The position numbers were made by a program, and so were the translations under genes. The notes under the pieces were generated by a model. The model was given only the letters and a program-made list of their open reading frames with translations. It had not been told where the DNA came from and ran no database searches. Source: Sphingomonas hankookensis (GTDB lineage: Bacteria; Pseudomonadota; Alphaproteobacteria; Sphingomonadales; Sphingomonadaceae). From it: a stretch of DNA of 64,000 bases. Below, one piece after another: positions 1 to 64,000 of the stretch; position 1 is the first letter of the stretch, and every line of letters starts with the position of its first letter. Location: the NCBI RefSeq assembly GCF_028551275.1, contig NZ_CP117028.1, positions 26,000 through 89,999 of the forward strand, given 5' to 3'.

Positions 1-770
1 CCCTCCTCGCGCTGCTCGGCGGGTGGTTCGTCGCATGGCACGGGTCGTTGCAGCATGAGACGATCCACGGCCACCCGACGCGCTGGCGTTGGGTCAACAG
101 CCTGATCGGCGGCGTGCCGCTGTCGCTGTGGCTACCCTATGGCGCCTATCGCCGGACGCATGAGGCGCATCACCGATCGCCTCATCCGACCCACCCGGCG
201 CATGATCCCGAGTCGCGCTATGTCGCGGGCGGCGAGGTTGTCGCGGCGCTTGCCCGCATCCGTGCGACGTTAATCGGGCAGTTGCTGGTCGGGCCGGTCG
301 CCGCGATCGCGCTGTTCCTGCTGAACGAGGCACGGCGACTGCGACGCGATCCCGCCGCGACGCTTCGCGAATGGGGGCCGCACCTGATCGGCGTCGCGCT
401 GGTGCTGGGCTGGCTGCACCATGTCGCGCTGCCGCTTGGCACCTATGCGCTGTGCTTCGTGCTGCCCGGGCAGGCGGCCTCGTTGCTGCGCGGCTTTGCC
501 GAACACCGCGCCGACGCCCCCGGCCCGTCGCGAGCGGCGACCGTCGTGTCGCGCGGGCCGCTGGCGCTGCTGTTCCTGAACAACAATCTCCACGCCGCGC
601 ACCATGCCGTGCCCGCCGCCCCCTGGTATCGCCTGCCCGCGATCGAGCGGGCGCGGACGCAGCGGACCGAGCCGCGCTATGCCGGCTATCGCGAAATCTG
701 GCGCCGCTTTGCGCTGCGCCCGCACGATACCGTCCGCCACCCGGCGCTGCGGGAGGGTGCGCATGGATAG
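1..770 (+). CDS. Fatty acid desaturase, 5' end outside window
   Basis: An integral-membrane di-iron desaturase that would insert double bonds into fatty acyl chains or a related lipid. The reading frame is open from base 3 with no stop, so the true start lies before the window and about 255 codons are visible. Three histidine boxes typical of the family can be read: HETIHGH close to the visible start, HEAHH about 22 residues later, and LHAAHH near residue 195. Hydrophobic stretches lie between the second and third boxes. The stop overlaps the start of the next gene by 8 bases, so the two are probably co-translated. The exact substrate (acyl lipid, carotenoid or sphingolipid) cannot be told. 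Confidence 0.85.
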   Translation, partial: LLALLGGWFVAWHGSLQHETIHGHPTRWRWVNSLIGGVPLSLWLPYGAYRRTHEAHHRSPHPTHPAHDPESRYVAGGEVVAALARIRATLIGQLLVGPVAAIALFLLNEARRLRRDPAATLREWGPHLIGVALVLGWLHHVALPLGTYALCFVLPGQAASLLRGFAEHRADAPGPSRAATVVSRGPLALLFLNNNLHAAHHAVPAAPWYRLPAIERARTQRTEPRYAGYREIWRRFALRPHDTVRHPALREGAHG

Positions 771-1560
771 CATCGCGTGGCTCGGCATGTACGACCATGT
801 CGCGCAGCATGCCGCCAATGACCGGCTCTGGGCCGCGATCCGCGACCGCCTGCGCGACCATGGCCTGCCGGGCGTGCCGGTGCGAGTGACGCGCGGATGG
901 TCGACGCAGGCGGTGTGGTCGCATCCCGGGTTGTTGCTCGGCATGATCTGCACCCGCCCCTGGGCGCGGGAGCATCCGCAGCTGCGTCTCATCGGCCATC
1001 CCGCCTATGCCGGCACCGATCGACCGGGCGAGCATCGCAGCCTGATCGTCGTGCGCCGCGACGACCAGGCACAGGCGCTCCCCGACCTGCGCGGGCGGGC
1101 GGTCGCGATCAACGATTGCGGATCGAACAGCGGCATGGCGCTGCTGCGCGACCGGATCGCCCCGCTGGCCGAGGGGCAGCCCTTCTTCGGAAGGGTGGTC
1201 GAGACCGGCGCCCATGCCGACAGCGTCCGCGCGGTCGGCGAAGGCCGCGCCGATGTCGCTGCGATCGACGAAGTGACCTTCGCCGCGCTCGCCCGGTTCG
1301 ATCCCGATGCGACCGGGCGGTTGCGGGTGCTGGCGAAGACCGATGCCGCCGCCACGCCCGCCTTCGTCACCGCCGCCGAACCGGCGGTCGCGACGTTGCT
1401 CGGCACGGTCTTGGCGCAGGTGATGGCCGATCCCGACCTTGCCGGGACGCGGGACGATCTGTTCCTGACGGGGATCGAGGCGCCCCGCCCCGACCTGTCG
1501 GCGCGGATTGCCGCACAAGATATGCGAGCGGCGGCGCTCGGTTATGTGCAATTTACCTAA
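763..1560 (+). CDS. PhnD-like phosphate/phosphonate-type binding protein
   Basis: A 265-residue protein of the periplasmic binding-protein fold, PhnD/phosphonate class. Visible hallmarks are a central segment reading GRAVAINDCGSNSGM, followed by ETGAHADSVRAVGEGRADV and AAIDEVTF, the usual ligand-loop pattern of PhnD-like proteins. There is no signal peptide, so it may act in the cytoplasm or as a stand-alone sensor rather than as a transporter subunit, and no ABC permease or ATPase lies next to it. The ATG is chosen because it overlaps the desaturase stop by 8 bases. A longer upstream frame exists but looks like shadow translation of the desaturase. The ligand is unknown. Confidence 0.75.
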   Translation: MDSIAWLGMYDHVAQHAANDRLWAAIRDRLRDHGLPGVPVRVTRGWSTQAVWSHPGLLLGMICTRPWAREHPQLRLIGHPAYAGTDRPGEHRSLIVVRRDDQAQALPDLRGRAVAINDCGSNSGMALLRDRIAPLAEGQPFFGRVVETGAHADSVRAVGEGRADVAAIDEVTFAALARFDPDATGRLRVLAKTDAAATPAFVTAAEPAVATLLGTVLAQVMADPDLAGTRDDLFLTGIEAPRPDLSARIAAQDMRAAALGYVQFT

Positions 1561-1568
1561 CCCACCCC

Positions 1569-1651
1569 GTCACCCCGGGCTTGGCCCGGGGTCCCGCTTC
1601 TTCTTCTGGCGTGGGCAAGGAAGCGTTACCTCGGATCAAGCCCGGGGTGAC
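1569..1651. repeat. Dispersed palindromic repeat, class B pair
   Basis: Two facing copies of the CACCCCGGGCTTGACCCGGG-type element, with GTCCCGCTTCTTC after the left arm and a matching right arm ending in CCGGGGTGACG. The class recurs at 5994, 16238, 18203, 24513, 27890 and 36206. The right arm supplies the last codons and the stop of the neighbouring histidine kinase. Confidence 0.9.
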
Positions 1652-3189
1652 GGGGTGGGAGCCACCGGCAAGCACAACCGAAACACCGCCCCCCGCCCCT
1701 CGACCAGCGCGATCTCCCCGCGATGCGCCTCGAGCAGCGACCGCAGGATCGCCAGCCCCAGCCCGGTCCCGCCATCGGCGCGCCGCGTGGTGAAGAACGG
1801 TTCGAACACCCGGTCGCGGTCGCCCGGCGCGATGCCCGGCCCGTCATCGGCGATGCTCAGCACCACCACGGCGCCCTCGACCGCCGCCGCGATATCCACC
1901 CGCCCCGCCCCCGCGTGCCGGCTATTGTCGATCAGCGTAGAGAGCGCCGTCTCCACCACGCCGCGCGGCACGGCGACGCGGGGCAGCGGTTCGTCGGGCA
2001 CCGTCACCGCCAGCACGCTCGCATCCGCCGCCTGCGCCAGCACGTCGGACAGGTCGGTCGCCACCCCCGCCTCGCGCGTCGCCATGTCGGCGCGCGCCAG
2101 TTCCAGCAGCCGGCTGACCAGCAGGTTCAGCCGGTCGGCATCGGCGGCGATGTTCGACAGGAAGCGCGCCCGGTCGTCCAGCCCCATGTCGCCATGGTCC
2201 TGCAACAGCTCGACCGCGCCGCGGATACCCGCCAGCGGCGTCTTGAATTCATGGCTGACCGCATGGGCGAAGTCGCGCAGGTAGCGCGAGCGATGCGCGA
2301 TCGCCTCCGCCATCGCGCCGAAATCGCGGTACAGCGCCTGGATCTCGATCGCGGCGGTCGGCGGCGGTTCGGGCACGCTGCCCCCGCCGCCCGCCACCGC
2401 CCGCGTCGCATCGCGCAGCGCCTCGACCGGGCGCACGATCCCGCGCGACAACAGGCCGCTCAACGCCACCAGCGTCACGAAGATCGCGACGATCCCGAAC
2501 GCGATCTTGCCGCGATCCTCGTACAGCCCGACGAACAGGCTACGCGGCGATCTAGCCAGTAGCAACACGCCGACCACCCGCCCGCCAACGATGACCGGCC
2601 GGGCATGGTGGATGCGCAGGTCCGACGCGCGGCTCAGCCATTCGAGCGGATAATGCTGGCGATAGGCGCCGTTGCGGCGGAGCGTCGTCACTGCCCGCCC
2701 CTCCCGCGCCGCCTGAACCTCGGGCAGGCCGGGATAGCCCGTCCCCGCCGGCCCGCGCGCGACGATGCGGCCCTGCGGATCGAGCAGCTGGATCGACGCC
2801 AGCGTCGTCGCCGCCGTCATCGCCAGCACCGGCGCGACCTCCCCCGCCCAGGCGAGCGAGCGGCGGTCGGCGCCCGGCATCGCCACCGGCGCCGGCCGCT
2901 CGGGCAATATCCGCGACAGCCGCAGGTCGAGGTCGGAGGCATAGCCGCCGCGCACGATCCCCGCCCCCTCGCCGCCGGGCCAGTCGCGCGCCGCCACCGC
3001 CGCCAACGCCGCACTCTGCGCCACCAGCTCGGTCTCGGTCTGGCGCAGGAGGCTGTTTTCATAAACCCGCAGGAACAGCGCCCCGACGCCGGGCAACGCC
3101 GCGACGAACACGAAGGTCGCGAGCAATATCGTGCGCAGCCGCAGCCGGGGCCAATGCCGCCGCACGAACGCCTTCGCGGCGCCGATCAT
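1636..3189 (-). CDS. Membrane sensor histidine kinase
   Basis: A 517-residue two-component sensor. It has an N-terminal transmembrane helix (about residues 20-42), a periplasmic sensor region of about 200 residues, a second helix near residue 235, a HAMP linker, a HisKA dimerisation helix with the phospho-acceptor in HAVSHEFKTP, and an HATPase domain with the N box (IDNSRHAG), G1 box (DDGPGIA) and G2 box (GTGLGLAI). It would autophosphorylate and pass phosphate to the regulator encoded just upstream. The ATG at 3189 overlaps that gene's stop (ATGA); a TTG three codons earlier is less likely. The C-terminus runs into a dispersed repeat that provides the stop codon. The signal sensed is unknown. 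Confidence 0.92.
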   Translation of the reverse strand: MIGAAKAFVRRHWPRLRLRTILLATFVFVAALPGVGALFLRVYENSLLRQTETELVAQSAALAAVAARDWPGGEGAGIVRGGYASDLDLRLSRILPERPAPVAMPGADRRSLAWAGEVAPVLAMTAATTLASIQLLDPQGRIVARGPAGTGYPGLPEVQAAREGRAVTTLRRNGAYRQHYPLEWLSRASDLRIHHARPVIVGGRVVGVLLLARSPRSLFVGLYEDRGKIAFGIVAIFVTLVALSGLLSRGIVRPVEALRDATRAVAGGGGSVPEPPPTAAIEIQALYRDFGAMAEAIAHRSRYLRDFAHAVSHEFKTPLAGIRGAVELLQDHGDMGLDDRARFLSNIAADADRLNLLVSRLLELARADMATREAGVATDLSDVLAQAADASVLAVTVPDEPLPRVAVPRGVVETALSTLIDNSRHAGAGRVDIAAAVEGAVVVLSIADDGPGIAPGDRDRVFEPFFTTRRADGGTGLGLAILRSLLEAHRGEIALVEGRGAVFRLCLPVAPTPSPRA

Positions 3190-3884
3190 GCCCCGCAATT
3201 GCCGAGGCGATAGCCGACCCCGGCGCGCGTCTCCACCACGTCATTCGCCCCGACGCCCGCGAACTTCGCCCGCAAATTGCGCACATGGCTGTCGATCGTG
3301 CGGTCGGTGATCGCGAAGCCCGGACCGTGCAGCCGGTCGATGATCGCGTCGCGGCTGAACACTTTCGACGGCATCGCCGCCAGCGTGCGCAAGATGCCGA
3401 ACTCGGTCACGGTCAGCGCGACCGGCTCCTCGCCCCAGCTCGCCTGCCAGCCATCGGGGTCTAGCCGCAATTGGCCATGGCCGAGCGGCGCGGCGGCGCT
3501 CTCCACCGCCGGGGGTCGCGCGCCGACCCGGCGGAGGATCGCCATAACCCGCGCCACCACTTCGCGGGGCGAGAACGGCTTCACCACATAATCGTCGGCG
3601 CCCAGCTCGATGCCCAACACCCGGTCGATCTCGTCGTCGCGGCTTGACAGGAACAGGATGGGCACGTCGCTGCCCGCGCGCAGCCGGCGGCACACCTCGA
3701 TCCCGTCCATGCGCGGCATGTTGATGTCGAGTATGATCAGGTCGGGCGCCTGGTCGGCGGCCTGTTGCAGCGCGGCCTCGCCATCACCGGCCTCGATCGA
3801 TTCCAGCCCCGCCTTGGCCAGCGCGAAGGCCAGCAGCTGGCGGATATGCGGGTCGTCATCGGCGATCAGGATCGTGCGCGGCAT
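3186..3884 (-). CDS. OmpR-family response regulator
   Basis: A 232-residue DNA-binding response regulator. The receiver domain (residues 1-118) shows the acidic pocket ADDDPH, the phospho-acceptor Asp in LIILDINMPRMDG and the conserved Lys in VVKPFSP. The C-terminal winged helix (residues 135-230) ends with the recognition-helix pattern RTIDSHVRNLRAKF and GVGYRL. It is the cognate partner of the downstream kinase, with which it shares an ATGA overlap. The start at MPRTILIADDD is preferred to a TTG 12 codons upstream because it sits at the usual distance from the acidic pocket. Target genes are unknown, but co-transcription with a DUF4173 membrane protein suggests an envelope-related role. Confidence 0.93.
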   Translation of the reverse strand: MPRTILIADDDPHIRQLLAFALAKAGLESIEAGDGEAALQQAADQAPDLIILDINMPRMDGIEVCRRLRAGSDVPILFLSSRDDEIDRVLGIELGADDYVVKPFSPREVVARVMAILRRVGARPPAVESAAAPLGHGQLRLDPDGWQASWGEEPVALTVTEFGILRTLAAMPSKVFSRDAIIDRLHGPGFAITDRTIDSHVRNLRAKFAGVGANDVVETRAGVGYRLGNCGA

Positions 3885-3916
3885 GGGGCACTGGATCAGC
3901 GCCAGCGGGGCGCACG

Positions 3917-5383
3917 TCAAGATTGCACCTCATTCGGCAGCGATCCGTCGCAAAAGCGGAGGCGCGGGTCGACCGGCCGCGCAACCTCCCGGCCCAGCGC
4001 CGCGCGCGCCGCCGACAGCCGCCGCGCACCCCGCGGGGTCCAGCTGCCCCAATGCGTCTGCCGCCAGAGCAGATCGGCGAACAGGGTCTGCCGGATGAAG
4101 CGCACCCGCTCGCGCGTCGCCGCGTCCATCAGCCGTTGCTCCAGCTTTATCATGGGCAGCAGCGCACCATCGCCGACATGCCGCAGGTAGCAGAGATCGA
4201 CCGCCTCGGGCCGCTGCGCATCGACATTAAACGCCGCCGCCGTCGCCCCCAGATCGACGGTCGCGCAGACGCTCAGCACCAGCCCCGCCGCGACCGCATT
4301 GGCATTGAGCAACCACCGCGCGCTCTTGGCCCTCAGGATGCGCCACGCGATCAGCACCAGCCCCAGCGCGACCAGCCCCATCCATAACAGCGCCGCGATC
4401 CGCCACGCGGTCAGCATCGATTCGTCGATATAGCGGGTGGTGCGCAGCACGCTCGACGCCACCAGCACCAGATTCTGCGCGACCCACAGCGTCACGAGCC
4501 GCCGCGCCCAGCGGTTGCCGGCGCTCTCGCTCCCCGGGCGCAGCATGGCGAGCGCCAGCACACCGGCGAGCAGCGCCGTGGCGATCAGCGGATAGGCCCC
4601 GCGATGGGCGTAATCCGCCGCGCTCACGCCCTCGGGCAGCCCCGCCCCGCTCCACAGAAACGCGATGTCGAGCGCGTTCTGCACGGCAAAGAGCAGGTTG
4701 AACAGGCCGAGCGCCAGCAGGACCGAGGGCAGCGACGTACCCGGCATCCGCGGTTCGGGATCGGGCAGCCGCGCCGCCCAGCGGATCGCCGCCGCGCGGG
4801 GACGAAAGGCGGGCCACGCCATCGCCGCGACCGCCGCCCACAGTCCCAGCTGCCATGGTTCGGGCAGGGCGACATTGTAAAAGACGTTCTCGATCAACGG
4901 GTTGGCCTGTGCGAACAGGACCAGGAACAGGGTGCCGCCGATCACCGGCAGCGCCAGCGTGGCCGCGATCCGCACCGGCGACAGCCCCCTGCCCCGCACG
5001 CCGCCCATCCGCCTGAGGTCGAACGGCAGCGCGAACGGCGTGCTCAACCCCTGCACCAGCAGCCGCATCGCCCAGCGCCACGCATCGTCGAACGCTGCCA
5101 CCCGCGGGATCAGCGCGGCGACCGACAGCACCGCCCAGAACAGTACCCAGGGCAGCGGCCCCGGATCGTCGACCAGCATGCCCGCAAACACCGCCGCCCC
5201 GCCCAGCGCGACCCATGCCCTGCGGCTGCGCGCCACGTCGCGCCGCACCGCGACCAGCAGGACCAGCCACACCGCCGCCAGTCCCCCGACCCGCGCCCCT
5301 TCGAACCCGTCGGGGAACAGGCCATGGAACAGCAGCACCAGCCCGACGGTGGCGGCGATCTTCAACAGGAAACTCAGGCGCAT
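3917..5383 (-). CDS. DUF4173 (DUF4153-like) multi-pass membrane protein
   Basis: A 488-residue protein with about eleven to twelve hydrophobic segments spread along its length and a hydrophilic C-terminal tail containing RPEAVDLCYLRHVGDGALL, a pattern I associate with DUF4173/DUF4153 proteins. Its molecular function is not established. It is the first gene of an operon that continues 32 bases later with a response regulator and a histidine kinase, so it may be part of the sensed pathway or act as an accessory to the kinase. The promoter should lie in the gap beyond 5383. Confidence 0.75.
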   Translation of the reverse strand: MRLSFLLKIAATVGLVLLFHGLFPDGFEGARVGGLAAVWLVLLVAVRRDVARSRRAWVALGGAAVFAGMLVDDPGPLPWVLFWAVLSVAALIPRVAAFDDAWRWAMRLLVQGLSTPFALPFDLRRMGGVRGRGLSPVRIAATLALPVIGGTLFLVLFAQANPLIENVFYNVALPEPWQLGLWAAVAAMAWPAFRPRAAAIRWAARLPDPEPRMPGTSLPSVLLALGLFNLLFAVQNALDIAFLWSGAGLPEGVSAADYAHRGAYPLIATALLAGVLALAMLRPGSESAGNRWARRLVTLWVAQNLVLVASSVLRTTRYIDESMLTAWRIAALLWMGLVALGLVLIAWRILRAKSARWLLNANAVAAGLVLSVCATVDLGATAAAFNVDAQRPEAVDLCYLRHVGDGALLPMIKLEQRLMDAATRERVRFIRQTLFADLLWRQTHWGSWTPRGARRLSAARAALGREVARPVDPRLRFCDGSLPNEVQS

Positions 5384-5618
5384 CGTGCGGCTCCTCGGTC
5401 GACAGGAGCCCTCCGCCTAGGTCACGGGCGTCGACCGATGGTCCGCAGCCCGGGGACGTTTCGGGGAGAGGCGGTGCAGCTTCGGTGCAGATATTCTCTC
5501 TCAAAATCTCAAAGAACCCATCCACGGGGTTAGAGGGTTTCTTAGAAGGTTAGCGGGTTAAGGAGGGCGCCTGACCGCTCGAACGCGGCGTTAGTCCACG
5601 ATTCGCCCGGGTGGGTTC

Positions 5619-5724
5619 GTTCCCGAAGGATCGACCTTCCGTTCCCGAAAGGTCGACGGTTTCGTTCCCGAAGTGTCGACCTACCGTTCCCGAAGGATCG
5701 AACCGCGTTCCCGGAGTGTCGATG
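5619..5724 (+). repeat. Five iterons, 18-bp core GTTCCCGAAGGATCGACC
   Basis: Five direct copies start at 5619, 5641, 5664, 5686 and 5707, that is 21-23 bases apart or about two helical turns. The core GTTCCCGAA is kept in four; the fifth has GTTCCCGGA. The following bases alternate between GGATCGA and GTGTCGA types. Such arrays are the usual binding sites of plasmid Rep initiators, and repA lies next to it. Confidence 0.85.
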
Positions 5725-5851
5725 CCTGCCACTGGCGGGCCAATCCGGCGCCGCGTTTGAATCAATTCCAACCGCCGCCCCCGCGAAGTCGTTCAAACCG
5801 CGCAATGCCCGTCCGATACTGGGACGGATGGCAACGTTCGCCCGGATCACA

Positions 5852-5868
5852 GCCGACACTTCGGGAAC
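5852..5868 (-). repeat. Inverted iteron copy
   Basis: GCCGACACTTCGGGAAC is the reverse complement of the GTTCCCGAAGTGTCG-type iteron, placed about 130 bases from the direct array and facing it. An inverted extra iteron of this kind is often used for initiator autoregulation or for replicon pairing. Here it lies between the array and the 3' end of repA. Confidence 0.75.
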
Positions 5869-5993
5869 GCTTGTGATGCGGGATCGAGCGAAGAGGCGTA
5901 CCGACCAGCAAGGGCGTCGATCATCGGCAGCAAGTTTCGGCACCACATCCAACCCGAAGCGCCGATGAAACTGCCCCGAACGCCCCCACAACC

Positions 5994-6033
5994 GTCACCC
6001 CGGGCTTGACCCGGGGTCCCGCTTCTTCTTCTC
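5994..6033 (+). repeat. Dispersed palindromic repeat, class B single copy
   Basis: One copy of the CACCCCGGGCTTGACCCGGG element followed by GTCCCGCTTCTTCTTCTCG. It has no facing partner and lies between the iterons and the 3' end of repA. Confidence 0.85.
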
Positions 6034-6309
6034 GGACGGGTACGGTAACCCCAAAAAGTGCCGCAACCCAGAGGCGTTCCACCCCCGTTAACCAAGCAGA
6101 GGGCCCCCTCTACTGACAGGTGAGAAGGCTGGCAGACCCGCGAGGAAACGCATCGTCCGCCGCCAGCATAAGGCCCCGCCCCGTTCCGGACCCGATCCCG
6201 CTACCGCAATCCCGACAACCGTTCGAGGCGTCCCGCGCCTCTCGCTGCGCCGAGCAACAACGGGACCCCGCCCTTCGCCGCGATGACGCTAGCGGGAAGC
6301 GCCAGCACC

Positions 6310-7510
6310 CTACCGCAACTCGTGCCGATGCTTCGCGTCGAACCGCCGGACATAGCCGATGAACGCCGCCTGATAATTGACCGGGGTGCGCGCCGGATCG
6401 CCGTCGATCCACGCCCGGAACTCGGCATGCAGCGTATGATAATCCCACCCCGGACATTCCGACCGCAGCGTCTCCAGCGTCTGCGAGGTGATCTCGCCCA
6501 GCTGCGCCTTGCCCGCCAGCCCCCGGATCGACGCGCGGATCATCGCGGCGGCATCGACCAGTTCCTCGATCCGCGCGGGCGAGGGGGCGGCTTCCGCGAC
6601 CGGCGCAGGGGCAGGGGCAGGGGGGCGCGACGCTCGCCGTCCGCGCCGCCCCATCGGCCCGCCGCCGCATCCGGAGCATCGGCTCGCGCTTGCCCTCCTG
6701 CTCCAGCGTCAGCGCATAGCCCGGCAGTTCGTCGCGCTCGGCGATCTTGGCGATCTCGAACTTGAAGCGGCGATACTGCCCCTCCGCGCCCGATTTCTCG
6801 AACAAAGTCGGCATCGAAATCGCAAAACCGGCCTCGCCCGCGCCGCCGGCATGTTTGCGCGCCACGCGGTACAGCCAGCGCTCGCGCCCGCCGGTCAGGT
6901 CGAAATAGGCGCGGTCGATCGACAGCACGCCGCCGGTCATCATCACCCCTTCCCAGAACCAGTTCGACAGCTCGATCGTCATGCCGCGCGACCGCTCGGT
7001 CTTCTCGTCGACCAGTTGGGTCCAGCCATCCAGCCAGCTGAACGTCGCTTCGCGGCGCCCCCGGCCGGAGGCCGGTTGACCGGCGTCGGCGCGGATATTG
7101 GTCTTGATCGTCGTCGCCACCAACCGGTCGAGCGCCTGGCCCAGCAGCTCATACGCCCGCCCCGTCGTCGGCCGCCCGATCGCGCGCAGCAGGTCATAGG
7201 GCATCAAATGCAGCTTGCGCGGCACGTCGTTGACCCCCCGCCTCGCCATATCGGCCAGCACGCTCGCGCAATAGATCAGGATGTCCGCGTCCCAGATCGT
7301 CGCCATGCCGTAATCGGCATTGGCCGACACATGCACCCACAGCTTGCCGTCGGGGCTCTGATAATCGATCGGCTTGACCCGCTTCGACTTGGCAAGGCTG
7401 AAGAACGGCCGCTCCATCATCTCGCGCTGGTCGCGAAGCGGCAGGTCGGCGAGATAGGGCAGGAACAGGTCGAACTGCTCGCTGACCTTCTCGGACGCAG
7501 CGCGGGTCAT
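6310..7510 (-). CDS. repA: Replication initiator RepA with apparent frameshift
   Basis: Plasmid initiator of the alphaproteobacterial RepA (RPA) family. The first 295 codons carry the typical N-terminal winged-helix region, with SLAKSKRVKPIDYQ, a GRPTTGRAYELLGQAL segment and WLYRVARKHAGG. The conserved C-terminal part (PGWDYHTLHAEFRAWI and YQAAFIGYVRRF) lies in a different frame ending at 6310. The frames meet at a run of six C (6620-6625 on the plus strand as G); with five, the protein would be continuous at about 400 residues with an Ala-Pro linker at the join. Read literally, translation continues out of frame to 6110. This may be a sequencing indel, a real mutation or slippage. The ATG at 7510 lies just inside a parS-like palindrome. 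Confidence 0.85.
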
Positions 7511-7526
7511 GCGGCCCTCCGGAAAA

Positions 7527-7542
7527 GTTTCCCCGGGGAAAC
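7527..7542. other. Candidate parS palindrome 1
   Basis: Perfect 16-bp palindrome GTTTCCCCGGGGAAAC, 17 bases upstream of the repA start. It is the first of four identical copies between repA and parB. ParB family proteins bind such GTTTC-N-GAAAC palindromes, so a centromere role is likely. Its position could also let ParB influence repA expression. Confidence 0.75.
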
Positions 7543-7721
7543 TCGGGGGGCAGGGGAGGGCGACACCGGAAATCGCCGCACGCACGCGCAGTCCCGCGCA
7601 ACATGAGCCCACGCCGCACCATGTCCCGGCACCTGCCGGGGTACGTACGGGGGCAGGGCATGCGCGCTGCTACGCGAACCCGTTCGCGCCTGCCGGGCAA
7701 GCGCCCGGTCGATAGCGAAAA

Positions 7722-7737
7722 GTTTCCCCGGGGAAAC
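7722..7737. other. Candidate parS palindrome 2
   Basis: A second perfect GTTTCCCCGGGGAAAC, 195 bases from the first and flanked by AAA on the left. It lies in the gene-free block between repA and parB. Confidence 0.75.
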
Positions 7738-7772
7738 TTGGGCTGAGCCGGTCGCTGCGAAGGAAAGAAACG

Positions 7773-7910
7773 GGTTCACGCGGAGGCGCGAAGGGCGCGG
7801 AGGGGTCGCGTTCCGGGCGGCGTCAGCGATCAACCCTCTGCCTGGATAAAGAGAGCCACGCCCACCGCAAGCGAACCGCCTCCGCGCCCTCCGCGCCTCC
7901 GCGCGATCCC
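7773..7910. repeat. Class E long inverted repeat
   Basis: Left arm GGTTCACGCGGAGGCGCGAA and right arm CTCCGCGCCTCCGCG enclose about 80 bases, giving a large potential hairpin between parS palindromes 2 and 3. The same family recurs at 8052 and 40663. Confidence 0.8.
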
Positions 7911-8002
7911 AAATTCCGAACGTCGCGCCATCCGCGCCGGGCAGGGGCGGGGACAGCGCTATCCACCCGCCGCCGAATGCCGAGCGGTGCCTCGGGCCCG
8001 AA

Positions 8003-8018
8003 GTTTCCCCGGGGAAAC
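8003..8018. other. Candidate parS palindrome 3
   Basis: A third perfect GTTTCCCCGGGGAAAC, 281 bases from the second and separated from it by a class E inverted repeat. Confidence 0.75.
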
Positions 8019-8051
8019 TTTTCCATTCCCGTACGCCGGAAGAAAAGCATT

Positions 8052-8190
8052 GGTTCACGCAGAGGCGCAGAGGGCGCAGAGGGGGTGCGTTCGTGGCTGC
8101 TTCGCCGATAGCCACCCAGTCAGCGCCAAGGGGACCACGCTCGTCGCGAGCGAATATCCTTCGCGCCCTTCGCGCCTTCGCGTGAACCCG
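8052..8190. repeat. Class E long inverted repeat
   Basis: GGTTCACGCAGAGGCGCAGA opens the left arm, and the right arm CGCCCTTCGCGCCTTCGCG ends in TGAACC. It lies between parS palindromes 3 and 4. Arms differ in detail from the 7773 copy, so this is not a simple recent duplication. Confidence 0.8.
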
Positions 8191-8242
8191 ATCCAAGGCC
8201 ATCCCATGCCACCCGCCGGCCGCCCCGCACGCGCGGCGAAAA

Positions 8243-8258
8243 GTTTCCCCGGGGAAAC
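8243..8258. other. Candidate parS palindrome 4
   Basis: A fourth perfect GTTTCCCCGGGGAAAC, 9 bases beyond the parB stop codon. Copies 1 to 4 together form a probable partition centromere directly downstream of parB. Confidence 0.75.
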
Positions 8259-8267
8259 CTTGCCCGC

Positions 8268-9299
8268 TCACCGCTGCAACCCGCGCCCCTGAGCCTCCAG
8301 CTCAGCCAACAGGATACGCAGTCCCAGCGTCAGCTCGTCGACACTCGCGCCCGACCCGGCATGCAGGCGCAGCGTCACACCCTGCCGGTTGGCGCTCTGC
8401 ACCGTCATCGCCGGCCGTCCGGACGGCATCCGCCATATATGGGGGGCGGTTTCGCTCGTCCCCCGCTTCGGCGCGTCGAGCAACCGCCGCAACACATCGG
8501 CGGCGGGCAGGGTCGCTGCCCCCTTCGCCCGTGCCGTCGCCTGTTCGCGCGCGATCGCCTTCGCCTCCGCCACGATCGCCGCCGCCTGCGCCTTGTCGTC
8601 GAGCGCCTGCGCCAGTGCATAGCCGCCCTTCAGCTGCACCTCGGCCGGCGATCCGAACGCGGCGACCACCGCATCGGGCAGCGCCGCCACCCGCAGCATC
8701 TTCGACAGCCAGCCCTTCGACAGCTTCAGCCGATCGGCCATGCGCGACGCGTGGTTGCCGTAATGTGTCTTCAGCGCCGCCGCATAGTTGCGCGCGCGCT
8801 CGAGGTCCGACACATCGGCCCGCGCGCGGTTCTCCAGATCGGCGAGCCGGAACGCCGCTTCGTCGTCCAGCGTCGCGACCTGCGCCACGAACTGCATGTC
8901 GGGATAGCTGTGTGCGCGCAGCCACGAAATCGACCAGTGCCGCCGCGTGCCCGCGATCACCTCATAATCATGCGCCGGATCGCCCTCGACCCGCCGCACC
9001 ACCGCCGGCACCTTCTGCCCACCCTCGGCGATGATCGAATCGATCAGCTCGCGGCACCCCGCCTCGGTCAGATGCGCATAGGAGCGCGCATTGCCCGGCC
9101 AGATCCGCACCCGCGCCGGATCGAGCAGCAGCTGCGTCACCTGCCGCACCTCGCCCGACGCGACCCGCGCCAGCGCCGATTCCCGGCCCAACAGCGTCGT
9201 GCCGCGCAGCCGCTCGGACCCACGTTCGGTAGGGGCCGGGGCAGGGGAGGGGCCGTCGTCGAGCAACGCGGCCAGATAATCGGATTGCTTACGCGCCAT
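8268..9299 (-). CDS. parB: Partition protein ParB
   Basis: A 343-residue centromere-binding protein for segregation of the replicon. The ParB/Sulfiredoxin-like domain (about residues 50-150) contains the arginine patch region VIAGTRRHW, and a helix-turn-helix follows (residues 175-215, ASRMADRLKLSKGWLSKMLR). The C-terminal part should dimerise. An Ala-Pro-rich linker near residue 20 is encoded by a GGGGCAGGGG-type stretch. It lies downstream of parA in the same orientation, about 300 bases away, and the four candidate binding palindromes follow it. Its likely partner is the ParA encoded at 9605-10801. Confidence 0.93.
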   Translation of the reverse strand: MARKQSDYLAALLDDGPSPAPAPTERGSERLRGTTLLGRESALARVASGEVRQVTQLLLDPARVRIWPGNARSYAHLTEAGCRELIDSIIAEGGQKVPAVVRRVEGDPAHDYEVIAGTRRHWSISWLRAHSYPDMQFVAQVATLDDEAAFRLADLENRARADVSDLERARNYAAALKTHYGNHASRMADRLKLSKGWLSKMLRVAALPDAVVAAFGSPAEVQLKGGYALAQALDDKAQAAAIVAEAKAIAREQATARAKGAATLPAADVLRRLLDAPKRGTSETAPHIWRMPSGRPAMTVQSANRQGVTLRLHAGSGASVDELTLGLRILLAELEAQGRGLQR

Positions 9300-9391
9300 G
9301 GGTCACCTCCGCGCGGAACATATGCAGAACTTGGCGATGTAGGAAAGGGGGTTCGCGGAGGGGGGCGAGATCGGTTGACCCTGCCACGAAC

Positions 9392-9472
9392 CGTACCCCC
9401 GCGCAGGCGGGGGTCCAGAGCCACGGGCGCTGTCCTGTCGTTACCCTGGACCCCCGCCTGCGCGGGGGTACG
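9392..9472. repeat. Class A palindromic repeat pair between parB and parA
   Basis: Facing arms CGTACCCCCGCGCAGGCGGG and its complement ending in GCGGGGGTACG, each followed inward by GTCCAG/CTGGAC, with a 40-base loop. The rest of the 9300-9604 gap shows no gene. The element separates parA from parB and could form a strong hairpin in their shared transcript. Confidence 0.85.
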
Positions 9473-9604
9473 AAGAAGGCGGCCGCTCCGCGATCAAACC
9501 CCGCCGGGTCCGCCTGCGCGAACCCGTCGATCGGGCTGCTGGCCCGTCGGCCGAGCGGTTCGAGCTGACTGGCGCTGCGCGCGCGTCCGCCGCGCTTTGC
9601 GCTG

Positions 9605-10801
9605 TCAAACCGCATGCACCACCTCTTCCTCGCTCGCCGGCGCCACCCGCCCCCAACCCTGCCGCACCAGCTGCTCGATCTGTCCCATCGCCTCGTCCAG
9701 ATTCGCGCGGCAGCGCTTGTGCGTCTTGGGCGTGCCGATCGGCTTTTCCAGCTCGTACACCGTCATCATCCGCATCGCGGCATGGCTGATCTCGGCCGAT
9801 TCGAGGATCGGGACGGGCAGCAGCGCCGGCCCGAAGCTCTGCTCCATGATCGCCCGCACCATCGCATGGCTGGGGTCGTTGCCGTCGAACTTCGAACAGA
9901 TCAGCCGGACGAAACTGTAATCGACCTCGATCCCCGCGCTGCCCAGCTGTTGCAGCACCTGGTCCATCATCGACAGGAACTGGACCGTCGAACAGAAATC
10001 GGGCGTCGTCGCCGCCAGCGGCACCAGCAGCGCGTTCGCCGCCTGCATCACCGCGAGGCTGATCGTGCCGAGCGCCGGCGGCGGGTCGAGCAGCACGATG
10101 TCATAATGCCGCGCAAGGTCGATCAACCCCTGTTTCAGCTTGCGAAACCGCGCCGCCAGCACCGACGCCCCGTCCGATCCCGCCGCCGCCAGCTCATATT
10201 CGACGTCGAACAGTTCGAGGTTCGACGGGATCAGATCGACATTGGGCCATGGCGTCGCCTTGACCGCATAGGACAGGTCGTTCTGCGTCGGATCGATCGA
10301 CAGATAGGGGTAGAGCGTCTCCTCGCGCGTGATGTTGAAATGCGGGTTGAAGCCGAACAGCGTCGTCGTCGTCGCCTGGCTGTCGCAATCGACCACCAGC
10401 ACCCGGTATCCCTGTACCGCGAAATAATGGGCGAGGTGGGTGGTGACGGTCGACTTGCCGACCCCGCCCTTGAAGTTCTGCACCGCGATCACCGCCGGCA
10501 CGTCGAGCGGCGCACGGGCGGGGGAGGCACCCAGCACCTGCCGCATGTGCAGCAATTCCTCGACGCTGTATCCCAGGCGCCGGCCATTGTCGGCGGCCGG
10601 GGCAGGGGGCAGGCGCCCGTCCTCCTCCGCCATGCGGATGCGGTTGGTCGAACAGCCGAGCAATTGTGCCGCCTCGGCAATGCCGAAGCGGACATTGAGG
10701 CCCTTGCGGCTTTCGGGCAGGAACGCCTTGCGCCGCAGCCGCTCGATCATCCGCTCGCCGGCGTCCGCCAGATCGCCGATCTGTGCCGTAATTGCATTCA
10801 T
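9605..10801 (-). CDS. parA: Partition ATPase ParA
   Basis: A 398-residue P1-type ParA. An N-terminal MerR-like helix-turn-helix region (about residues 40-90, FGIAEAAQLLGCSTNRIRMA) would repress its own promoter. The deviant Walker A NFKGGVGKST is near residue 115, the switch region CDSQAT about 30 residues later, and the Walker B segment IVLLDPPPAL near residue 230. It would move the ParB-parS complex over the nucleoid using ATP. The ATG at 10801 is chosen; an in-frame GTG at 10813 is possible. It is the first gene of the parA-parB set, reading towards the origin. Confidence 0.94.
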   Translation of the reverse strand: MNAITAQIGDLADAGERMIERLRRKAFLPESRKGLNVRFGIAEAAQLLGCSTNRIRMAEEDGRLPPAPAADNGRRLGYSVEELLHMRQVLGASPARAPLDVPAVIAVQNFKGGVGKSTVTTHLAHYFAVQGYRVLVVDCDSQATTTTLFGFNPHFNITREETLYPYLSIDPTQNDLSYAVKATPWPNVDLIPSNLELFDVEYELAAAGSDGASVLAARFRKLKQGLIDLARHYDIVLLDPPPALGTISLAVMQAANALLVPLAATTPDFCSTVQFLSMMDQVLQQLGSAGIEVDYSFVRLICSKFDGNDPSHAMVRAIMEQSFGPALLPVPILESAEISHAAMRMMTVYELEKPIGTPKTHKRCRANLDEAMGQIEQLVRQGWGRVAPASEEEVVHAV

Positions 10802-10912
10802 GCTGCGCAGCACCCGCCCGTTTGAACCCTGATCACATCATTATGTCATGAAAACCTTCAATCCGGCAAGCATAACCGCGGTTTGATTCAGTGCGGCCGT
10901 CGCATTGCCGCC

Positions 10913-10935
10913 AAGGTATTGACGGTATATACCTT
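10913..10935. promoter_or_regulatory. Operator/promoter of the toxin-antitoxin pair
   Basis: AAGGTAT (10913-10919) and ATACCTT (10929-10935) form a 7-bp inverted repeat 25 bases before the antitoxin start, with a TTGACG -35-like word at 10919-10924 and a TATA-rich centre. Ribbon-helix-helix antitoxins typically bind such a dyad to repress their own operon. Confidence 0.6.
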
Positions 10936-10960
10936 GTCAGTACGCCAACGGAGGACGCCC

Positions 10961-11236
10961 ATGTCAAAAGCCGCCGTCTTCACCATGAAGCTCGAACCCG
11001 ATCTGCGCGATGCCTTCATGGCTGCGGCGGAGGCGAGCCATCGCCCGGCGTCGCAGGTCGTCCGCGAACTGATGCGCGACTATATCCAGCGCGAACAGGC
11101 TCGACAGGATCATGCCGATCTGCTGGCGCGCAAGGTCGCCGCCGCCCGCCGGTCCGTCGCGGCGGGGCAGGGCCGTGACCAGGATACCGTCGAAGCCGAC
11201 TTCGCCGCCCGCCGCGCCGCGCTCGCGCCGGAGTGA
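10961..11236 (+). CDS. Ribbon-helix-helix antitoxin (ParD-like)
   Basis: A 91-residue antitoxin. The N-terminus, with AVFTMKLEPDLRDAFMAAAE and a following helix (RPASQVVRELMRDYI), fits a CopG/ParD ribbon-helix-helix DNA-binding fold. The C-terminal charged tail should wrap the toxin. A GGAGG ribosome site lies just upstream of the ATG. The stop overlaps the toxin start (GTGA), the standard arrangement for translational coupling. It sits beside the partition genes and would act as an addiction module against loss of the replicon. Confidence 0.88.
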   Translation: MSKAAVFTMKLEPDLRDAFMAAAEASHRPASQVVRELMRDYIQREQARQDHADLLARKVAAARRSVAAGQGRDQDTVEADFAARRAALAPE

Positions 11237-11520
11237 AGGTCCGCTGGACGCCGGAGGCCGAGGCGGACCGACTGGCAATCTGGGACTATCTGTCCGTGCG
11301 CGATCCCGCCGCCGCCGTCCGCCTCGACCGGTCGTTCGGCGAAGCGGCCGCCGGCCTCGCCGACTTTCCCTTGTCCGGCCACGAAGGCGAGGTGCCGGGG
11401 ACGCGCGAGCTCACCCCACACCGCAGTTACCGCTTGGTCTATGAAGTCGCCGACGACACCGTCTGGATCCTAGTCCTGATCCACGCCGCCCGCCTCTGGC
11501 CGCCGTTCCGCGCCGAATAG
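11233..11520 (+). CDS. RelE/ParE-family toxin
   Basis: A 95-residue toxin of the RelE/ParE superfamily, with the N-terminal pattern VRWTPEAEADRLAIWDYL, a central PLSGHEGEVPGTREL and the C-terminal strand pair YRLVYEVADDTVWILVLIHAARLW. ParE members inhibit gyrase whereas RelE members cleave mRNA; the residues visible do not settle which applies here. It starts with GTG inside the antitoxin stop codon. Partner and likely co-repressor is the upstream ribbon-helix-helix protein. Confidence 0.9.
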   Translation: MKVRWTPEAEADRLAIWDYLSVRDPAAAVRLDRSFGEAAAGLADFPLSGHEGEVPGTRELTPHRSYRLVYEVADDTVWILVLIHAARLWPPFRAE

Positions 11521-11571
11521 CCGCAGCGGGTCTGCCCGTCCGGCCAAGTCATGGTGCGTTCCGGTCGCGAT

Positions 11572-11611
11572 CCTGCAAAGATACGCGCGCCATAGTGCAA
11601 AGATACCAGGA
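11572..11611 (+). promoter_or_regulatory. Shared upstream element GCAAAGATACCAGGA
   Basis: GCAAAGATAC occurs twice here (11575 and 11597). The second copy extends to GCAAAGATACCAGGA, identical over 15 bases to the sequence upstream of the stress operon at 31659-31673 (opposite strand). Both loci encode CsbD-like proteins, so it is a candidate stress promoter element. The 11521-11773 gap holds nothing else recognisable. Confidence 0.45.
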
Positions 11612-11773
11612 TATATTCCGCTGGGTTCGGGGTTGTGCGTGCTCGTCGTTGCGCTTGGCGTCATCATGGCCCGCCCGCCGTTCATCGATGCGGACTTGCC
11701 CGTTCGCTGGCACGGGTTCGGCCTGACGATCCCGACGCGCGACGTTTCCCTCGCAATCGGACGGAGACCAACC

Positions 11774-12058
11774 ATGAACATCGACACGCTGAACGGCGCG
11801 GCCACCGATCTGGGCGGCAAGCTGAAGGAAGGCATCGGCGCGGCGACCGGCAACGACAAGCTGCGCGGGCAGGGCAAGGCCGACCAGCTGGGCGGCACCG
11901 TGCAGAAGACCTATGGCGACGCGAAGGATGCGTTCGAAACCACCGTCCGCCCGCTGATCGATCAGGCGCGCCAGTTCGCGCGCGAACGCCCGTTCCTCGC
12001 CGCGACGCTGGCCGGCGTCGCCGCGATCGCGGTCGTCAACACCCTTCGCGGCGAATAA
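11774..12058 (+). CDS. CsbD-like stress protein with membrane anchor
   Basis: A 95-residue protein. The N-terminal two thirds carry the CsbD-like pattern (KLKEGIGAATGNDKLRGQGK) with repeated Gly-Lys-rich turns, and the last 25 residues form a hydrophobic helix, FLAATLAGVAAIAVV. CsbD proteins accumulate under general stress; the biochemical role is unknown. The ATG follows a GGAG ribosome site. A second CsbD-like gene lies at 30865-31230, and both have the same 15-base upstream element. Confidence 0.8.
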   Translation: MNIDTLNGAATDLGGKLKEGIGAATGNDKLRGQGKADQLGGTVQKTYGDAKDAFETTVRPLIDQARQFARERPFLAATLAGVAAIAVVNTLRGE

Positions 12059-12066
12059 CCGCCACC

Positions 12067-12098
12067 GCCGGCGGGTCGTGGCATCGCGGCCCGCCGGC
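12067..12098 (+). terminator. Hairpin after csbD-like gene
   Basis: GCCGGCGGG and CCCGCCGGC form a perfect 9-bp stem with a 14-base loop just after the stop codon. No T tract follows, so this may be an mRNA-stabilising hairpin or a weak terminator rather than a classical one. Confidence 0.4.
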
Positions 12099-12286
12099 AA
12101 TGCCGTTCCCGACATGACGGGAGCGTGTGCTGCCTGACAGCGATCGTCCTCGTCCCATCGCCAATGCCCGTCGTCTGGCGGCGGAGGCCTTTGGCAGCTT
12201 CTGGCTGGTGGCCGGCGGCTGTGCGGCCGCCGTGTTGGCGGCGGGTGCCGGCGTCCCCGGGTCGATCAGTCCTCGGCAGAACAAGC

Positions 12287-12315
12287 ATCACCCCGGACCA
12301 AGCCCGGGGCGACGC
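12287..12315. repeat. Degenerate class B repeat
   Basis: ATCACCCCGGACCAAGCCCG followed by GGGCGACG is a decayed copy of the class B palindrome, placed at the 3' end of paoC. The rest of 12059-12318 shows no convincing gene. Confidence 0.65.
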
Positions 12316-12318
12316 TAC

Positions 12319-14508
12319 TCAAACCACCGCCGGCAGCTTGTCCAGATACTTGTCCAGCGTGATCGGATACTCCCGCACCCTGATGCCGGTCGCGTTGTAC
12401 ACCGCATTGGCCACCGCCGCGCCGACCCCGCACAGGCCCAGTTCGCCGACGCCCTTGGCCTTCATCGGATTGGCCTTTTCGTCCGCCTCGGCGAGGAACA
12501 CGACCTCCTGATGCGGGATGTCGGCATGGACCGGCACCTCATAACTGGCGAGGTCGTGGTTGACGAACAGGCCGAAGCGCTTGTCGACCGCCAGCTCCTC
12601 CATCAGCGCCGACCCGACGCCCATCGTCATCGCGCCGATCACCTGGCTGCGCGCCGAGACGGGGTTGATGATCCGCCCCGCGGCGCACACCGCCAGCATC
12701 CGCTGGATGCGGGTCACCCCGGTATAGGCATCGACCGCGACCTCGACGAAATGCGCGCCGAAGGTGGCAAAGGCATATTGCTTGTCGAGCGCGCCGAACT
12801 CGATCCTGTCCTCGGCGCTGAGATCGCCGGCATCGCGCAAGGGCACCGCCCGTCCGCCGCCGCGCACCTGCCCGCCCTCGAACACCGCATCGGCGCCGAG
12901 GCCCAGCTTGGCCGCAACCTGTTCGCGCAGTTTGACGCAGGCGGCATAGACGCCCGCGGTGCTGTTCGGCGCGCCCCATTGCCCGCCCGACCCGGCCGAC
13001 ACCGGATAGGCGGAGTTGCCCAACCGCACCTCGACCGCCTCTACGGACACACCCATCATCTCGGCGGCGGTCTGGGCGATGATCGTGTAGCTGCCGGTGC
13101 CGATATCGGTCATGTCGGTTTCGACCACGACCCGCCCGCCGACCAGGCGCACCCGCGCCGCCGACTTCATGTTGACATGGTTGCGGAACGCCGCCGCCAT
13201 GCCGATCCCGCGCAGCCATTTGCCCTCGCGCACCTGCCCCGGCCTGGCATTGCGCTTCGCCCACCCGAAGCGTTCCGCGCCTTCGGTCAGGCAGCGGACC
13301 AGCTGCCGCTGCGAAAACGGCTTGTTCGGGTTGGACGGATCGACCTGCGTGTCGTTCTTGATGCGGAACGCGACCGGGTCCATGCCCAGCTTTTCCGCCA
13401 TCTCGTCCATCGCGACTTCCAGCGCCATCATGCCCGGCGCCTCGCCCGGCGCGCGCATCGCATTGCCTTCGGGCAGGTCGAGCACCGCAAGCCGCATCGC
13501 CGCCAGGCGGTTTGCCCCGGCATAGAGCAATTTCGTCTGGTTGACCGCCGCTTCGGGACCGCCGTCCGGCTGATCGCCCGATCCGCTTTCATGCGCGATC
13601 GCGGTGATCGTCCCGTCTTGCTGGCACCCGATCCGTATGCGCTGCTTCGTGGCGGGACGGTGGGTGGCGTTGTTGGCCATCATCGGCCGCGCCATCGCGA
13701 TCTTGACAGGCCGCTTCGCCGCCTTCGCCCCCAGCGCCGCCAGCACCGCGTCCGCCCGCAGGAACAGCTTCCCGCCGAACCCGCCGCCGACATAGGGCGA
13801 TTGCAGATTGATCTTGTCCTTGGGAATGCCCAGCGTCTTGGCCAGATCGCCGCGCCCCCAATCGACCATCTGGTTCGACGTCCAGATCGTCAGGGCGTCA
13901 CCGTCCCAGCGCGCGGTGGAGGCGAACGGCTCCATCATCGCATGACTATGGTCGGGCGTGGTATATTCGGCGTCGAGCTTGACTGGGGCTGCGGCATAAG
14001 CCCCTTCGAAATCGCCGACCCGCGCCTCGGGCTTGCCGTCGTCACCCGGCGCCGGCTTGGCGCTAGCCAGCCCCTCTTCCAGGTCGAACCAGCCCTTGAT
14101 GCGCGCAACATCGACCCGCACCAGCTGCGCAGCGGCGGTCGCCTGTTCGAAGCTTTCGGCGACGACCACCGCCACCGCCTGATGATAATGGTCGATCGCC
14201 GGCCCGGCGAGCAGCTTGACGGTGTTCATCCGCCCCTTGCCCAGCGGCCCCGCGCTGTCGGCGGTGACGATCGCCAGCACGCCCGGCGCAGCGCGCGCGG
14301 CGCTGAGGTCGATCGAGCGGATCGTCCCCTTGCCCACGCCCGCCCCGACGATCACGCCATAGGCCGCATTCGGCACGTCGCGGGCATGTTCGAACGCATA
14401 GGGCGCGGTGCCGGCGACCTTTTTCGGCCCGTCGATCCGCGCACGCGGACGGCCGACCACCATTTGCCGGTCGATCGGATTGGTGCCGGCGGGGGTTTCG
14501 AACTTCAT
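12319..14508 (-). CDS. paoC: Aldehyde oxidoreductase molybdenum subunit PaoC
   Basis: A 729-residue molybdopterin-cytosine-dinucleotide subunit of the xanthine oxidase family, closest in layout to periplasmic PaoC (YagR). It oxidises aldehydes to acids at the Mo centre. Visible motifs are GGGFGGKLFLRAD, the RAPGEAPGMMALE substrate-loop segment, and KGVGELGLCGVGAAVANAV near the C-terminus with the expected catalytic Glu. The start at MKFETPAG lies 4 bases downstream of paoB; an upstream extension is shadow sequence. It is third in the order paoA-paoB-paoC. No gene for the PaoD/XdhC insertion chaperone is adjacent. Confidence 0.92.
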   Translation of the reverse strand: MKFETPAGTNPIDRQMVVGRPRARIDGPKKVAGTAPYAFEHARDVPNAAYGVIVGAGVGKGTIRSIDLSAARAAPGVLAIVTADSAGPLGKGRMNTVKLLAGPAIDHYHQAVAVVVAESFEQATAAAQLVRVDVARIKGWFDLEEGLASAKPAPGDDGKPEARVGDFEGAYAAAPVKLDAEYTTPDHSHAMMEPFASTARWDGDALTIWTSNQMVDWGRGDLAKTLGIPKDKINLQSPYVGGGFGGKLFLRADAVLAALGAKAAKRPVKIAMARPMMANNATHRPATKQRIRIGCQQDGTITAIAHESGSGDQPDGGPEAAVNQTKLLYAGANRLAAMRLAVLDLPEGNAMRAPGEAPGMMALEVAMDEMAEKLGMDPVAFRIKNDTQVDPSNPNKPFSQRQLVRCLTEGAERFGWAKRNARPGQVREGKWLRGIGMAAAFRNHVNMKSAARVRLVGGRVVVETDMTDIGTGSYTIIAQTAAEMMGVSVEAVEVRLGNSAYPVSAGSGGQWGAPNSTAGVYAACVKLREQVAAKLGLGADAVFEGGQVRGGGRAVPLRDAGDLSAEDRIEFGALDKQYAFATFGAHFVEVAVDAYTGVTRIQRMLAVCAAGRIINPVSARSQVIGAMTMGVGSALMEELAVDKRFGLFVNHDLASYEVPVHADIPHQEVVFLAEADEKANPMKAKGVGELGLCGVGAAVANAVYNATGIRVREYPITLDKYLDKLPAVV

Positions 14509-14512
14509 GGAA

Positions 14513-15463
14513 TTACCCCTTCGCCTGCGCGATGACGGAGGCCAGCGCGCGGGTCGCGAGCGGCAGTTTGAACGCATTGTCCTTGGTCGGCGTCGCGCCC
14601 TGAAACGCCCGGGCCGTCACGGCGGCAGCACCCTGCGGCAGCAACGCCTCGGCCGCCTCGACCCGCCACGGACGCGGCGCCACGCCGCCGAACGCCACAC
14701 GCCCCGTGCCGTCGCGCTGGATCACCGCCGCGACCGACACCAAGGCATAGGCATAGGACGCCCGGTCGCGCACCTTCTCGTAAAAATGTTTGCCGCCGAT
14801 CGGACGGGGCAGGGTGACCGCGGTAATCAGCTCGCCGGGTTTCAGCACCGTGTCGAGATCGGGCCGGTCACCCCATAGCCGGTGAAACTCGGCGATCGGA
14901 ATCCGCCGCGTCTGCCCGCTGCCGTCGACCGTCTCGATAACCGCGTCCAGCACCCGCATCGCCACCGCCATGTCGCCTGGAAAGGTCGCGATACAGTCGT
15001 TCGACACACCGATCACGCCCAATTGCCGCGAATAGCCGCCGATCGCCGCACAGCCAGAGCCGACCTTGCGCTTGTTGCACGCCATGTTGGTGTCGTAGAA
15101 ATAGGGACAGCGCGTGCGTTGCAGCAGATTGCCCGCCGTCGTCGCCTTGTTGCGCAACTGGCCGCTCGCGCCCGCCACGATCGCCCGCGTCAGCACGCCA
15201 TAATCGCGCCGCACCCGGTCATGGGCGGCAAGGTCGGTATTGCTGACCAGCGCCCCGATCCGCAGCCCGCCATCCGACGTCCGCTCGATCCGGTCGAGCT
15301 TCAGATCCTGCACATCGACCAGATGAGTCGGCGTCTCCGCCTCCAGCTTCATCAGGTCGAGCAGGTTGGTCCCGCCGGCGATGAATTTCGCGCCGGGCCG
15401 GGTCGCGACGATCCGCGCCGCCTCGGCCGGGTCCTTCGCGCGCTCATAGGTAAATGCCTTCAT
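14513..15463 (-). CDS. paoB: Aldehyde oxidoreductase FAD subunit PaoB
   Basis: A 316-residue FAD-binding medium subunit. The FAD pyrophosphate loop [14 protein letters not shown] is near residue 30 and [13 protein letters not shown] near residue 110. Cysteines in [18 protein letters not shown] and SGCAAIGG are placed as in PaoB, which binds an extra 4Fe-4S cluster between flavin and molybdenum subunits. Electrons pass from the Mo subunit through the iron-sulfur subunit to FAD. The ATG overlaps the paoA stop (ATGA). Confidence 0.92.
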
Positions 15464-16086
15464 GCGCCCGCGACCTCCGCCATGGCATCGGCAATGTTGG
15501 AATAGGCGCCGCAGCGACAGATATTGCCGCTCATCCGCTCGCGCAGCTCCATATTGGTCGCGCGCGGTTTGGCGGTCAGGTCGGCCTGCACATGGCTGGG
15601 GATGCCGCGCCGGATCTCGTCGAGCACCGCCACCGCCGAACAGATCTGCCCCGGCGTGCAATATCCGCATTGATAGCCGTCATGCTTGACGAACGCCGCC
15701 TGCATCGGGTGCAGCCGCTCGGGCGTGCCCAGCCCCTCGATGGTGGTGATCGCATCGCCGTCATGCATCACCGCCAGCGTCAGGCAGCTATTGATCCGCT
15801 TGCCCTCGACCATCACCGTGCACGCACCGCACTGGCCATGGTCGCAGCCCTTCTTGGTGCCGGTCAGGTGCAGATGCTCGCGCAGCGCATCCAGCAGCGT
15901 CGTCCGCGTATCCAGCGTCAGCTCGCGCACCGTCCCGTTGACGTTCAGCCGCACCGGCATCGCCGGCGGGGCAGGGGCGGGGGCCGCCTGCGTCGCCGAC
16001 AATGGCGCCGCCACCAGCGCGGCCCCGGCCGCCCCGGCGGTCAGCACGCCACGGCGCGAGAGTTCGAAATCGGACGGTTCGCCCAT
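15460..16086 (-). CDS. paoA: Aldehyde oxidoreductase 2Fe-2S subunit PaoA
   Basis: A 208-residue iron-sulfur subunit with a twin-arginine signal ([20 protein letters not shown]), so the complex is exported folded to the periplasm. Both cluster motifs are visible: the plant-ferredoxin type [22 protein letters not shown] and the alpha-helical type CGYCTPGQ with CRCGAY. It carries electrons within the three-subunit aldehyde oxidoreductase, which detoxifies aromatic and other aldehydes in E. coli. The Tat start is preferred over an upstream frame extension. An Ala-Pro linker after the signal is encoded in a GGGGCAGGGG context. Confidence 0.92.
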
Positions 16087-16237
16087 GATGCTGCTTTCTG
16101 TTGCCCCGGATGCTGCGCAGACCAGGGCGCAGCGAAACTTGTAACGCCCGCGAACCGGTTTCGGGTGCAGGGGGCAGGGCGTTGGTACGCTAACCGACAC
16201 CCGCGCCCGTTTCCTCCACCGTCAGCCCACCCCCACC

Positions 16238-16490
16238 GTCACCCCGGGCTCGACCCGGGGTCCCGCTTCTTCTGCCGGCCGGCCGCTCCGTGCCCCAACA
16301 AACCCGTACCCCGCGCGCAGGCGGGGGTCCAGAGCCACAAGCGCCCCCGCCCGTAACCCTGGACCCCCGCCTGCGCGGGGGTACGGTCTCGCGAACGATC
16401 CCGACATGGCCAGCACCTGCGGCCCCCGCCCGCGCGGGGGTACGGCAGGATCGAGGATCACCCCCGTACCCCGGCCTGCACCGGAGTACG
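16238..16490. repeat. Cluster of class B and class A palindromic repeats
   Basis: A single class B element (16238-16274) is followed by a class A facing pair (16305-16385) and two degenerate class A arms (about 16421-16443 and 16466-16490). They fill the gap between the 3' end of the flavin oxidoreductase gene and the upstream side of paoA. Confidence 0.85.
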
Positions 16491-17429
16491 TCAACCGTTG
16501 GTCTGCGACGTCAACCTCGCCGCCAACCCCCGCCCCGAAACCCACGCCCCCTCGACCCGCGGCGCGACCAGCCAGTCGCCGCACGCCCCCAGCCCCTCGG
16601 CCCAATAGCACCCGACGCCCGCGCCGTCCGACCGCGCATAGCGCCAGCGATGCGCCGCCCCGACCACCGGCGCCGGCAACCCCGCCACCCGCTCGCCCAG
16701 CGCCGCAGTCAGCTGCGCCACCACCCAGTCCCGCTCCGCCTCGACATGACGCTCCGACCAGTCGGCATCGGCATGGATCGTCCACGCCTCGCCCCCGCCA
16801 TGGCCGGGCTTGGCCGGGTTGCGCGCCGCCCGGTCGATGACCCCGTGCCCGTCGAGCAAATCCGGCGCATCGATCGCCGCATCGAACCCCAGCATCACCG
16901 TCCAGCACGGCGCCGAACGATGCCCGCGCGCCAGCTCCGCCAGCGCATCGTCCACGCCCTCGGCCAACGGCACGACCTGTTCGGCCGGCAGCGCCAGCAC
17001 CACCGCATCGAACGGCCCGACCGCTTCGCCCTCCAGCTCGACCCGCCAACGCCCGCCGTCACGCCGCACCCCATGGACATGGCTCGACCAGCGCACGTCG
17101 AGCGCATCGGCCATCGCTTTCAGCGGCGCATCCATGACCGGCGTGCCGACCCACGCATCCTCGCCCGCCGCCGGCCAGCGCGCGGCGATCCCCGCCGCTT
17201 CCCATGCCTGCAACTGCGCGACGAAGCCCGCGTCCCGCCCGGTCATGTACAGCGCCCCGAAATCGAACGCAAAATCCTGGCCGTCGGCCGACACCGCCCG
17301 GCTCGCCATCCGCCCGCTCGGCCGCCGCCCCTTGTCGAACAGCGTGACCGTCCGTCCCGCTTCGTGGAGCGCAGTGGCACAGGACAGCCCGGCCATCCCC
17401 GCGCCGATGATCGCAATCTCGCCCACCAT
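16491..17429 (-). CDS. Renalase-like FAD-dependent oxidoreductase
   Basis: A 312-residue flavoprotein. The N-terminal dinucleotide fold reads EIAIIGAGMAGLSCATAL, followed by the RMASR stretch seen in renalase/amine-oxidase-like NAD(P)/FAD proteins, and a C-terminal FAD-contacting segment GLGACGDWLV. The substrate is unknown. The start at 17429 leaves only 45 bases to the divergent LOV-LuxR gene, so they share a promoter region. A light sensor paired with a flavin oxidoreductase suggests light-dependent control, but this is inference. Confidence 0.8.
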   Translation of the reverse strand: MVGEIAIIGAGMAGLSCATALHEAGRTVTLFDKGRRPSGRMASRAVSADGQDFAFDFGALYMTGRDAGFVAQLQAWEAAGIAARWPAAGEDAWVGTPVMDAPLKAMADALDVRWSSHVHGVRRDGGRWRVELEGEAVGPFDAVVLALPAEQVVPLAEGVDDALAELARGHRSAPCWTVMLGFDAAIDAPDLLDGHGVIDRAARNPAKPGHGGGEAWTIHADADWSERHVEAERDWVVAQLTAALGERVAGLPAPVVGAAHRWRYARSDGAGVGCYWAEGLGACGDWLVAPRVEGAWVSGRGLAARLTSQTNG

Positions 17430-17474
17430 GCCATCTCCCGTTTTCGCTGCGACGCAACGCACGGGCCGGACACG

Positions 17475-18128
17475 ATGTTGCCGCGCTGCGTTTCCCGGTG
17501 CAAAGGCAACCATCTGGAGCGGCCAATCGGGGCCGCCGGTCGGTTCGGTCAGCAGCCCATGTCCCCGCGCGAAATGATTACCGGAAGCGCCATCGCCGCC
17601 GTCATCAGCGACCCCAATCTGCCCGACACGCCGATCATCGCCTGCAACCAGGCGTTCATCGACCTGACCGGCTATGCCGAGGACGAGATTCTCGGCCGCA
17701 ACTGCCGCTTCCTGCGCGGCGCGGATACCGAGGAGACCGCGACCGAGGAACTGCGCGCCGCCGTCCGCGAACGTCGCGCGACGCTGGTCGAGATCCTCAA
17801 TTACAAGAAGGACGGCACCCCGTTCCGCAACGCCGTCATGCTCGCGCCGATCTTCGGCGACGACGGGCGCCTGCGCTACATGCTCGGCTCGCAGATCGAG
17901 GTCGGCACGCCCCCCGACCATGACGCCGCCGCCCGCTTCGCCAACCTGACCCCGCGCCAGCGCGACGTGCTGAACGGGGTGATGCGCGGGCTGCTCAACA
18001 AACAGATCGCCTATGAACTGGGCATCAGCGAACGCACGGTAAAGCTGCACCGCGCGGAAATGCTGCAGGCGCTCGGCTGCCGCACGGTCGCCGAAGCGAT
18101 CCGCCTCGCCGTCGAACAGGGGCTGTAG
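17475..18128 (+). CDS. Blue-light LOV-LuxR transcription factor (EL222-like)
   Basis: A 217-residue one-component photoreceptor. The LOV domain (about residues 35-140) has the flavin-cysteinyl adduct motif GRNCRFLRG and ILNYKKDGTPFRNAVMLAPI; the C-terminal LuxR helix-turn-helix (about 150-215) reads LTPRQRDVLNGVMRGLLNKQ and SERTVKLHR. Size, order and sequence closely resemble Erythrobacter EL222, in which blue light forms a Cys-FMN adduct, frees the HTH and allows dimerisation on DNA. The ATG at 17475 gives the EL222 length; an in-frame ATG at 17559 is an alternative. It is divergent from the flavin oxidoreductase gene, a plausible target. Confidence 0.9.
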   Translation: MLPRCVSRCKGNHLERPIGAAGRFGQQPMSPREMITGSAIAAVISDPNLPDTPIIACNQAFIDLTGYAEDEILGRNCRFLRGADTEETATEELRAAVRERRATLVEILNYKKDGTPFRNAVMLAPIFGDDGRLRYMLGSQIEVGTPPDHDAAARFANLTPRQRDVLNGVMRGLLNKQIAYELGISERTVKLHRAEMLQALGCRTVAEAIRLAVEQGL

Positions 18129-18202
18129 CGCCCGCCGCCCCGTTCGGTTCTCGGCAGGCTCGAAGCAAACGGGGGGCAGGGGGGACCTCGCCCAACCCCC
18201 AC

Positions 18203-18355
18203 GTCACCCCGGACTGGATCCGGGGTCCCGCTTCTTCGCCGAAGTTGCCCCCCCGCGTCCCCGACCGCAACCCGTACCCCCGCGCAGGCGGGGTCCAGGG
18301 TCACGGGCGCAACCGTTGCTCTGCTGAACGCCGCCCCCCTCCTGCGCGGGCGCAC
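18203..18355. repeat. Class B and class A repeats
   Basis: A class B single copy (18203-18238, CACCCCGGACTGGATCCGGG) is followed by a class A arm at 18273 and a decayed partner near 18337-18355. They lie in the 400-base gap after the LOV-LuxR gene, in which no other feature was seen. Confidence 0.8.
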
Positions 18356-18529
18356 AACCGCAGCCGGCGCCTTTCCCGGTCGGTCCGCCCGCCGCCGACC
18401 CGCAAGTGTCAACTTCCGCCGCCATCGTACCGGCCTTGCCCCTTGGTACAGCTGTCACGCGCGCGCCGCTCCCCATCTTGGCCCCGACACATGAAAGGGT
18501 GGCGCTGCCGCCCGGAAAGGTTGCGTCCC

Positions 18530-18628
18530 ATGCCTCGCCCCGCCAAGATATTGATGACCTATCTGGGCGTCGTGCTGATGATGGCGATCCTCGCGCTGGT
18601 GTTGTTCTATCAGATGACCCATGGCTGA
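18530..18628 (+). CDS. 33-residue single-pass membrane protein
   Basis: A very small frame, MPRPAKILMTYLGVVLMM then a hydrophobic run ending VLFYQMTHG, predicted as one transmembrane helix. It has a GGAAAGG ribosome-site-like stretch upstream, and its stop overlaps the start of the next gene, as expected of a translated coupled gene. Function is unknown. It could be a leader for the DCC-family protein or a small membrane subunit. Confidence 0.55.
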   Translation: MPRPAKILMTYLGVVLMMAILALVLFYQMTHG

Positions 18629-18986
18629 CCGGCCGTCCGCGCCGGCGCGGCTGACCGTGTGGTATGACGGCGGCTGTCCGCTGTGCCGGCGGGAAATCGC
18701 GCTGATGCAGCGGCTCGACCGGGGGCGGCGGATCGACTTCATCGATGCCGGCACCCCCGACACCTTCACCCCGATCGATCGCGGCCTGTTGCTGCAACGC
18801 TTTCACGCGCGCGAAAACGGGCGGATGGTGTCGGGCGCCGCCGCCTTCGCCGCGATGTGGCGCGCGATCCCGCTGTTGCGCCCGTTCGGCCTCGCCGCGC
18901 GCAACCGCATCGTGCTGCGCATGCTCGAACGCCTCTACCTCCGCTTCCTGCGCGTCCGCCCCGCGCTGCGACGGTGGGTGCGGTGA
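18621..18986 (+). CDS. DCC-family (DUF393) thiol-disulfide-like protein
   Basis: A 121-residue thioredoxin-fold protein of the DUF393/DCC family, recognised by the N-terminal WYDGGCPLCRREIALMQ with its CxxC pair and by the FIDAGTPDTF segment. The C-terminal half is basic and amphipathic. It probably has thiol redox activity, with unknown partner. Its start overlaps the 33-residue gene and its stop overlaps the DUF427 gene (GTGA), giving a compact three-gene operon. Confidence 0.85.
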   Translation: MADRPSAPARLTVWYDGGCPLCRREIALMQRLDRGRRIDFIDAGTPDTFTPIDRGLLLQRFHARENGRMVSGAAAFAAMWRAIPLLRPFGLAARNRIVLRMLERLYLRFLRVRPALRRWVR

Positions 18987-19477
18987 CGCCGCGCCGCGAG
19001 TCCGTAGCGCCGGGGCAGGTCAGCGTGTGGGACTTTCCCCGCCCGGCCATCGCCGAGCCGTGCGACCGCCGCATCCGCATCGAACATCTGGGCAGGGTGA
19101 TCGCCGACACGACCCGCGCCGTGCGCACGCTGGAGACCAGCCACCCGCCCGGCTATTACCTGCCCCAGGACGATATTGCGATGGAGCTGCTGCGCCCCGC
19201 GCCCGGCCGGTCGCTGTGCGAATGGAAGGGGCAGGCGCGCTATTGGGACGTGGTCGTCGGCGATACCGTGCTGCCGCGGGTTGGGTGGAGCTATGCCGAC
19301 CCGACGCCCGCCTTCCGCATCCTCGCCGGCCACATCGCCTTCTATGCCGGCCCGTTCGACCGCTGCACCGTCGACGGCGTAACCGTCACCCCGCAGCCGG
19401 GCGGCTTCTATGGCGGATGGATCACCCCCGACCTTGCCGGCCCGTTCAAGGGGCCACCGGGCACGATGGGCTGGTGA
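18983..19477 (+). CDS. DUF427 domain protein
   Basis: A 164-residue protein of the DUF427 family. The diagnostic segments are HLGRVIADTTRAVRTLETSH, PPGYYLPQDDI, CEWKGQARYWDV and AFYAGPFDRCTVDG. These small beta-rich proteins have no established reaction. It starts with GTG inside the upstream stop codon and so is translated with the DCC protein. Confidence 0.88.
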   Translation: MTPRRESVAPGQVSVWDFPRPAIAEPCDRRIRIEHLGRVIADTTRAVRTLETSHPPGYYLPQDDIAMELLRPAPGRSLCEWKGQARYWDVVVGDTVLPRVGWSYADPTPAFRILAGHIAFYAGPFDRCTVDGVTVTPQPGGFYGGWITPDLAGPFKGPPGTMGW

Positions 19478-19539
19478 CGTGACACCGCCCCCGCTTCATG
19501 ACGAAGCAGGGGCGGCGCAGGCGTGGGGGCGGGGAAGGA

Positions 19540-19851
19540 TCAGCGCCCGGCGAGCGCGCGGTCCAGGTCGACGCCGCGGGCTTCCCACTCGCCGCGGGTC
19601 TTGCACACCTTGGTCAGGATGCGGCTGCCGGTGGTTTCGGTGCGGAAGCAGTAGCGGGCGTTGGGCGATGCCTTGAACGCGACCGCGGCGGGACCGGCGG
19701 CCAGCGTGACGCTGGTGGCGACCGAACCACCGGCAGCGACCGCGACCGGCGACGGGGCAGGGGCGGGGGCGGCTTCCGGCTCGGCGGCAAAGGCAGAGGT
19801 GGTCGCGGCCAGGCCGAGGACGATCGAAGCGATGGTGCGGATGACGGTCAT
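19540..19851 (-). CDS. Small secreted protein, unknown function
   Basis: A 103-residue protein with an N-terminal signal peptide (TVIRTIASIVLGLAATTSAF, cleavage near AFA-AE), an Ala-Pro linker and a compact C-terminal domain NARYCFRTETTGSRILTKVC ending KTRGEWEARG. The two cysteines could form a disulfide. I recognise it only as the kind of small periplasmic protein common in sphingomonads. The linker falls on a GGGGCAGGGG stretch. The ATG follows a GGGAG ribosome site. Confidence 0.65.
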   Translation of the reverse strand: MTVIRTIASIVLGLAATTSAFAAEPEAAPAPAPSPVAVAAGGSVATSVTLAAGPAAVAFKASPNARYCFRTETTGSRILTKVCKTRGEWEARGVDLDRALAGR

Positions 19852-20099
19852 GCTATGGCTCCCTTGAATTTCCGGTTGGTTCCGGTGATGCCGACAACAT
19901 TGCACCCGCCGTGCCAGTTTTACGAAGGCAGCAATATCAATAGCTTACGCTACGACTACAATTGTAGCTGTGGGATTCGCCGCCATTGTCAGGCGCCATT
20001 TCCCAACTCTTGGGATGCGCCCGCCGCAACCCCGCCCGCCGCCCGGCGTTGAAACCGCCAATCGCGTAACCTTCGCCACCTTTTCGCCCCCGGAGGCCC

Positions 20100-21464
20100 A
20101 TGTTCCACAGCACCAACCCCGCCACCGGGGAACGCTTCGCCACCCACCCCGAACTGACCGCCGACGAACTGGAGCAGAAGCTTGCCAAGGCCGCGACGGC
20201 GTTCGACCAATGGCGCCGGACCCCGATCGCCCACCGCGTCACGCTGCTGCGCGCCGTCGCCGATCGCTATGACGCGAACCGCGAGTCGCTAGCCCGCATG
20301 GCGACCGACGAGATGGGCAAGACGCTGAAATCGGCGCTGGCCGAGGTCGACAAATGCGCCGCCGCCTTCCGCCATTATGCCGATCACGGCCCGGCGATGC
20401 TGGAGCCCCAGCGCACCGAACTGACCGGCGGCGGCACGGCGGAGGTCACCTGGCTCCCGCAGGGTCCGGTGCTGGCGATCATGCCGTGGAACTTCCCCTA
20501 TTGGCAGGCGGTCCGCTTCCTCGCCCCAACCATCCTCGCCGGCAATGTCGCGCTCCTCAAGCACGCCAGCATCGTGCAGGGCGTGGCGGCCCTGATGGAG
20601 GAAATGGCGCTGGAGGCCGGCGCACCGGAGGGGCTGTTCCAGAACCTCGCCATCAAATCCTCCGCCATCGCCGACCTGATCGCCGACGACCGTATCGTCG
20701 CGGTGACGCTGACCGGCAGCGAGGGGGCAGGGGTCGCCGTCGCGGAACAAGCCGGGCGGAACCTCAAGAAGGTCGTGCTGGAACTGGGCGGCTCGGACCC
20801 GTTCATCGTCATGCCCTCGGCCGACCTCGACGCGGCGGTCAAGGCGGCGGTGACCGGTCGCATCCAGAATAGCGGCCAGTCATGCATCTGCGCCAAGCGG
20901 ATGATCGTCCACGCCGATATCTACGACGCGTTCCTCGACCGCTATGCGGCGGCGATGCGCGCGGTAAAGGCCGGCGACCCGACCGATCCGGCCAGCGACA
21001 TGGGGCCGCTCAGCAGCTTCGAACAGCGTGACACCGTCCTCGAACAGCTGGCCGAGGCCAAGCGGCAGGGCGCGACACTGTTGTTCGGCGGGGAGAAGCC
21101 CGACCTGCCCGGCGCGTATCTCACCGCCGGCATCCTGACCGACGTGCCGCTCGACAGCCCGCTGATGGCGGAGGAGATTTTCGGCCCCATCGCCATGGTC
21201 TTCCGCGCGGCCGATATCGACGACGCGATCCGCATCGCCAACGCGATCCCGTTCGGCCTCGGCTCGGCGGTGTGGACGCAGGACGAAGCCGAACAGGACC
21301 GCTTCGTCCGCGACATCGCCGCGGGCATGACCGCGATCAACCAGATGCTCGCCTCCTCGCCCGAAGCCCCGTTCGGCGGCATCAAGCGCTCCGGCCATGG
21401 CCGCGAGCTGGGCCCGTTCGGCCTGCACGAGTTCATGAACCTGAAGACGGTCTTCCGGCCGTAG
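20100..21464 (+). CDS. gabD: NAD(P)-dependent aldehyde dehydrogenase, succinate-semialdehyde type
   Basis: A 454-residue ALDH-superfamily enzyme that oxidises an aldehyde to the acid. The general-base Glu lies in VVLELGGSDPFIVM and the catalytic Cys in QNSGQSCICAKRMIV. The N-terminus (STNPATGERF) and the C-terminus (FGGIKRSGHGRELG) match the short succinate-semialdehyde dehydrogenase (GabD/Sad) class. It stands alone: the upstream gap is AT-rich and the gene is followed by a class A palindrome pair. The exact substrate is not proven by sequence. Confidence 0.85.
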   Translation: MFHSTNPATGERFATHPELTADELEQKLAKAATAFDQWRRTPIAHRVTLLRAVADRYDANRESLARMATDEMGKTLKSALAEVDKCAAAFRHYADHGPAMLEPQRTELTGGGTAEVTWLPQGPVLAIMPWNFPYWQAVRFLAPTILAGNVALLKHASIVQGVAALMEEMALEAGAPEGLFQNLAIKSSAIADLIADDRIVAVTLTGSEGAGVAVAEQAGRNLKKVVLELGGSDPFIVMPSADLDAAVKAAVTGRIQNSGQSCICAKRMIVHADIYDAFLDRYAAAMRAVKAGDPTDPASDMGPLSSFEQRDTVLEQLAEAKRQGATLLFGGEKPDLPGAYLTAGILTDVPLDSPLMAEEIFGPIAMVFRAADIDDAIRIANAIPFGLGSAVWTQDEAEQDRFVRDIAAGMTAINQMLASSPEAPFGGIKRSGHGRELGPFGLHEFMNLKTVFRP

Positions 21465-21485
21465 GAGGCGGCCTATTCTCTGGCC

Positions 21486-21570
21486 GTACCCCCGCGCAGG
21501 CGGGGGTCCAGGGTCACACCCACAGGCCGCAGTTTTCCTGGCTCTGGACCCCCGCCTGCGCGGGGGCACG
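21486..21570. repeat. Class A palindromic repeat pair
   Basis: CGTACCCCCGCGCAGGCGGG arm and its facing partner ending GCGGGGGCACG, between the convergent ends of the aldehyde dehydrogenase and katG genes. The stem could act as a bidirectional transcription barrier. Confidence 0.88.
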
Positions 21571-21634
21571 GGTAGGGGAAGTATCGCCGAGGTCCTGCCT
21601 TCGCGGAAACAGCGACCGTTTAGCCCCCCCCAAA

Positions 21635-21664
21635 CAGCAAACGGCGCGGGATCCCTCCCGCGCC
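21635..21664 (-). terminator. Terminator of katG
   Basis: GGCGCGGGA and TCCCGCGCC form a perfect 9-bp stem with a 4-base loop 28 bases after the katG stop. On the minus strand it is followed by GTTTGCTGTTT, a loose T-rich tail. Confidence 0.75.
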
Positions 21665-21692
21665 GCTCACCTTCAACCGAAACGCCCGAAAA

Positions 21693-23927
21693 TCAGGCCG
21701 GTTCGGCAACCCCGATCGGCTGCACGCTGTCGTGGTTCTGTTCCACGTCGAACCGGTCGGCGTTCATCACCTTGGTCCATGCCGTGACGAAATCGCGCAC
21801 GAACTTTTCCTCATGCCCGTTCTCGGCATAGACCTCGGCCACCGCGCGCAGCTGGCTGTTCGACCCGAAGATCAGGTCGGTGCGCGTCGCGCGCCAGCGC
21901 TCGTGCTGCCCGGCGCGGTCATAGCCGATGAACTCCTCGTCGGCGCTGGTGTCGACCACCTTCCAGAAGGTGTCGTTGTTCAGCAGGTTGACGAAGAAGT
22001 CGTTGGTCAGCTGCCCCTTGCGGTCGGTGAACACGCCTTCCGGTGCGTCCTTGTAGTTGGCGCCGAGCACGCGCAGGCCACCGACCAGCACGGTCATTTC
22101 CGGCACCGACAGGCCCAGCAGCGACGCCCGGTCGAGCAGCAGCTCCTCGGTCTTCACGCTATGCTTGGTCTTGAGGTAATTGCGGAAGCCATCGGCGACC
22201 GGTTCCATCACCGCGAAGCTGTCGGCATCGGTCCATTCCTGCGTCGCGTCGCCGCGACCGCCGGTGAAGGGCACGTCGATCGCAAAGCCGGCATCCTTCG
22301 CCGCCTTCTCGATCGCCGCATTGCCGGCCAGCACGATCGCATCGGCCAGCGACAGGCTGCCCTTCAGCTCGCCGATCTTGGCGAGGACGGCCGACAGTTC
22401 CTCCGGCTCGTTCACCTTCCACCCGCGCTGCGGTTCCAGCGCGATGCGCGCGCCATTGGCGCCGCCGCGATGGTCCGACCGGCGATAGGTCGAGGCCGAG
22501 GCCCAGGCGGTCTTGACCAGCTGTCCGACCGAGAAGCCGGCGTCGAGGATCTTCGCCTTGAACGCCGCGACATCGGCGTCCGACGGCATGGTGCCGGCGG
22601 GCACCGGGTCCTGCCAGATCAGCGTCTCTTCCGGCACTTCCGGCCCGAGGTAGCGGACCTTCGGCCCCATGTCGCGGTGGGTCAGCTTGAACCAGGCGCG
22701 GGCAAAGGCGTCCTTGAACGCTTCATGGTCGTGGCGGAACTTCTCCGAAATGGCGCGCATCTCGGGATCGACCTTCAGCGCCATGTCGGCAGTGGTCATC
22801 ATCGTCGGCACCCGCAGGTTCGGATCATGCGCCGCGGGGGCCATGTCCTCTTCCTTCTGATTGATCGGCTGCCACTGCTTGGCACCCGCCGGGCTGCGCA
22901 CGAGTTCATACTCGTAATCGAGCAGCAGGCGGAAATAATTGCCCGACCATTCGGTGGGGGTGTTCACCCACGCGCCCTCGATGCCGCTGGTGGTGGTGTG
23001 CTCGCCAAAGCCGCTTTCGAAGCTGTTGGTCCAGCCCAGCCCCATCAGCGAGATATCGGCACCCTCGGGCGATTCCCCGACCAAGGTCGGATCGCCGGCA
23101 CCATGCGCCTTGCCAAAGGTATGCCCGCCGGCAGTCAGCGCGACGGTTTCCTCGACGTTCATCGCCATCCGGGCAAAGGTTTCCTTGATGTCGCGCGCCG
23201 ACTGCATCGCGTCGGGCACGCCACCGGGACCTTCCGGATTGACGTAGATCAGGCCCATCTGGATCGCGGCCAGCGGCTGTTCCAGCTCCAGCTCTTCCTC
23301 GGGCAGGATGCGGGTCTTGTTGTCGGGATGGCCGACGAACTGCTCTTCCGACCCCCAGTAAATGTCCTTTTCCGGCTCGAACACATCGGCACGACCGCCG
23401 CCGAAGCCGAACACCGGCCCGCCCATATTCTCGATCGCGACATTGCCGGCCAGGATGAACAGGTCGGCCCAGCTGATATGCTTGCCGTATTTCTGCTTGA
23501 TCGGCCACAACAGGCGGCGCGCCTTGTCGAGATTGCCGTTGTCCGGCCAGCTGTTGAGCGGGGCGAAGCGCTGCTGCCCGCTGTTCGCGCCACCGCGTCC
23601 GTCTGCGGTGCGGTAGGTGCCGGCGGCGTGCCACGCCATGCGGATGAACAGACCGCCATAATTGCCGTAATCGGCCGGCCACCAGGGCTGGCTGTCGGTC
23701 ATCAGCGCCTTCAGATCGGCCTTCAGCGCATGATAGTCGAGCTGCTTGAAGGCTTCGGCATAATCGAATTCATGCCCCATCGGGTCGGGCGAGGTGCCGC
23801 CCTGGTTGAGCACTTCCAGCGGCAGCGCATCAGGCCACCAGTCGCGGTTGGTGCGACCCACCAGCGATCGAACCGTGTTCGGTTGGTGGATCGGGCAGCC
23901 GCTCATCTCTCCGGTCTTTGCGTCCAT
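21693..23927 (-). CDS. katG: Catalase-peroxidase KatG
   Basis: A 744-residue bifunctional haem catalase-peroxidase that removes hydrogen peroxide. The N-terminal haem domain has the distal Arg-Trp-His in [13 protein letters not shown], the Tyr of the Met-Tyr-Trp adduct in [12 protein letters not shown] and the proximal-His motif [14 protein letters not shown]. The C-terminal half repeats the fold without haem residues, as usual. Length is normal. It is monocistronic, with a clear terminator. The upstream gap (23928-24081) probably holds its promoter, but no OxyR site could be defined by eye. Confidence 0.97.
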
Positions 23928-24081
23928 AGCTCAGGCTCTCCATCAGAATGGCGGTGAGACTAACCGCTAACGCCGCATCAGGGTAAGCAATTGTCTCGTT
24001 CACACTTGGCGGAAAACTCGATTGGAGACGGTGGGGTCCGGCGGCGATGACGGCGATGCGCCGAAGCGCTATGGCCGGGCG

Positions 24082-24336
24082 ATGGCCCGCAAGAAGCGCA
24101 TCCTGAGAGCGACCATGGCCGATGGCTGGGTCAAGACCATCGGCCCGACCAACGCGCCCTTCACCCATTTCTGGCGGATCGTCGCCACGCTCGAAAATGG
24201 CAAGACCGAGGTCTTCTGGGGCCATGCCGCGTCGCTGAAGGAAGCGACCGGCAAGCGCGCCGCGACGCAGGACGCCGCCCGGCAACGGGGCTGGCGCGAC
24301 TATGCGTTCGAGGTGGTGGAGCTCGAGGAAGGGTGA
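24082..24336 (+). CDS. Conserved-looking hypothetical protein
   Basis: An 84-residue protein starting MARKKRILRATMADGWVK with TIGPTNAPFTHFWRIVATLE and EVFWGHAASLKEA, predicted to form a small alpha/beta domain. I do not recognise a family. The ATG at 24082 is picked over an upstream TTG at 24022. It is divergent from katG across about 150 bases and is followed by dispersed repeats. Confidence 0.5.
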   Translation: MARKKRILRATMADGWVKTIGPTNAPFTHFWRIVATLENGKTEVFWGHAASLKEATGKRAATQDAARQRGWRDYAFEVVELEEG

Positions 24337-24350
24337 ACTTACCCCAAACC

Positions 24351-24470
24351 GTCGCCCCAGCGAAGGCTAGGGGCCTCCAGCGGCTCCTGTGACGTGCTAC
24401 CAACGAGAGATCCCAGCCTTCGCTGGGATGACGTCTGGTCAAGCTCGGACGATCCGGACCCCTTTGTCAC
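24351..24470. repeat. Class C extended repeat, copy 1
   Basis: Facing arms (CCCCAGCGAAGGCTAGGG and CCCAGCCTTCGCTGGGATGA) with a conserved loop CTCCAGCGGCTCCTGTGACG and a conserved right flank. Nearly the whole 110-base unit is repeated at 27659-27780 on the other side of copAB, in the same orientation. Confidence 0.9.
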
Positions 24471-24512
24471 GCCCGGCTGCACGGAAATGACGAACGAAGC
24501 CTTACCCACAGC

Positions 24513-24600
24513 GTCACCCCGGGCTTGACCCGGGGTCCCGCTTCTTCTTCCCTCCGACCGTCGAGAGAAAGCGGGACCCCGGATCAAGTCCGGGGTGACG
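24513..24600. repeat. Class B palindromic repeat pair
   Basis: Two facing class B elements separated by about 17 bases. The flank before it (AATGACGAACGAAGCC) resembles that of the copy at 27890, so both class C and class B repeats bracket copAB as direct copies. Confidence 0.9.
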
Positions 24601-24739
24601 AAGGGGCAAACGATCACCCAAACCCATCCCGTCTTTACATAATCATTCTTATCGGAACCGGGTAACGCTTGCCGTTCGCTGCCCGAACCGCCACAAAACC
24701 GGCGGGCCGCGCCGCTGCCCGTGTCGTCAGGAGTCCCTC

Positions 24740-26494
24740 ATGTCCCCCCTTCTCGACCGCCGCCAGCTGCTGCGCGGTGCCACGCTCGGCGGCGCGCTGA
24801 CGATGGCCTGTCCGGCATGGGCACAGAGCGGATCGCCGGGGACCGCCACGCCGTTGCCGAGCGTGTCGGGCGACGACATCACGCTGACCATCGGCCATGC
24901 GATGCGCCGGATCGACGGCCGCGCCGCCCATGCGATCGGCATCAACGGCACCAGCCCCGCCCCGCTGGTCCGCCTGCGCGAGGGGCAGAAGGCGCGCATC
25001 AACGTCGTCAACACGCTCGACGAGCCAAGCTCGATCCACTGGCACGGACTGCTGCTGCCGTTCCAGATGGACGGGGTGCCCGGCATCTCCTTCCCCGGCA
25101 TCGCGCCGCGTTCGTCCTTCACCTATGAATTCCCGGTGATCCAGAGCGGCACCTATTGGTATCACAGCCATTCGGGACTGCAGGAGCAGGAGGGGCTGTA
25201 CGGCCCGATCGTGATCGACCCGCGCGAGGCGGACCCGGCGGCGTTCGACCGCGAGCATGTCATCGTTCTGTCCGACCACAGCTTCCGCCACCCGCACGTC
25301 CTGTTCGACCGGCTGAAGAAGGAGCCGGGCTATTTCAACCGCCAGCGTCAGACGCTCGCCGGTCTCCTCGCCGGCCGCGACCAGTCGGAGAAGGAGCGCG
25401 CGATGTGGGGCGCGATGCGGATGGACCCGGCCGATATCGCCGACGTGACGGGGTCGACCTACACCTATCTCGTCAACGGCCATGGCCCTGAGGACAATTG
25501 GACCGCGCTGTTCACGCCGGGCGAGCGGGTGCGGCTGCGCTTCATCAATGCCTCGGCCATGACCACCTTCAACGTGCGGATACCCGGCCTGCGCATGCGG
25601 ATCGTCGCCGCCGACGGGCTGAACGTGCAGCCGGTCGAGATCGACGAATTCCAGTTCGGCCCGGCCGAGACCTATGACGCGATCGTCGTGCCGGGCGACG
25701 GCAACGCCTATACGCTGGTGGGCGAGAGCATCGACCGCTCGGGAATGGCCCGCGCCACCCTCGCGCCTCGTATCGGCATGACCGCCGCCGTCCCGCCGCT
25801 GCGTCTCCGTCCGCTCGCCACGATGCAGGACATGGGGATGGACCATGGGAGCATGGCGGGCATGGATCACGGCGCGATGGACCATGCGGCGATGGGCCAC
25901 GCCGCCCCCACCCCTGCTGCCGGCCACGACATGGCCGACATGAAGATGCGCGATTTTTCGGGTGCACCGCAGGTGCGCAAGGGACCGGGGGTGCAGACCA
26001 TCTCCCCCATGCCGGTCGACCGCACCGGCGATCCGGGACAGGGCCTCGAAGACGTCGACCACCGCGTGCTGACCTATCGCGATCTCGTCGCGCTGGAGCG
26101 CAACCCCGACACCCGCGCGCCCGACCGCGAGGTCCGGCTGCACCTGACCGGCAATATGGAGCGCTATATGTGGGGCTTCGACGGCGAAAAGCTGTCGGAA
26201 AACCCCGATCCGATCGCGCTGCGCCATGGCGAGCGGGTGCGCGTGACGCTTATCAACGACACGATGATGGGCCATCCGATCCATCTCCACGGCCATTTCT
26301 TCGAACTGGTCACCGGCAAGGGCGACCATGCCCCGCGCAAGCATACCGTGCTGGTCCAGCCCGGCGGCACGGTCAGTTGGGACGTTACGGCTGAGGAAGG
26401 CGACTGGGCGTTCCACTGTCACATGCTCTACCACATGCATGCCGGCATGATGCGCGTGGTGCAGGTTCGTCGCGATGCGGAGGCGTCGGCATGA
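24740..26494 (+). CDS. copA: Copper-resistance multicopper oxidase CopA
   Basis: A 584-residue periplasmic multicopper oxidase with a Tat signal (DRRQLLRGATLGGALTMA). Copper-ligand motifs are all visible: IHWHGLLLPFQMDG, YWYHSHSGLQ, HPIHLHGHFFEL and WAFHCHMLYHMHAGMM, the last two forming the type 1 and trinuclear sites. A Met/His-rich insert (residues 365-400, MDHGSMAGMDHGAMDH) is typical of CopA/PcoA and binds Cu(I). It oxidises or sequesters copper in the periplasm. The stop overlaps the copB start (ATGA). The upstream 24601-24739 stretch has an AT-rich patch but no definable CueR or CopR site. Confidence 0.95.
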   Translation: MSPLLDRRQLLRGATLGGALTMACPAWAQSGSPGTATPLPSVSGDDITLTIGHAMRRIDGRAAHAIGINGTSPAPLVRLREGQKARINVVNTLDEPSSIHWHGLLLPFQMDGVPGISFPGIAPRSSFTYEFPVIQSGTYWYHSHSGLQEQEGLYGPIVIDPREADPAAFDREHVIVLSDHSFRHPHVLFDRLKKEPGYFNRQRQTLAGLLAGRDQSEKERAMWGAMRMDPADIADVTGSTYTYLVNGHGPEDNWTALFTPGERVRLRFINASAMTTFNVRIPGLRMRIVAADGLNVQPVEIDEFQFGPAETYDAIVVPGDGNAYTLVGESIDRSGMARATLAPRIGMTAAVPPLRLRPLATMQDMGMDHGSMAGMDHGAMDHAAMGHAAPTPAAGHDMADMKMRDFSGAPQVRKGPGVQTISPMPVDRTGDPGQGLEDVDHRVLTYRDLVALERNPDTRAPDREVRLHLTGNMERYMWGFDGEKLSENPDPIALRHGERVRVTLINDTMMGHPIHLHGHFFELVTGKGDHAPRKHTVLVQPGGTVSWDVTAEEGDWAFHCHMLYHMHAGMMRVVQVRRDAEASA

Positions 26495-27635
26495 TCCGCG
26501 CGCTGTTGCTGGCCGGCGCCGTGCTCGCCCCCGCCCCGGCGATCGCGCAGGCGATGGATCATTCGATGCACATGCCCGGCGTGGTGATGCCTGCGCGTCC
26601 CGCCGCCAAACCGGCGCGCAAGCCCGCCGCGAAGCGCAAGCCCACGCGCCCCGCCCCGGCCAGACGGAAGCCCCCGCGACCCCGACGGCACCCGATCCCC
26701 ATGCGGGCCACGACATGTCCGCGATGCAGCCGGGCACGGCGGCGGACCCGCATGCCGGTCACGCCATGCCGGGCATGACGATGCGGCCGCCCGCCACCGA
26801 TCCGCACGCCGGACACGACATGTCGGGCATGACCATGCCGGACCCGCAAGCCGATGACATGGCAACGGGCGCGACCGGCACCGACCTGCCGCCGGGAAAC
26901 AGGCCCGCTCCCGCACCGGCGCGCGATCATCTTGCCGACCGCTTCTGGGGCGCGCAAGCGATGGCCGCCGCCCGCGACAATGCCCTGCGCCGCGAACATG
27001 GCGGCATGACCTTCGCCATGGGCCTTGCCGACCTCGCCGAGGTGCAGTTGCGCAAGGGCCGCGACGGCTATCGCTGGGAAGGTCAGGGCTGGATCGGCGG
27101 CGACATCCACCGGCTGTGGCTCAAGTCTGAGGGCGAAGGCGAATTCGGCAGCGCGGTCGGCCACGCCGAAGTGCAGGCGCTCTACTCACGCGCGCTCGAT
27201 CCCTACTGGAATCTGCAGGCCGGCATCCGCCACGACATTCGCCCGCACCCGTCGCGCACCTATGCGACCGTCGGTATCGAGGGGCTGGCCCCAGGCTGGT
27301 TCGAGGTCGGCGGCGCGCTGTTCCTGTCGACCAAGGGCGAACTGCTTGGCCGGATCGAGGGCTATTACGACCAGCGCATCACCAATTACGTCACGCTGCA
27401 ACCCCGGATCGAGGCGAACCTGTCGGCCCAGGACGTCGCGGCGACCGGCACCGGCGCCGGGCTGTCGACGATGGAGGCGGCCGTGCGCCTGCGCTACGAA
27501 GGGGTACGCGAGTTCGCGCCCTACATCGGCGTCGCGTGGGAACGCCGGTTCGGCCGGACCGCGCGGTTCGGTCGCGCAAGGGGTGACGATACCGGGGGCG
27601 TTAGTTTTGTCTTCGGCGTGAGAGCGTGGTTCTAA
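26491..27635 (+). CDS. copB: Outer-membrane copper-resistance protein CopB, frameshifted
   Basis: CopB is an outer-membrane beta-barrel with a His/Met-rich N-terminal region. The first frame starts at the ATG overlapping copA and gives a signal peptide (MIRALLLAGAVLAPAPAIA) followed by MDHSMHMPG; the main body, with repeated DPHAGHDM units and the barrel (residues 150-380, ending FVFGVRAWF), is in another frame. The two join if one C is added near 26653-26656 in a GCCCCGG stretch. The intact protein would be about 381 residues, the normal size. This could be a sequencing deletion or a real inactivating mutation. Everything else in the body looks well conserved. Confidence 0.85.
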
Positions 27636-27658
27636 CCTTCGGCCCGTCCGCCTGAAAC

Positions 27659-27780
27659 GTCACCCCAGCGAAGGCTGGGGTCTCCAGCGGCTCCTGCGAC
27701 GTGCTGTCAACGAGAGATCCCAGCCTTCGCTGGGATGACGTCTGGTTCAGCTCGGCCGTCCGGACCCGCCCGTCGTCACT
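27659..27780. repeat. Class C extended repeat, copy 2
   Basis: Facing arms CCCCAGCGAAGGCTGGGG and CCCAGCCTTCGCTGGGATGA with the loop CTCCAGCGGCTCCTGCGACG and a right flank ending CGTCGTCACT. It matches the 24351 copy along most of its length and in orientation. Confidence 0.9.
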
Positions 27781-27869
27781 CCCGCGCAGGCGGGAGTCCA
27801 TAGACGCCAGCGTCGCGGATCAAGCTGGACCGGCAGCGACAATGGATTCCCGCCTGCGCGGGAATGACG
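27775..27869. repeat. Class D palindromic repeat
   Basis: GTCACTCCCGCGCAGGCGGG and the facing ATTCCCGCCTGCGCGGGAAT then GACG, with the loop word GGATCAAGCTG. A related copy is at 49784-49878. It abuts the class C element. Confidence 0.88.
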
Positions 27870-27889
27870 AAGGCAGCCCCACCCACAAC

Positions 27890-27971
27890 GTCACCCCGGA
27901 CTTGATCCGGGGTCCCGCTTCTTCTTCTACGGCAGGAATAAGCGGGACCCCGGGTCAAGCTCGGGGTGACG
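27890..27971. repeat. Class B palindromic repeat pair
   Basis: Two facing class B elements around a 15-base loop. Together with the class C and D units it makes a 310-base island of palindromes right after copB. Confidence 0.9.
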
Positions 27972-27977
27972 ACAAGG

Positions 27978-28009
27978 AAAAACGGCGCGATGGTCACCCA
28001 CCGCGCCGT
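27978..28009 (-). terminator. Rho-independent terminator of the stress operon
   Basis: On the minus strand ACGGCGCG and CGCGCCGT form an 8-bp stem with a 12-base loop followed by five T. It lies 8 bases after the stop of the entericidin-like gene, the last gene of the 28-31.6 kb operon. Confidence 0.85.
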
Positions 28010-28016
28010 CCTGCCG

Positions 28017-28157
28017 TCACTTCTTGTCCTGGCCCGATGCGCCGGACACGGCCGATCCGGCCGAACGCAGGTCCTTGCCCGCGCCGTTGACGGTATTGCA
28101 CGCGCCCAGCGTTACCGACGCGGCGAGGACGAGGCCGAGGGCGATCTTCTTGGTCAT
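28017..28157 (-). CDS. Entericidin-like small lipoprotein
   Basis: A 46-residue protein with a lipoprotein signal (MTKKIALGLVLAASVTLGAC, lipobox LGAC) and a short mature part NTVNGAGKDLRSAGSAVS, matching the EcnA/EcnB family pattern. Entericidins are small envelope lipoproteins induced in stationary phase. A GGAGAAA ribosome site precedes the ATG. It ends the stress operon and is followed by a strong terminator. Confidence 0.88.
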   Translation of the reverse strand: MTKKIALGLVLAASVTLGACNTVNGAGKDLRSAGSAVSGASGQDKK

Positions 28158-28219
28158 GTCGTTTCTCCCATGCAGGAAAGGATGCGGCGGACCGAGATAC
28201 GCCGGCCCGCCGCGCACAC

Positions 28220-29131
28220 TCAGTGCAGCCGGCGGCGGGTCGCCGCGGTTGCACCGAAACCGGCCGCCGCCGCGCCGATCAGCAGCGCGAGGACGAGGAC
28301 GAACGAGGTGCCGGCGGCGGCGCCCGCGGCCTTGTCGGTCGCCGACTTGGCGGTGGCGACGGCCTCGTTCTTGGTCTGGACGAACTGCTGCTTGGCGCGG
28401 GTCACCTGCGCCTGCGCCTCTTCGCGGCTGATCTTGCGCTGCGCGGCGACCACGTCGACGATGCGGCTCTCGGCCTGCTGGCCCTCGGCACCGCCGCGGG
28501 CGAGCGCGGGCAGCTGGCGGGCGATTTCGGCCTGCGCCTGTTCCTGGGTCATCTGCGCCGGATCGTTGGGCGCATCCGACAGGTACGCGGCGGCTTCGCT
28601 GCGCACGTCGCGCGCGGCTTCCTGCACGTCCTGCCCGTCGACGCCGGCGGCCGATGCGGCGACCGGAGCGGCCGACGCCACGGCACCCACCGCATTGCCC
28701 GCCGTGCCCGCGACCGCGCCGACCGTGCGGAACGCGCCGCCGATGATGCCGCCGACCGCCGAGGTCAGCAGGTACAGCGTCAGGATCAGCGTGACGCCCC
28801 ACACGACCAGGCCATGGACCAGCGCGTCGAAGCGTTCATGCACGCCCGCTACCCGCGCCGCGGCATAGCCGCCCGCGCCCAGTGCGACGACGGTCGTGAT
28901 CAGCCAGTAGATGCCGGCGCCGATGCCGAATCCGGCCGCCCCCGGCGTGGTGCCTTCGACCGGATCGACCATGCTCAGGCCGATCCCGGCGCCGAGAATG
29001 CCGAGCACCAGCTGCACCGCCACCGCGATGACGACGCCGGCGAACACCGCACCCCAGGACAGCCGCGTCGCGGTCTTGCCCAGGCGCGTCTCGTCGACCG
29101 GCGCGAAGCCGTTGGAAATATTGGTAGCCAT
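28220..29131 (-). CDS. Multi-pass membrane protein, PhnA/YrzE-like
   Basis: A 303-residue protein with hydrophobic segments near residues 25-50, 60-85 and 100-125, a long soluble Ala-rich coiled region (EEAQAQVTRAKQQFVQTKNE and similar) and a final helix near residue 280 before TRRRLH. I recognise the arrangement from sphingomonad membrane proteins annotated as PhnA-like, but no catalytic motif is seen. It sits in an operon with CsbD-like, PAS-LuxR and entericidin-like genes, so a role in envelope stress is likely. The start at MATNISNGF has a good AGGAGA ribosome site. Confidence 0.6.
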   Translation of the reverse strand: MATNISNGFAPVDETRLGKTATRLSWGAVFAGVVIAVAVQLVLGILGAGIGLSMVDPVEGTTPGAAGFGIGAGIYWLITTVVALGAGGYAAARVAGVHERFDALVHGLVVWGVTLILTLYLLTSAVGGIIGGAFRTVGAVAGTAGNAVGAVASAAPVAASAAGVDGQDVQEAARDVRSEAAAYLSDAPNDPAQMTQEQAQAEIARQLPALARGGAEGQQAESRIVDVVAAQRKISREEAQAQVTRAKQQFVQTKNEAVATAKSATDKAAGAAAGTSFVLVLALLIGAAAAGFGATAATRRRLH

Positions 29132-29162
29132 GTTGTCTCCTGTTGAAACTCTTGCGGGCGCG

Positions 29163-29342
29163 TCAGCGCGCGTCCGGCAAATCCTTCCCGGCGTCCGGGT
29201 CGGCGTCGGGGTCCTGCTTGCGCTTCGCCCCGTCGCGCCGGGCGCCGTCATCGCCCATCAGCGTGCCCATCGCCTCCAGCACCGAAGCCCGGGTTCGGTC
29301 GGCCGCCTTCTTGTCGGGCGACCGGTCGTCATGGTCGGTCAT
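29163..29342 (-). CDS. Small highly charged protein
   Basis: A 59-residue hydrophilic protein, MTDHDDRSPDKKAADRTRAS with AMGTLMGDDG and a Lys/Asp-rich tail ending DPDAGKDLPDAR. It is probably disordered. The ATG overlaps the stop of the PAS-LuxR gene (ATGA), so it is translated as part of the same operon. Function is unknown. Confidence 0.6.
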   Translation of the reverse strand: MTDHDDRSPDKKAADRTRASVLEAMGTLMGDDGARRDGAKRKQDPDADPDAGKDLPDAR

Positions 29343-30856
29343 GATGTCGCCTCCTGTTCGATGTTCCGGTCGAGCGCGTCGCCGTCGAAGCCGCGCGCGC
29401 GGGCCCAGGCGACGGCGGCGATGCGGCGGTTGACGCCGATCTTGGCATAGATGCGCGCGACATGGTTGCGCACGGTATTGCCCGACACATCCAGCGTCCG
29501 CGCGATCGTCTTGTCGTCGCACCCGCGACAGATCAGCGCCAGCACCTCGCGTTCGCGCGGCGTCAGGTCGTCGAGGCCGGGGCCGTCATTGGCCGCCTGC
29601 GGCGTGCGCAGCCGGGCCAGCTTCTCCATGATCGATCGGCTGAACCAGCTGGTGTCCTTCATCACCGCCTCGATCGCCTCGACCAGTTCCAGCTCGGTCG
29701 CCTTGCGCTGGGTGATGTCCTGGAACGCCCACAGCACGCACGCATCGTCGCCCAGGCGGATCGCCTCGGTCGAAATCAGGCAGTCGATGATCGCGTTGTC
29801 CTTGGCATGGATGCGCGCCTCATGCCCGCGCAGGTCGCGGCCGGCGTCGATCGCCTGCTCGATGCCCTTGCGCACCTCGCCGCTTTCCCACAATTCGACC
29901 TCGCCCAGCGGCCGGCCGATGATCTCGTCCGCGTCATAGCCGGTCATCGCGGTGAAGCTGGCATTGACCCCGCACAGCAGATGCCCGTCGCGCGCACCGA
30001 TCGCCATCGGCACCGGCGCCAGCTGGAACATCCGGGTGAAGCGCTCCTCGCTATGGCGCAGCGCCGCTTCCGCCGTGCGCCGCGGTTCGAGGTCGGCGAA
30101 GGTGAACAACATGCACGGCTGATCGCCCATATCGATCGGCTGTCCCGCGACGATGACCAGCTTGGTCCCGCCGCCGGGCAGTTCCAGCTCGGCCTCCATC
30201 TGCGGGATGGTGCGCCCTTCGCTCAGCCGTTCCTTGGCAAGGTCGCGCCGCTCGGCCGCGCGCAGCACGTCGATATCGTACACCGTCTTCGCCAGCACCT
30301 GTTCGCGTTCGAACCCGGTCATGTCGAGGAACCCCTGATTGACCTTCACGAAGCGCAGGTCGCGCAGGCGACAGATGACGGCGGGGGCGGGATTGGCGTT
30401 GAACGACTGTTCGAACCGGTCCTCCGCTTCATATTGCGCCGACACGTCCTGCAGGATCAGCACCAGGCACGCCGGTTCACCGTCGTCGCTGTCGTTCAGC
30501 ACGAGGCTGCGCACCTGATGGACCCAGCGCGGCTCCTCCTCGCCCGCGACGGTCACCTCGACCACCACTTCGGAGAATCGGTCGCCCGCCACCACCCGCT
30601 CGAGCGGATAATCGTCCGCTTCGAGCCGGTGGTTGTTGCGATAGCGCAGCTGGAAGCGCGAGCGATATTCCTCGACCGTCGCGCCGAGGTCGGCAATGTC
30701 GCCGACCCCGTGCATCGCCAGCGCGGCATCGTTCGCCCACAGCAGGCTCTGGTCGGGATCGATCAGGATCACCCCCTCGTCGAGGCCCGCGACGATCTGG
30801 CGCAGATGGCGCAGATCGGCGGTCTCGCGCAGGGACTTGAACGCAGCCTCGCTCAT
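29339..30856 (-). CDS. PAS-sensor LuxR-type transcriptional regulator
   Basis: A 505-residue regulator. It has three PAS-like modules (about residues 15-145, 150-265 and 280-400; for example VDEGVILIDPDQSLLWAND-like starts and FTAMTGYDADEIIGRPLGEV), a helical linker WFSRSIMEKLARL and a C-terminal LuxR HTH, DDLTPREREVLALICRGCDD with GNTVRNHVARIYAKIG. No kinase or receiver is present, so it is a one-component sensor with an unknown ligand. It lies inside a stress operon, 8 bases after a CsbD-like gene, and may control that operon. The start MSEAAFKS is chosen for its position just after the previous stop. Confidence 0.85.
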   Translation of the reverse strand: MSEAAFKSLRETADLRHLRQIVAGLDEGVILIDPDQSLLWANDAALAMHGVGDIADLGATVEEYRSRFQLRYRNNHRLEADDYPLERVVAGDRFSEVVVEVTVAGEEEPRWVHQVRSLVLNDSDDGEPACLVLILQDVSAQYEAEDRFEQSFNANPAPAVICRLRDLRFVKVNQGFLDMTGFEREQVLAKTVYDIDVLRAAERRDLAKERLSEGRTIPQMEAELELPGGGTKLVIVAGQPIDMGDQPCMLFTFADLEPRRTAEAALRHSEERFTRMFQLAPVPMAIGARDGHLLCGVNASFTAMTGYDADEIIGRPLGEVELWESGEVRKGIEQAIDAGRDLRGHEARIHAKDNAIIDCLISTEAIRLGDDACVLWAFQDITQRKATELELVEAIEAVMKDTSWFSRSIMEKLARLRTPQAANDGPGLDDLTPREREVLALICRGCDDKTIARTLDVSGNTVRNHVARIYAKIGVNRRIAAVAWARARGFDGDALDRNIEQEATS

Positions 30857-30864
30857 GGGTCCGC

Positions 30865-31230
30865 TCAGCCGCGACGCCCGTGCAGCAGCCACGCCAGGCC
30901 ATAGCCGAGCAGCGCGGCACCCGCCGCCCACAACAGCGGCTGATCCTCTACGGTGCGCTGCGCGACCTTGCCGCCCTGCTGCGCACGATCGGCGACCTGA
31001 CGGCCGGCGGTCTTGAGCTTCGCCTGTGCCTCTTCGGCCAGCGCCGGGGCGCTTTCGATCGCATCCTCGATGATCGCGCGGACGCGGCCATAGCTGTGCT
31101 GCGCGCCGCCCGCGACCTGGTCGACCACGCCGTCGACCTGCAATCCGCGATGGTCGACCACGTCGCCGACCGCCTTCTCGACCTTGCCGGTCGCGTAGCG
31201 CACGCCGCCTTGGAACTCGTCCTTGTTCAT
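30865..31230 (-). CDS. CsbD-like stress protein with C-terminal membrane helix
   Basis: A 121-residue protein with an N-terminal CsbD-like domain (MNKDEFQGGVRYATGKVEKA, VGDVVDHRGLQVDG), a helical middle (ALAEEAQAKLKTAGRQ) and a C-terminal transmembrane helix LLWAAGAALLGYGLAWLLHG with a basic tail. It resembles fusions of CsbD with a DUF883/ElaB-like anchor. It is the second gene of the operon. The other CsbD-like gene (11774) shares an upstream element with this operon. Confidence 0.8.
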   Translation of the reverse strand: MNKDEFQGGVRYATGKVEKAVGDVVDHRGLQVDGVVDQVAGGAQHSYGRVRAIIEDAIESAPALAEEAQAKLKTAGRQVADRAQQGGKVAQRTVEDQPLLWAAGAALLGYGLAWLLHGRRG

Positions 31231-31264
31231 GATGCTTGTCCTTTGTCGGATGGTTCGCGGGAAA

Positions 31265-31585
31265 TCAGGGCAGGACGTTGCAGCCCGCCGCCGCCTTGCC
31301 GACCGCCAGCGCGATCGCCGGGTCCTTGATCTCGCCCGCCACGCGCACGAGGTCGCCGACCGTCAGCGCGGCCGGATTGGGATCGTCCTTCTTGTACGCG
31401 GCGGCGGCGCGGCCGAGCTGTTGCAGCTGGCCGAGCGACAGGTCGCCCTGCAGCCGCGTACCGACGCAATCGGCGCGCGCCTCGTCCAGCCCGTAACGCT
31501 GGAGCCCGGTCGAGATACGGGTCGCGGGCGCGGCACAGGCGCCCAGTGCCAAGGTGCCGAGCAGGGTAATCGCAACTGCCTTCAT
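31265..31585 (-). CDS. Putative lipoprotein, unknown function
   Basis: A 106-residue protein with a lipoprotein signal (MKAVAITLLGTLALGAC, lipobox ALGAC) and a helical mature domain containing GDLSLGQLQQLGRAAAAYKK. The Cys in ADCVGTR and the Cys in AGCNVLP may form a disulfide. I do not recognise a family. It is the first gene of the stress operon, 34 bases before the CsbD-like gene. Confidence 0.65.
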   Translation of the reverse strand: MKAVAITLLGTLALGACAAPATRISTGLQRYGLDEARADCVGTRLQGDLSLGQLQQLGRAAAAYKKDDPNPAALTVGDLVRVAGEIKDPAIALAVGKAAAGCNVLP

Positions 31586-31634
31586 CGCCGGTCTCCCACG
31601 ACACGGTCGCAGGGGTGCGACCGGTCAGGGCGCA

Positions 31635-31673
31635 TCAACCTATCGGCAGGAACAGTGTTCCTGGTATCTTTGC
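31635..31673 (-). promoter_or_regulatory. Candidate stress promoter, possible EcfG type
   Basis: On the minus strand GCAAAGATACCAGGA runs into GGAAC, then 16 bases, then GGTT, close to the GGAAC-N16-CGTT pattern of alphaproteobacterial EcfG general-stress promoters but with an imperfect -10. It is 50-90 bases upstream of the first operon gene. The first 15 bases are identical to 11597-11611. Confidence 0.5.
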
Positions 31674-31681
31674 GGGGTCGG

Positions 31682-31876
31682 CTAGTCCGAAACTACCATG
31701 ACGATCAGCGCCGCCTGCTCCGCGTATAGCCGCGCCATGCGCAAATGGATCGCGCGTATTTCTATTTCGGCGGTATTCTCAGCAAGTTGCCGATGTACTT
31801 CCGCCCTGCCGAGCAGATAGGCGCGTTCCTCCAACGGGGACAGCGGAGCGAGCGGAGGACTGTCGGGGATGGCCAT
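31682..31876 (-). CDS. Small helical protein, unknown function
   Basis: A 64-residue protein, MAIPDSPPLAPLSPLEERAY followed by a long helix (GRAEVHRQLAENTAEIEIRA) and a hydrophobic end. It has no recognised family. Minus-strand sequence upstream (about 31877-31907) again has a GGAAC word about 12 bases before CCGATAGG, as in front of the stress operon, so it may share that control. It reads towards the stress operon with a 96-base gap. Confidence 0.5.
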   Translation of the reverse strand: MAIPDSPPLAPLSPLEERAYLLGRAEVHRQLAENTAEIEIRAIHLRMARLYAEQAALIVMVVSD

Positions 31877-31980
31877 GCACCGATCCTATCGGTACGCTAG
31901 CGTTCCGGCTATCCTGCAGAAATACCCGTGGGGATGGTTGTTCGATACCCCCTGCCCGCTGGTGCCGGTAGAGCGTGCCC

Positions 31981-32095
31981 GTACCCCCGCGCAGGCGGGG
32001 GTCCAGAGCCACGCAACGCAACCGCTGCGTTCGGAACCCTGGACCCCCGCCTGCGCGGGGGTACTCTGGATGGATCAAGCCCGGGGTGGCGGTCG
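31981..32095. repeat. Class A repeat pair and half class B element
   Basis: A class A facing pair occupies 31981-32064 and a single right arm of class B (ATCAAGCCCGGGGTGGCGG) follows at about 32071-32089. They separate the small helical gene from the 3' end of the beta-oxidation operon. Confidence 0.88.
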
Positions 32096-32119
32096 GACCA
32101 GGGGGCGAACCCCTGCCCA

Positions 32120-34438
32120 TCAATTCCGGAGCGGCTTCCCCGTCTGCAGCACATGGGTCACCCGGTCCTGCGTCCGCGTGTCGCGCATCGCGTCGAGGAA
32201 CACACGGCGCTCCAGCGTCAGCAGCGCCTCTTCGGTCACGACATCGATGATGTCGGTATCGCCGCCGGTCAGCACCTCGGCGACGCGGCCCGACACGACC
32301 TCGTCATAGGGCGTCGCCAGCCCCTTCGCCCGGAACCCGCGCACGACATCGGCAATCGCGATCCGGCCGCTTTCGCCGGGCAGGCGATACACCGGCGGCT
32401 CGGGCGGCGTGTACCCATCGACCAGCGCCAGCGCCCTGGCCTTCGCATCGGCCAGCAACCGGTCGCGGTTCATCGTAATGCCGTCCGACGCCCGCAGGAA
32501 GTGCAGCTCGCGCGCCTCGGCCGCCGACTTGGACACCTTGGCGGTCGAGATCGTCTCGAACGCGACGCCCACCGCCGGCATCGGCCCGCGCGGGGTGCCC
32601 TTGGCCTTCGCGATCCGGTCGAGCAACTCGCCATGTCCGCCCCATCCGGGGACGAGGCCGGCGCCCGCCTCGACCAGGCCCATATAGGTTTCGGCATGCG
32701 CCTGGATCGCATCGGCATGCAGCGAAATCTCGCACCCGCCGCCCAGCGCCATGCCGGCCGGCGCCGCGACCACCGGGAAGGGCGCGTATTTCAGCGCCTT
32801 GAACGTGGCCTGCCCGCCGCCGATCATCTGTTCGATCTGCTCCCACGCGCCGGACTTCACCGCCCACAGCGCAAGGAACAGATTGGCCCCGACCGAGAAA
32901 TTCGCCGCATCGGTGTAGAGTACCAGCGCCTTGAACCGCTCGCGCACGACCGCGATCGTCTCGTTCAGCAGCGCGACCACCTTGTCGTCGAGCGCGTTGC
33001 TCTTGCCCGTGAACTCGAAGCAGACGACCCCGTCGCCGACGTCCCACAAGGCCGCCGATTCGTTGCGCAGCACCGGCTCCGACCGCAGCTTGACGTCTTC
33101 GAGCAGCAGCACGCCCTCGCCGCGCACCACATCGGCGTAAGCGCCGTCGCGCGTCAGATATTGCCGCTGGCCGCCCTCGACCCGGTAGAATGTCCGGTCG
33201 CCCACGGTGTCGAGGATCGCCGGCACCGCACGCCCTTCGGCCCGTAGCCGCGCCGCCAGCTTGCCCGCGCCGATCCGGTCGATCAGCTCGAACGGGCCAT
33301 ATTTCCAGTTATAGCCGAGCTTCATCGCATCATCGATCGCGACGATATCGTCGGCCGCCTCGCCCACCAGCATCGCGGCATAGGGCAGCACGCGCCCAAG
33401 GATCGCCCAGGCATAGTCGCCCGACGGCCCCTCCAGTTCGATCAGCTTGCCCAGATCCTTCGCGGCATCGGCGGGCAGGTCGGCGGGGGTCTGCAGTTCG
33501 CGATATTCGCCGGTGGCGAGGTCGATGGCATATTTGGTCCGCGTCGCCTTGTCGAAGCGGTAGAAACCGCCCTTGCCCTTGCGGCCGGTGAACCCCTCCG
33601 CGATCATCTTGTCGACCAGCGGCATCGGCCGCACCGTGTCGAAATAGGGATCGCCCTGCGGCAAGGTCGCGGTCAGGCTCTTGGACAAGAGCGGCATCAG
33701 GTCGATGCCGACCAGATCGACCAGCCCGAAGATGCCGGTCTTGGGCACGCCCATCGGCCGGCCCCCGATCTGGTCGGCCTGTTCGACGGTCAGCCCCAGA
33801 TCCATCGCCGCGTTGATCGCGACCGCCAGCCAATAGGTGCCGATGCGGTTGGCGATGAAGCCCGGCGTATCCTTCGCCCGCACGATCCGCTTGCCGAGGT
33901 TGCGGTCGACGAAATCCTCGACCCTGCCCGCGACCGCCGGGTCGGTATCCTTGCCCCGCACGATCTCGATCAGCCGCATATAGCGCGGCGGATTGAAGAA
34001 ATGGGTGATGAGGAAATCGGCGCGGAACCCCTCGCTGCGTCCCGCGACCAGATGGTCGAGCGGGATGGTCGAGGTGTTGGACGACACCGCCGTGCCGGGG
34101 CGCTTCAGCGCCTCGATCCGGGCATAGAGCGACTGCTTGATATCCAGTCGCTCGACGATCGCCTCGACGATCCAGTCGCATTCGGCGATGCGGTCGAGAT
34201 GGTCGTCGATATTGCCGGTTTCGACCAGCTTCGCCGCCGATTTCGACATGAACGGCGCGGGATCGGTCTTGAGCATGCGCGCGACGGCACCCTTCGCCAC
34301 CGCATCCCGGTCGGGACCGTCCTTGGCGATATCGAGCAGCAGCACCGGCACCCCGGCATTGGCGACATGCGCAGCGATGCCCGCCCCCATCACCCCTGCG
34401 CCGATGACGCAGACCTTGCGGATCGCCGTGTCCATCAT
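32120..34438 (-). CDS. Bifunctional 3-hydroxyacyl-CoA dehydrogenase/enoyl-CoA hydratase (FadN-like)
   Basis: A 772-residue beta-oxidation enzyme. The NAD-binding dehydrogenase half comes first (KVCVIGAGVMGAGIAAHVAN, then FFNPPRYMRLIEIVRG and DTPGFIANRIG), followed by a second C-terminal HCDH-type domain (NWKYGPFELIDRIG) and an enoyl-CoA hydratase/isomerase domain (FSVGANLFLAL and MALGGGCEISLHAD). Dehydrogenase before hydratase is the FadN order, opposite to FadB. It hydrates trans-2-enoyl-CoA and oxidises the hydroxyacyl-CoA. The start overlaps the thiolase stop (ATGA), so both steps are made together. Confidence 0.9.
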   Translation of the reverse strand: MMDTAIRKVCVIGAGVMGAGIAAHVANAGVPVLLLDIAKDGPDRDAVAKGAVARMLKTDPAPFMSKSAAKLVETGNIDDHLDRIAECDWIVEAIVERLDIKQSLYARIEALKRPGTAVSSNTSTIPLDHLVAGRSEGFRADFLITHFFNPPRYMRLIEIVRGKDTDPAVAGRVEDFVDRNLGKRIVRAKDTPGFIANRIGTYWLAVAINAAMDLGLTVEQADQIGGRPMGVPKTGIFGLVDLVGIDLMPLLSKSLTATLPQGDPYFDTVRPMPLVDKMIAEGFTGRKGKGGFYRFDKATRTKYAIDLATGEYRELQTPADLPADAAKDLGKLIELEGPSGDYAWAILGRVLPYAAMLVGEAADDIVAIDDAMKLGYNWKYGPFELIDRIGAGKLAARLRAEGRAVPAILDTVGDRTFYRVEGGQRQYLTRDGAYADVVRGEGVLLLEDVKLRSEPVLRNESAALWDVGDGVVCFEFTGKSNALDDKVVALLNETIAVVRERFKALVLYTDAANFSVGANLFLALWAVKSGAWEQIEQMIGGGQATFKALKYAPFPVVAAPAGMALGGGCEISLHADAIQAHAETYMGLVEAGAGLVPGWGGHGELLDRIAKAKGTPRGPMPAVGVAFETISTAKVSKSAAEARELHFLRASDGITMNRDRLLADAKARALALVDGYTPPEPPVYRLPGESGRIAIADVVRGFRAKGLATPYDEVVSGRVAEVLTGGDTDIIDVVTEEALLTLERRVFLDAMRDTRTQDRVTHVLQTGKPLRN

Positions 34439-35568
34439 GCGCGCTCCAGCACGGTGGCGATGCCCTGCCCGCCGCCGATGCACTGGGTCGCCAGCGCATA
34501 GCGCTTGCCCTCGCGCGCCAGCAGCGCCGCCGCCTTGCCGACGATCCGCGCGCCGGTCGCGCCCAGCGGATGCCCGATCGCGATCGCCCCGCCGTCGAGG
34601 TTGATCGCCTCGTCCTTGATGCCGAGATCGCGGATGCAGGCGATCGCCTGCGCCGCGAACGCCTCGTTGATCTCGACCACATCGATATCGCTGACGCTCA
34701 GCCCCGCGCGCTCCAGCGCCTTTTTCGACGCGCCGATCGGGCCGAGGCCCATCGTCTCGGGCGCGCAGCCCGAAATGCCGATCGACTTGATCCGGGCGAG
34801 GATGGTCAGCCCATGCTTCGTCGCGAACTCCTCCGACGTCACCAGCACCGCACTCGCCCCATCGGTCAGCGGCGACGAGGTGCCGGCGGTGACCGACCCG
34901 TCCTGCCGGAAGGCGGGCTTCAGGCCCGACAATGCCTCGGTGGTGGTGTCGGGGCGGATGGTGCCGTCCTCGCTGACCACCCCGCCCTTGGTCTGGATCG
35001 GGATGATTTCTTGCGCGAGCCGGCCTTCGCTGCGCGCGGCGGCGGCCTTGCGCTGGCTGGCGACGGCGAAGGCGTCCTGTTCGTCACGGGTGATCTGATA
35101 CTGGGTCGCGACATTCTCGGCGGTGTCGCCCATGCCCATATAGGCGCCGGCGCTCTTGGCGGCGAGCGCCGGATTGGGCAGCGGGTTGTAGCCGCCCATC
35201 GGCACCCGGCTCATCGATTCGAGGCCGGCGCAGATGAACGCCTCGCCTGCCCCCACCTCGATCTGCCCGGCGGCAATATGGATCGCGCTCATCGACGATC
35301 CGCAGAAGCGGTTCACCGTCATGCCGCCGACCGACAGCGGCAGGTCGCCCAGCAGCGCCACCATCCGCGCGACGTTGAAGCCCTGTTCCCCTTCGGGAAA
35401 GGCGCAACCCATTACCACGTCCTCGATTTCCGCCGCATCGACGCCGGTGCGCTCGATCAGCCCGCGCACGACCTGCGCCGCCAGATCCTCGGGCCGCACC
35501 CGCGCCAGCGCGCCCTTGCCCGCCAGATGAAAGGGAGAACGAACATAGCCTGCGATTACGGCCTTCAT
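34435..35568 (-). CDS. fadA: Acetyl-CoA acyltransferase (thiolase)
   Basis: A 377-residue thiolase for the last beta-oxidation step. The acyl-accepting Cys lies in NRFCGSSMSAIHIAAG, the His in INEAFAAQA and GGAIAIGHPLGATGARI, and the second Cys in LATQCIGGGQGIA. The start at MKAVIAGYVRSPF matches the family N-terminus; an 18-codon upstream extension overlaps the regulatory dyad and is unlikely. It is first in the operon with the FadN-like enzyme and divergent from a MerR regulator. Confidence 0.92.
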   Translation of the reverse strand: MKAVIAGYVRSPFHLAGKGALARVRPEDLAAQVVRGLIERTGVDAAEIEDVVMGCAFPEGEQGFNVARMVALLGDLPLSVGGMTVNRFCGSSMSAIHIAAGQIEVGAGEAFICAGLESMSRVPMGGYNPLPNPALAAKSAGAYMGMGDTAENVATQYQITRDEQDAFAVASQRKAAAARSEGRLAQEIIPIQTKGGVVSEDGTIRPDTTTEALSGLKPAFRQDGSVTAGTSSPLTDGASAVLVTSEEFATKHGLTILARIKSIGISGCAPETMGLGPIGASKKALERAGLSVSDIDVVEINEAFAAQAIACIRDLGIKDEAINLDGGAIAIGHPLGATGARIVGKAAALLAREGKRYALATQCIGGGQGIATVLERA

Positions 35569-35616
35569 CGACGCGATCCTTCCCGAATGTCGGTCCATGT
35601 CTGCCATGGACATATG

Positions 35617-35646
35617 CCCCATAGGATAGCTATGTTACCTATAGGG
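35617..35646. promoter_or_regulatory. MerR-type dyad operator
   Basis: CCCCATAGG and CCTATAGGG face each other across 12 bases in the 95-base gap between the thiolase gene and the divergent merR-type gene. The position fits a MerR-family regulator twisting an over-long promoter spacer. Confidence 0.6.
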
Positions 35647-35663
35647 TAGATGGACGCGATGCA

Positions 35664-36068
35664 ATGGCCGACGGGGACGCAGCGATGGATGGTGAACTGA
35701 GCGGCATCCACGCCGTCGCCGACACGCTGGGCATCACCCCGCGCACGCTTCGCCTGTATGAAGACAAGGGGCTGATCCACCCGGTCCGCGTCGGCAACAA
35801 CCGCGCCTACAGCCACCGCGACATCGTGCGGATGCGCCTGATCCTGCGCGGCAAACGGTTGGGCTTCACCCTGCGCGAAATCCAGGAGTTTCTCGATCTC
35901 TACAGCAGCGACGCGGGCAACGACGAACAGATGCACGCGCTTGCCGACCGCTGCCGCACCCGCATCGACGCGCTGAACCTGCAACGCCAGGCGCTCGAAC
36001 AGACGGTGGCGGAACTGGAGGAACTCGAACAGACCGCCCGCGCCAATCTGTGCCGGTCGGCGCGGTAG
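35664..36068 (+). CDS. MerR-family regulator of the fad operon
   Basis: A 134-residue regulator with an N-terminal MerR winged helix (IHAVADTLGITPRTLRLYED, KGLIHPVRVGNNRAYS) and a C-terminal coiled coil (ALNLQRQALEQTVAELEELE). It has no metal-binding Cys cluster except one near the end, so an organic ligand such as an acyl-CoA is more likely than a metal. It is divergent from the thiolase/FadN operon, which it probably controls. ATG at 35664 or 35685 are both possible starts. Confidence 0.85.
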   Translation: MADGDAAMDGELSGIHAVADTLGITPRTLRLYEDKGLIHPVRVGNNRAYSHRDIVRMRLILRGKRLGFTLREIQEFLDLYSSDAGNDEQMHALADRCRTRIDALNLQRQALEQTVAELEELEQTARANLCRSAR

Positions 36069-36089
36069 GGCGGAACCCCACCACCAACC

Positions 36090-36240
36090 GTATCCCCGCG
36101 CAGGCGGGGATCCAGGGCAACGCACGATACCGCCGGTGGCTCTGGACCCCCGCCTGCGCGGGGGTACGGTCGGGGCAGCGGACGACATACGCCAAACCTA
36201 CCGACGTCACCCCGGGCCTGACCCGGGGTCCCGCTTCTTC
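36090..36240. repeat. Class A pair and class B single copy
   Basis: A class A pair (36090-36169, with a left arm GTATCCCCGCGCAGGCGGGG) and a class B element (36206-36240) fill the gap between the merR-type gene and the 3' end of the convergent receptor gene. Confidence 0.88.
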
Positions 36241-36265
36241 GACAGCGCCCCCTTCGGCCAACCCC

Positions 36266-38977
36266 TCAAAAATTCAACCGAACCCCCAGCGCGTAGCGCG
36301 GGCCATAGGTTTCGAACGAGATCACCCGCTCCTTGTACACCGAATACAGAAACGTCTTTTCGTTGAACAGGTTGAGCCCCTGCGCGAACAGCGTCAGCTT
36401 GTCGTTGACCGCATAGTTGATGCTCGCGTCCCAGATGCCGTACGCATCGACATTCACCGGCTGCCCGCGATTGCCCTGTTCGGTCTGCTGATACGCGTTG
36501 CGCCAGTTATACGCGATCCGCGCCTGCAGCGGCCCCTTCTCATAAAAGGCCACCGCATTGTACGTCGTCGCGTCAGGATCGACGAGGCTGATATTCGCCT
36601 GCACGCCCAGCCCGTCGAGCGGTTCGGGCAGCCCGGTAAAGGTGTACTGGCCTGAAAACTCGATGCCCTTGTAGCTGCGGCTGCCGACATTTTCCGGCCG
36701 CGTCCGCCGGAAATCGAGGCCCTGCACCTGGATCGTCGTCGTCACCGATTCGGAGATGTTGCTCAGGTCCTTGGCGAACAGCGCGACGCTCAGGAAGCTG
36801 GAGCGGTCGAGATACCAGGTCAGCGCCGCATCGTAATTCCACCCGATCATCGGTTCGAGGCCGGGATTGCCGTCGGTGATCGCCCGTTCGCGCGGCCGCG
36901 GGTTGATGTTGCGGATTAGCAGCAGGTCGCTGAGCGTCGCGCGGGTCAGCGTCTTGGCGACCGCCGCCTGGAACACGACATCCTCGAACACGTCCAGCTT
37001 GAAGTTCGCGCTCGGCAGCAGCTGGCTGTACGACCCCTGCTCGCTGATCGGCTGCGGGTTGGACAGGTTGACGATCGGATCGCCCCCGCCCGCCGGCGTG
37101 GTGAAGCCCAATATCTCCTGCCCGAACCCGCGCGACGTCACCTCGGTGCGGGTATAGCGCAGCCCGATATTGCCGCTCCACGGCCGCGAGCCGAAATCGC
37201 CGCCGAACGATGCCTCGACATAGCCGCCGATGGTCCGCTCCTGCGCCGATCCGCTGTTACCCGGCACCGGGATCACGCCGAAGCCGCCGCCATTGGCCGC
37301 CAGCGCCGCGCGCGCCGCCGCCGGGTTCGCCAGCTGGTTGATCGCCGCATCGCTCAGCAGATATTTCGCGAGGTCGGCGGCGGCATAGGTCGGGTACGCG
37401 CTCTCGAACATGCCGGTGCCGAGGAAGTTGGTCGCATCCGCCGTGCCGGTGAACACACTCGACGGGATCGACACCCCGGCCCCGCAATACAGGCATTGCA
37501 GCGCATCGGGGGTCTTGAACGAAAAGCGCGATTTCTTGCGGTCCGAAAAGTTGAAGCCCCCCGAAATCCGCCGGAGGATGCCGCTGTCGACATTCCATTT
37601 CAGGTTCGTATTGCCCTGATAAATCTCGTCCTCGACGCTGACGCCCTCATAGGTCAGGAACCCGGCGCGCGCGTTCGACGTGTCGAGAATGTTGCCGAGG
37701 CCCGTATAGACCGGCATCCCCGTCGGCCCGATCGCGAACTTGACGCCGGCGGGCGAATAGCTGGGCGTCGCCAGGTTGCTTTCGAACCACGCCTGGTTGC
37801 CGCCGGTATCGTCGGTCGCCTTCGACCACGAAAAGTCGACCGTGCCGGTCAACCGGTCGGACGGAGTCCACGCCAGGTTCGCGCCCGCCTGATACGTCGT
37901 CGCAAGGCGCGGGCGAATCTGGTTGGTGAACATCGGCCCCGACGCGATGCCGGTATAGCTGGTGACGGTATTGTTCTGGTCGACCGTCGCCGCGGTCACG
38001 TCGCCGGGGCCGCCATAGACGAAGAACACCTTGTTATCGTCGTTCACGTCCAGCTTCGAATAGAGGCCGTCCAGCGTAAACAGCAGCGCGTCGCTCGCCC
38101 GCCACTGCGCGGTGAGCAGGCCCGACATCCGCTTGCGACTGGTGCGGTTGGTGCCCCATTCGACATAGGTCGGGATCGACACCCCGCGAAATTCGGGCGT
38201 GCCGTCCCTGTTCAGGTCGAGCGACTGGTTCGCCTCCCACCCGTCGGTGAAGATGCGCTTCCCCTCGATCTTGCGGTCGATGTACGAAAAGGCGCCGAGG
38301 ATGCCGAAATCGCCGTCGCCGAACGTCTTGCTGAGCAGGCCTGAAAATTGCGGCGAGAACTGCCCGCGCAATTTGTCGTAATTGGCCTGCGCCGACAGCG
38401 CGATCTTGCCCTCTTTGAAATCGAACGGGCGCGCGGTGTACATGTCGACCGTCGCGGCGATTCCGCCCTCGATCTGCGACGCGGTCGGCGTCTTCGACAC
38501 ATCGACCCGGTTGATCAGCTCGGCGGGCAATATGTCGAAACTGAACTCGCGCCCCTGATTCTCAGTCGCGAGGATGCGGCCATTGTACAGCGCGCTGCTG
38601 AACGCCGGACCCAGGCCCCGCACGGTGATGAACTGGCCTTCGCCGTTGTCGCGTGAAATGGTGACGCCGGGAATACGCTGGATCGCCTCGGCGATATTCT
38701 GGTCGGGCAGCTTGCCGATATCGTCGGCGACGATCGAATCGACGATATTGTCGGCGTTACGTTTGATATCCGTCGCCCGCCGCAAGCTCTCGCGCAGGCC
38801 GGTGACGACGATGTCACCCTCCTCGCTCGCCACCGACGCATCCTGCACCGCGCCATCGGGCGCGGTCGGCGGTGGCGGCGCGGTCTGGGCGGGTACCTGC
38901 GCCAGCGCGGGCGTGGTGGCGAGCAAAATGGCCGACCCGGCCAGGCTGAGCAAGCGGAACCGCTTCACGGATGACAT
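36266..38977 (-). CDS. TonB-dependent outer-membrane receptor
   Basis: A 903-residue receptor of the large oligosaccharide-type (Caulobacter/sphingomonad) class. It has a signal peptide (LLSLAGSAILLATTPALAQ), a TonB box-like stretch (GDIVVTGLRESLRRA), a plug domain with DDIGKLPDQNIAEAIQRIPG and VRGLGPAFSSALYNGR, and a 22-strand barrel ending in the expected terminal Phe (YALGVRLNF). It would import a large glycan or other nutrient with TonB energy. A LacI-type operator lies about 70 bases upstream (39046), linking it to the sugar importer at 41-49.8 kb. Confidence 0.93.
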   Translation of the reverse strand: MSSVKRFRLLSLAGSAILLATTPALAQVPAQTAPPPPTAPDGAVQDASVASEEGDIVVTGLRESLRRATDIKRNADNIVDSIVADDIGKLPDQNIAEAIQRIPGVTISRDNGEGQFITVRGLGPAFSSALYNGRILATENQGREFSFDILPAELINRVDVSKTPTASQIEGGIAATVDMYTARPFDFKEGKIALSAQANYDKLRGQFSPQFSGLLSKTFGDGDFGILGAFSYIDRKIEGKRIFTDGWEANQSLDLNRDGTPEFRGVSIPTYVEWGTNRTSRKRMSGLLTAQWRASDALLFTLDGLYSKLDVNDDNKVFFVYGGPGDVTAATVDQNNTVTSYTGIASGPMFTNQIRPRLATTYQAGANLAWTPSDRLTGTVDFSWSKATDDTGGNQAWFESNLATPSYSPAGVKFAIGPTGMPVYTGLGNILDTSNARAGFLTYEGVSVEDEIYQGNTNLKWNVDSGILRRISGGFNFSDRKKSRFSFKTPDALQCLYCGAGVSIPSSVFTGTADATNFLGTGMFESAYPTYAAADLAKYLLSDAAINQLANPAAARAALAANGGGFGVIPVPGNSGSAQERTIGGYVEASFGGDFGSRPWSGNIGLRYTRTEVTSRGFGQEILGFTTPAGGGDPIVNLSNPQPISEQGSYSQLLPSANFKLDVFEDVVFQAAVAKTLTRATLSDLLLIRNINPRPRERAITDGNPGLEPMIGWNYDAALTWYLDRSSFLSVALFAKDLSNISESVTTTIQVQGLDFRRTRPENVGSRSYKGIEFSGQYTFTGLPEPLDGLGVQANISLVDPDATTYNAVAFYEKGPLQARIAYNWRNAYQQTEQGNRGQPVNVDAYGIWDASINYAVNDKLTLFAQGLNLFNEKTFLYSVYKERVISFETYGPRYALGVRLNF

Positions 38978-39045
38978 GCCGTATCCTCTCCCTATCGCTT
39001 CCGCGTCGCAGCCGTTCGTGCGGCCATCATCCGGAAGATTGAGGA

Positions 39046-39061
39046 GGTTTAACGATCAACC
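39046..39061. promoter_or_regulatory. LacI-family operator candidate before the receptor
   Basis: GGTTTAACGATCAACC is a near-palindrome with a central CG. It matches 12 of 16 positions of TGTTTAACGATAAACA in front of the sugar operon, and lies about 70 bases upstream of the receptor start. Nothing else was seen in the 38978-39244 gap apart from a decayed class B arm near 39178. Confidence 0.55.
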
Positions 39062-39244
39062 AACCGCGCGGCAAGCGGTCTTGTGCGGTGGCGTACCGTG
39101 GGGGTCGGGGCACCGGATGGATGCCTTCGCCGGCGTCCCTGTCCCGGGTCATGTCGTGGAGACTGCGGCATCGCCGTCATCCCGGACGCGACCCGGGTCG
39201 CGCTGCATGCCGGAGCGTCGCGAACGGGCGCGTGTCGCTCGCCT

Positions 39245-40021
39245 TCAAACGGTCGGGCGTGGGAAGGGATGCGCGGGCGGCCCCAACGATGCGAGCCGTG
39301 CGGCGGTCGCCGGCGCGATCCGTTCCTTCAATCCCGAACCCCCGGCGCCCGTCGGACCGAATCGGGCAAAATACGGCCGGATGAGATCATAGCCGCGCGA
39401 ATCGCCCGATTGAAAATGGCGGAATATCCAATAGGCGATCAGATCGGCCATCTGGATCAGGCGCGACGCCTTGGAGTCGAGGAAGAGCGGCACCTCGGCG
39501 AAGTTCCGCAACTGGCCGCTGGCATGACCGACATGCTTGAAGACATGCGACAGCGACTGGATCTTCTCTTCGTAATTGCTCTTGTCGAGGATCACGATCC
39601 CCCGTTGCGGATTTCCCTGCTGGTACAGCGATCGCAGATAGCCGTCGAAACAGGTCGCGACGTCCTCGAACGCCGTCGCCAGAATGTCCTCCGGGTTCAT
39701 CAGCGCCTTTTCGATGACGCAGGCGTAAACGCGCAGCTTGAGTTGCCGGTCGGATAGCAGGTTCAGAATGTCGACGACTGCCTGCACCCGGTCCTGCGGC
39801 GGAACGCCTTTCCAGTCGCCCTGCCCGCCGCGCATCGGGCTTCCGTGAAATTCGATGCTGCGCGGATCGGTCGCACTGAAGCGCGCCGCGACCGGATCGA
39901 TCTGCCCTTCCAGCCAATGGGTCTGGCGCTCGAAGACGCTGAACCCGGCGAGTACGAAAAACTGCGTGCTCGGGTCATGGGCGTGCCCGGATTCATCGAG
40001 GTAGAGCAGGTGCACGGCCAC
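39245..40021 (-). CDS. DUF3800 domain protein
   Basis: A 258-residue protein with the DUF3800 hallmark LLYLDESGHAHD at the N-terminus and conserved acidic residues later (VILDKSNYEEK, RLIQMADLIAYWIFRH). The fold is thought to be RNase H-like, with Asp residues that could form a nuclease site; members often occur on mobile or defence DNA. The gene has somewhat less extreme codon use than its neighbours, suggesting acquisition. The GTG at 40021 gives the standard N-terminus, but no ribosome site is visible and a terminator ends a few bases upstream. Confidence 0.85.
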   Translation of the reverse strand: MAVHLLYLDESGHAHDPSTQFFVLAGFSVFERQTHWLEGQIDPVAARFSATDPRSIEFHGSPMRGGQGDWKGVPPQDRVQAVVDILNLLSDRQLKLRVYACVIEKALMNPEDILATAFEDVATCFDGYLRSLYQQGNPQRGIVILDKSNYEEKIQSLSHVFKHVGHASGQLRNFAEVPLFLDSKASRLIQMADLIAYWIFRHFQSGDSRGYDLIRPYFARFGPTGAGGSGLKERIAPATAARLASLGPPAHPFPRPTV

Positions 40022-40027
40022 ATCCCG

Positions 40028-40055
40028 AAAAAAAAGCGGGCCCCGAAAGACCCGC
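40028..40055 (-). terminator. Rho-independent terminator abutting the DUF3800 start
   Basis: On the minus strand GCGGGTC and GGCCCGC pair imperfectly around a short loop and are followed by eight T. It lies 147 bases after the stop of the small membrane gene at 40202, yet its T tract ends 7 bases before the DUF3800 start codon. Confidence 0.8.
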
Positions 40056-40201
40056 CCTGCAACTGCCGAAATCGGTAAGCCAGGTGAAACAATCGTTCAG
40101 CGCACCAACGAATCAGCACTCCCAGCTTGCGGTGCAATATAGGCACCATTGCCAGAATGGCAAGATTCGCCCCAAATCGAACGACGTCGACCGCTACAGC
40201 C

Positions 40202-40387
40202 TCAGATCAGCTCCCACAGCGCATAACCGGTCAGCAGCACCGCCGCCGCCACCGACATGCCGAACAGGACATAGCCGATATAGTTCATGATCGCCGGGTT
40301 CGGGCGCTGGGCGCGCTTGTTGTGCGAGGCGGCCGACAGCACGAAGCTGGCCAGCAACCCGTAAGTGAACACCGCCGTCTCGACCAT
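40202..40387 (-). CDS. Small two-helix membrane protein
   Basis: A 61-residue protein with two hydrophobic segments, AVFTYGLLASFVLSA and IGYVLFGMSVAAAVLLTGYA, separated by a basic loop HNKRAQRPNP. Function and family are not recognised. It is monocistronic, followed by the terminator at 40028. Confidence 0.6.
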   Translation of the reverse strand: MVETAVFTYGLLASFVLSAASHNKRAQRPNPAIMNYIGYVLFGMSVAAAVLLTGYALWELI

Positions 40388-40662
40388 CGCGCGCCAGATC
40401 CTTGTGCCTGCATCGTGCGGCTGCCCCCCGGCCCGCCGCCTGCGTGGCTAAATCATAGCCTGGCCCGACTATCAATTGGTTAAGATGGAACCGATCGTCC
40501 GACAAAGGCGTTTCAGCCTGTTTTTCCATGTGCCAGGCCTTCCGCCGCGGTTCTTGGCGGTCGATGTCTCGCCTTATCATGCCGCGCGCTTGGCCGAAGC
40601 TGCCGGGTGCGTTCACGTGCTGGCGGGTGTAACCAGCGGGTCGAATAGCGGCTTCGGTTGCA

Positions 40663-40946
40663 GGGTTCACGCGGAGGCGCGGAGGCGCGGAGGCGCGAAG
40701 AAGAAGCAGAAGGTTAGATTTCGCGCAGAGGCGCAGAGGCGCGGAGAGGGTGCGTCCGGGGCCACCTTACCCGCGCCAGCGGCCTCGCCCTTGCCGACAG
40801 CGGGTGCAGTCGTCTGCCGATCGTGCGCGGTGGCAACAAACGCAACCCCTCCGCGCCTCTGCGCCTCTGCCCGAAATCTAACCTTCTTCTACCCCGACGC
40901 CGACGAAGACGCGAAAGGCCGCGCCCTCCGCGCCTCCGCGTGAATC
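40663..40946. repeat. Class E compound inverted repeat
   Basis: An outer pair (GGTTCACGCGGAGGCGCGGA at 40664 and CCGCGCCTCCGCGTGAATC near 40927-40946) encloses an inner pair with arms of about 39 bases (40708-40746 and 40849-40888, including AAGGTTAGATTTCG). It is the largest potential hairpin in the window and lies in the 40388-40966 gap, in which I accept no gene. Confidence 0.88.
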
Positions 40947-40966
40947 AAACCCGGCCCGACACCGCC

Positions 40967-42043
40967 TCAATCGACCGCGTTGCCGTCCCCATCGAACACC
41001 AGCATCCGCGCCGGATCGGCATGGAGCGTGATCGCGTCCGCTACCGCATGATGCCCGTCCAGCTTCGCGCGGAACGCATCGCCCGACGGCAGCGCGCCAT
41101 AGAGATAGGTCGAATGGCCCAGTGCCTCGACCGCCTCGATCGCCATCGGCAGCGCCAGGGCGTCGCCACCGCCCGTCAGCGTCACATGTTCGGGCCGCAG
41201 CCCCAGCGTCGCCCGCGCGCCCACCGCCAGCGCCGCCCCCCGGGCCGATCCGACGCGCAAACCCCCGGCCATGTCGAACAGGGTCACGCCCCCCTCGCGC
41301 CCGACCACCACCGCGTCGAACAGGTTGATCCGCGGGCTGCCGATGAAGCCGGCGGTGAAGACATTGGCCGGCCGGTCATACACTTCCAGCGGGGTGCCGA
41401 CCTGCGCGATCCGCCCTTTGTCGAGGATCACGAGGCGGTCGGCCAGCGTCATCGCCTCGACCTGATCGTGCGTCACATAGATCATCGTCGCGCCCAGACG
41501 CCGGTGGAGCGCGGCCAGTTCGTGCCGCATCCGTACCCTGAGATCGGCGTCGAGGTTCGACAGCGGCTCGTCGAACAGGAAGAGGTCGGGATTGCGCACG
41601 ATCGCGCGGCCGATCGCCACCCGTTGCCGCTGCCCGCCCGACAGCTGGTTGGGCATCCGGTCGAGCAGCGCGTCCAGTTCGAGCACCTGCGCGGCATGGG
41701 CGACCTGTTCGGCGATGGTCGCCTTGGCCACCCGCATATTCTTGAGACCGAAGCTCAAATTCTCACCGACTGTCATGTGCGGGTACAGCGCATAGGACTG
41801 GAACACCATCGCCACGCCGCGGTCCGACGCCGGCACCCGCGTCACGTCGCGCCCGCCGATGCGAATCTGCCCGCCGCTGACCGTCTCAAGCCCCGCGATC
41901 ATCCTGAGCACGGTCGACTTGCCGCAGCCCGACGACCCGACCAGCACGACGAACTCGCCCGCCGCGACGTCCAGGTCGATGCCACGGATCGTGTCGACCC
42001 CGTCATAGGATTTGGTCAGCCCCTGAAGCTGCAATGCGCTCAT
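40967..42043 (-). CDS. Sugar ABC importer ATPase (MalK/UgpC type)
   Basis: A 358-residue ATPase of the CUT1 carbohydrate importers. Walker A GSSGCGKST, Q loop FQSYALYPHMT, signature LSGGQRQRVAIGRAI, Walker B LFLFDEPLSNLD and the H-loop YVTHDQVEAM are intact. The C-terminal OB-fold regulatory domain is present (LGLRPEHVTLTGGG). It should power the permease pair at 46016-47754. Its start overlaps the LacI gene stop (ATGA), and it is transcribed divergently from the rest of the importer. Confidence 0.92.
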   Translation of the reverse strand: MSALQLQGLTKSYDGVDTIRGIDLDVAAGEFVVLVGSSGCGKSTVLRMIAGLETVSGGQIRIGGRDVTRVPASDRGVAMVFQSYALYPHMTVGENLSFGLKNMRVAKATIAEQVAHAAQVLELDALLDRMPNQLSGGQRQRVAIGRAIVRNPDLFLFDEPLSNLDADLRVRMRHELAALHRRLGATMIYVTHDQVEAMTLADRLVILDKGRIAQVGTPLEVYDRPANVFTAGFIGSPRINLFDAVVVGREGGVTLFDMAGGLRVGSARGAALAVGARATLGLRPEHVTLTGGGDALALPMAIEAVEALGHSTYLYGALPSGDAFRAKLDGHHAVADAITLHADPARMLVFDGDGNAVD

Positions 42044-43116
42044 TCGGTTTCCAGCTCCCATGCGGCGGCGCTGCTGTCGCCGCCCACGAATTCGGCGGCG
42101 ATGCGGATCGGCGATCCGGCCTTGCCCGGTTCGCGCAGCAGGGCTTCGGCGGCGCGGCGGCCTTTCTCGAAGGCGTTCTGCCGGACGGTGGTCAACCGCA
42201 ACCCCTCGCGCGGGCGGCCGGGCGGGTCGATCCCGTCATAGCCGGTCACCGACATGCGCCGCGGCACCGACAGCCCCAGCGCATCGCACCGCGCCATGAC
42301 GCCATAGGCCAATCGGTCGGAGAAGCAGACCATCGCGGTCAGGTCGTGCTGCCGCCGGAGCAGCCGGTCGACTGCCCGCGCGCCGCCCTCCTCGTCGTTC
42401 GGCGTCTCGCACACGAGGATGCCCTTGGCCGGCACGCCCGCCGCATCGAACGCGTCGCGGCAGCCGAGCACGCGTTCGTGTACCACATGATTCTCGTCCG
42501 ACACGTCGCGGTCGAGCGCGAACAGCTCGCCATGGTCCTGCGACCACGGAAAGGTGACGATGGCGATGTTGCGATGGCCAAGGTCGATCAGGTGCGAAAC
42601 GACGCTGCGCATCATCTCGCGGTCGTTGGTCAGCACGCTCGGCAATTGCGGCGCGTCGAAGTCCACGACCACCGTCGGCAGCCCGCGCGCCAGCGCCTTG
42701 CGGATCGTCGGATGGCTCTTGTACGGCGCGTTCAGTATGTATCCGTCGACGATCGCGGTCAGATTGTCCAACCGTTCGGGATGCTTGTCCTTGAGCGGAA
42801 TCAGGACGATGTTGGCGCCCTCCTCCTCGCACACCGACGATATGCCGCGCAGGAACGCGATGTCGTGCGCGTCGGTGAAAGCATAGCTCAGCTGGTCGTT
42901 GAACAGCACCCCGATCGCGCCGCACCGCCCGGTCCTGAGCGAGCGCGCCGCCGGGTTCGGCCCCTCATAGTGAACTTCCGCCGCATGGGCGAGGATCCGG
43001 TCGCGCAGCGCCGCCGACACCTTGGCCGGGTTGTTGTACGCATTCGACACCGACGTATGGGTGACGCCCAGATCGGACGCGATCGATTTCAACGTGGCAC
43101 GTTTCGCGCGGGCCAT
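42040..43116 (-). CDS. LacI-family transcriptional regulator
   Basis: A 358-residue sugar-responsive repressor. The N-terminal HTH reads TLKSIASDLGVTHTSVSNAY with the hinge region PNPAARSLRTGR, followed by a periplasmic-binding-protein-like effector domain (VDGYILNAPYK, DFDAPQLPSVLTND, SVTGYDGIDPPGRPR). It is co-transcribed with the ATPase and divergent from the glycosidase/importer operon. A perfect central-CG palindrome in the shared promoter is its probable operator, with related sites before the TonB receptor and the GH127 operon. Confidence 0.92.
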   Translation of the reverse strand: MARAKRATLKSIASDLGVTHTSVSNAYNNPAKVSAALRDRILAHAAEVHYEGPNPAARSLRTGRCGAIGVLFNDQLSYAFTDAHDIAFLRGISSVCEEEGANIVLIPLKDKHPERLDNLTAIVDGYILNAPYKSHPTIRKALARGLPTVVVDFDAPQLPSVLTNDREMMRSVVSHLIDLGHRNIAIVTFPWSQDHGELFALDRDVSDENHVVHERVLGCRDAFDAAGVPAKGILVCETPNDEEGGARAVDRLLRRQHDLTAMVCFSDRLAYGVMARCDALGLSVPRRMSVTGYDGIDPPGRPREGLRLTTVRQNAFEKGRRAAEALLREPGKAGSPIRIAAEFVGGDSSAAAWELETE

Positions 43117-43170
43117 GGTTCCTCTCCGGGTGGTGGTTCCACCGTCTTTCCCGACCACTAACCCGCCACC

Positions 43171-43206
43171 TTGACAGCCGCAACCACCAATGTTTAACGA
43201 TAAACA
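43171..43206 (+). promoter_or_regulatory. Promoter with LacI-type operator TGTTTAACGATAAACA
   Basis: TTGACA at 43171-43176 is a consensus -35 box. The -10 region (about 43194-43199) is covered by TGTTTAACGATAAACA (43191-43206), a dyad with 6-bp perfect arms and a central CG, typical of LacI-family sites. Bound repressor would block the glycosidase/importer operon. The mirrored position also suits control of lacI-ATPase. Confidence 0.75.
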
Positions 43207-43249
43207 CGCCACCCGGCAAACGGGGACGATGGAGAGGAGCGACCGGCAC

Positions 43250-44518
43250 ATGGCCGCCAAGCCGAACACCCCCCGCGCCGCGTTCCTATTGGCGCTGGCC
43301 CTGCTCGCCCCATCGCCGGCCCTCGCCCGCCCGCAAACGATTGCAGCGGCCGAACAATCGTCGTTACGCGTAACCTTCGCACACTTCGACCATCTCTACG
43401 CCGAACGCGATCTGGACGGCGAACGGGTCGGCATCCTGCATATCTACAGCGAGGCGCCCGACTATCGCTTCGCCATCGAACCGCGCGAGGGCTATACCTG
43501 CGTCGACGATGTGGCGCGCGGGATCGTCCTGCTCGCCGCCGGCGCTCCCGACGCGAAGCGCCGCCACCAGATCGAGATGCTGACCCGCTTCGTCCTGAAG
43601 ATGCAGGCGGAGAACGGCTATTTCCACAATTTCCTGTGGGGCGACGGCCGGATCAACCGCGAATACCGCACCTCGCTGGCCGAGCTGAACTGGTGGTCGC
43701 TCCGCGCGCTCTGGGGGCTGGAGGCCGCCCTGCCCCACCTCTCCCCCGACACCGCGAAGCGCGCCCGCGCGGCCGCCGACCGACTGGTCGCGAACCTCGA
43801 GCGCGACCTGCCCGTTGCCGCCAACGGGACCGTCCGCGTCGCCAACCTGATCGTGCCCATCTGGCTGCCGCTGGAGTCCGGCGCCGATGCCGGATCGACC
43901 GCGCTGCTCGGCCTGCTCCCCCACTACACTCGTACCAAGGACCCGGCGACCCGCGCGCTGATCGGCCGGATCGGTGACGGTCTGGTCCAGATGCAGGCGG
44001 GCGACGCCAAGCGCTTCCCCCATGGCGTGCATCTCAGCTGGCGCAATCAGTGGCATGCCTGGGGCAATGTGCAGGCCTATGCGCTGCTGCGCGCCGGCAA
44101 GGCGCTGAACCGACCCGACTTCACCGAAAGCGCGCTTCGGGAGGTCGATCATTTCTACCCGTACCTGCTGCGTACCGGCATGCGGTCGTCCTTCACCGTG
44201 GCGCGGACGGACAAGGGATATGTAGCGCGCGACCAACAGCGTTTCCCGCAGATCGCCTATGGCCTCGCCCCGATGATCCTCGCCGCGACCGAAGCCCATC
44301 GCCAGACCGGCAAGGCGCGCTATCGCACCACCGCGACCGCGCTCGGCCGCTGGTTCACCGGCGTCAACGATGCCAACCGCCCGGTCTACGACCCCGCGAC
44401 CGGGCGGACCTATGACGGCATCGTCGCCGCGGGGCAGATCAACCCCAATTCCGGCGCGGAATCGACCATCGAGGGGCTGTTTGCGCTCACCGTCCTGTCG
44501 GGCACGCCGCTGCCATGA
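43250..44518 (+). CDS. Secreted (alpha/alpha)6-barrel-like glycan enzyme
   Basis: A 422-residue exported protein (signal AAFLLALALLAPSPALA). The mature part is rich in amphipathic helices with repeated aromatic motifs (YTCVDDVARGIVLLAAGA, GYFHNFLWGDGRINRE, WNQWHAWGNVQAYALL-like) that suggest an alpha/alpha-toroid glycosidase, lyase or isomerase fold. I cannot assign a CAZy family. Position first in the importer operon and the periplasmic location suggest that it trims the glycan before uptake. The ATG at 43250 has a GAGAGGAG ribosome site; upstream in-frame ATGs at 43190 and 43229 overlap the operator or the leader. The stop overlaps the next start (ATGA). Confidence 0.6.
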   Translation: MAAKPNTPRAAFLLALALLAPSPALARPQTIAAAEQSSLRVTFAHFDHLYAERDLDGERVGILHIYSEAPDYRFAIEPREGYTCVDDVARGIVLLAAGAPDAKRRHQIEMLTRFVLKMQAENGYFHNFLWGDGRINREYRTSLAELNWWSLRALWGLEAALPHLSPDTAKRARAAADRLVANLERDLPVAANGTVRVANLIVPIWLPLESGADAGSTALLGLLPHYTRTKDPATRALIGRIGDGLVQMQAGDAKRFPHGVHLSWRNQWHAWGNVQAYALLRAGKALNRPDFTESALREVDHFYPYLLRTGMRSSFTVARTDKGYVARDQQRFPQIAYGLAPMILAATEAHRQTGKARYRTTATALGRWFTGVNDANRPVYDPATGRTYDGIVAAGQINPNSGAESTIEGLFALTVLSGTPLP

Positions 44519-45798
44519 CCACCCGGCGCGATGCCCTGCTGATGACGCTCGGCGGTGCGGCGCTGCTCACCGGCTGCGGAGGACGCAAGGCGGAGAAGCG
44601 CACCGACCGCATCCTGTTATGGATCGCGCCCAATGCGGCGGAGGAGAGCTTCTGGAAGATCGCCGTCGCGCGCTGGAATGCTGAGCGCCTCGGCCTGCCG
44701 GTCGACTTCACCACCATTCCCACCGCCGGCAATTCGGAGGATACCGTGCTGTCGGCACTGGTCGCCGGCACCGAACCCGATCTGTGCACCAACGTCTTTT
44801 CGGGCTTTGCGGTGCAGCTCGCCGCGCTCGGGCAGGTCGTCGATCTCGCGACGATGCCGGGCTATGATGCGCTGGTCGAGCGGCGGCACATGGCCACGAT
44901 CATGGCCGGGTGGACGCAGGGGCGACAGGTGCCCGCGCTGCCGATCTATTCCAGCCCGACGCTGTTGTGGTGGCGCGCCGACCTGCTCGACCAGCATGGG
45001 CTGGGCGAACCGCCGAAAACCTATGCCGACGTCTATCGCTTCTGCGAAGCCTATGCCGTGCGCCAGTCGCGCTACGGGATGCAGGTGATCGCCGGGCGCG
45101 CGTGGCAGGATCGCTGGTTCGATTATATCTCCTATTATTACGCCGCCAGCGGGGGGCAGCCCTATCTGGCGGGCAACCATGCGCTCTATGACAATGCGTC
45201 CGGTCTTCAGGCGGCGGGCTTCATTGACCGCATGTACCGGCAGGGCTGGACCGCGCTCGACTTCGATGCCGAGGAGCCGCTGGTGTCCGGCCTCGCCGCC
45301 GGCGCGGTGCGGGGCCCGTGGGATGTCGAGCGGTTCGCCAACATCTATCCCGAGACGCTGGAGCGGATCGCGGTCGGGCCGATGATCGCCCCGGCGGTCG
45401 GCCCCCTGCCAGCCTCGACCTTTTCCGACAGCAAGGGTGCGGTGATCTTTCGCAGCAGCCGGGTGCAGCGCGAGGCCTTCGCCTTCCTGTCCTGGGCGCT
45501 GGGCGAGGAGGCGCTGAACCTGTTGTGGTTGCAGCGCACCGGCCTGTCCCCGGCACGCGACGACCTGCTGACCAACCCCGCCTTTGCCGGTTATTATCGC
45601 GGCAACGCCATCGCCCGCGCCTATGCCGCCAATGTCGCGACCGCGCGGCCGCCGGCGCTGTCCGAACATACCATCGATATCCAGAAGATCATGAGCGCGC
45701 GCCTGGTCGAACCGCTGATGCTGGGCAGCGCCCGCCCCGCCGCTGCCCTTGCCGATGCCGTCGCGCGGACCGACCGAATGCTGGAGGTGCAGGCATGA
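44515..45798 (+). CDS. Sugar ABC importer substrate-binding lipoprotein
   Basis: A 427-residue family 1 solute-binding protein. It has a lipoprotein signal (ALLMTLGGAALLTGC), so it is membrane-tethered, and the bilobal pattern with ILLWIAPNAAEESFWKIAV, SALVAGTEPDLCTNVFSGFA and LPIYSSPTLLWWRADLLDQ. It would capture an oligosaccharide and deliver it to the permeases encoded downstream. The preceding gene overlaps its start (ATGA). A 217-base gap with a class A palindrome separates it from the first permease gene. Confidence 0.88.
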   Translation: MTTRRDALLMTLGGAALLTGCGGRKAEKRTDRILLWIAPNAAEESFWKIAVARWNAERLGLPVDFTTIPTAGNSEDTVLSALVAGTEPDLCTNVFSGFAVQLAALGQVVDLATMPGYDALVERRHMATIMAGWTQGRQVPALPIYSSPTLLWWRADLLDQHGLGEPPKTYADVYRFCEAYAVRQSRYGMQVIAGRAWQDRWFDYISYYYAASGGQPYLAGNHALYDNASGLQAAGFIDRMYRQGWTALDFDAEEPLVSGLAAGAVRGPWDVERFANIYPETLERIAVGPMIAPAVGPLPASTFSDSKGAVIFRSSRVQREAFAFLSWALGEEALNLLWLQRTGLSPARDDLLTNPAFAGYYRGNAIARAYAANVATARPPALSEHTIDIQKIMSARLVEPLMLGSARPAAALADAVARTDRMLEVQA

Positions 45799-45862
45799 GG
45801 ACAGGCGAACCCGTGTCGCGCGCGGCGGGAGCTTTGCGGAAGTCCCGACCACAGCCGCGTAC

Positions 45863-45950
45863 CGTACCCCCGCGCAGGCGGGGGTCCAGGGCACCGGTCG
45901 TAAGCCTTTATTTTGCTTGGCTCTGGACCCCCGCCTGCGCGGGGGTACGG
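45863..45950. repeat. Class A repeat inside the importer operon
   Basis: Facing arms CGTACCCCCGCGCAGGCGGG and the partner ending GCGGGGGTACGG, inserted between the binding-protein gene and the first permease gene. As RNA hairpins, such elements often protect the upstream message, favouring excess binding protein over permease. Confidence 0.9.
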
Positions 45951-46003
45951 CAAGTGCGCGGCGAAGCGGCCGACCTTCATCAAGGTTTCCCAACGGTCGG
46001 GAC

Positions 46004-46010
46004 AGGAGGT
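46004..46010 (+). promoter_or_regulatory. Ribosome binding site deciding a TTG start
   Basis: AGGAGGT is a near-perfect Shine-Dalgarno sequence located 5 and 8 bases before two adjacent TTG codons (46016 and 46019). It shows that the first permease begins with TTG rather than with an upstream ATG in the repeat region. Confidence 0.8.
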
Positions 46011-46015
46011 GCCTC

Positions 46016-46918
46016 TTGTTGAGAAAGCTCCCGTCAACGAAGCAACGCGCGCCATGGTCGCGCGAGGCCGTCATCGGGCTGTCGCTGGCCGGTGCCTATC
46101 TGCTCTTCACCGCTGTCTTCTGGGCCTATCCGTTCTTCTGGCTGGCCAAGCTGTCGGTGACGCAGTGGCGCTTCTTCGACGAACCCGTGTTCACGGGGGC
46201 ACGCAACCTGCTGATGACGCTGCAGGACCCGCAATTCCTGCAATCGCTGTGGAATGTGGTGCGGTTCCTCGGCTTCTATCTGCCAATCGCGTTCGGCGGC
46301 GCGCTGGTCGTCGCGTTCGGGTTGCGGCATGTCGGGCGCGGCAAGGGGTTCGTGGCGCTCTGCTTCCTGCTGTCGAACGTGTCGTCGGGCGTCGCGCTGT
46401 CTTTGGTGTTCGCCAAGGTGTTCAGCTCGACCGGACCGTTCAACACGATGCTGTTCGACAATTTCGGCGTGCGGGTGCCGTGGACCAACGATCCGACGCT
46501 GGCGATGCTGGCGATCGCGCTGGTCGTCGCGTGGAAGTTCGTCGGCTATTATGGGCTGATCCTCTATTCGGGGCTGCTGGCGATCCCGAAGGAAATCTAC
46601 GACGCCGCCCGGCTCGACCATGCCGGGCCGTGGACGCGGCTGACGCGGATCACGCTGCCGATGATGAATCCGCAGCTGATGATGGTGCTGACCTTTGCGA
46701 TCCTCGTATCGTTTGGCCTGTTCACCGAACCGTTCATCATCACCGGCGGCGGCCCCAGCGACAGCACGTCGACGCCGCAGATGATGATCTACGAAACCGC
46801 GTTCCGGCGGTTGCAGCCGAGCCATGCGGCGATGATGAGCATCGTCGTCGCCCTCGTTACCTATGGTCTGGTCCAGCTCGCCCGGCGGCTGTTCGAACGA
46901 AAGGTCGTGCTGGCATGA
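46016..46918 (+). CDS. Sugar ABC importer permease, MalF-like
   Basis: A 300-residue inner-membrane permease with six transmembrane segments and the EAA-loop pattern IYDAARLDHAGPWTRLTRIT LPMM near residue 210, which docks on the ATPase. It is a CUT1 family member (MalF class). It starts with TTG after a strong ribosome site. The stop overlaps the second permease start (ATGA). Partner subunits are the binding protein upstream, the MalG-like permease and the divergent MalK-like ATPase. Confidence 0.9.
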   Translation: MLRKLPSTKQRAPWSREAVIGLSLAGAYLLFTAVFWAYPFFWLAKLSVTQWRFFDEPVFTGARNLLMTLQDPQFLQSLWNVVRFLGFYLPIAFGGALVVAFGLRHVGRGKGFVALCFLLSNVSSGVALSLVFAKVFSSTGPFNTMLFDNFGVRVPWTNDPTLAMLAIALVVAWKFVGYYGLILYSGLLAIPKEIYDAARLDHAGPWTRLTRITLPMMNPQLMMVLTFAILVSFGLFTEPFIITGGGPSDSTSTPQMMIYETAFRRLQPSHAAMMSIVVALVTYGLVQLARRLFERKVVLA

Positions 46919-47754
46919 AGGCGTTCCTTGCCAAACGCAGCGTGGGCGGATGGATCGCGACCATCGCCATCTATGCGCTGGCGCTGACCTGGCTCTATCC
47001 CTTCGCCTGGATGGTCGCCGCGTCGCTCAAACCCGACGCGCAGATCTATAACACCGCCCTGTTCGAAGGGGACTTCACCCTCGACAATTTCGCCTTCCTG
47101 CTGGCGACCGCTGACAAGCTCGACCGGCCGTTCCTGGGGGCGCTCGGCATCTCGGCGCTGGTGACGCTGACCGTGACCGCATCGGTGCTGCTGACCTCGG
47201 GCTTCATCGCGTTTGCGCTCGCGCGGATGCGGTTTCCGGGGCGTAAGATGTTCGGCGATTTCCTGCTGCTGCAGATGGTCATCCCGACCAGCATGTTCAT
47301 CCTGCCGCTGTTCGTGCTCGTCAAGGAAATGGGCCTGCTCAACAGCCTGTGGGCGCTGATCCTGCCGTCGATGATGTCGGGATGGGGCATCTGGATGATG
47401 GCGCAGTCGTTCAGGACGATGCCCGAGGAATATTTCGACGCCGCCCGGCTCGACCGCGCGAGCCTGTGGCAGACGGTGACGAAGATCGTCGTGCCGCTCA
47501 ACAAATCGATCATCGCGATCGTCGCGCTGTTCACCTTTACCGGCACGTGGGACAATTTCCTGTGGCCGCTGATCGCGATTTCGGACACCGACCGCATGCC
47601 GCTGTCGGTGCTGCTGGCGACGTTCAGCAAGCAATATGGCGGCTATGCCGGGCCGGTGATGGCCGGCGCGGTGTTGCAGACGCTGCCGCTGGTCCTGCTC
47701 TTCCTCCTTTTCCGGCGGCATTTCCTGCAAGGCATGTCGCTCTCGCTCAAATAG
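46915..47754 (+). CDS. Sugar ABC importer permease, MalG-like
   Basis: A 279-residue second permease with six transmembrane helices. The first one (IATIAIYALALTWLYPFAWM) leads into the MVAASLKPDAQIYN segment common to MalG proteins, and the EAA loop reads EEYFDAARLDRASLWQTVTK followed by IVVPLNKS. It pairs with the MalF-like protein to form the channel. It is followed after 9 bases by the GH130 gene. Confidence 0.92.
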   Translation: MKAFLAKRSVGGWIATIAIYALALTWLYPFAWMVAASLKPDAQIYNTALFEGDFTLDNFAFLLATADKLDRPFLGALGISALVTLTVTASVLLTSGFIAFALARMRFPGRKMFGDFLLLQMVIPTSMFILPLFVLVKEMGLLNSLWALILPSMMSGWGIWMMAQSFRTMPEEYFDAARLDRASLWQTVTKIVVPLNKSIIAIVALFTFTGTWDNFLWPLIAISDTDRMPLSVLLATFSKQYGGYAGPVMAGAVLQTLPLVLLFLLFRRHFLQGMSLSLK

Positions 47755-47763
47755 GACGCCCCC

Positions 47764-48822
47764 ATGCTACAGCGTAGTCCGCGCAACCCCATCGTCGCGC
47801 CCGAAACCGTGCGCCCGAGCCGTCCGGGCTGGCGGATCGACGGCACGTTCAACGCCGGCGTCACCCGCTATGGCGAGGAGACGATCCTGCTCGTCCGCGT
47901 CGCCGAAAGCGTGATCGCCGACGATCCCGACACGGTGATCGTGCCGCTGCTGGAGGAGGCAGGCGGCGCATGGGGCTGCACCACCCGCAGCTTCCGCCGC
48001 GACGATCCGGCCTATGATTTCAGCGATCCGCGCATGGTGCGCTCCCGCGCCGACCCGCGCGAGGTGTTCCTGACCTCGCTGTCGCACCTTCGCCTCGCGC
48101 GCAGCAGCGACGGCGCGACCTTCGTAGTCGACGACGCGCCCTTCCTGTTTCCCGCCAACCGCAGCGAGCGTTTCGGGTGCGAGGATGCGCGGATCACGGT
48201 GATCGAGGGGCGGTGGTACATCAACTATACCGCGGTGTCCGACCTCGGCATCGCGACCGCGCTGGCGGTCACCGACGATTTCGTGTCGGTCGAGCGTCTG
48301 GGCATCATCCATGCCCCCGACAATCGCGACGTGTGCCTGTTCCCCCGGCGGATCGGCGGCCATTACTGGTGCCTGCACCGCCCCGCGCCGCTGCACCTCG
48401 GCACGCCCGAAATCTGGATCGCCAAGTCGCCCGACCTGCTCCACTGGGGTGACCATCGCCACCTGTGCGGACGCAGCGGCGATGGGTGGGAGGCGATGAA
48501 GATCGGCGGTGGTGCGCAGATGATCGAGACCGACAAGGGCTGGCTGCAAATCTATCACGGCGTCGATGCGAAGCAGCGCTACAGCCTCGGGGCGCTGCTA
48601 CTCAACCGCGACGACCCGCGCGTGATCGTCGCGCGGCTTGCACAGCCGCTGGCCGAGCCGGTCGAACCCTATGAAGTCTCCGGCTTTTTCGACCAGGTCG
48701 TGTTCAGTTGCGGCGCGCTGGTCGAGGGCGACGAACTGCGCGTCTATTATGGGGGGGCCGACCGGGTGATGGCGCTCGGCACGGTTTCCCTGGGGAAACT
48801 CTGGCAGGCGATGGGGCTGTGA
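47764..48822 (+). CDS. GH130 beta-mannoside phosphorylase
   Basis: A 352-residue five-bladed beta-propeller enzyme of family GH130, which uses phosphate to split beta-1,4- or beta-1,2-mannosides to mannose 1-phosphate. The catalytic Asp lies in RFGCEDARITVIEGRWYINY; other family landmarks are VAESVIADDPDT, FSDPRMV and WLQIYHGVDAKQRYSLGAL. No signal peptide, so it is cytoplasmic and acts on sugars imported by the ABC system. Linkage specificity cannot be read from sequence. The last codons contain a parS-like palindrome (48784). Confidence 0.85.
   Translation: MLQRSPRNPIVAPETVRPSRPGWRIDGTFNAGVTRYGEETILLVRVAESVIADDPDTVIVPLLEEAGGAWGCTTRSFRRDDPAYDFSDPRMVRSRADPREVFLTSLSHLRLARSSDGATFVVDDAPFLFPANRSERFGCEDARITVIEGRWYINYTAVSDLGIATALAVTDDFVSVERLGIIHAPDNRDVCLFPRRIGGHYWCLHRPAPLHLGTPEIWIAKSPDLLHWGDHRHLCGRSGDGWEAMKIGGGAQMIETDKGWLQIYHGVDAKQRYSLGALLLNRDDPRVIVARLAQPLAEPVEPYEVSGFFDQVVFSCGALVEGDELRVYYGGADRVMALGTVSLGKLWQAMGL
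48784..48799. other. Orphan parS-like palindrome inside a gene
   Basis: GTTTCCCTGGGGAAAC differs at one position from the four perfect GTTTCCCCGGGGAAAC palindromes near parB, some 40 kb away. It lies in the last codons of the GH130 gene and could be an outlying ParB site or coincidence. Confidence 0.4.
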
Positions 48823-48836
48823 TGCACGGAGGATCG

Positions 48837-49781
48837 ATGCACGAAACCGACATTCCGCGCGTCCGCACCCGCTACGAAGCCTTTGCGCAGGGGGCGACGC
48901 CGGCACGGACCGAGCGGCTGATCTTCGCCGGATTCGACGGGCTGGACGTCTACAACATCTCCGCGCCGTTCGTATCGGCCGGACGGCGGGTGATCGCCGG
49001 ACGGGTCGAACCGCGCGACAGCGAACATTCGCTGGCCGTCTTCTTCGAGGAAGTGGACGGCGTGTGGCATCCGATCGCCGACGCGCCGCGCTTTCCGCTA
49101 CAGGACCCGTTCGTCACCTTCATCGGCGGCGAGCTGGTGTTCGGCGGCGTCGCGGTCCGCTTCGGCGAAGGGCTGCCCGAATGGTGGACGGAATTTTATC
49201 GCGGGGCCGACATCTTCTCGCTTGCGCCGTTCTTCGCCGGCCCGCTGGGGATGAAGGACATCCGGTTGTGCGAACGGGCCGACGGGCGCGTCGCGGTGTT
49301 CACCCGGCCACGTGGCGCCAAGGGCGGGCGCGGTACGATCGGATATACCGAGGTCCCCTCGCTCGATGCGCTGTCGGTCGAGGCGATCGACGCCGCACCG
49401 ATGCTTGGGGGCATGTTCCACCCGCTCGACTGGGGCGGGGTCAACGAAGCGCATCTGCTGGCGAACGGCGAAATCGGCCTGATCGCGCACGCGGCCTATT
49501 TCGAGGACGATACGATCCATAGCGCGCGGCATTATTATGCCGTCGCCTTCGTGTTCGATCCGGCGACCCGGCGCTGGCGCGACCTGAGCGTGATCGCCGG
49601 GCGTGGGCAGTTCGGCCCCGGTGCGGCGAAGCGGCCCGATCTGGTCGATGTGGTGTTCTCGTCGGGGATCGAGCAGATCGACGGCGTGACGCGGCTCTAT
49701 GCCGGCACCTCGGATGCGGAGGCGCATTGGGTCGAGATTGCGTATCCGTTCGATGTGCCGTTGGCGGCGGCCACCCCCTGA
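48837..49781 (+). CDS. DUF1861 beta-propeller protein
   Basis: A 314-residue cytoplasmic protein that I match to DUF1861, a predicted five-bladed propeller. Typical segments are FAGFDGLDVYNISAPF, AGRVEPRDSEHSLAVFF and LDWGGVNEAHLLANGEIGLI. Many members sit beside GH130 enzymes, and the fold is related, so it may also act on a mannoside, but no reaction is established. The ATG at 48837 has a GGAGG ribosome site; an earlier in-frame ATG at 48822 overlaps the GH130 stop. It is the last gene of the importer operon. Confidence 0.7.
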   Translation: MHETDIPRVRTRYEAFAQGATPARTERLIFAGFDGLDVYNISAPFVSAGRRVIAGRVEPRDSEHSLAVFFEEVDGVWHPIADAPRFPLQDPFVTFIGGELVFGGVAVRFGEGLPEWWTEFYRGADIFSLAPFFAGPLGMKDIRLCERADGRVAVFTRPRGAKGGRGTIGYTEVPSLDALSVEAIDAAPMLGGMFHPLDWGGVNEAHLLANGEIGLIAHAAYFEDDTIHSARHYYAVAFVFDPATRRWRDLSVIAGRGQFGPGAAKRPDLVDVVFSSGIEQIDGVTRLYAGTSDAEAHWVEIAYPFDVPLAAATP

Positions 49782-49783
49782 TC

Positions 49784-49878
49784 GTCACCCCCGCGTAGGC
49801 GGGGGTCCATATCCGCTGACGTCACGGATCGAGCTGCAACGTCGGCGTCTATGGATTCCCGCCTTCGCGGGAATGACG
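49784..49878. repeat. Class D palindromic repeat
   Basis: GTCACCCCCGCGTAGGCGGG with the facing ATTCCCGCCTTCGCGGGAAT then GACG, and the loop word CGGATCGAGCTGC similar to that of the 27775 copy. It lies between convergent operons and may stop transcription from either side. Confidence 0.88.
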
Positions 49879-49889
49879 AAATGGGGGCT

Positions 49890-51296
49890 TCACTCCAACC
49901 CCAACGCCACCCGGTCCGCCGTCGCCGCCGCCAGTTCGGCGCGCGCCGCCGCGATCCTCGCCTGGGCGTCGATGAGGCGCACGCGGGCGTCGTTCGCGGT
50001 TTCCTCGCGCTGGTTGACGAGGAAGAAGTCGCTCGACCCCAGTTCGAACCGCCGCCGCTCGGCATCGGCCAGGCGTTCGGCCAGCGCGCGTTCCTGTTCG
50101 GCGACGGCCGCCAGTCGTTCCGCCGCGCCGACGCCGATCAGGATCCCCTCGACCTCCACGGCGATCTGGTCGCGCACGAAGCGCCCGCGTGCGTTGAGCG
50201 CATCGATCTCCGCCTCCGCCTCGCTCACCTTGCCGCGCGCGGCGCGGTTCTGCAGCGGGATCGAGAAGCGGAAACCCACTGCCGCCTCCAGCGGGGTGCG
50301 CGAACTGCCGCCCAGTCCCGGCGGACCGATATCCTTGCCCACCTCGCCGCGCAGGTCGAGCCGGGGGCGCAAGTCGTTTTCCGCGAGCGCCAGCTTCGCC
50401 AGCCCCTGATCGACCCGGGTCAGCAGCACCTGCAGATCGGGGCGGCGCTGCGCCACGTCGCCGACCGGCGCGACCACCCGCGGCCCGACCAGCGCGTTGC
50501 TGTCGCCCGGCAACCGCTCCGCGCCGACCAGCAGCGGATTGCCCGCCGCGTCGCGATAATAGAGCGACAGCGCATTGGCCGCCGCCTGGAAATCACCCTC
50601 CGCCTTCACCACCAGGCCACGGCGGCGGACGAGGTTCTGGTCGTTCTCGGTCAACAGGATGTCGGGCCGCGCGCCCAGTTCGATCTGCCGCGCGATGCCG
50701 CCGCGGCGCCGTTCGGACAGGTCGAGCAGGTCGCGATAGGCGCGCAGCCGCTGCCCGGCGGCGACCCAGTTCTGGTACGCGTCGACCGCGCGACGCTGCA
50801 CCCCGATCGCCGTCGCCTCGCGTTCGAACCGGGCGATGTCGATGTCCCCGCCGGCCAGGGTGCGGCGGGTGCGGCGTTCGTCGACCAAACGGTCACGCAT
50901 CAGGGAATAAAGTGCCCCAACCTTCACCTCGCCCAGGCGGTTGGTGTAGAATTCGTCCTCGTACACCGGAAAGTCGCCGCGGGTGACGCGGTAATTGCCG
51001 TAGAGATAGCCGCCATTGTCGCCCATCGGCCGCGTCGCCCGCCCGCTGACGACGGTGCCGTCATAATAGCCGAGCGCGCGGGATTTGCCCTCCGCCTCGA
51101 ACACGGTGTCGAACGCGCCCTCGGCGGTGAGCGCGCGGCCCTCCGCCGAGCGGATCTTTGCCAGCGCCTCGATGATCTGCGGCGCGGCGCGGGCGGAGGA
51201 GCGCAGCACCTCGTCCAGCGTCAGCGGCGCGGCGGCGGGCTGCGCCAGCGCGGGGACCGGTGCCAGCAGGGCAAGGGCAAGCGCGGCGCGGATCAT
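49890..51296 (-). CDS. TolC-family outer-membrane efflux protein
   Basis: A 468-residue outer-membrane channel protein with a signal peptide (IRAALALALLAPVPALA). It shows the duplicated TolC layout of long helices and short barrel strands, for example [20 protein letters not shown] in the first half and GKVSEAEAEIDALNARGRFV in the second. It would form the exit duct for the HlyD-like adaptor and ABC protein encoded upstream in the same operon. The ATG overlaps the HlyD gene stop (ATGA). Confidence 0.88.
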   Translation of the reverse strand: MIRAALALALLAPVPALAQPAAAPLTLDEVLRSSARAAPQIIEALAKIRSAEGRALTAEGAFDTVFEAEGKSRALGYYDGTVVSGRATRPMGDNGGYLYGNYRVTRGDFPVYEDEFYTNRLGEVKVGALYSLMRDRLVDERRTRRTLAGGDIDIARFEREATAIGVQRRAVDAYQNWVAAGQRLRAYRDLLDLSERRRGGIARQIELGARPDILLTENDQNLVRRRGLVVKAEGDFQAAANALSLYYRDAAGNPLLVGAERLPGDSNALVGPRVVAPVGDVAQRRPDLQVLLTRVDQGLAKLALAENDLRPRLDLRGEVGKDIGPPGLGGSSRTPLEAAVGFRFSIPLQNRAARGKVSEAEAEIDALNARGRFVRDQIAVEVEGILIGVGAAERLAAVAEQERALAERLADAERRRFELGSSDFFLVNQREETANDARVRLIDAQARIAAARAELAAATADRVALGLE

Positions 51297-52369
51297 TTGG
51301 GCTTCCCCGCCTTCGCCGCGATCTTGGCGGTATCCTCCTCCTTCGCGCCGTCCTTGGGGGTCGTGACATTGCCGAATTCCAGCGGGAAGTCGTTCAGCTG
51401 GCGCCACAATTCATAGCCGACCGTGACCGTCTCCCCCTGCACCCAGCCCTGCACCTTGCCGCCCAGGCGGACATAGCGGCCATCGGGCCAGGCGGGCTTG
51501 CCCGGCGCGGGTTCGACGATGATGCGGAACAGCCCCTGCAGATTGGCATTGGGATCGATCGTGCGCACCCGCCCGTCGAAGAAGCCATAGGCGACCGAGG
51601 GCCATCCGCTGAACTGGATCGCGGGCCAGCCTTCGAATTCCAGTCGCACCGGACGGCCGGGCTTGAGCAGCGGCACGTCGCGCCCGTCGATCAGCAGCTC
51701 GACCGCGCGTTCGACCCGTTCGGGGGCGATGGTGGCGAGCGCGGTGCCCGCCGTGACCAGCGCGCCGGAGGCGGCGGCGTTCAGGTTCTGGATACGGCCG
51801 TCGCGCGGTGCCCGGACCAGCTGCGCCGACTGGCGATTGAGCTGCACGTTGATGCGGTTCAGTTTGGCGCGGGAGTCCGCCAGCTTCGCTGCGGCTTCGG
51901 CGACCTTGATCTGCGCCAGTTCGAAATCGCGCCGCGATCCCAGCCCCTCGGCCAGCAGCTGCCGGGTGCGCGCGACATCGATGTTGGCGACCGAGCGCGC
52001 CTGTTCGATCGCCTGGATTTCGGCCTCGACCTGCGCGCGTTCGGCCGACAGGCGGCTGAGCAGATCGGGGTCGAGGTCGACGACGCGGGCGATCGGGGCG
52101 CCCTTGTCGACATGCTGCCCGTCCTGGACATACCATTGCACGACCCGGCCGGGGACCAGTGCGGTCACGTCCTGCGCGCGGTCCTGCGGGTCGAGCGCGA
52201 CGACGGTGCCGCGCCCGCGCGCGGTCTGCAACCACGGCACGAGGAACATGATCGCGACCGCGACCGCGATGCCGATGGCGATCAGCCACGCGACCACGAC
52301 GCCGACGCGCGGCGGGCGCAGCCTGGCCAGCGTGCGGAAATGGGCGAGATGTTCAGGCCGACGCATCAT
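51293..52369 (-). CDS. HlyD-family periplasmic adaptor
   Basis: A 358-residue membrane-fusion protein. There is one transmembrane helix (VGVVVAWLIAIGIAVAVAIM), a lipoyl half-motif pair (VTALVPGRVVQWYVQDGQHV and LVRAPRDGRIQNLNAAASGA) flanking a long coiled-coil hairpin (residues 100-200), and a beta-barrel domain. It bridges the inner-membrane ABC protein and the TolC-like channel. It overlaps the ABC gene by 17 bases. The cargo is unknown, and no RTX or bacteriocin gene lies nearby. Confidence 0.88.
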   Translation of the reverse strand: MMRRPEHLAHFRTLARLRPPRVGVVVAWLIAIGIAVAVAIMFLVPWLQTARGRGTVVALDPQDRAQDVTALVPGRVVQWYVQDGQHVDKGAPIARVVDLDPDLLSRLSAERAQVEAEIQAIEQARSVANIDVARTRQLLAEGLGSRRDFELAQIKVAEAAAKLADSRAKLNRINVQLNRQSAQLVRAPRDGRIQNLNAAASGALVTAGTALATIAPERVERAVELLIDGRDVPLLKPGRPVRLEFEGWPAIQFSGWPSVAYGFFDGRVRTIDPNANLQGLFRIIVEPAPGKPAWPDGRYVRLGGKVQGWVQGETVTVGYELWRQLNDFPLEFGNVTTPKDGAKEEDTAKIAAKAGKPK

Positions 52370-54047
52370 CGCCCCCCTCCTGTGCCAGCGTGGCGCGCAG
52401 CTCGTCGAGCGACGCGAAGCGCCGCTGTTCGTCGGTCCCCAGATGCAGATAGCCGTCGAGCGCCATATCCTCCGGCCGGCCGGTGAACAGCAGCACGGTG
52501 GTGCCATGCCGCTGCAGTTCGGCCAGCGCCGCGCGCAGCCGTTCGGGCGGCAACAGGTCGAACAACTGACCGAGCAGCAGCAGCTTCGGCCGCACCAGCA
52601 GCGCATTGGCGAGCTTCAGCGCCATCGTTTCGCCGATGCTGAGCGGATAGCCCGACGCGCCGAGCGGCGTGTCGAGCCCCTGCGGCAGGCTGGCGAGGCG
52701 GCGTTCGAGGCCGACGGTCGCCAGCGCCTCACCCGCCTCCAGCGCGCGTTCGCCCTGCCCGCCGGTCGCAAGCCGCAGATAGTCGCGGATCGTCACGTCG
52801 ACGATGGTCGCGCGGTCGAGCACGGTCACGTCGGAGCGCAGCTGATACATGTCGAGCGCGCCGAGATCGGCACCGCCGACGCGGATCAGCCCGCGTTCGG
52901 GATGGACATGGCGTTTGAGCAGCAGCGCGAGCCGCCGTTCGCTACCCGGTTCCGCCACCACCACCAGCTGTTCGCCGGCCGACAGGCTCAGGTCATAATG
53001 CGCGCCGTCGAGCACCAGCCCGGTCATCCGGACCGCCCCGTCGCGCGGACCGCCCTCGCCGCGCTGGTCGGGTTCCTGGGGAATCGCGAACAGCAGCGAC
53101 AATTCCTCCGAACTGGCGGTCAGGTCGTAAAAGGTGTCGAGATACCAGCCCAGCTGCGAGATGCCGTAGAACACGCCCGACAGGATCAGCTCCGCGGCGA
53201 CCAGCTGGCCCAGCGACAATTGCCCGCGCAGGATCAGCGTGCCGCCCAGCAGCAGCAGCGCGGCGCTGGCAAAGGCATAGACCAGCAGGAAGGCGATGGT
53301 CTGGGTGAACTGGTAGCGGAAATATTTGCGGTGCGCGCCGACATAGGTCGCGGTCACCGCCTCCGACCGGTCCATCGCGAACGCCAGGTGGCGCGACGAT
53401 TTGTAGAAGCCGTTCGACCCGCCGACGCTTTCCAGCCAGCGCGCGGTATTGTGCTTGGCATGGCTGAGCGCGACCGCGCCGGTGATCGCCCCGCTTTGCC
53501 ACAACAGCCAGATCAGCACGACGGTGCCGACCAGCACCGCGTTGAAGGCGAGGAAGAAGGGGTGGTAGAAGCTGGTGATGGTCAGGCCGACCGCCGCCTG
53601 CAACACGATGGTGAAGGCGCCGATCACCAGGCTGGGGATCGCCTTCTGCACCACGACCAGGTCGAAGAAGCGGTTGAACAGGTCGCCGCGATTGGCGTCG
53701 GCGAAGAACGGGTCCTGCGCATGGACCGCGCGCAACGTCACCTCCGCCACCACCCGCGCGAACACGCGGCGTTCGAACGCGGCCATGATCCACACGCGCA
53801 GCGCGCTGAGTGCCGCGACCAGCAGCAGCAGCACCAGCAGCACGCCCGACAGCGCCCAGAGCGGGGCCGGCATCGCGGTATTGGCGACGCTGTTGATCAG
53901 CAGCTGGACCGAGATCGGCGTGGCCAGCGCCAGCAGGCTGATCGCGACGGTATAGACCAGCCCTAACCGGACATAGGCGGCATCGGGGCCGATGATCTGC
54001 GCCAGCCACCCCGCCGCATCCCTGAAACCCAGTCGTTTCGCTGCCAC
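52353..54047 (-). CDS. ABC exporter-like protein with degenerate ATPase domain
   Basis: A 564-residue half-transporter: a six-helix type I exporter membrane domain (residues 30-310) and a C-terminal domain with the outline of an ATPase but without its motifs. Where Walker A belongs there is VVVAEPGSERRLALLL (no GK[S/T]); Walker B reads KLLLLGQLFDLL (no Asp-Glu); the signature is LSIGE; the Q loop has no Gln (VTVLDRAT) and the H-loop position reads LLFTGRPED. It is first in an operon with HlyD-like and TolC-like genes. ATP hydrolysis seems impossible from this chain alone. The GTG at 54047 follows a GAAGAGG ribosome site; an ATG at 54134 has none. Confidence 0.8.
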   Translation of the reverse strand: MAAKRLGFRDAAGWLAQIIGPDAAYVRLGLVYTVAISLLALATPISVQLLINSVANTAMPAPLWALSGVLLVLLLLVAALSALRVWIMAAFERRVFARVVAEVTLRAVHAQDPFFADANRGDLFNRFFDLVVVQKAIPSLVIGAFTIVLQAAVGLTITSFYHPFFLAFNAVLVGTVVLIWLLWQSGAITGAVALSHAKHNTARWLESVGGSNGFYKSSRHLAFAMDRSEAVTATYVGAHRKYFRYQFTQTIAFLLVYAFASAALLLLGGTLILRGQLSLGQLVAAELILSGVFYGISQLGWYLDTFYDLTASSEELSLLFAIPQEPDQRGEGGPRDGAVRMTGLVLDGAHYDLSLSAGEQLVVVAEPGSERRLALLLKRHVHPERGLIRVGGADLGALDMYQLRSDVTVLDRATIVDVTIRDYLRLATGGQGERALEAGEALATVGLERRLASLPQGLDTPLGASGYPLSIGETMALKLANALLVRPKLLLLGQLFDLLPPERLRAALAELQRHGTTVLLFTGRPEDMALDGYLHLGTDEQRRFASLDELRATLAQEGGDDASA

Positions 54048-54195
54048 CCTGTCGTCCTCTTCGTTCCCCCGCTCCCCGCTTACGGTATACGAACCCTGCG
54101 GCCAAGCTCCCCCAAGAGCCTTAACCGCGATCATGGTGAGATAGTGTTACAAATTATGTTGCAGTGCGGCCAATCGGAAACCTTGCCCCGTTGCC

Positions 54196-54210
54196 ATAGT
54201 CTGCGACTAT
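54196..54210. promoter_or_regulatory. LysR-type palindrome ATAGTC-N3-GACTAT
   Basis: ATAGTCTGCGACTAT is a perfect 6-bp inverted repeat with the T-N11-A pattern of LysR-family sites. It ends 9 bases before the lysR-type start and lies in the divergent gap to the ABC operon, so it probably serves autoregulation and control of that operon. Confidence 0.65.
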
Positions 54211-54219
54211 AGCCGCGCC

Positions 54220-55128
54220 ATGCCCACGCTGCGTCAGTTCGAATATCTGGTGACCATCGCCGACACCGGATCGTTCGCGCTGGCGGCGCGGGTGGCGCAT
54301 GTGTCGCAACCGACGATGAGCCAGCAGGTCCGCGCGCTCGAAGCGCGGCTGAACGTCCAACTGGTCGAACGCGGGGCCGGCGGCGCGGTGCTGACCCCGG
54401 TCGGGCGCAGCATCGTGACGATCGCGCGGCGGATGCTGGCCGATTCGCGCGACATCGCCGCGCTGGCGGCAGGCGCCGCGCACGGGCTGACCGGGACGAT
54501 CCGGCTCGGCACCACGCCGACGCTCGGCCCCTATCTGTTGTCGCCGATCATCGCCGACCTGCACCGGCGCGCGCCGAACCTGCGCCTGCAGGTGCGCGAG
54601 GGGATACCGGAGGAACAGGCGCTGGAATTGTCGCGCGGCGAGCTGGACCTGCTGCTCGGACCGCTGCCGATGGCGGGCGACGACCTGACCGTCGAGCCGC
54701 TGTTCCGCGAACCGCTGTACCTCGTCGCCGCGCTCGACCATCCGCTAGCCGCCGGGGGAGAGGTCGCGGAGCGGGCGCTGGCGGGCCATGCGCTGCTGAC
54801 GCTCGACCCGCGCCACCACCTTGCCCGGCAGGCGGCCGAGCTTGCCGCGCGCCACGACATGACCGTCGCCCCCGATTATTACGGCACCAGCCTCGAAAGC
54901 CTGCATCAGATGGTGGCGAGCGGGCTCGGCCTCGCGCTGCTGCCCGGCCTGTATCTGCGGCGCGATGCCAACCGGGCGACGGGGCTGAAGCGGTTGGCGG
55001 TACAGGGCTGGCGCGTGCATCGCTCGATCGCGATCGCCTGGCGCCGCCAGTCGCCGATGGACGCCGCATTCCGGCTGATCGCCGACCAGGTGCAGGCAAG
55101 CGCGCGGCAGGTGCTGGGCGATAGCTGA
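54220..55128 (+). CDS. LysR-family regulator, OxyR-like
   Basis: A 302-residue regulator with an N-terminal HTH (RQFEYLVTIADTGSFALAAR, VSQPTMSQQVRALEA) and an effector domain (GTIRLGTTPTLGPYLLSPII). Overall it resembles the OxyR branch, but it has no cysteine in the region of the OxyR redox pair, so it cannot sense peroxide in that way. It is divergent from the ABC/HlyD/TolC operon, its most likely target, with a LysR-type palindrome in between. Confidence 0.88.
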   Translation: MPTLRQFEYLVTIADTGSFALAARVAHVSQPTMSQQVRALEARLNVQLVERGAGGAVLTPVGRSIVTIARRMLADSRDIAALAAGAAHGLTGTIRLGTTPTLGPYLLSPIIADLHRRAPNLRLQVREGIPEEQALELSRGELDLLLGPLPMAGDDLTVEPLFREPLYLVAALDHPLAAGGEVAERALAGHALLTLDPRHHLARQAAELAARHDMTVAPDYYGTSLESLHQMVASGLGLALLPGLYLRRDANRATGLKRLAVQGWRVHRSIAIAWRRQSPMDAAFRLIADQVQASARQVLGDS

Positions 55129-55170
55129 CGCGGGCTCCATACCCTGTGCCCGCAGGCGCCGGTCGATCCG

Positions 55171-56904
55171 CTACGGCATCGGATACGGCCCCTTGCCGCC
55201 ATCGGCGATGAAGCGGTCGACCCGCGCATCGATCAGCGGCAAGGGCACCGACCCCAGGCTCAGCATCGCGTCGTGGAAGGCGCGGTAGTCGAACTTCTCG
55301 CCCAGCGCCCGCTGCGCCTTCGCCCGCGCATCCAGGAACGCCAGCTCGCCCATATAGTAGCTGAGCGCCTGTCCCGGCCACGCGATGTACCGGTCGACCT
55401 CGGTCGTGATCTCGTGGTTCGACAGCGCGGTATTGTCGCGCAGGAACGCCTGCGCCCGTTCGCGGCTCCACCCCTGCGAATGGATGCCGGTATCGACGAC
55501 CAGTCGCGCGGCGCGCCACATCTGGTAGCTGAGCATGCCGAACGTCTCATAGGGCGTTTCGTACATCCCCATATCCTCGCCCAGCGCCTCGCAATACAGC
55601 GCCCAGCCCTCGCCATAGGCGGAGATATACTCGTTGCGGCGATATTCGGGCAGGTCGCTCAGCTCCATCGCGAACGGCATCTGGAACGCATGGCCCGGCG
55701 CGCTTTCGTGCAGCGTCAGCGCGGGCAGCGAATAGAGCCCGCGCGAGGGCAGGTCATAGGTGTTGACCATATAGATGCCCGGCCCGCCGCGCCCGCTGGT
55801 ATAGAAAGGCGCGATCTCCGGCGCGACCGGCTTGATCGCGAAACGCATCCGCGGCAGCCGCCCGAAATAGGTCGCGACCTTGCCGTCGAAGGTCTTGGCG
55901 ATCCATGCCGCGCGGTCGAGCAGCTCCTGCGGCGTCTTCGCATAGAATTGCGGATCGGTGCGCAGGTGGTTCAGGAACGACGGCAGGTCGCCCTGCCATT
56001 GCACCTGCGTCATCACCTGCTGCATCCGCGCGCGGATTTTGGCGACTTCGGCAAGGCCGATGGCGTGGATCTCCTCGGGCGCGATGTCGCGGGTCACGAA
56101 TTCGCGGACCTTGGAGCGGTAATAGGCACGGCCGTCGGGCAGGCCATAGGCTGCCAGCCCCTCGCGCGCATGCGGGATATAGTCGTCGCGCAGGAACGCC
56201 ATCAGCCGGGCATGCGCCGGGACCACGGCGGTCGCGATGACCCGCTTCGCCTCGGCCCGGAGCGCCGCCTGCCGGTCGGCGGGGATCGTCGCGGGCAGGG
56301 TGCGGAACGGCGCGTAGAAGGGCGATGCCTCGCCCGGCCCGGCCTGCACGACCGCCGCCACGCCGGCATCGCGGCCCTGGAGCGTGATGCGAGGCGGAGT
56401 GAAGCCGCGCTGCAACCCGGCGCGCATATTGGCGATCTGCTGGTCGTAATAGCGCGGCAGGCTGGCCAGCTGCGACAGGTACAGGCGCAACGCCGCCTCG
56501 TCGCGATAGTCGGCGCGCGCCATGTCGGCGACGCTCATCCAGAAACTGGTATCGGCGTTGAGCGGCTTTTCGAAATCGCGAAAGCGTTGCTGGGCGAGCA
56601 ATGCCGCGACCTGGCCGCGATAGACGGCGTAATCCTCGCGCGCAGCGGGGGTGAGCGTGGCGGGATCGATCCGGTCGAGCGCGGCGAGCGTATCGCTCCA
56701 GCGCCGGGTCATTGCCGCCTGCGCCGCCGGGCCGACATCGGGCAGCGTCGCATTGGCGCTGACCGGCGCATCCTCGCCCGGGCCGCGCAGCGTCTTGCGC
56801 CACGCATATTCCTGGTCCGACAGGCGGCGGAAGCCCATGTCGTTCGTCGCCTGTGCCGGCGCGGGCAGCGCCAGCACCAGCGTCAGTGCCATGGCGATCG
56901 TCAT
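55171..56904 (-). CDS. DUF885 family zinc metallopeptidase
   Basis: A 577-residue exported protein (signal MTIAMALTLVLALPAPAQA). The DUF885 family carries a zincin-like site, visible as ALTLHESAPGHAFQMPFAM, with the downstream Glu in EYISAYGEGWALYCEALGED. Flanking landmarks are GIYMVNTYDLPSRGLYSLP and WPGQALSYYMGELAFL. It would hydrolyse peptides in the periplasm; specificity is not known. Its start overlaps the stop of the Ldh2-type gene (ATGA), placing it last in a three-gene operon with GH127. Confidence 0.88.
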   Translation of the reverse strand: MTIAMALTLVLALPAPAQATNDMGFRRLSDQEYAWRKTLRGPGEDAPVSANATLPDVGPAAQAAMTRRWSDTLAALDRIDPATLTPAAREDYAVYRGQVAALLAQQRFRDFEKPLNADTSFWMSVADMARADYRDEAALRLYLSQLASLPRYYDQQIANMRAGLQRGFTPPRITLQGRDAGVAAVVQAGPGEASPFYAPFRTLPATIPADRQAALRAEAKRVIATAVVPAHARLMAFLRDDYIPHAREGLAAYGLPDGRAYYRSKVREFVTRDIAPEEIHAIGLAEVAKIRARMQQVMTQVQWQGDLPSFLNHLRTDPQFYAKTPQELLDRAAWIAKTFDGKVATYFGRLPRMRFAIKPVAPEIAPFYTSGRGGPGIYMVNTYDLPSRGLYSLPALTLHESAPGHAFQMPFAMELSDLPEYRRNEYISAYGEGWALYCEALGEDMGMYETPYETFGMLSYQMWRAARLVVDTGIHSQGWSRERAQAFLRDNTALSNHEITTEVDRYIAWPGQALSYYMGELAFLDARAKAQRALGEKFDYRAFHDAMLSLGSVPLPLIDARVDRFIADGGKGPYPMP

Positions 56905-57929
56905 GCCGTTCCCCCCGTCGTCCGGTCGATATCGTCGAGCAGAGCGCGCGACACCCACACCCCGTCGCTCTCGCTGACCGGGCGCAGCGCGTGGCGGCGC
57001 GCACCGGGCACGCGCGCGCCCTGCCCCTCGATCGCGGCGAACACGCTTTCCGCGCGTGCCATCTGTTCGGCGGCCCCCGCCCCCAGGAACCCGGCGGGAT
57101 CGAGCGCCACGATCAGCTCGCCGCCCAGCGGCGACCCCTTGCGCCCGGCATCCCACGCGATCGATTCGGCGCTGGTCAGGTCGCCGAGCAGCGGCCCGGC
57201 GAGCAGTTCGACCATCAGCGCCAGCGCCGAGCCCTTGTGCCCGCCGAACGTGCGCATCGCCCCGGCCAGCACCTCGGCCGGATCGGTCGTGTCGCCGCCG
57301 TCCGGCGCATGGCCCCAGTCGGCGGGAACGGGCGTGCCCGCGCGGCGGTGCAGTTCGATCTCGCCGCGCGCCACGGCGCTGGTCGCGAAGTCGAACACGA
57401 ACGGCACTCCGCCCGCGCGCGGCCAGCCAAAGGCGATCGGATTGGTGCCGAACACCGGCCGCGTACCGCCCGCCGGGGCGACCCAGGCGTGGTTGGCGGT
57501 CACCGCCAGCGCGACGAGCCCGCGGTCGACCAGCGCCTCCACCTCCGGCCACAGCGCGGCGAAATGGACGACGTTGGTGATCGCCAGCGCGGCGATGCCG
57601 TTGGCGCGTGCCGCATCGACCAGCGCGTCGCGCCCGGTATCGAAGGCCAGCTGCGCGAAGCCGCCCCGGCCATCGACCCGCACCACGCCGCCGGCACGCG
57701 GTTCCAGCAGCACCGGCACCGCATCGGGCACCACCACGCCGCAGGCGACCGAATGCGCCGCGACCAGCAGCCGGTACAGCCCGTGCGCGCCGCACCCGTC
57801 GCGTTCGCCCGCGACGATCGTCTCCGCCACCGCCGCGACATGCGCCGGGGCGAGACCGACGCGGGCGAGCGTGGCGCGCGCATAGGCGCGCACCGCGTCG
57901 AGCGTCATGTGCACCCGGTCGTCGTTCAC
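56901..57929 (-). CDS. Ldh2/malate dehydrogenase-family NAD(P)H oxidoreductase
   Basis: A 342-residue enzyme of the Ldh2 superfamily, whose members reduce 2-oxo acids or cyclic imino acids. The segment ERDGCGAHGLYRLL holds the catalytic His, and FGTNPIAFGWPRA, FDFATSAVARGEI and GHKGSALALMVELLAG are typical. The DGxxxHGLYR form recalls pyrroline-2-carboxylate/piperideine-2-carboxylate reductases, which act in hydroxyproline or lysine breakdown, but malate- or lactate-type activity is not excluded. It starts with GTG inside the GH127 stop. No signal peptide. Confidence 0.8.
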   Translation of the reverse strand: MNDDRVHMTLDAVRAYARATLARVGLAPAHVAAVAETIVAGERDGCGAHGLYRLLVAAHSVACGVVVPDAVPVLLEPRAGGVVRVDGRGGFAQLAFDTGRDALVDAARANGIAALAITNVVHFAALWPEVEALVDRGLVALAVTANHAWVAPAGGTRPVFGTNPIAFGWPRAGGVPFVFDFATSAVARGEIELHRRAGTPVPADWGHAPDGGDTTDPAEVLAGAMRTFGGHKGSALALMVELLAGPLLGDLTSAESIAWDAGRKGSPLGGELIVALDPAGFLGAGAAEQMARAESVFAAIEGQGARVPGARRHALRPVSESDGVWVSRALLDDIDRTTGGTA

Positions 57930-60298
57930 GCCGGCGTGCCCCGCTTCGCCGCGAACAGCCGGACGCCGAACACCGGCCCGGCGCTGTTGCGGTCATGCGG
58001 CACGAACCGAACCTTCACCCGCGTCTTGCCCTTGGTCAGCGCCTCCGGGATCGGATAGTCGACGTCGAAGAACGATCCCGGCCGGTCGGCGTCCAGCGTC
58101 TGCGTCGCGATCCGCTGGTTATCGACCAGGATGTCGAAGCTGCGCTTGCGCTCGTCGCCCCAATAGGTCGCCTGCAGCAGCAGCGGGCCGGGTTTGACCG
58201 CCATGGTGAATTCGAAGAAGCCGCCGCTGCGCGCGTCGCGTCCGTTGCGCCCGCGATAGACCAGGGCATAGGAGATTTCGGAGGTCAGCTGGTGATCGCG
58301 CTCGGGCTGCATCTCGCCCAGGTGCATGACGTCGACCTGCCGCGTCGCCAGTTCGCGCTGCCGTGCCTGTTCGGCGAGGAACGCCGCCTCCTCGGTCTTC
58401 CACTCAGCATCGCTGAAGCGTTTGAAATAAACCGCCGAGCGCCGGTCATATTGCCGATAGAAGGGGACGAAGGTCAGGTCGCCGGGACGGACGATGCCCT
58501 GCGTCGCATATTGCGCCTCCTGCGGCGCGACGGGCGCGAAGGCGGCGATCAGGTCGTCGCCGACCATCGACGGATCGGGCTTGTCCCACGTCCCGTCGGC
58601 CCGGCCGAGATCGCCCGCCAGCACCAGCGGCCCGCGCAGCACCGCCACCGTCTGCGCATCGCCCGGCGTCGGTTCGATCCGCAGGTCGAGCGGCAGGCGG
58701 ATCGTCACGCGGTCGCCCGCCTTCCACCGGCGGGTCACGATGGCATAGCCGCCCGCCGACGCGGCATCGACCGGCCGGCCGTTGACCAGCACCTCATGCG
58801 TCTTCGCCCATCCCGGCACGCGCAGCGCCACCGGAAAATTGCCGGGCCGATCGAGCGTGGTGAAGGTCAGCGTGGCATCACCGGTAAAGGGATAGCCCGT
58901 GTCCAGCCCCAGCGTCGCGCCGCGCGCGGCCCATTGCGCATCGGCGGGGATATAGAGGTTGACGATGAGCGTGTCGTCGCCGGTCCAGAAGATGCTCTCG
59001 CCATGTTTCGCATGGCTTTCCATGCCGGTGCCGACGCAGCACCAGAATTCCTCGCCATCGCGCGCCGAATATTCGCGCTTCGCCCCCGACATCAGCGGCA
59101 TCATATAGGTGAAGCCGCCGTCGACCGGTTCCTGATGCGCCATGATGTGATTGAGGTGCGCGCGTTCGTAGAAGTCGAACAGCGCCCCGTCCGGCTCCCA
59201 TGCGAAGAGGTGCCGGGTGAGCTTGAGCATATTGTAGGTGTTGCACGATTCGCAGGTCTGTTCGGTGATGTGCTGCGCGATCGTGTCGGGCGCGCTGAAA
59301 TATTCGCGGTCGGCATTGCCGCCGATGACGTAGCTGTGGTGGCGTACCACCTGTTCCCAGAAGAAGCGCGCGGCGGTCGCCTGTTCGGGCTTGCCGGTGA
59401 TCTCGTGCAGCCGGGAGAGGCCGATCAGCTTGGGCACCTGCGTATTGGCATGGAAATTCGCCAGCTGGTCGCGCTTCTGCGTCAGCGGGTCGAGCATGCG
59501 CCTGTCGTAGATCCGTTCGGCCAGGCGCAGCCAGCGCGCGTCGCCGGTGCGGGCGTGCAGTTCGGCGAAACTCTCGTTCAGACCGCCATATTCGCAGGCC
59601 AGCATCACCTGTACCTGATCGTCGCCAAGCGCGGCGAACACCCGTTCGATATAGCCGCCCAGCGCCACTGCGATCGCCATCGCCCGCGCGTTCGGGCCGA
59701 TATGGTCGATGACGTCGAACAGCCCGGTATAGAGCTTGTGCCAGTTGTAATAGGGCACCCAGCAGCCGTTGAGGTCGAACCCGCCCGAGCGGATGTCGCC
59801 GCGCATGATCTCCGGAAAGATCTCCTTGCCGTTGACGATGCTGCCGTCCTTGCGTTTGCGCGAGAAGCCCGCGACATAGCCGTCGCCATGCGCCGCCTGG
59901 CACCGCGCCAGTTCGCCGATGATATAGTCGGCACGCGTCGCGCAGTCGCCGCACCCGGTCTGCGCATGCATCAGCGCCAGCGCGGAGAGATAATGGCCAA
60001 GCGTATGGCCGGCGATCGTGTCGCTTTCCCACCCGCCATAGACCGGCGCCTTGGCGGGCAGCCCGGCGAAGACGTGGAAATTGTGGAGCAGCCGGTCGGG
60101 CGACAGCCGCATCAGATAGGCCTTGTTCACCTCCACCGCGCGGGCATAATCGGACGGGCGCAGCCGCACCGCCGACAGCGGGAACGGCCGCGCGCTGGCC
60201 GGCAACCCCGCCCCGCGCTGTGCCGCTGCCGGGATGGTCAGCATGGGCAGCGTCGCGGACGACAACAGGAACGCACGACGACCAACCAGCGTTTCCAT
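57926..60298 (-). CDS. GH127 beta-L-arabinofuranosidase (DUF1680)
   Basis: A 790-residue exported enzyme with a twin-arginine-like or Sec signal (VGRRAFLLSSATLPMLTIPA). The catalytic (alpha/alpha)6 barrel shows the GH127 zinc/cysteine site: TCESCNTYNMLKLTR and FWCCVGTGMESHAKHGESIF. C-terminal beta domains follow. GH127 enzymes of the HypBA1 type release arabinose from beta-L-arabinofuranosyl-hydroxyproline chains of plant extensins. Other DUF1680 members act on other sugars. It is first in an operon with the Ldh2-type reductase and the DUF885 peptidase. A central-CG operator lies just upstream. Confidence 0.88.
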   Translation of the reverse strand: METLVGRRAFLLSSATLPMLTIPAAAQRGAGLPASARPFPLSAVRLRPSDYARAVEVNKAYLMRLSPDRLLHNFHVFAGLPAKAPVYGGWESDTIAGHTLGHYLSALALMHAQTGCGDCATRADYIIGELARCQAAHGDGYVAGFSRKRKDGSIVNGKEIFPEIMRGDIRSGGFDLNGCWVPYYNWHKLYTGLFDVIDHIGPNARAMAIAVALGGYIERVFAALGDDQVQVMLACEYGGLNESFAELHARTGDARWLRLAERIYDRRMLDPLTQKRDQLANFHANTQVPKLIGLSRLHEITGKPEQATAARFFWEQVVRHHSYVIGGNADREYFSAPDTIAQHITEQTCESCNTYNMLKLTRHLFAWEPDGALFDFYERAHLNHIMAHQEPVDGGFTYMMPLMSGAKREYSARDGEEFWCCVGTGMESHAKHGESIFWTGDDTLIVNLYIPADAQWAARGATLGLDTGYPFTGDATLTFTTLDRPGNFPVALRVPGWAKTHEVLVNGRPVDAASAGGYAIVTRRWKAGDRVTIRLPLDLRIEPTPGDAQTVAVLRGPLVLAGDLGRADGTWDKPDPSMVGDDLIAAFAPVAPQEAQYATQGIVRPGDLTFVPFYRQYDRRSAVYFKRFSDAEWKTEEAAFLAEQARQRELATRQVDVMHLGEMQPERDHQLTSEISYALVYRGRNGRDARSGGFFEFTMAVKPGPLLLQATYWGDERKRSFDILVDNQRIATQTLDADRPGSFFDVDYPIPEALTKGKTRVKVRFVPHDRNSAGPVFGVRLFAAKRGTPA

Positions 60299-60310
60299 CT
60301 CCTCAGAATA

Positions 60311-60326
60311 TGGTATACGATAAGCC
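60311..60326. promoter_or_regulatory. Operator candidate between GH127 and DUF5695 genes
   Basis: TGGTATACGATAAGCC shares the right half ACGATAA and the central CG with the LacI-type operator at 43191 (11 of 16 matches). It lies 13 bases from the GH127 start and 47 bases from the DUF5695 start, so it could regulate both. The GGTATACGA core also occurs at 54084, upstream of the ABC protein gene. Confidence 0.5.
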
Positions 60327-60372
60327 GATATGGGTCGGAGTCAACCGACCGGATAACAGGGATGATGACGGG

Positions 60373-63078
60373 ATGCGGCGGTTTGTAACAGCGTGCGGTG
60401 CGATGACACTGGCAGCGGCACTGGCCGGGGGCGCGATCCTCGCCGCGCCGGCGCCCTCCGCACCGACGCAGCGCACGCCGTCCGCCCATGTCGCCGGGCC
60501 GCTCCGCCTGACGCTCGACCCGGCCAGCCAGACGCTGCTGCACCTGTCGCCGACCAGCGAGCCGGGGTTCGATTTCGCGCCCGGCGACCGCGCGGCCGAG
60601 CGGCGGGGCGACGGCTATGCCCAGATCGGCGACCTGCACCTGCGGCTGCGCATGGCCGGCAGCGCGGGGGCGTGGCGCGATTTCTCCTCGGCCAGGCGGC
60701 GCGTACCGGTCCGCGCGCTTCCCGCCGGGGGCGAGGTGCTGGCCCGCGCCGACCTGACCCCGACGATGGGCGAGGGCATGCCGCTGTCGATCGAACGGGC
60801 ATGGCTGCGCCAGCGCGGAGGGCCGGTGCTGCGCTTCACGCTGCACAATCGCGGGACGGCACCGGTCGAGATCGGCGCGCTGGGCATGCCGATGGTGTTC
60901 GACAACATCATCACCGACCGCACGCTGGAACAGGCGCATGTCAAGGGCAGCTTCGTCGATCCCTATATCGGCAACGACGCCGGCTATCTGCAGGTCACCC
61001 GGCTGAACGGCAAGGGACCGGCGCTGCTGGTCCTGCCCGACGGGCGCACCCCGCTCGAACAATATCGCATCCTGCACGATGCGAAGGAGGCCGGCGCCGG
61101 CGACATCTTTACCGACCGCACCCCGCGCCGGCAGACGTTCGAGGGGTTCTACGACTGGATGGTCGCCAGCAGCGCGATGGCGGACAAGGGGCAGCCGTGG
61201 AACCCGGCCACCGGCTTCACCCTGGCCCCGGGCGAGCGGCGCAGCATCGGCGTCCGCTTCGTCACCGCGCCGTCGATCCGGGGGATCGAGGGCAGCTTGC
61301 AGGCGGCGGGCCGGCCGCTGGCGATCGGCCTGCCCGGCTATGTCGTGCCGACCGACAGCCCCGCCGACCTGTTCGTCCGATCGCCCCAGGCGGTGCGCGG
61401 GATCAGCGTCACCCCCGCCGATGCGCTGACGCTGACCGAGGTCGCCGGGCCGGCGGGGTGGCATCGCTGGCGGGTGACGGGCAAGGGATGGGGCCGAGCG
61501 CGGGTCGCGATCCGCTATGCCGATGGCAGCGTGCAGAGCGTGCATTATTATGTCACCAAGCCGCTGGCGCAGGTGTCGGCCGATCTGGGGCGGTTCGCGA
61601 CGACGCGGCAATGGTTCGACGATGCCAGCGACCCGTTCCGCCGCGCGCCGTCGATCCTGACCTATGACCGCGACGCCAACCGCATCGTCACGCAGGACAG
61701 CCGGGTGTGGATCGCGGGCATGAGCGACGAGGGCGGCGGCGGGTCGTGGGTCGCCGCGATCATGAAGCAGCTCGACCATCCCGAGCCGCAAGAGGTCGCG
61801 AAGCTGGAGCGGATGGTCGACGAGACGGTGCTGGGCAAGTTGCAGGTCCCCGGCGGCGGGGTGAAGAAGAGCCTGTTCTATTACGATCCCAAGGCGTTCG
61901 CCGGCTATTACGACAAGGGCATCGACTGGACGACCTGGGCGTCGTGGGACCGCAAGCAGGCCGACGATCCGGGCCGGTCGTATAATTACCCGCATGTCGC
62001 GATCGGCCATTGGGTGCTCTATCGCCTGGCGCGGCACCATGAAGGGCTGGTGAAGCGCCACGACTGGCGCTTCTACCTCGACCATGCCGCGCAGACGACG
62101 GTCGCGATGATGCGCGACGCGCCGCATTATGCGCAGTTCGGGCAGATGGAGGGCGAGGTGTTCCTCGAAATCCTGACCGACCTGCAGCGCGAGGGGATGA
62201 CCGCCAGGGCCGCCGAGATCGAGAAGCTGATGAAGGCGCGGGCCGATCACTGGCGCACGCTCGCCTATCCGTTCGGCAGCGAGATGGCGTGGGATTCGAC
62301 CGGCCAGCCCGAAGTCTATGCGTGGATGCGGCATTTCGGGCATGCGCGCGAGGCGGCGGTCACGCGCGAGGTGATCCTGGGCTATGACCCGACCGTGCCG
62401 CACTGGGGCTATAACGGCAATGCGCGGCGCTATTGGGATTTCCTGTACGGGGGCAAGGTCGCGCGGATCGAGCGGCAGATCCACCATTACGGATCGGCGC
62501 TGAACGCCGTGCCGCTGTTCGACGCGTTCCGCCGCGACCCCGCCGACCTGCACCTGCTGCGCGTCGCCTATGGCGGGTTCATGGGCGGGATCACCAATAT
62601 CGACCGCGACGGCTTTGCCTCCGCCGCGTTCCATTCCGAACCCGACATGATGCGCTGGGACGCGTATAGCGGCGATTACGGCATGGGCTATTTCGGCCAT
62701 GCCTATGCCGCCGCGACCTATCTGGTGCGCGATGCGACCTTCGGGTGGCTGGGGTTCGGCGGCGCGGTGACGGCGGGGCCCCAGGCCATCGAGATCGTGC
62801 CGCACGACGGCGCGCGGACCCGGCTGTTCGTGGCGCCGGCGGGGCAGTGGATCACGCTGGCGGCGGGCCGGATCGCGCGCGCCCGCTGGTATCCGGCCAC
62901 GCGCCGCATCGAGCTGACCCTCGACCCGGCCAGCGCGACCACGCCCGCCGCGCATCTGTCGGTCGAGGCACCGGCGGGCGGCGCACCCTATCGGATCGAT
63001 CGCGGCACGGTGGAGCGGGGCTTCACGACCATCGCGCTGTCGGGGGCGCCGACGACGGTGGTGCTGGCGGCGCGGTAG
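60373..63078 (+). CDS. DUF5695 family large secreted protein, probable glycosidase
   Basis: A 901-residue protein with a signal peptide (ACGAMTLAAALAGGAILAAP). It has an N-terminal beta-sandwich (residues 50-390) and a C-terminal helical barrel with many aromatic residues, for example GIDWTTWASWDRKQADDPGR, SEMAWDSTGQPEVYAWMRHF and NGNARRYWDFLYGG. I match it to DUF5695, whose layout is that of an (alpha/alpha)6 glycoside hydrolase. Substrate and reaction are unknown. It is divergent from the GH127 operon across 75 bases and probably takes part in the same polymer breakdown. Confidence 0.7.
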   Translation: MRRFVTACGAMTLAAALAGGAILAAPAPSAPTQRTPSAHVAGPLRLTLDPASQTLLHLSPTSEPGFDFAPGDRAAERRGDGYAQIGDLHLRLRMAGSAGAWRDFSSARRRVPVRALPAGGEVLARADLTPTMGEGMPLSIERAWLRQRGGPVLRFTLHNRGTAPVEIGALGMPMVFDNIITDRTLEQAHVKGSFVDPYIGNDAGYLQVTRLNGKGPALLVLPDGRTPLEQYRILHDAKEAGAGDIFTDRTPRRQTFEGFYDWMVASSAMADKGQPWNPATGFTLAPGERRSIGVRFVTAPSIRGIEGSLQAAGRPLAIGLPGYVVPTDSPADLFVRSPQAVRGISVTPADALTLTEVAGPAGWHRWRVTGKGWGRARVAIRYADGSVQSVHYYVTKPLAQVSADLGRFATTRQWFDDASDPFRRAPSILTYDRDANRIVTQDSRVWIAGMSDEGGGGSWVAAIMKQLDHPEPQEVAKLERMVDETVLGKLQVPGGGVKKSLFYYDPKAFAGYYDKGIDWTTWASWDRKQADDPGRSYNYPHVAIGHWVLYRLARHHEGLVKRHDWRFYLDHAAQTTVAMMRDAPHYAQFGQMEGEVFLEILTDLQREGMTARAAEIEKLMKARADHWRTLAYPFGSEMAWDSTGQPEVYAWMRHFGHAREAAVTREVILGYDPTVPHWGYNGNARRYWDFLYGGKVARIERQIHHYGSALNAVPLFDAFRRDPADLHLLRVAYGGFMGGITNIDRDGFASAAFHSEPDMMRWDAYSGDYGMGYFGHAYAAATYLVRDATFGWLGFGGAVTAGPQAIEIVPHDGARTRLFVAPAGQWITLAAGRIARARWYPATRRIELTLDPASATTPAAHLSVEAPAGGAPYRIDRGTVERGFTTIALSGAPTTVVLAAR

Positions 63079-63101
63079 GGGTGGTCCCTCGAGGCGTACC
63101 C

Positions 63102-63183
63102 GTCACCCCGGCGAAGGCTGGGGTCTGCCGGTCGTAGCGCAGGGCAGGAGCCGAGGGAGACCCCAGCTTTCGCTGGGGTGACG
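63102..63183. repeat. Class C palindromic repeat
   Basis: CACCCCGGCGAAGGCTGGGG and the facing CCCCAGCTTTCGCTGGGGTG then ACG, with a loop that differs from the two copies near copAB. The following 63184-63356 stretch has no recognisable gene. Confidence 0.88.
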
Positions 63184-63356
63184 GATGTTTTGACGCGTCG
63201 TTGAAAAACAAGGCTTTTTCGAAATAAGTTCACAAAGTTCACGCTCGCCACGGTTTCGCATGGTCTTGCGAGTGCTGCGCAATAGCGACCTTCGGTTCAA
63301 AGAGCGGCAGGGACTGTGGCAGGTCGCATCCTTGTAGGACAGGCCTTTCGTCCGGG

Positions 63357-64000
63357 CTACCGCGCGCCGCCCAGCGTCCTCAGGAAGAAGTCATATTCGC
63401 GGCGCTGGCCATAGGCGACGGGCCCGGTCGAACGGCCGGCGGCGTGTTCGCCATTGGGGATGACGAGCAGTTCGAAATCCTTGTCCGCGCGGATCAGCGC
63501 GTCGACCACCTGCATCGTCGAGGCGGGATCGACGTTCGAATCCTGTTCGCCGACCACCAGCAGCAATTTGCCGCGGAGCTTGTCGGCATGGACCACCCCC
63601 GACGCCGCGAGGTAGCTGGGGTTGACCGGCCATCCGAGCCATTGTTCGTTCCAGTCGACCTTGTCCATCCGGTTGTCGAAGCAGCCGGCGAACGCCACCC
63701 CCGCCTTGTACAATTCCGGGTGGAACAACAGCGCGTTCAGCGTGCTCTGCCCGCCGGCCGAGCCGCCATAGATGCCGACCCGCGACAGGTCGACGGCGCG
63801 GTCCTTCGCCGCCAGCGCGCGCATCCATGCGATGCGATCGGGAAAGCCGCTGTCGGCGAGGTTGCGCCACGCGACGTCGTGAAACGCCTTCGACCGGTTG
63901 GCGGTGCCCATACCGTCGATCATCACGACGATGAAGCCGAGATCGGCGATCTGCTGCATCCCCATCGCCTTGTCCCCGCCGGAAAAGGCGCCGAACGGCC
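63357..64000 (-). CDS. S9-family prolyl oligopeptidase-like peptidase, partial
   Basis: The C-terminal 213 residues of an alpha/beta-hydrolase peptidase, DPP4/prolyl oligopeptidase type. The nucleophile Ser is in [18 protein letters not shown], the Asp in [13 protein letters not shown] and the His in [10 protein letters not shown]. The frame stays open to the window edge, so the gene starts beyond 64000. Such enzymes cut after Pro or Ala, which fits the nearby DUF885 peptidase and GH127 enzyme. Confidence 0.88.

Follow-up and report, generated by a model that had tools for sequence, protein, structure and literature searches.

An ATPase is the defining feature of ABC transporters, and heterodimeric ABC exporters that carry one degenerate site keep one composite site complete. 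Degenerate sites are reported to be common in heterodimeric exporters, of which TM287/288, TmrAB, and BmrCD have been reviewed (PMC7756269). An exporter membrane domain functioning by itself has been reported for LmrA of Lactococcus lactis, where the purified protein lacking its nucleotide-binding domain (NBD), LmrA-MD, was described as a secondary-active ethidium-proton symporter, and where the substitution E314A in transmembrane helix 6 (TM6) abolished dependence on the pH gradient and kept dependence on the membrane potential (PMC2704374, PMC6155054). ATP binding is reported to start ion currents in full-length LmrA and LmrA-MD gave none under those conditions (PMC6155054), so any simple transfer of the LmrA-MD findings to other proteins needs caution. 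A tripartite system of Blastomonas fulva T2, HlyBD2-OMP2, encoded by genes of 1659, 1053, and 1503 bp, has been described as a HlyB-type ABC pump, and the available part of that account makes no mention of motif loss (PMC9505733). Judged by gene lengths, gene order, and similarity to Novosphingobium aromaticivorans alone, it is likely a member of the family described here. A literature search by title and abstract opening, with subscription papers mostly outside its reach, found no description of this family or of natural NBD-less ABC exporters.

The window, by which we mean the whole 64,000-nucleotide stretch of Sphingomonas hankookensis DNA that was analyzed, comes from a genome of 3.95 Mb in 4 contigs. 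An earlier note on this DNA had placed genes in the order ABC-HlyD-TolC at 49890..54047, and three overlapping genes are indeed located there:

52353..54047, minus strand: ABC-exporter-fold protein with a degenerate NBD, 564 aa, GTG start; transmembrane domain (TMD) at residues ∼8–320, NBD at ∼335–550
51293..52369, minus strand: HlyD-family periplasmic adaptor, 358 aa
49890..51296, minus strand: TolC-family outer membrane factor, 468 aa

The HlyD and ABC-like genes share 17 nt, and an ATGA joins the HlyD stop to the TolC start. As start codon of the ABC-like gene, homologues favor the GTG at 54047, chosen as the one nearest to the homologue-aligned residue; they do not support the extra length of the 593-aa reading that begins at 54134. 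The ABC-like frame contains no stops and no frameshifts, as that note had said, and the protein of S. hankookensis CN3 (L005) is identical to that of the window.

The three genes together make up the gene set of type I secretion (ABC, HlyD, and TolC), but they score far under the cut-offs of the models for HlyB-HlyD-TolC and related systems. The ABC-like protein reached 94.9 bits against a cut-off of 725.55 with TIGR01846, 83.9 against 693.1 with TIGR03375, and 50.4 against 510.15 with TIGR01842. The adaptor reached 78.4 against 208.65 bits with TIGR01843 and the TolC protein 42.8 against 225.15 with TIGR01844, which places neither in the type I subfamilies; the best score of the adaptor was with RND_mfp (90.8 bits, cut-off 94.9). 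Unlike HlyB, the 564-aa window protein has no HlyB-type N-terminal domain, as judged by length against L002, a 744-aa HlyB-type protein of the same genome. Also unlike HlyB-HlyD-TolC, no conserved substrate gene adjoins the operon, in that the only conserved fourth gene among 58 sphingomonad loci encodes a LysR regulator. Within those loci HlyD is present in all 58 (clustering alone had joined 56) and TolC in 57, the exception being a 3.2-kb contig. All three genes occur in 20 of 21 more distant loci, with L108 cut by the contig end, and in 7 of 7 loci of the set that includes L190. Genes for DabA-DabB accompany the operon in only 3 of 122 loci, and a role in carbon uptake was not adopted as its function.

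At the level of sequence and structural modeling, the ABC-like protein has the exporter fold (type IV ABC, six TM helices plus NBD), with a full-length structural match to solved exporters. Pfam ABC_membrane is matched at 30.9 bits (cut-off 28) and ABC_tran barely, at 26.4 bits (cut-off 25). The two former Walker regions, whose loss is seen in the sequence and conserved in relatives, lie as follows:

52932..52955, minus strand: former Walker A region, AEPGSERR, residues 365–372
52563..52586, minus strand: former Walker B region, KLLLLGQL, residues 488–495

In the 564-aa numbering the P-loop reads AEPGSERRL, which is one residue short and has no GK[ST]; its alignment is ambiguous by one residue, such that the Lys position is taken by either Glu370 or Arg371. 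Walker B reads LLLLGQ, with Asp replaced by Gly and Glu by Gln, Asp411 stands in place of the Q-loop Gln and Gly523 in place of the H-loop His, and the signature is LSIGE, in which Ser and one Gly are retained. The alteration of Walker A, Walker B, Q-loop, and H-loop claimed in the earlier note was hence confirmed residue by residue, and with its signature also eroded the protein does not have the motifs of a functional ABC ATPase. On this sequence evidence, it very probably does not hydrolyze ATP.

The same loss is found throughout the relatives. A scan that took a single genome for each species found 58 sphingomonad relatives with 53–100% identity, and the motif windows are degenerate in all of them; a 59th locus, L063, was a mere 31% NBD match and was not counted. 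Alignment A1 has 56 rows, the window and 55 of these relatives, leaving out L055 (contig end), L061 (frame broken near the N-terminus), and L005 (copy of the window). When the same aligned columns are compared, GK of the P-loop is present in 34 of 34 intact exporters and 0 of 56 close rows, and Walker B DE, LSGGQ, and His are each present in 33 of 34, the remaining row being a cut fragment, and each in 0 of 56. Motif loss in the window protein and its sphingomonad relatives is not chance. A further 45 loci were collected, one of which (L100) has no NBD and was left out of the motif counts, and the other 44 are all degenerate. Together with 111 database proteins, those named being from Pseudomonadota, this gives 211 NBD-bearing rows, which include one identical duplicate and near-copies. 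In aligned windows, any GK near the P-loop occurs in 0 of 56 close rows, 1 of 44 loci, and 5 of 111 database proteins, Walker B DE in 0, 0, and 1, an LSGGQ-like signature in none of the three sets, and His in the H-loop window in 0, 3, and 15, respectively. The stray GK cases sit off the motif, in that the pattern G-x(3-5)-GK[ST] was found in 0 of 211 rows. None of the 211 passes all three loose motif tests, with P0293 and P0312 passing two. Close homologues with intact motifs, which would have meant that the window copy is simply dead, were thus sought among the 211 rows and not found (P-loop GK[ST] 0, LSGGQ 0), and the homologues beside HlyD and TolC, whose collection the earlier note had suggested, conserve the degenerate motifs.

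In some members the whole NBD has gone. The L100 gene encodes 333 aa and stops after TM6 with a TGA that shares bases with the ATG of HlyD, and TolC is next; this is the sole NBD-less gene seen with its neighbors, in a draft genome of 250 contigs. The best 120 of 729 matches in an L100-based search comprised the 111 NBD-bearing proteins and nine short ones, of which seven are NBD-less: P0243 (L100 itself), P0244, P0273, P0275, P0280, P0315, and P0322, on contigs of 31.2, 32.8, 329, 3.9, 6.9, 25.1, and 13.4 kb, respectively. The other two were not counted, P0270 since its contig is just 1.1 kb and P0339 since the beginning of the NBD is still present. A maximum likelihood tree of 95 TMDs, a quick search on hand-picked rows with a long outgroup branch and a long-branch warning inside the family, puts 85 family members on one side and 10 intact exporters on the other, and on it the NBD-less state requires three changes, at least two of which are forced by starred branches. 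In the GTDB family of genome G084, 1 of 11 carriers is NBD-less.

Where the NBD is retained, it is constrained, although less so than the TMD. Among 20 independent pairs with 87–98% protein identity, greedily chosen from the 56 close rows, dN/dS (Nei-Gojobori) is 0.015–0.101 for the TMD and 0.045–0.169 for the NBD, and by these ratios the ABC-like gene is under purifying selection. The TMD is the more conserved domain in 617 of 617 family pairs at 50–68% identity, which are non-independent pairs, and three pairs of an intact type I secretion ABC have the reverse pattern, with the NBD more conserved than the TMD.

The TMD itself has family-specific residues. Glu286 in TM6 (helix 279–320) is present in 341 of 341 rows and, with His162 in the TM3-TM4 turn, Lys198, and Gln249, is invariant or nearly so in the family; where the family has the TM6 Glu and the TM3-TM4 His, Asn and Ser prevail in intact exporters. 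The inferred topology puts Glu286 and His162 nearer the periplasm and Lys198 in a long helix running to the cytoplasmic side. The family resembles LmrA-MD in that an exporter membrane domain lacking an active NBD carries a TM6 carboxylate, here Glu286, as is functionally needed in LmrA. It differs in that LmrA-MD was engineered and does not belong to a tripartite system, whereas the loss in the family arose naturally, is conserved, and goes together with HlyD-TolC. The two carboxylates probably occupy different positions, since by published residue numbers Glu314 is 74 residues before Lys388 of the LmrA Walker A, and Glu286 is ∼85 before the former Walker A place; and ion coupling in the family is a proposal. 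Glu286 and His162 could alternatively have roles in adaptor docking or gating.

Export without ATP hydrolysis is predicted because the ATPase motifs are gone. With moderate confidence, we propose that the ABC-fold inner-membrane protein and its own HlyD and TolC export cargo independently of ATP, probably driven by an inner-membrane ion gradient. A TMD homodimer would alternate or gate access without ATP, its coupling to the proton- or sodium-motive force would go through protonation at Glu286/His162 or through a related ion site by analogy with LmrA-MD, and HlyD and TolC would take the cargo straight outside. The retained NBD may be a structural or dimerizing clamp, a role proposed to fit its conservation in most members and its dispensability in some lineages. 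The NBD is under selection in most family members, so some role for it exists; that it is a clamp is a guess. If ion-driven export were true, an exporter membrane domain would work alone in nature without an ATPase, the LmrA secondary-transport proposal would be testable directly on evolved proteins, and tripartite pumps would gain an ABC-fold class that runs without ATP, comparable to the RND and MFS ones.

The motif loss and the NBD-less members would also suit a gated passive conduit or scaffold, in which a ligand-opened TMD dimer admits periplasmic or membrane-derived substrate to HlyD-TolC with no energized pumping from the cytoplasm. HlyD and TolC are retained in nearly every locus with enough contig, and the most family-specific residues, Glu286 and His162, face the periplasm in the inferred topology. 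We consider this unlikely but the most serious alternative, since a pore that always stood open in the inner membrane would harm the cell and the strong constraint on the retained NBD, together with Lys198 on the cytoplasmic side, suggests a moving machine.

A partner ATPase is less probable still. The operon encodes only one ABC protein, as the earlier note had stated, but genome-wide that description does not hold, as the search for a partner that it had called for yielded three other proteins with an exporter membrane domain (E 0.01). All three have an intact Walker A, LSGGQ or LSGGE, and Walker B in their translations. One is L002, at 984.7 bits against the TIGR01846 cut-off of 725.55, and the remaining two read as MsbA-like and Atm1-like from their sequences. 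An intact half-transporter encoded elsewhere could therefore provide ATP hydrolysis to the window protein as the pseudo-half of a heterodimer, which accords with the frequency of degenerate sites among heterodimeric exporters (PMC7756269) and with the Ser and Gly kept in LSIGE. However, in contrast to TM287/288, TmrAB, and BmrCD, the window protein has lost its P-loop, Walker B, and most of its signature, all at once, and has no linked partner gene. By the general rule that the sites of ABC dimers are composite, neither site would then be complete. No second ABC gene was found among the conserved neighbors of the 58 loci, and none was flagged by family profiles in 28 further loci. L002 was rejected as an obligate partner because an orthologue (E ≤ 1e-100) is present in 1 of 12 genus carriers, the window's genome itself, and in 2 of 19 non-carriers, which leaves the MsbA-like and Atm1-like proteins as candidates. 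With the seven NBD-less members among the best 120 of 729 matches, these results weaken pairing with another ATPase, one of three options that the earlier note had offered beside another energy source and a gated conduit, and we regard it as quite unlikely.

The family extends beyond the sphingomonads, and its members are eroded to different degrees. It is carried by 60 of 297 genomes of the order, across four family codes. A class sample of 385 genomes had three carriers at 1e-40, each in the window's own family, and in the phylum sample three genomes of another class carry degenerate members at 490–506 bits. In that other class, which the named relatives Oceanicoccus, Pseudohongiella, and Agarilytica suggest is the Gammaproteobacteria, 9 of 370 genomes have the family. 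One of the nine, L190, is a distant member and the least eroded seen, with Walker A (GGPGTGKSS) and Walker B (LILDE) kept, LSSSQ as its signature, and neither the H-loop His nor the Q-loop Gln. A search of phages with L190 by tblastn, after a possible link to phrog_2392 (128.6 bits), gave ten listed rows that were partial and 22–26% identical, and the link was dropped. Relatives from Bacteroidota were found by plasmid tblastn in Persicobacter (L154) and Aureibacter (L155), and among the best 120 of 6944 matches to the Persicobacter protein, the named ones being Bacteroidota, GK is still in the P-loop of 117, His is present in 1, and neither Walker B DE nor LSGGQ occurs in any. To find the nearest intact relatives, a sphingomonad profile was run against the class (385 genomes at 1e-40, 192 at 1e-15) and the phylum (299 at 1e-22), where the next matches below the family reach at most 88.6 bits (class, 1e-15) and 96.9 bits (phylum), those read having intact motifs; with a Bacteroidota profile (249 genomes) the matches below the family begin at 174 bits and cover part of the protein. 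A fully intact ancestor was not found in these searches, L190 being the nearest to intact.

The graded series from Walker A and B kept, to P-loop only, to none, to domain absent suggests a possible path of motor loss, with a tentative root and order of steps. Our tentative proposal, held with less confidence than ion-driven export as such, is that these proteins form a widespread natural lineage of ABC exporters that gave up catalysis first, the P-loop next, and in several branches finally the NBD, and became a secondary-active, ion-gradient-driven pump feeding HlyD-TolC. ATP binding may still be relevant to some family members, given L190 and the P-loops of the Bacteroidota type. These proteins would also fit an ATP-sensing regulator, in which a degenerate NBD binds nucleotide and sets the gate without hydrolysis, but the window's branch has no P-loop and some members have no NBD, which makes this very unlikely for the window protein. 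Ordinary decay of a dead type I secretion ABC heading for loss, to which the weaker constraint on the NBD than on the TMD might point, is scarcely credible and was rejected given degenerate motifs across 211 rows of several families, open frames, an NBD dN/dS of no more than 0.169, and a conserved operon, all of which bear out the earlier suggestion of a conserved pseudo-ATPase. Decay could be reconciled with these results only if the selection were entirely for expressing HlyD and TolC.

Expression of the operon may be under the control of a LysR protein acting at a putative palindromic site:

54220..55128, plus strand: LysR-family regulator, divergent, without cysteine; one orthologue record is annotated 'hydrogen peroxide-inducible genes activator'
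54196..54210, no strand assigned: palindrome ATAG-N7-CTAT between the LysR gene and the operon, arms conserved and spacer variable

The LysR neighbor is present in 26 of 58 loci with 63–100% identity and is divergent in 25 of the 26. OxyR-type peroxide sensing relies on a thiol pair, and is unlikely here because the window LysR and 8 of 26 orthologues (L005 included) are free of cysteine. The palindrome occurs upstream in 17 of 27 LysR-linked loci (16 of 26 without the duplicate L005) and in 1 of 31 others, against an expectation of 0.002 per shuffled 260 bp, where the shuffles preserve base composition only. As for annotation of the family, databases label many of its proteins 'ABC transporter ATP-binding protein'.

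The Bacteroidota-type relatives of the ABC-like protein, a large family of which 120 members were listed (P0123-P0242), likely constitute a second pseudo-ATPase group, one that, judged from its motifs, would be capable of ATP binding at most. The LSGGQ motif is absent from these proteins and the H-loop histidine is almost absent. Several of them carry the database label 'peptidase domain-containing ABC transporter'. Their P-loop is kept, and Walker B mostly resembles LLILNDFF. In the membrane domain, the phage protein family phrog_2392 (annotated 'ABC transporter', moron/auxiliary metabolic class) matches residues 31-361 of the ABC-like protein P0001 with 128.6 bits, a higher score than the 30.9 bits of the Pfam membrane-domain match to the same protein.

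The apparent start of the ABC-like gene (position 54047 in the window) is GTG or TTG rather than ATG in 44 of the 56 aligned loci, where the start was taken as the start codon nearest the aligned residue. The region upstream contains a conserved element:

window 54196-54219 and equivalents, conserved palindrome ATAG-N7-CTAT, adjoining the LysR start

Of the nine upstream regions inspected, several also have a second block, resembling TTCCGATTGG, on the operon-ward side of this palindrome.

The stretch immediately past the downstream end of the operon (window 43190-49781) holds genes on the other strand that, from a reading of their sequences, look like those for a sugar-binding lipoprotein and two permeases, and for carbohydrate-active enzymes. 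At three of 122 loci, the operon and LysR gene are adjoined by genes for DabA and a DabB-like proton antiporter, an inorganic-carbon uptake pair:

L157:1-3911, DabA/DabB-like genes (DabA: PF10070, 731 bits)
L191:648-4464, DabA/DabB-like genes (DabA: PF10070, 608 bits)
L192:174-3964, DabA/DabB-like genes (DabA by BLAST only)

These three loci come from one Sphingobium plasmid and two genomes of a distant family. The ABC-like gene is present on 14 sphingomonad plasmid or megaplasmid records (H1-H14), most of them typed as non-mobilizable, and is thus not confined to main chromosomes. On a draft contig of Sphingobium sp. Ant17 (L061:6001-7691), the N-terminal part of the gene is seemingly out of frame with the remainder, which seems to reflect either a frameshift or an assembly error.
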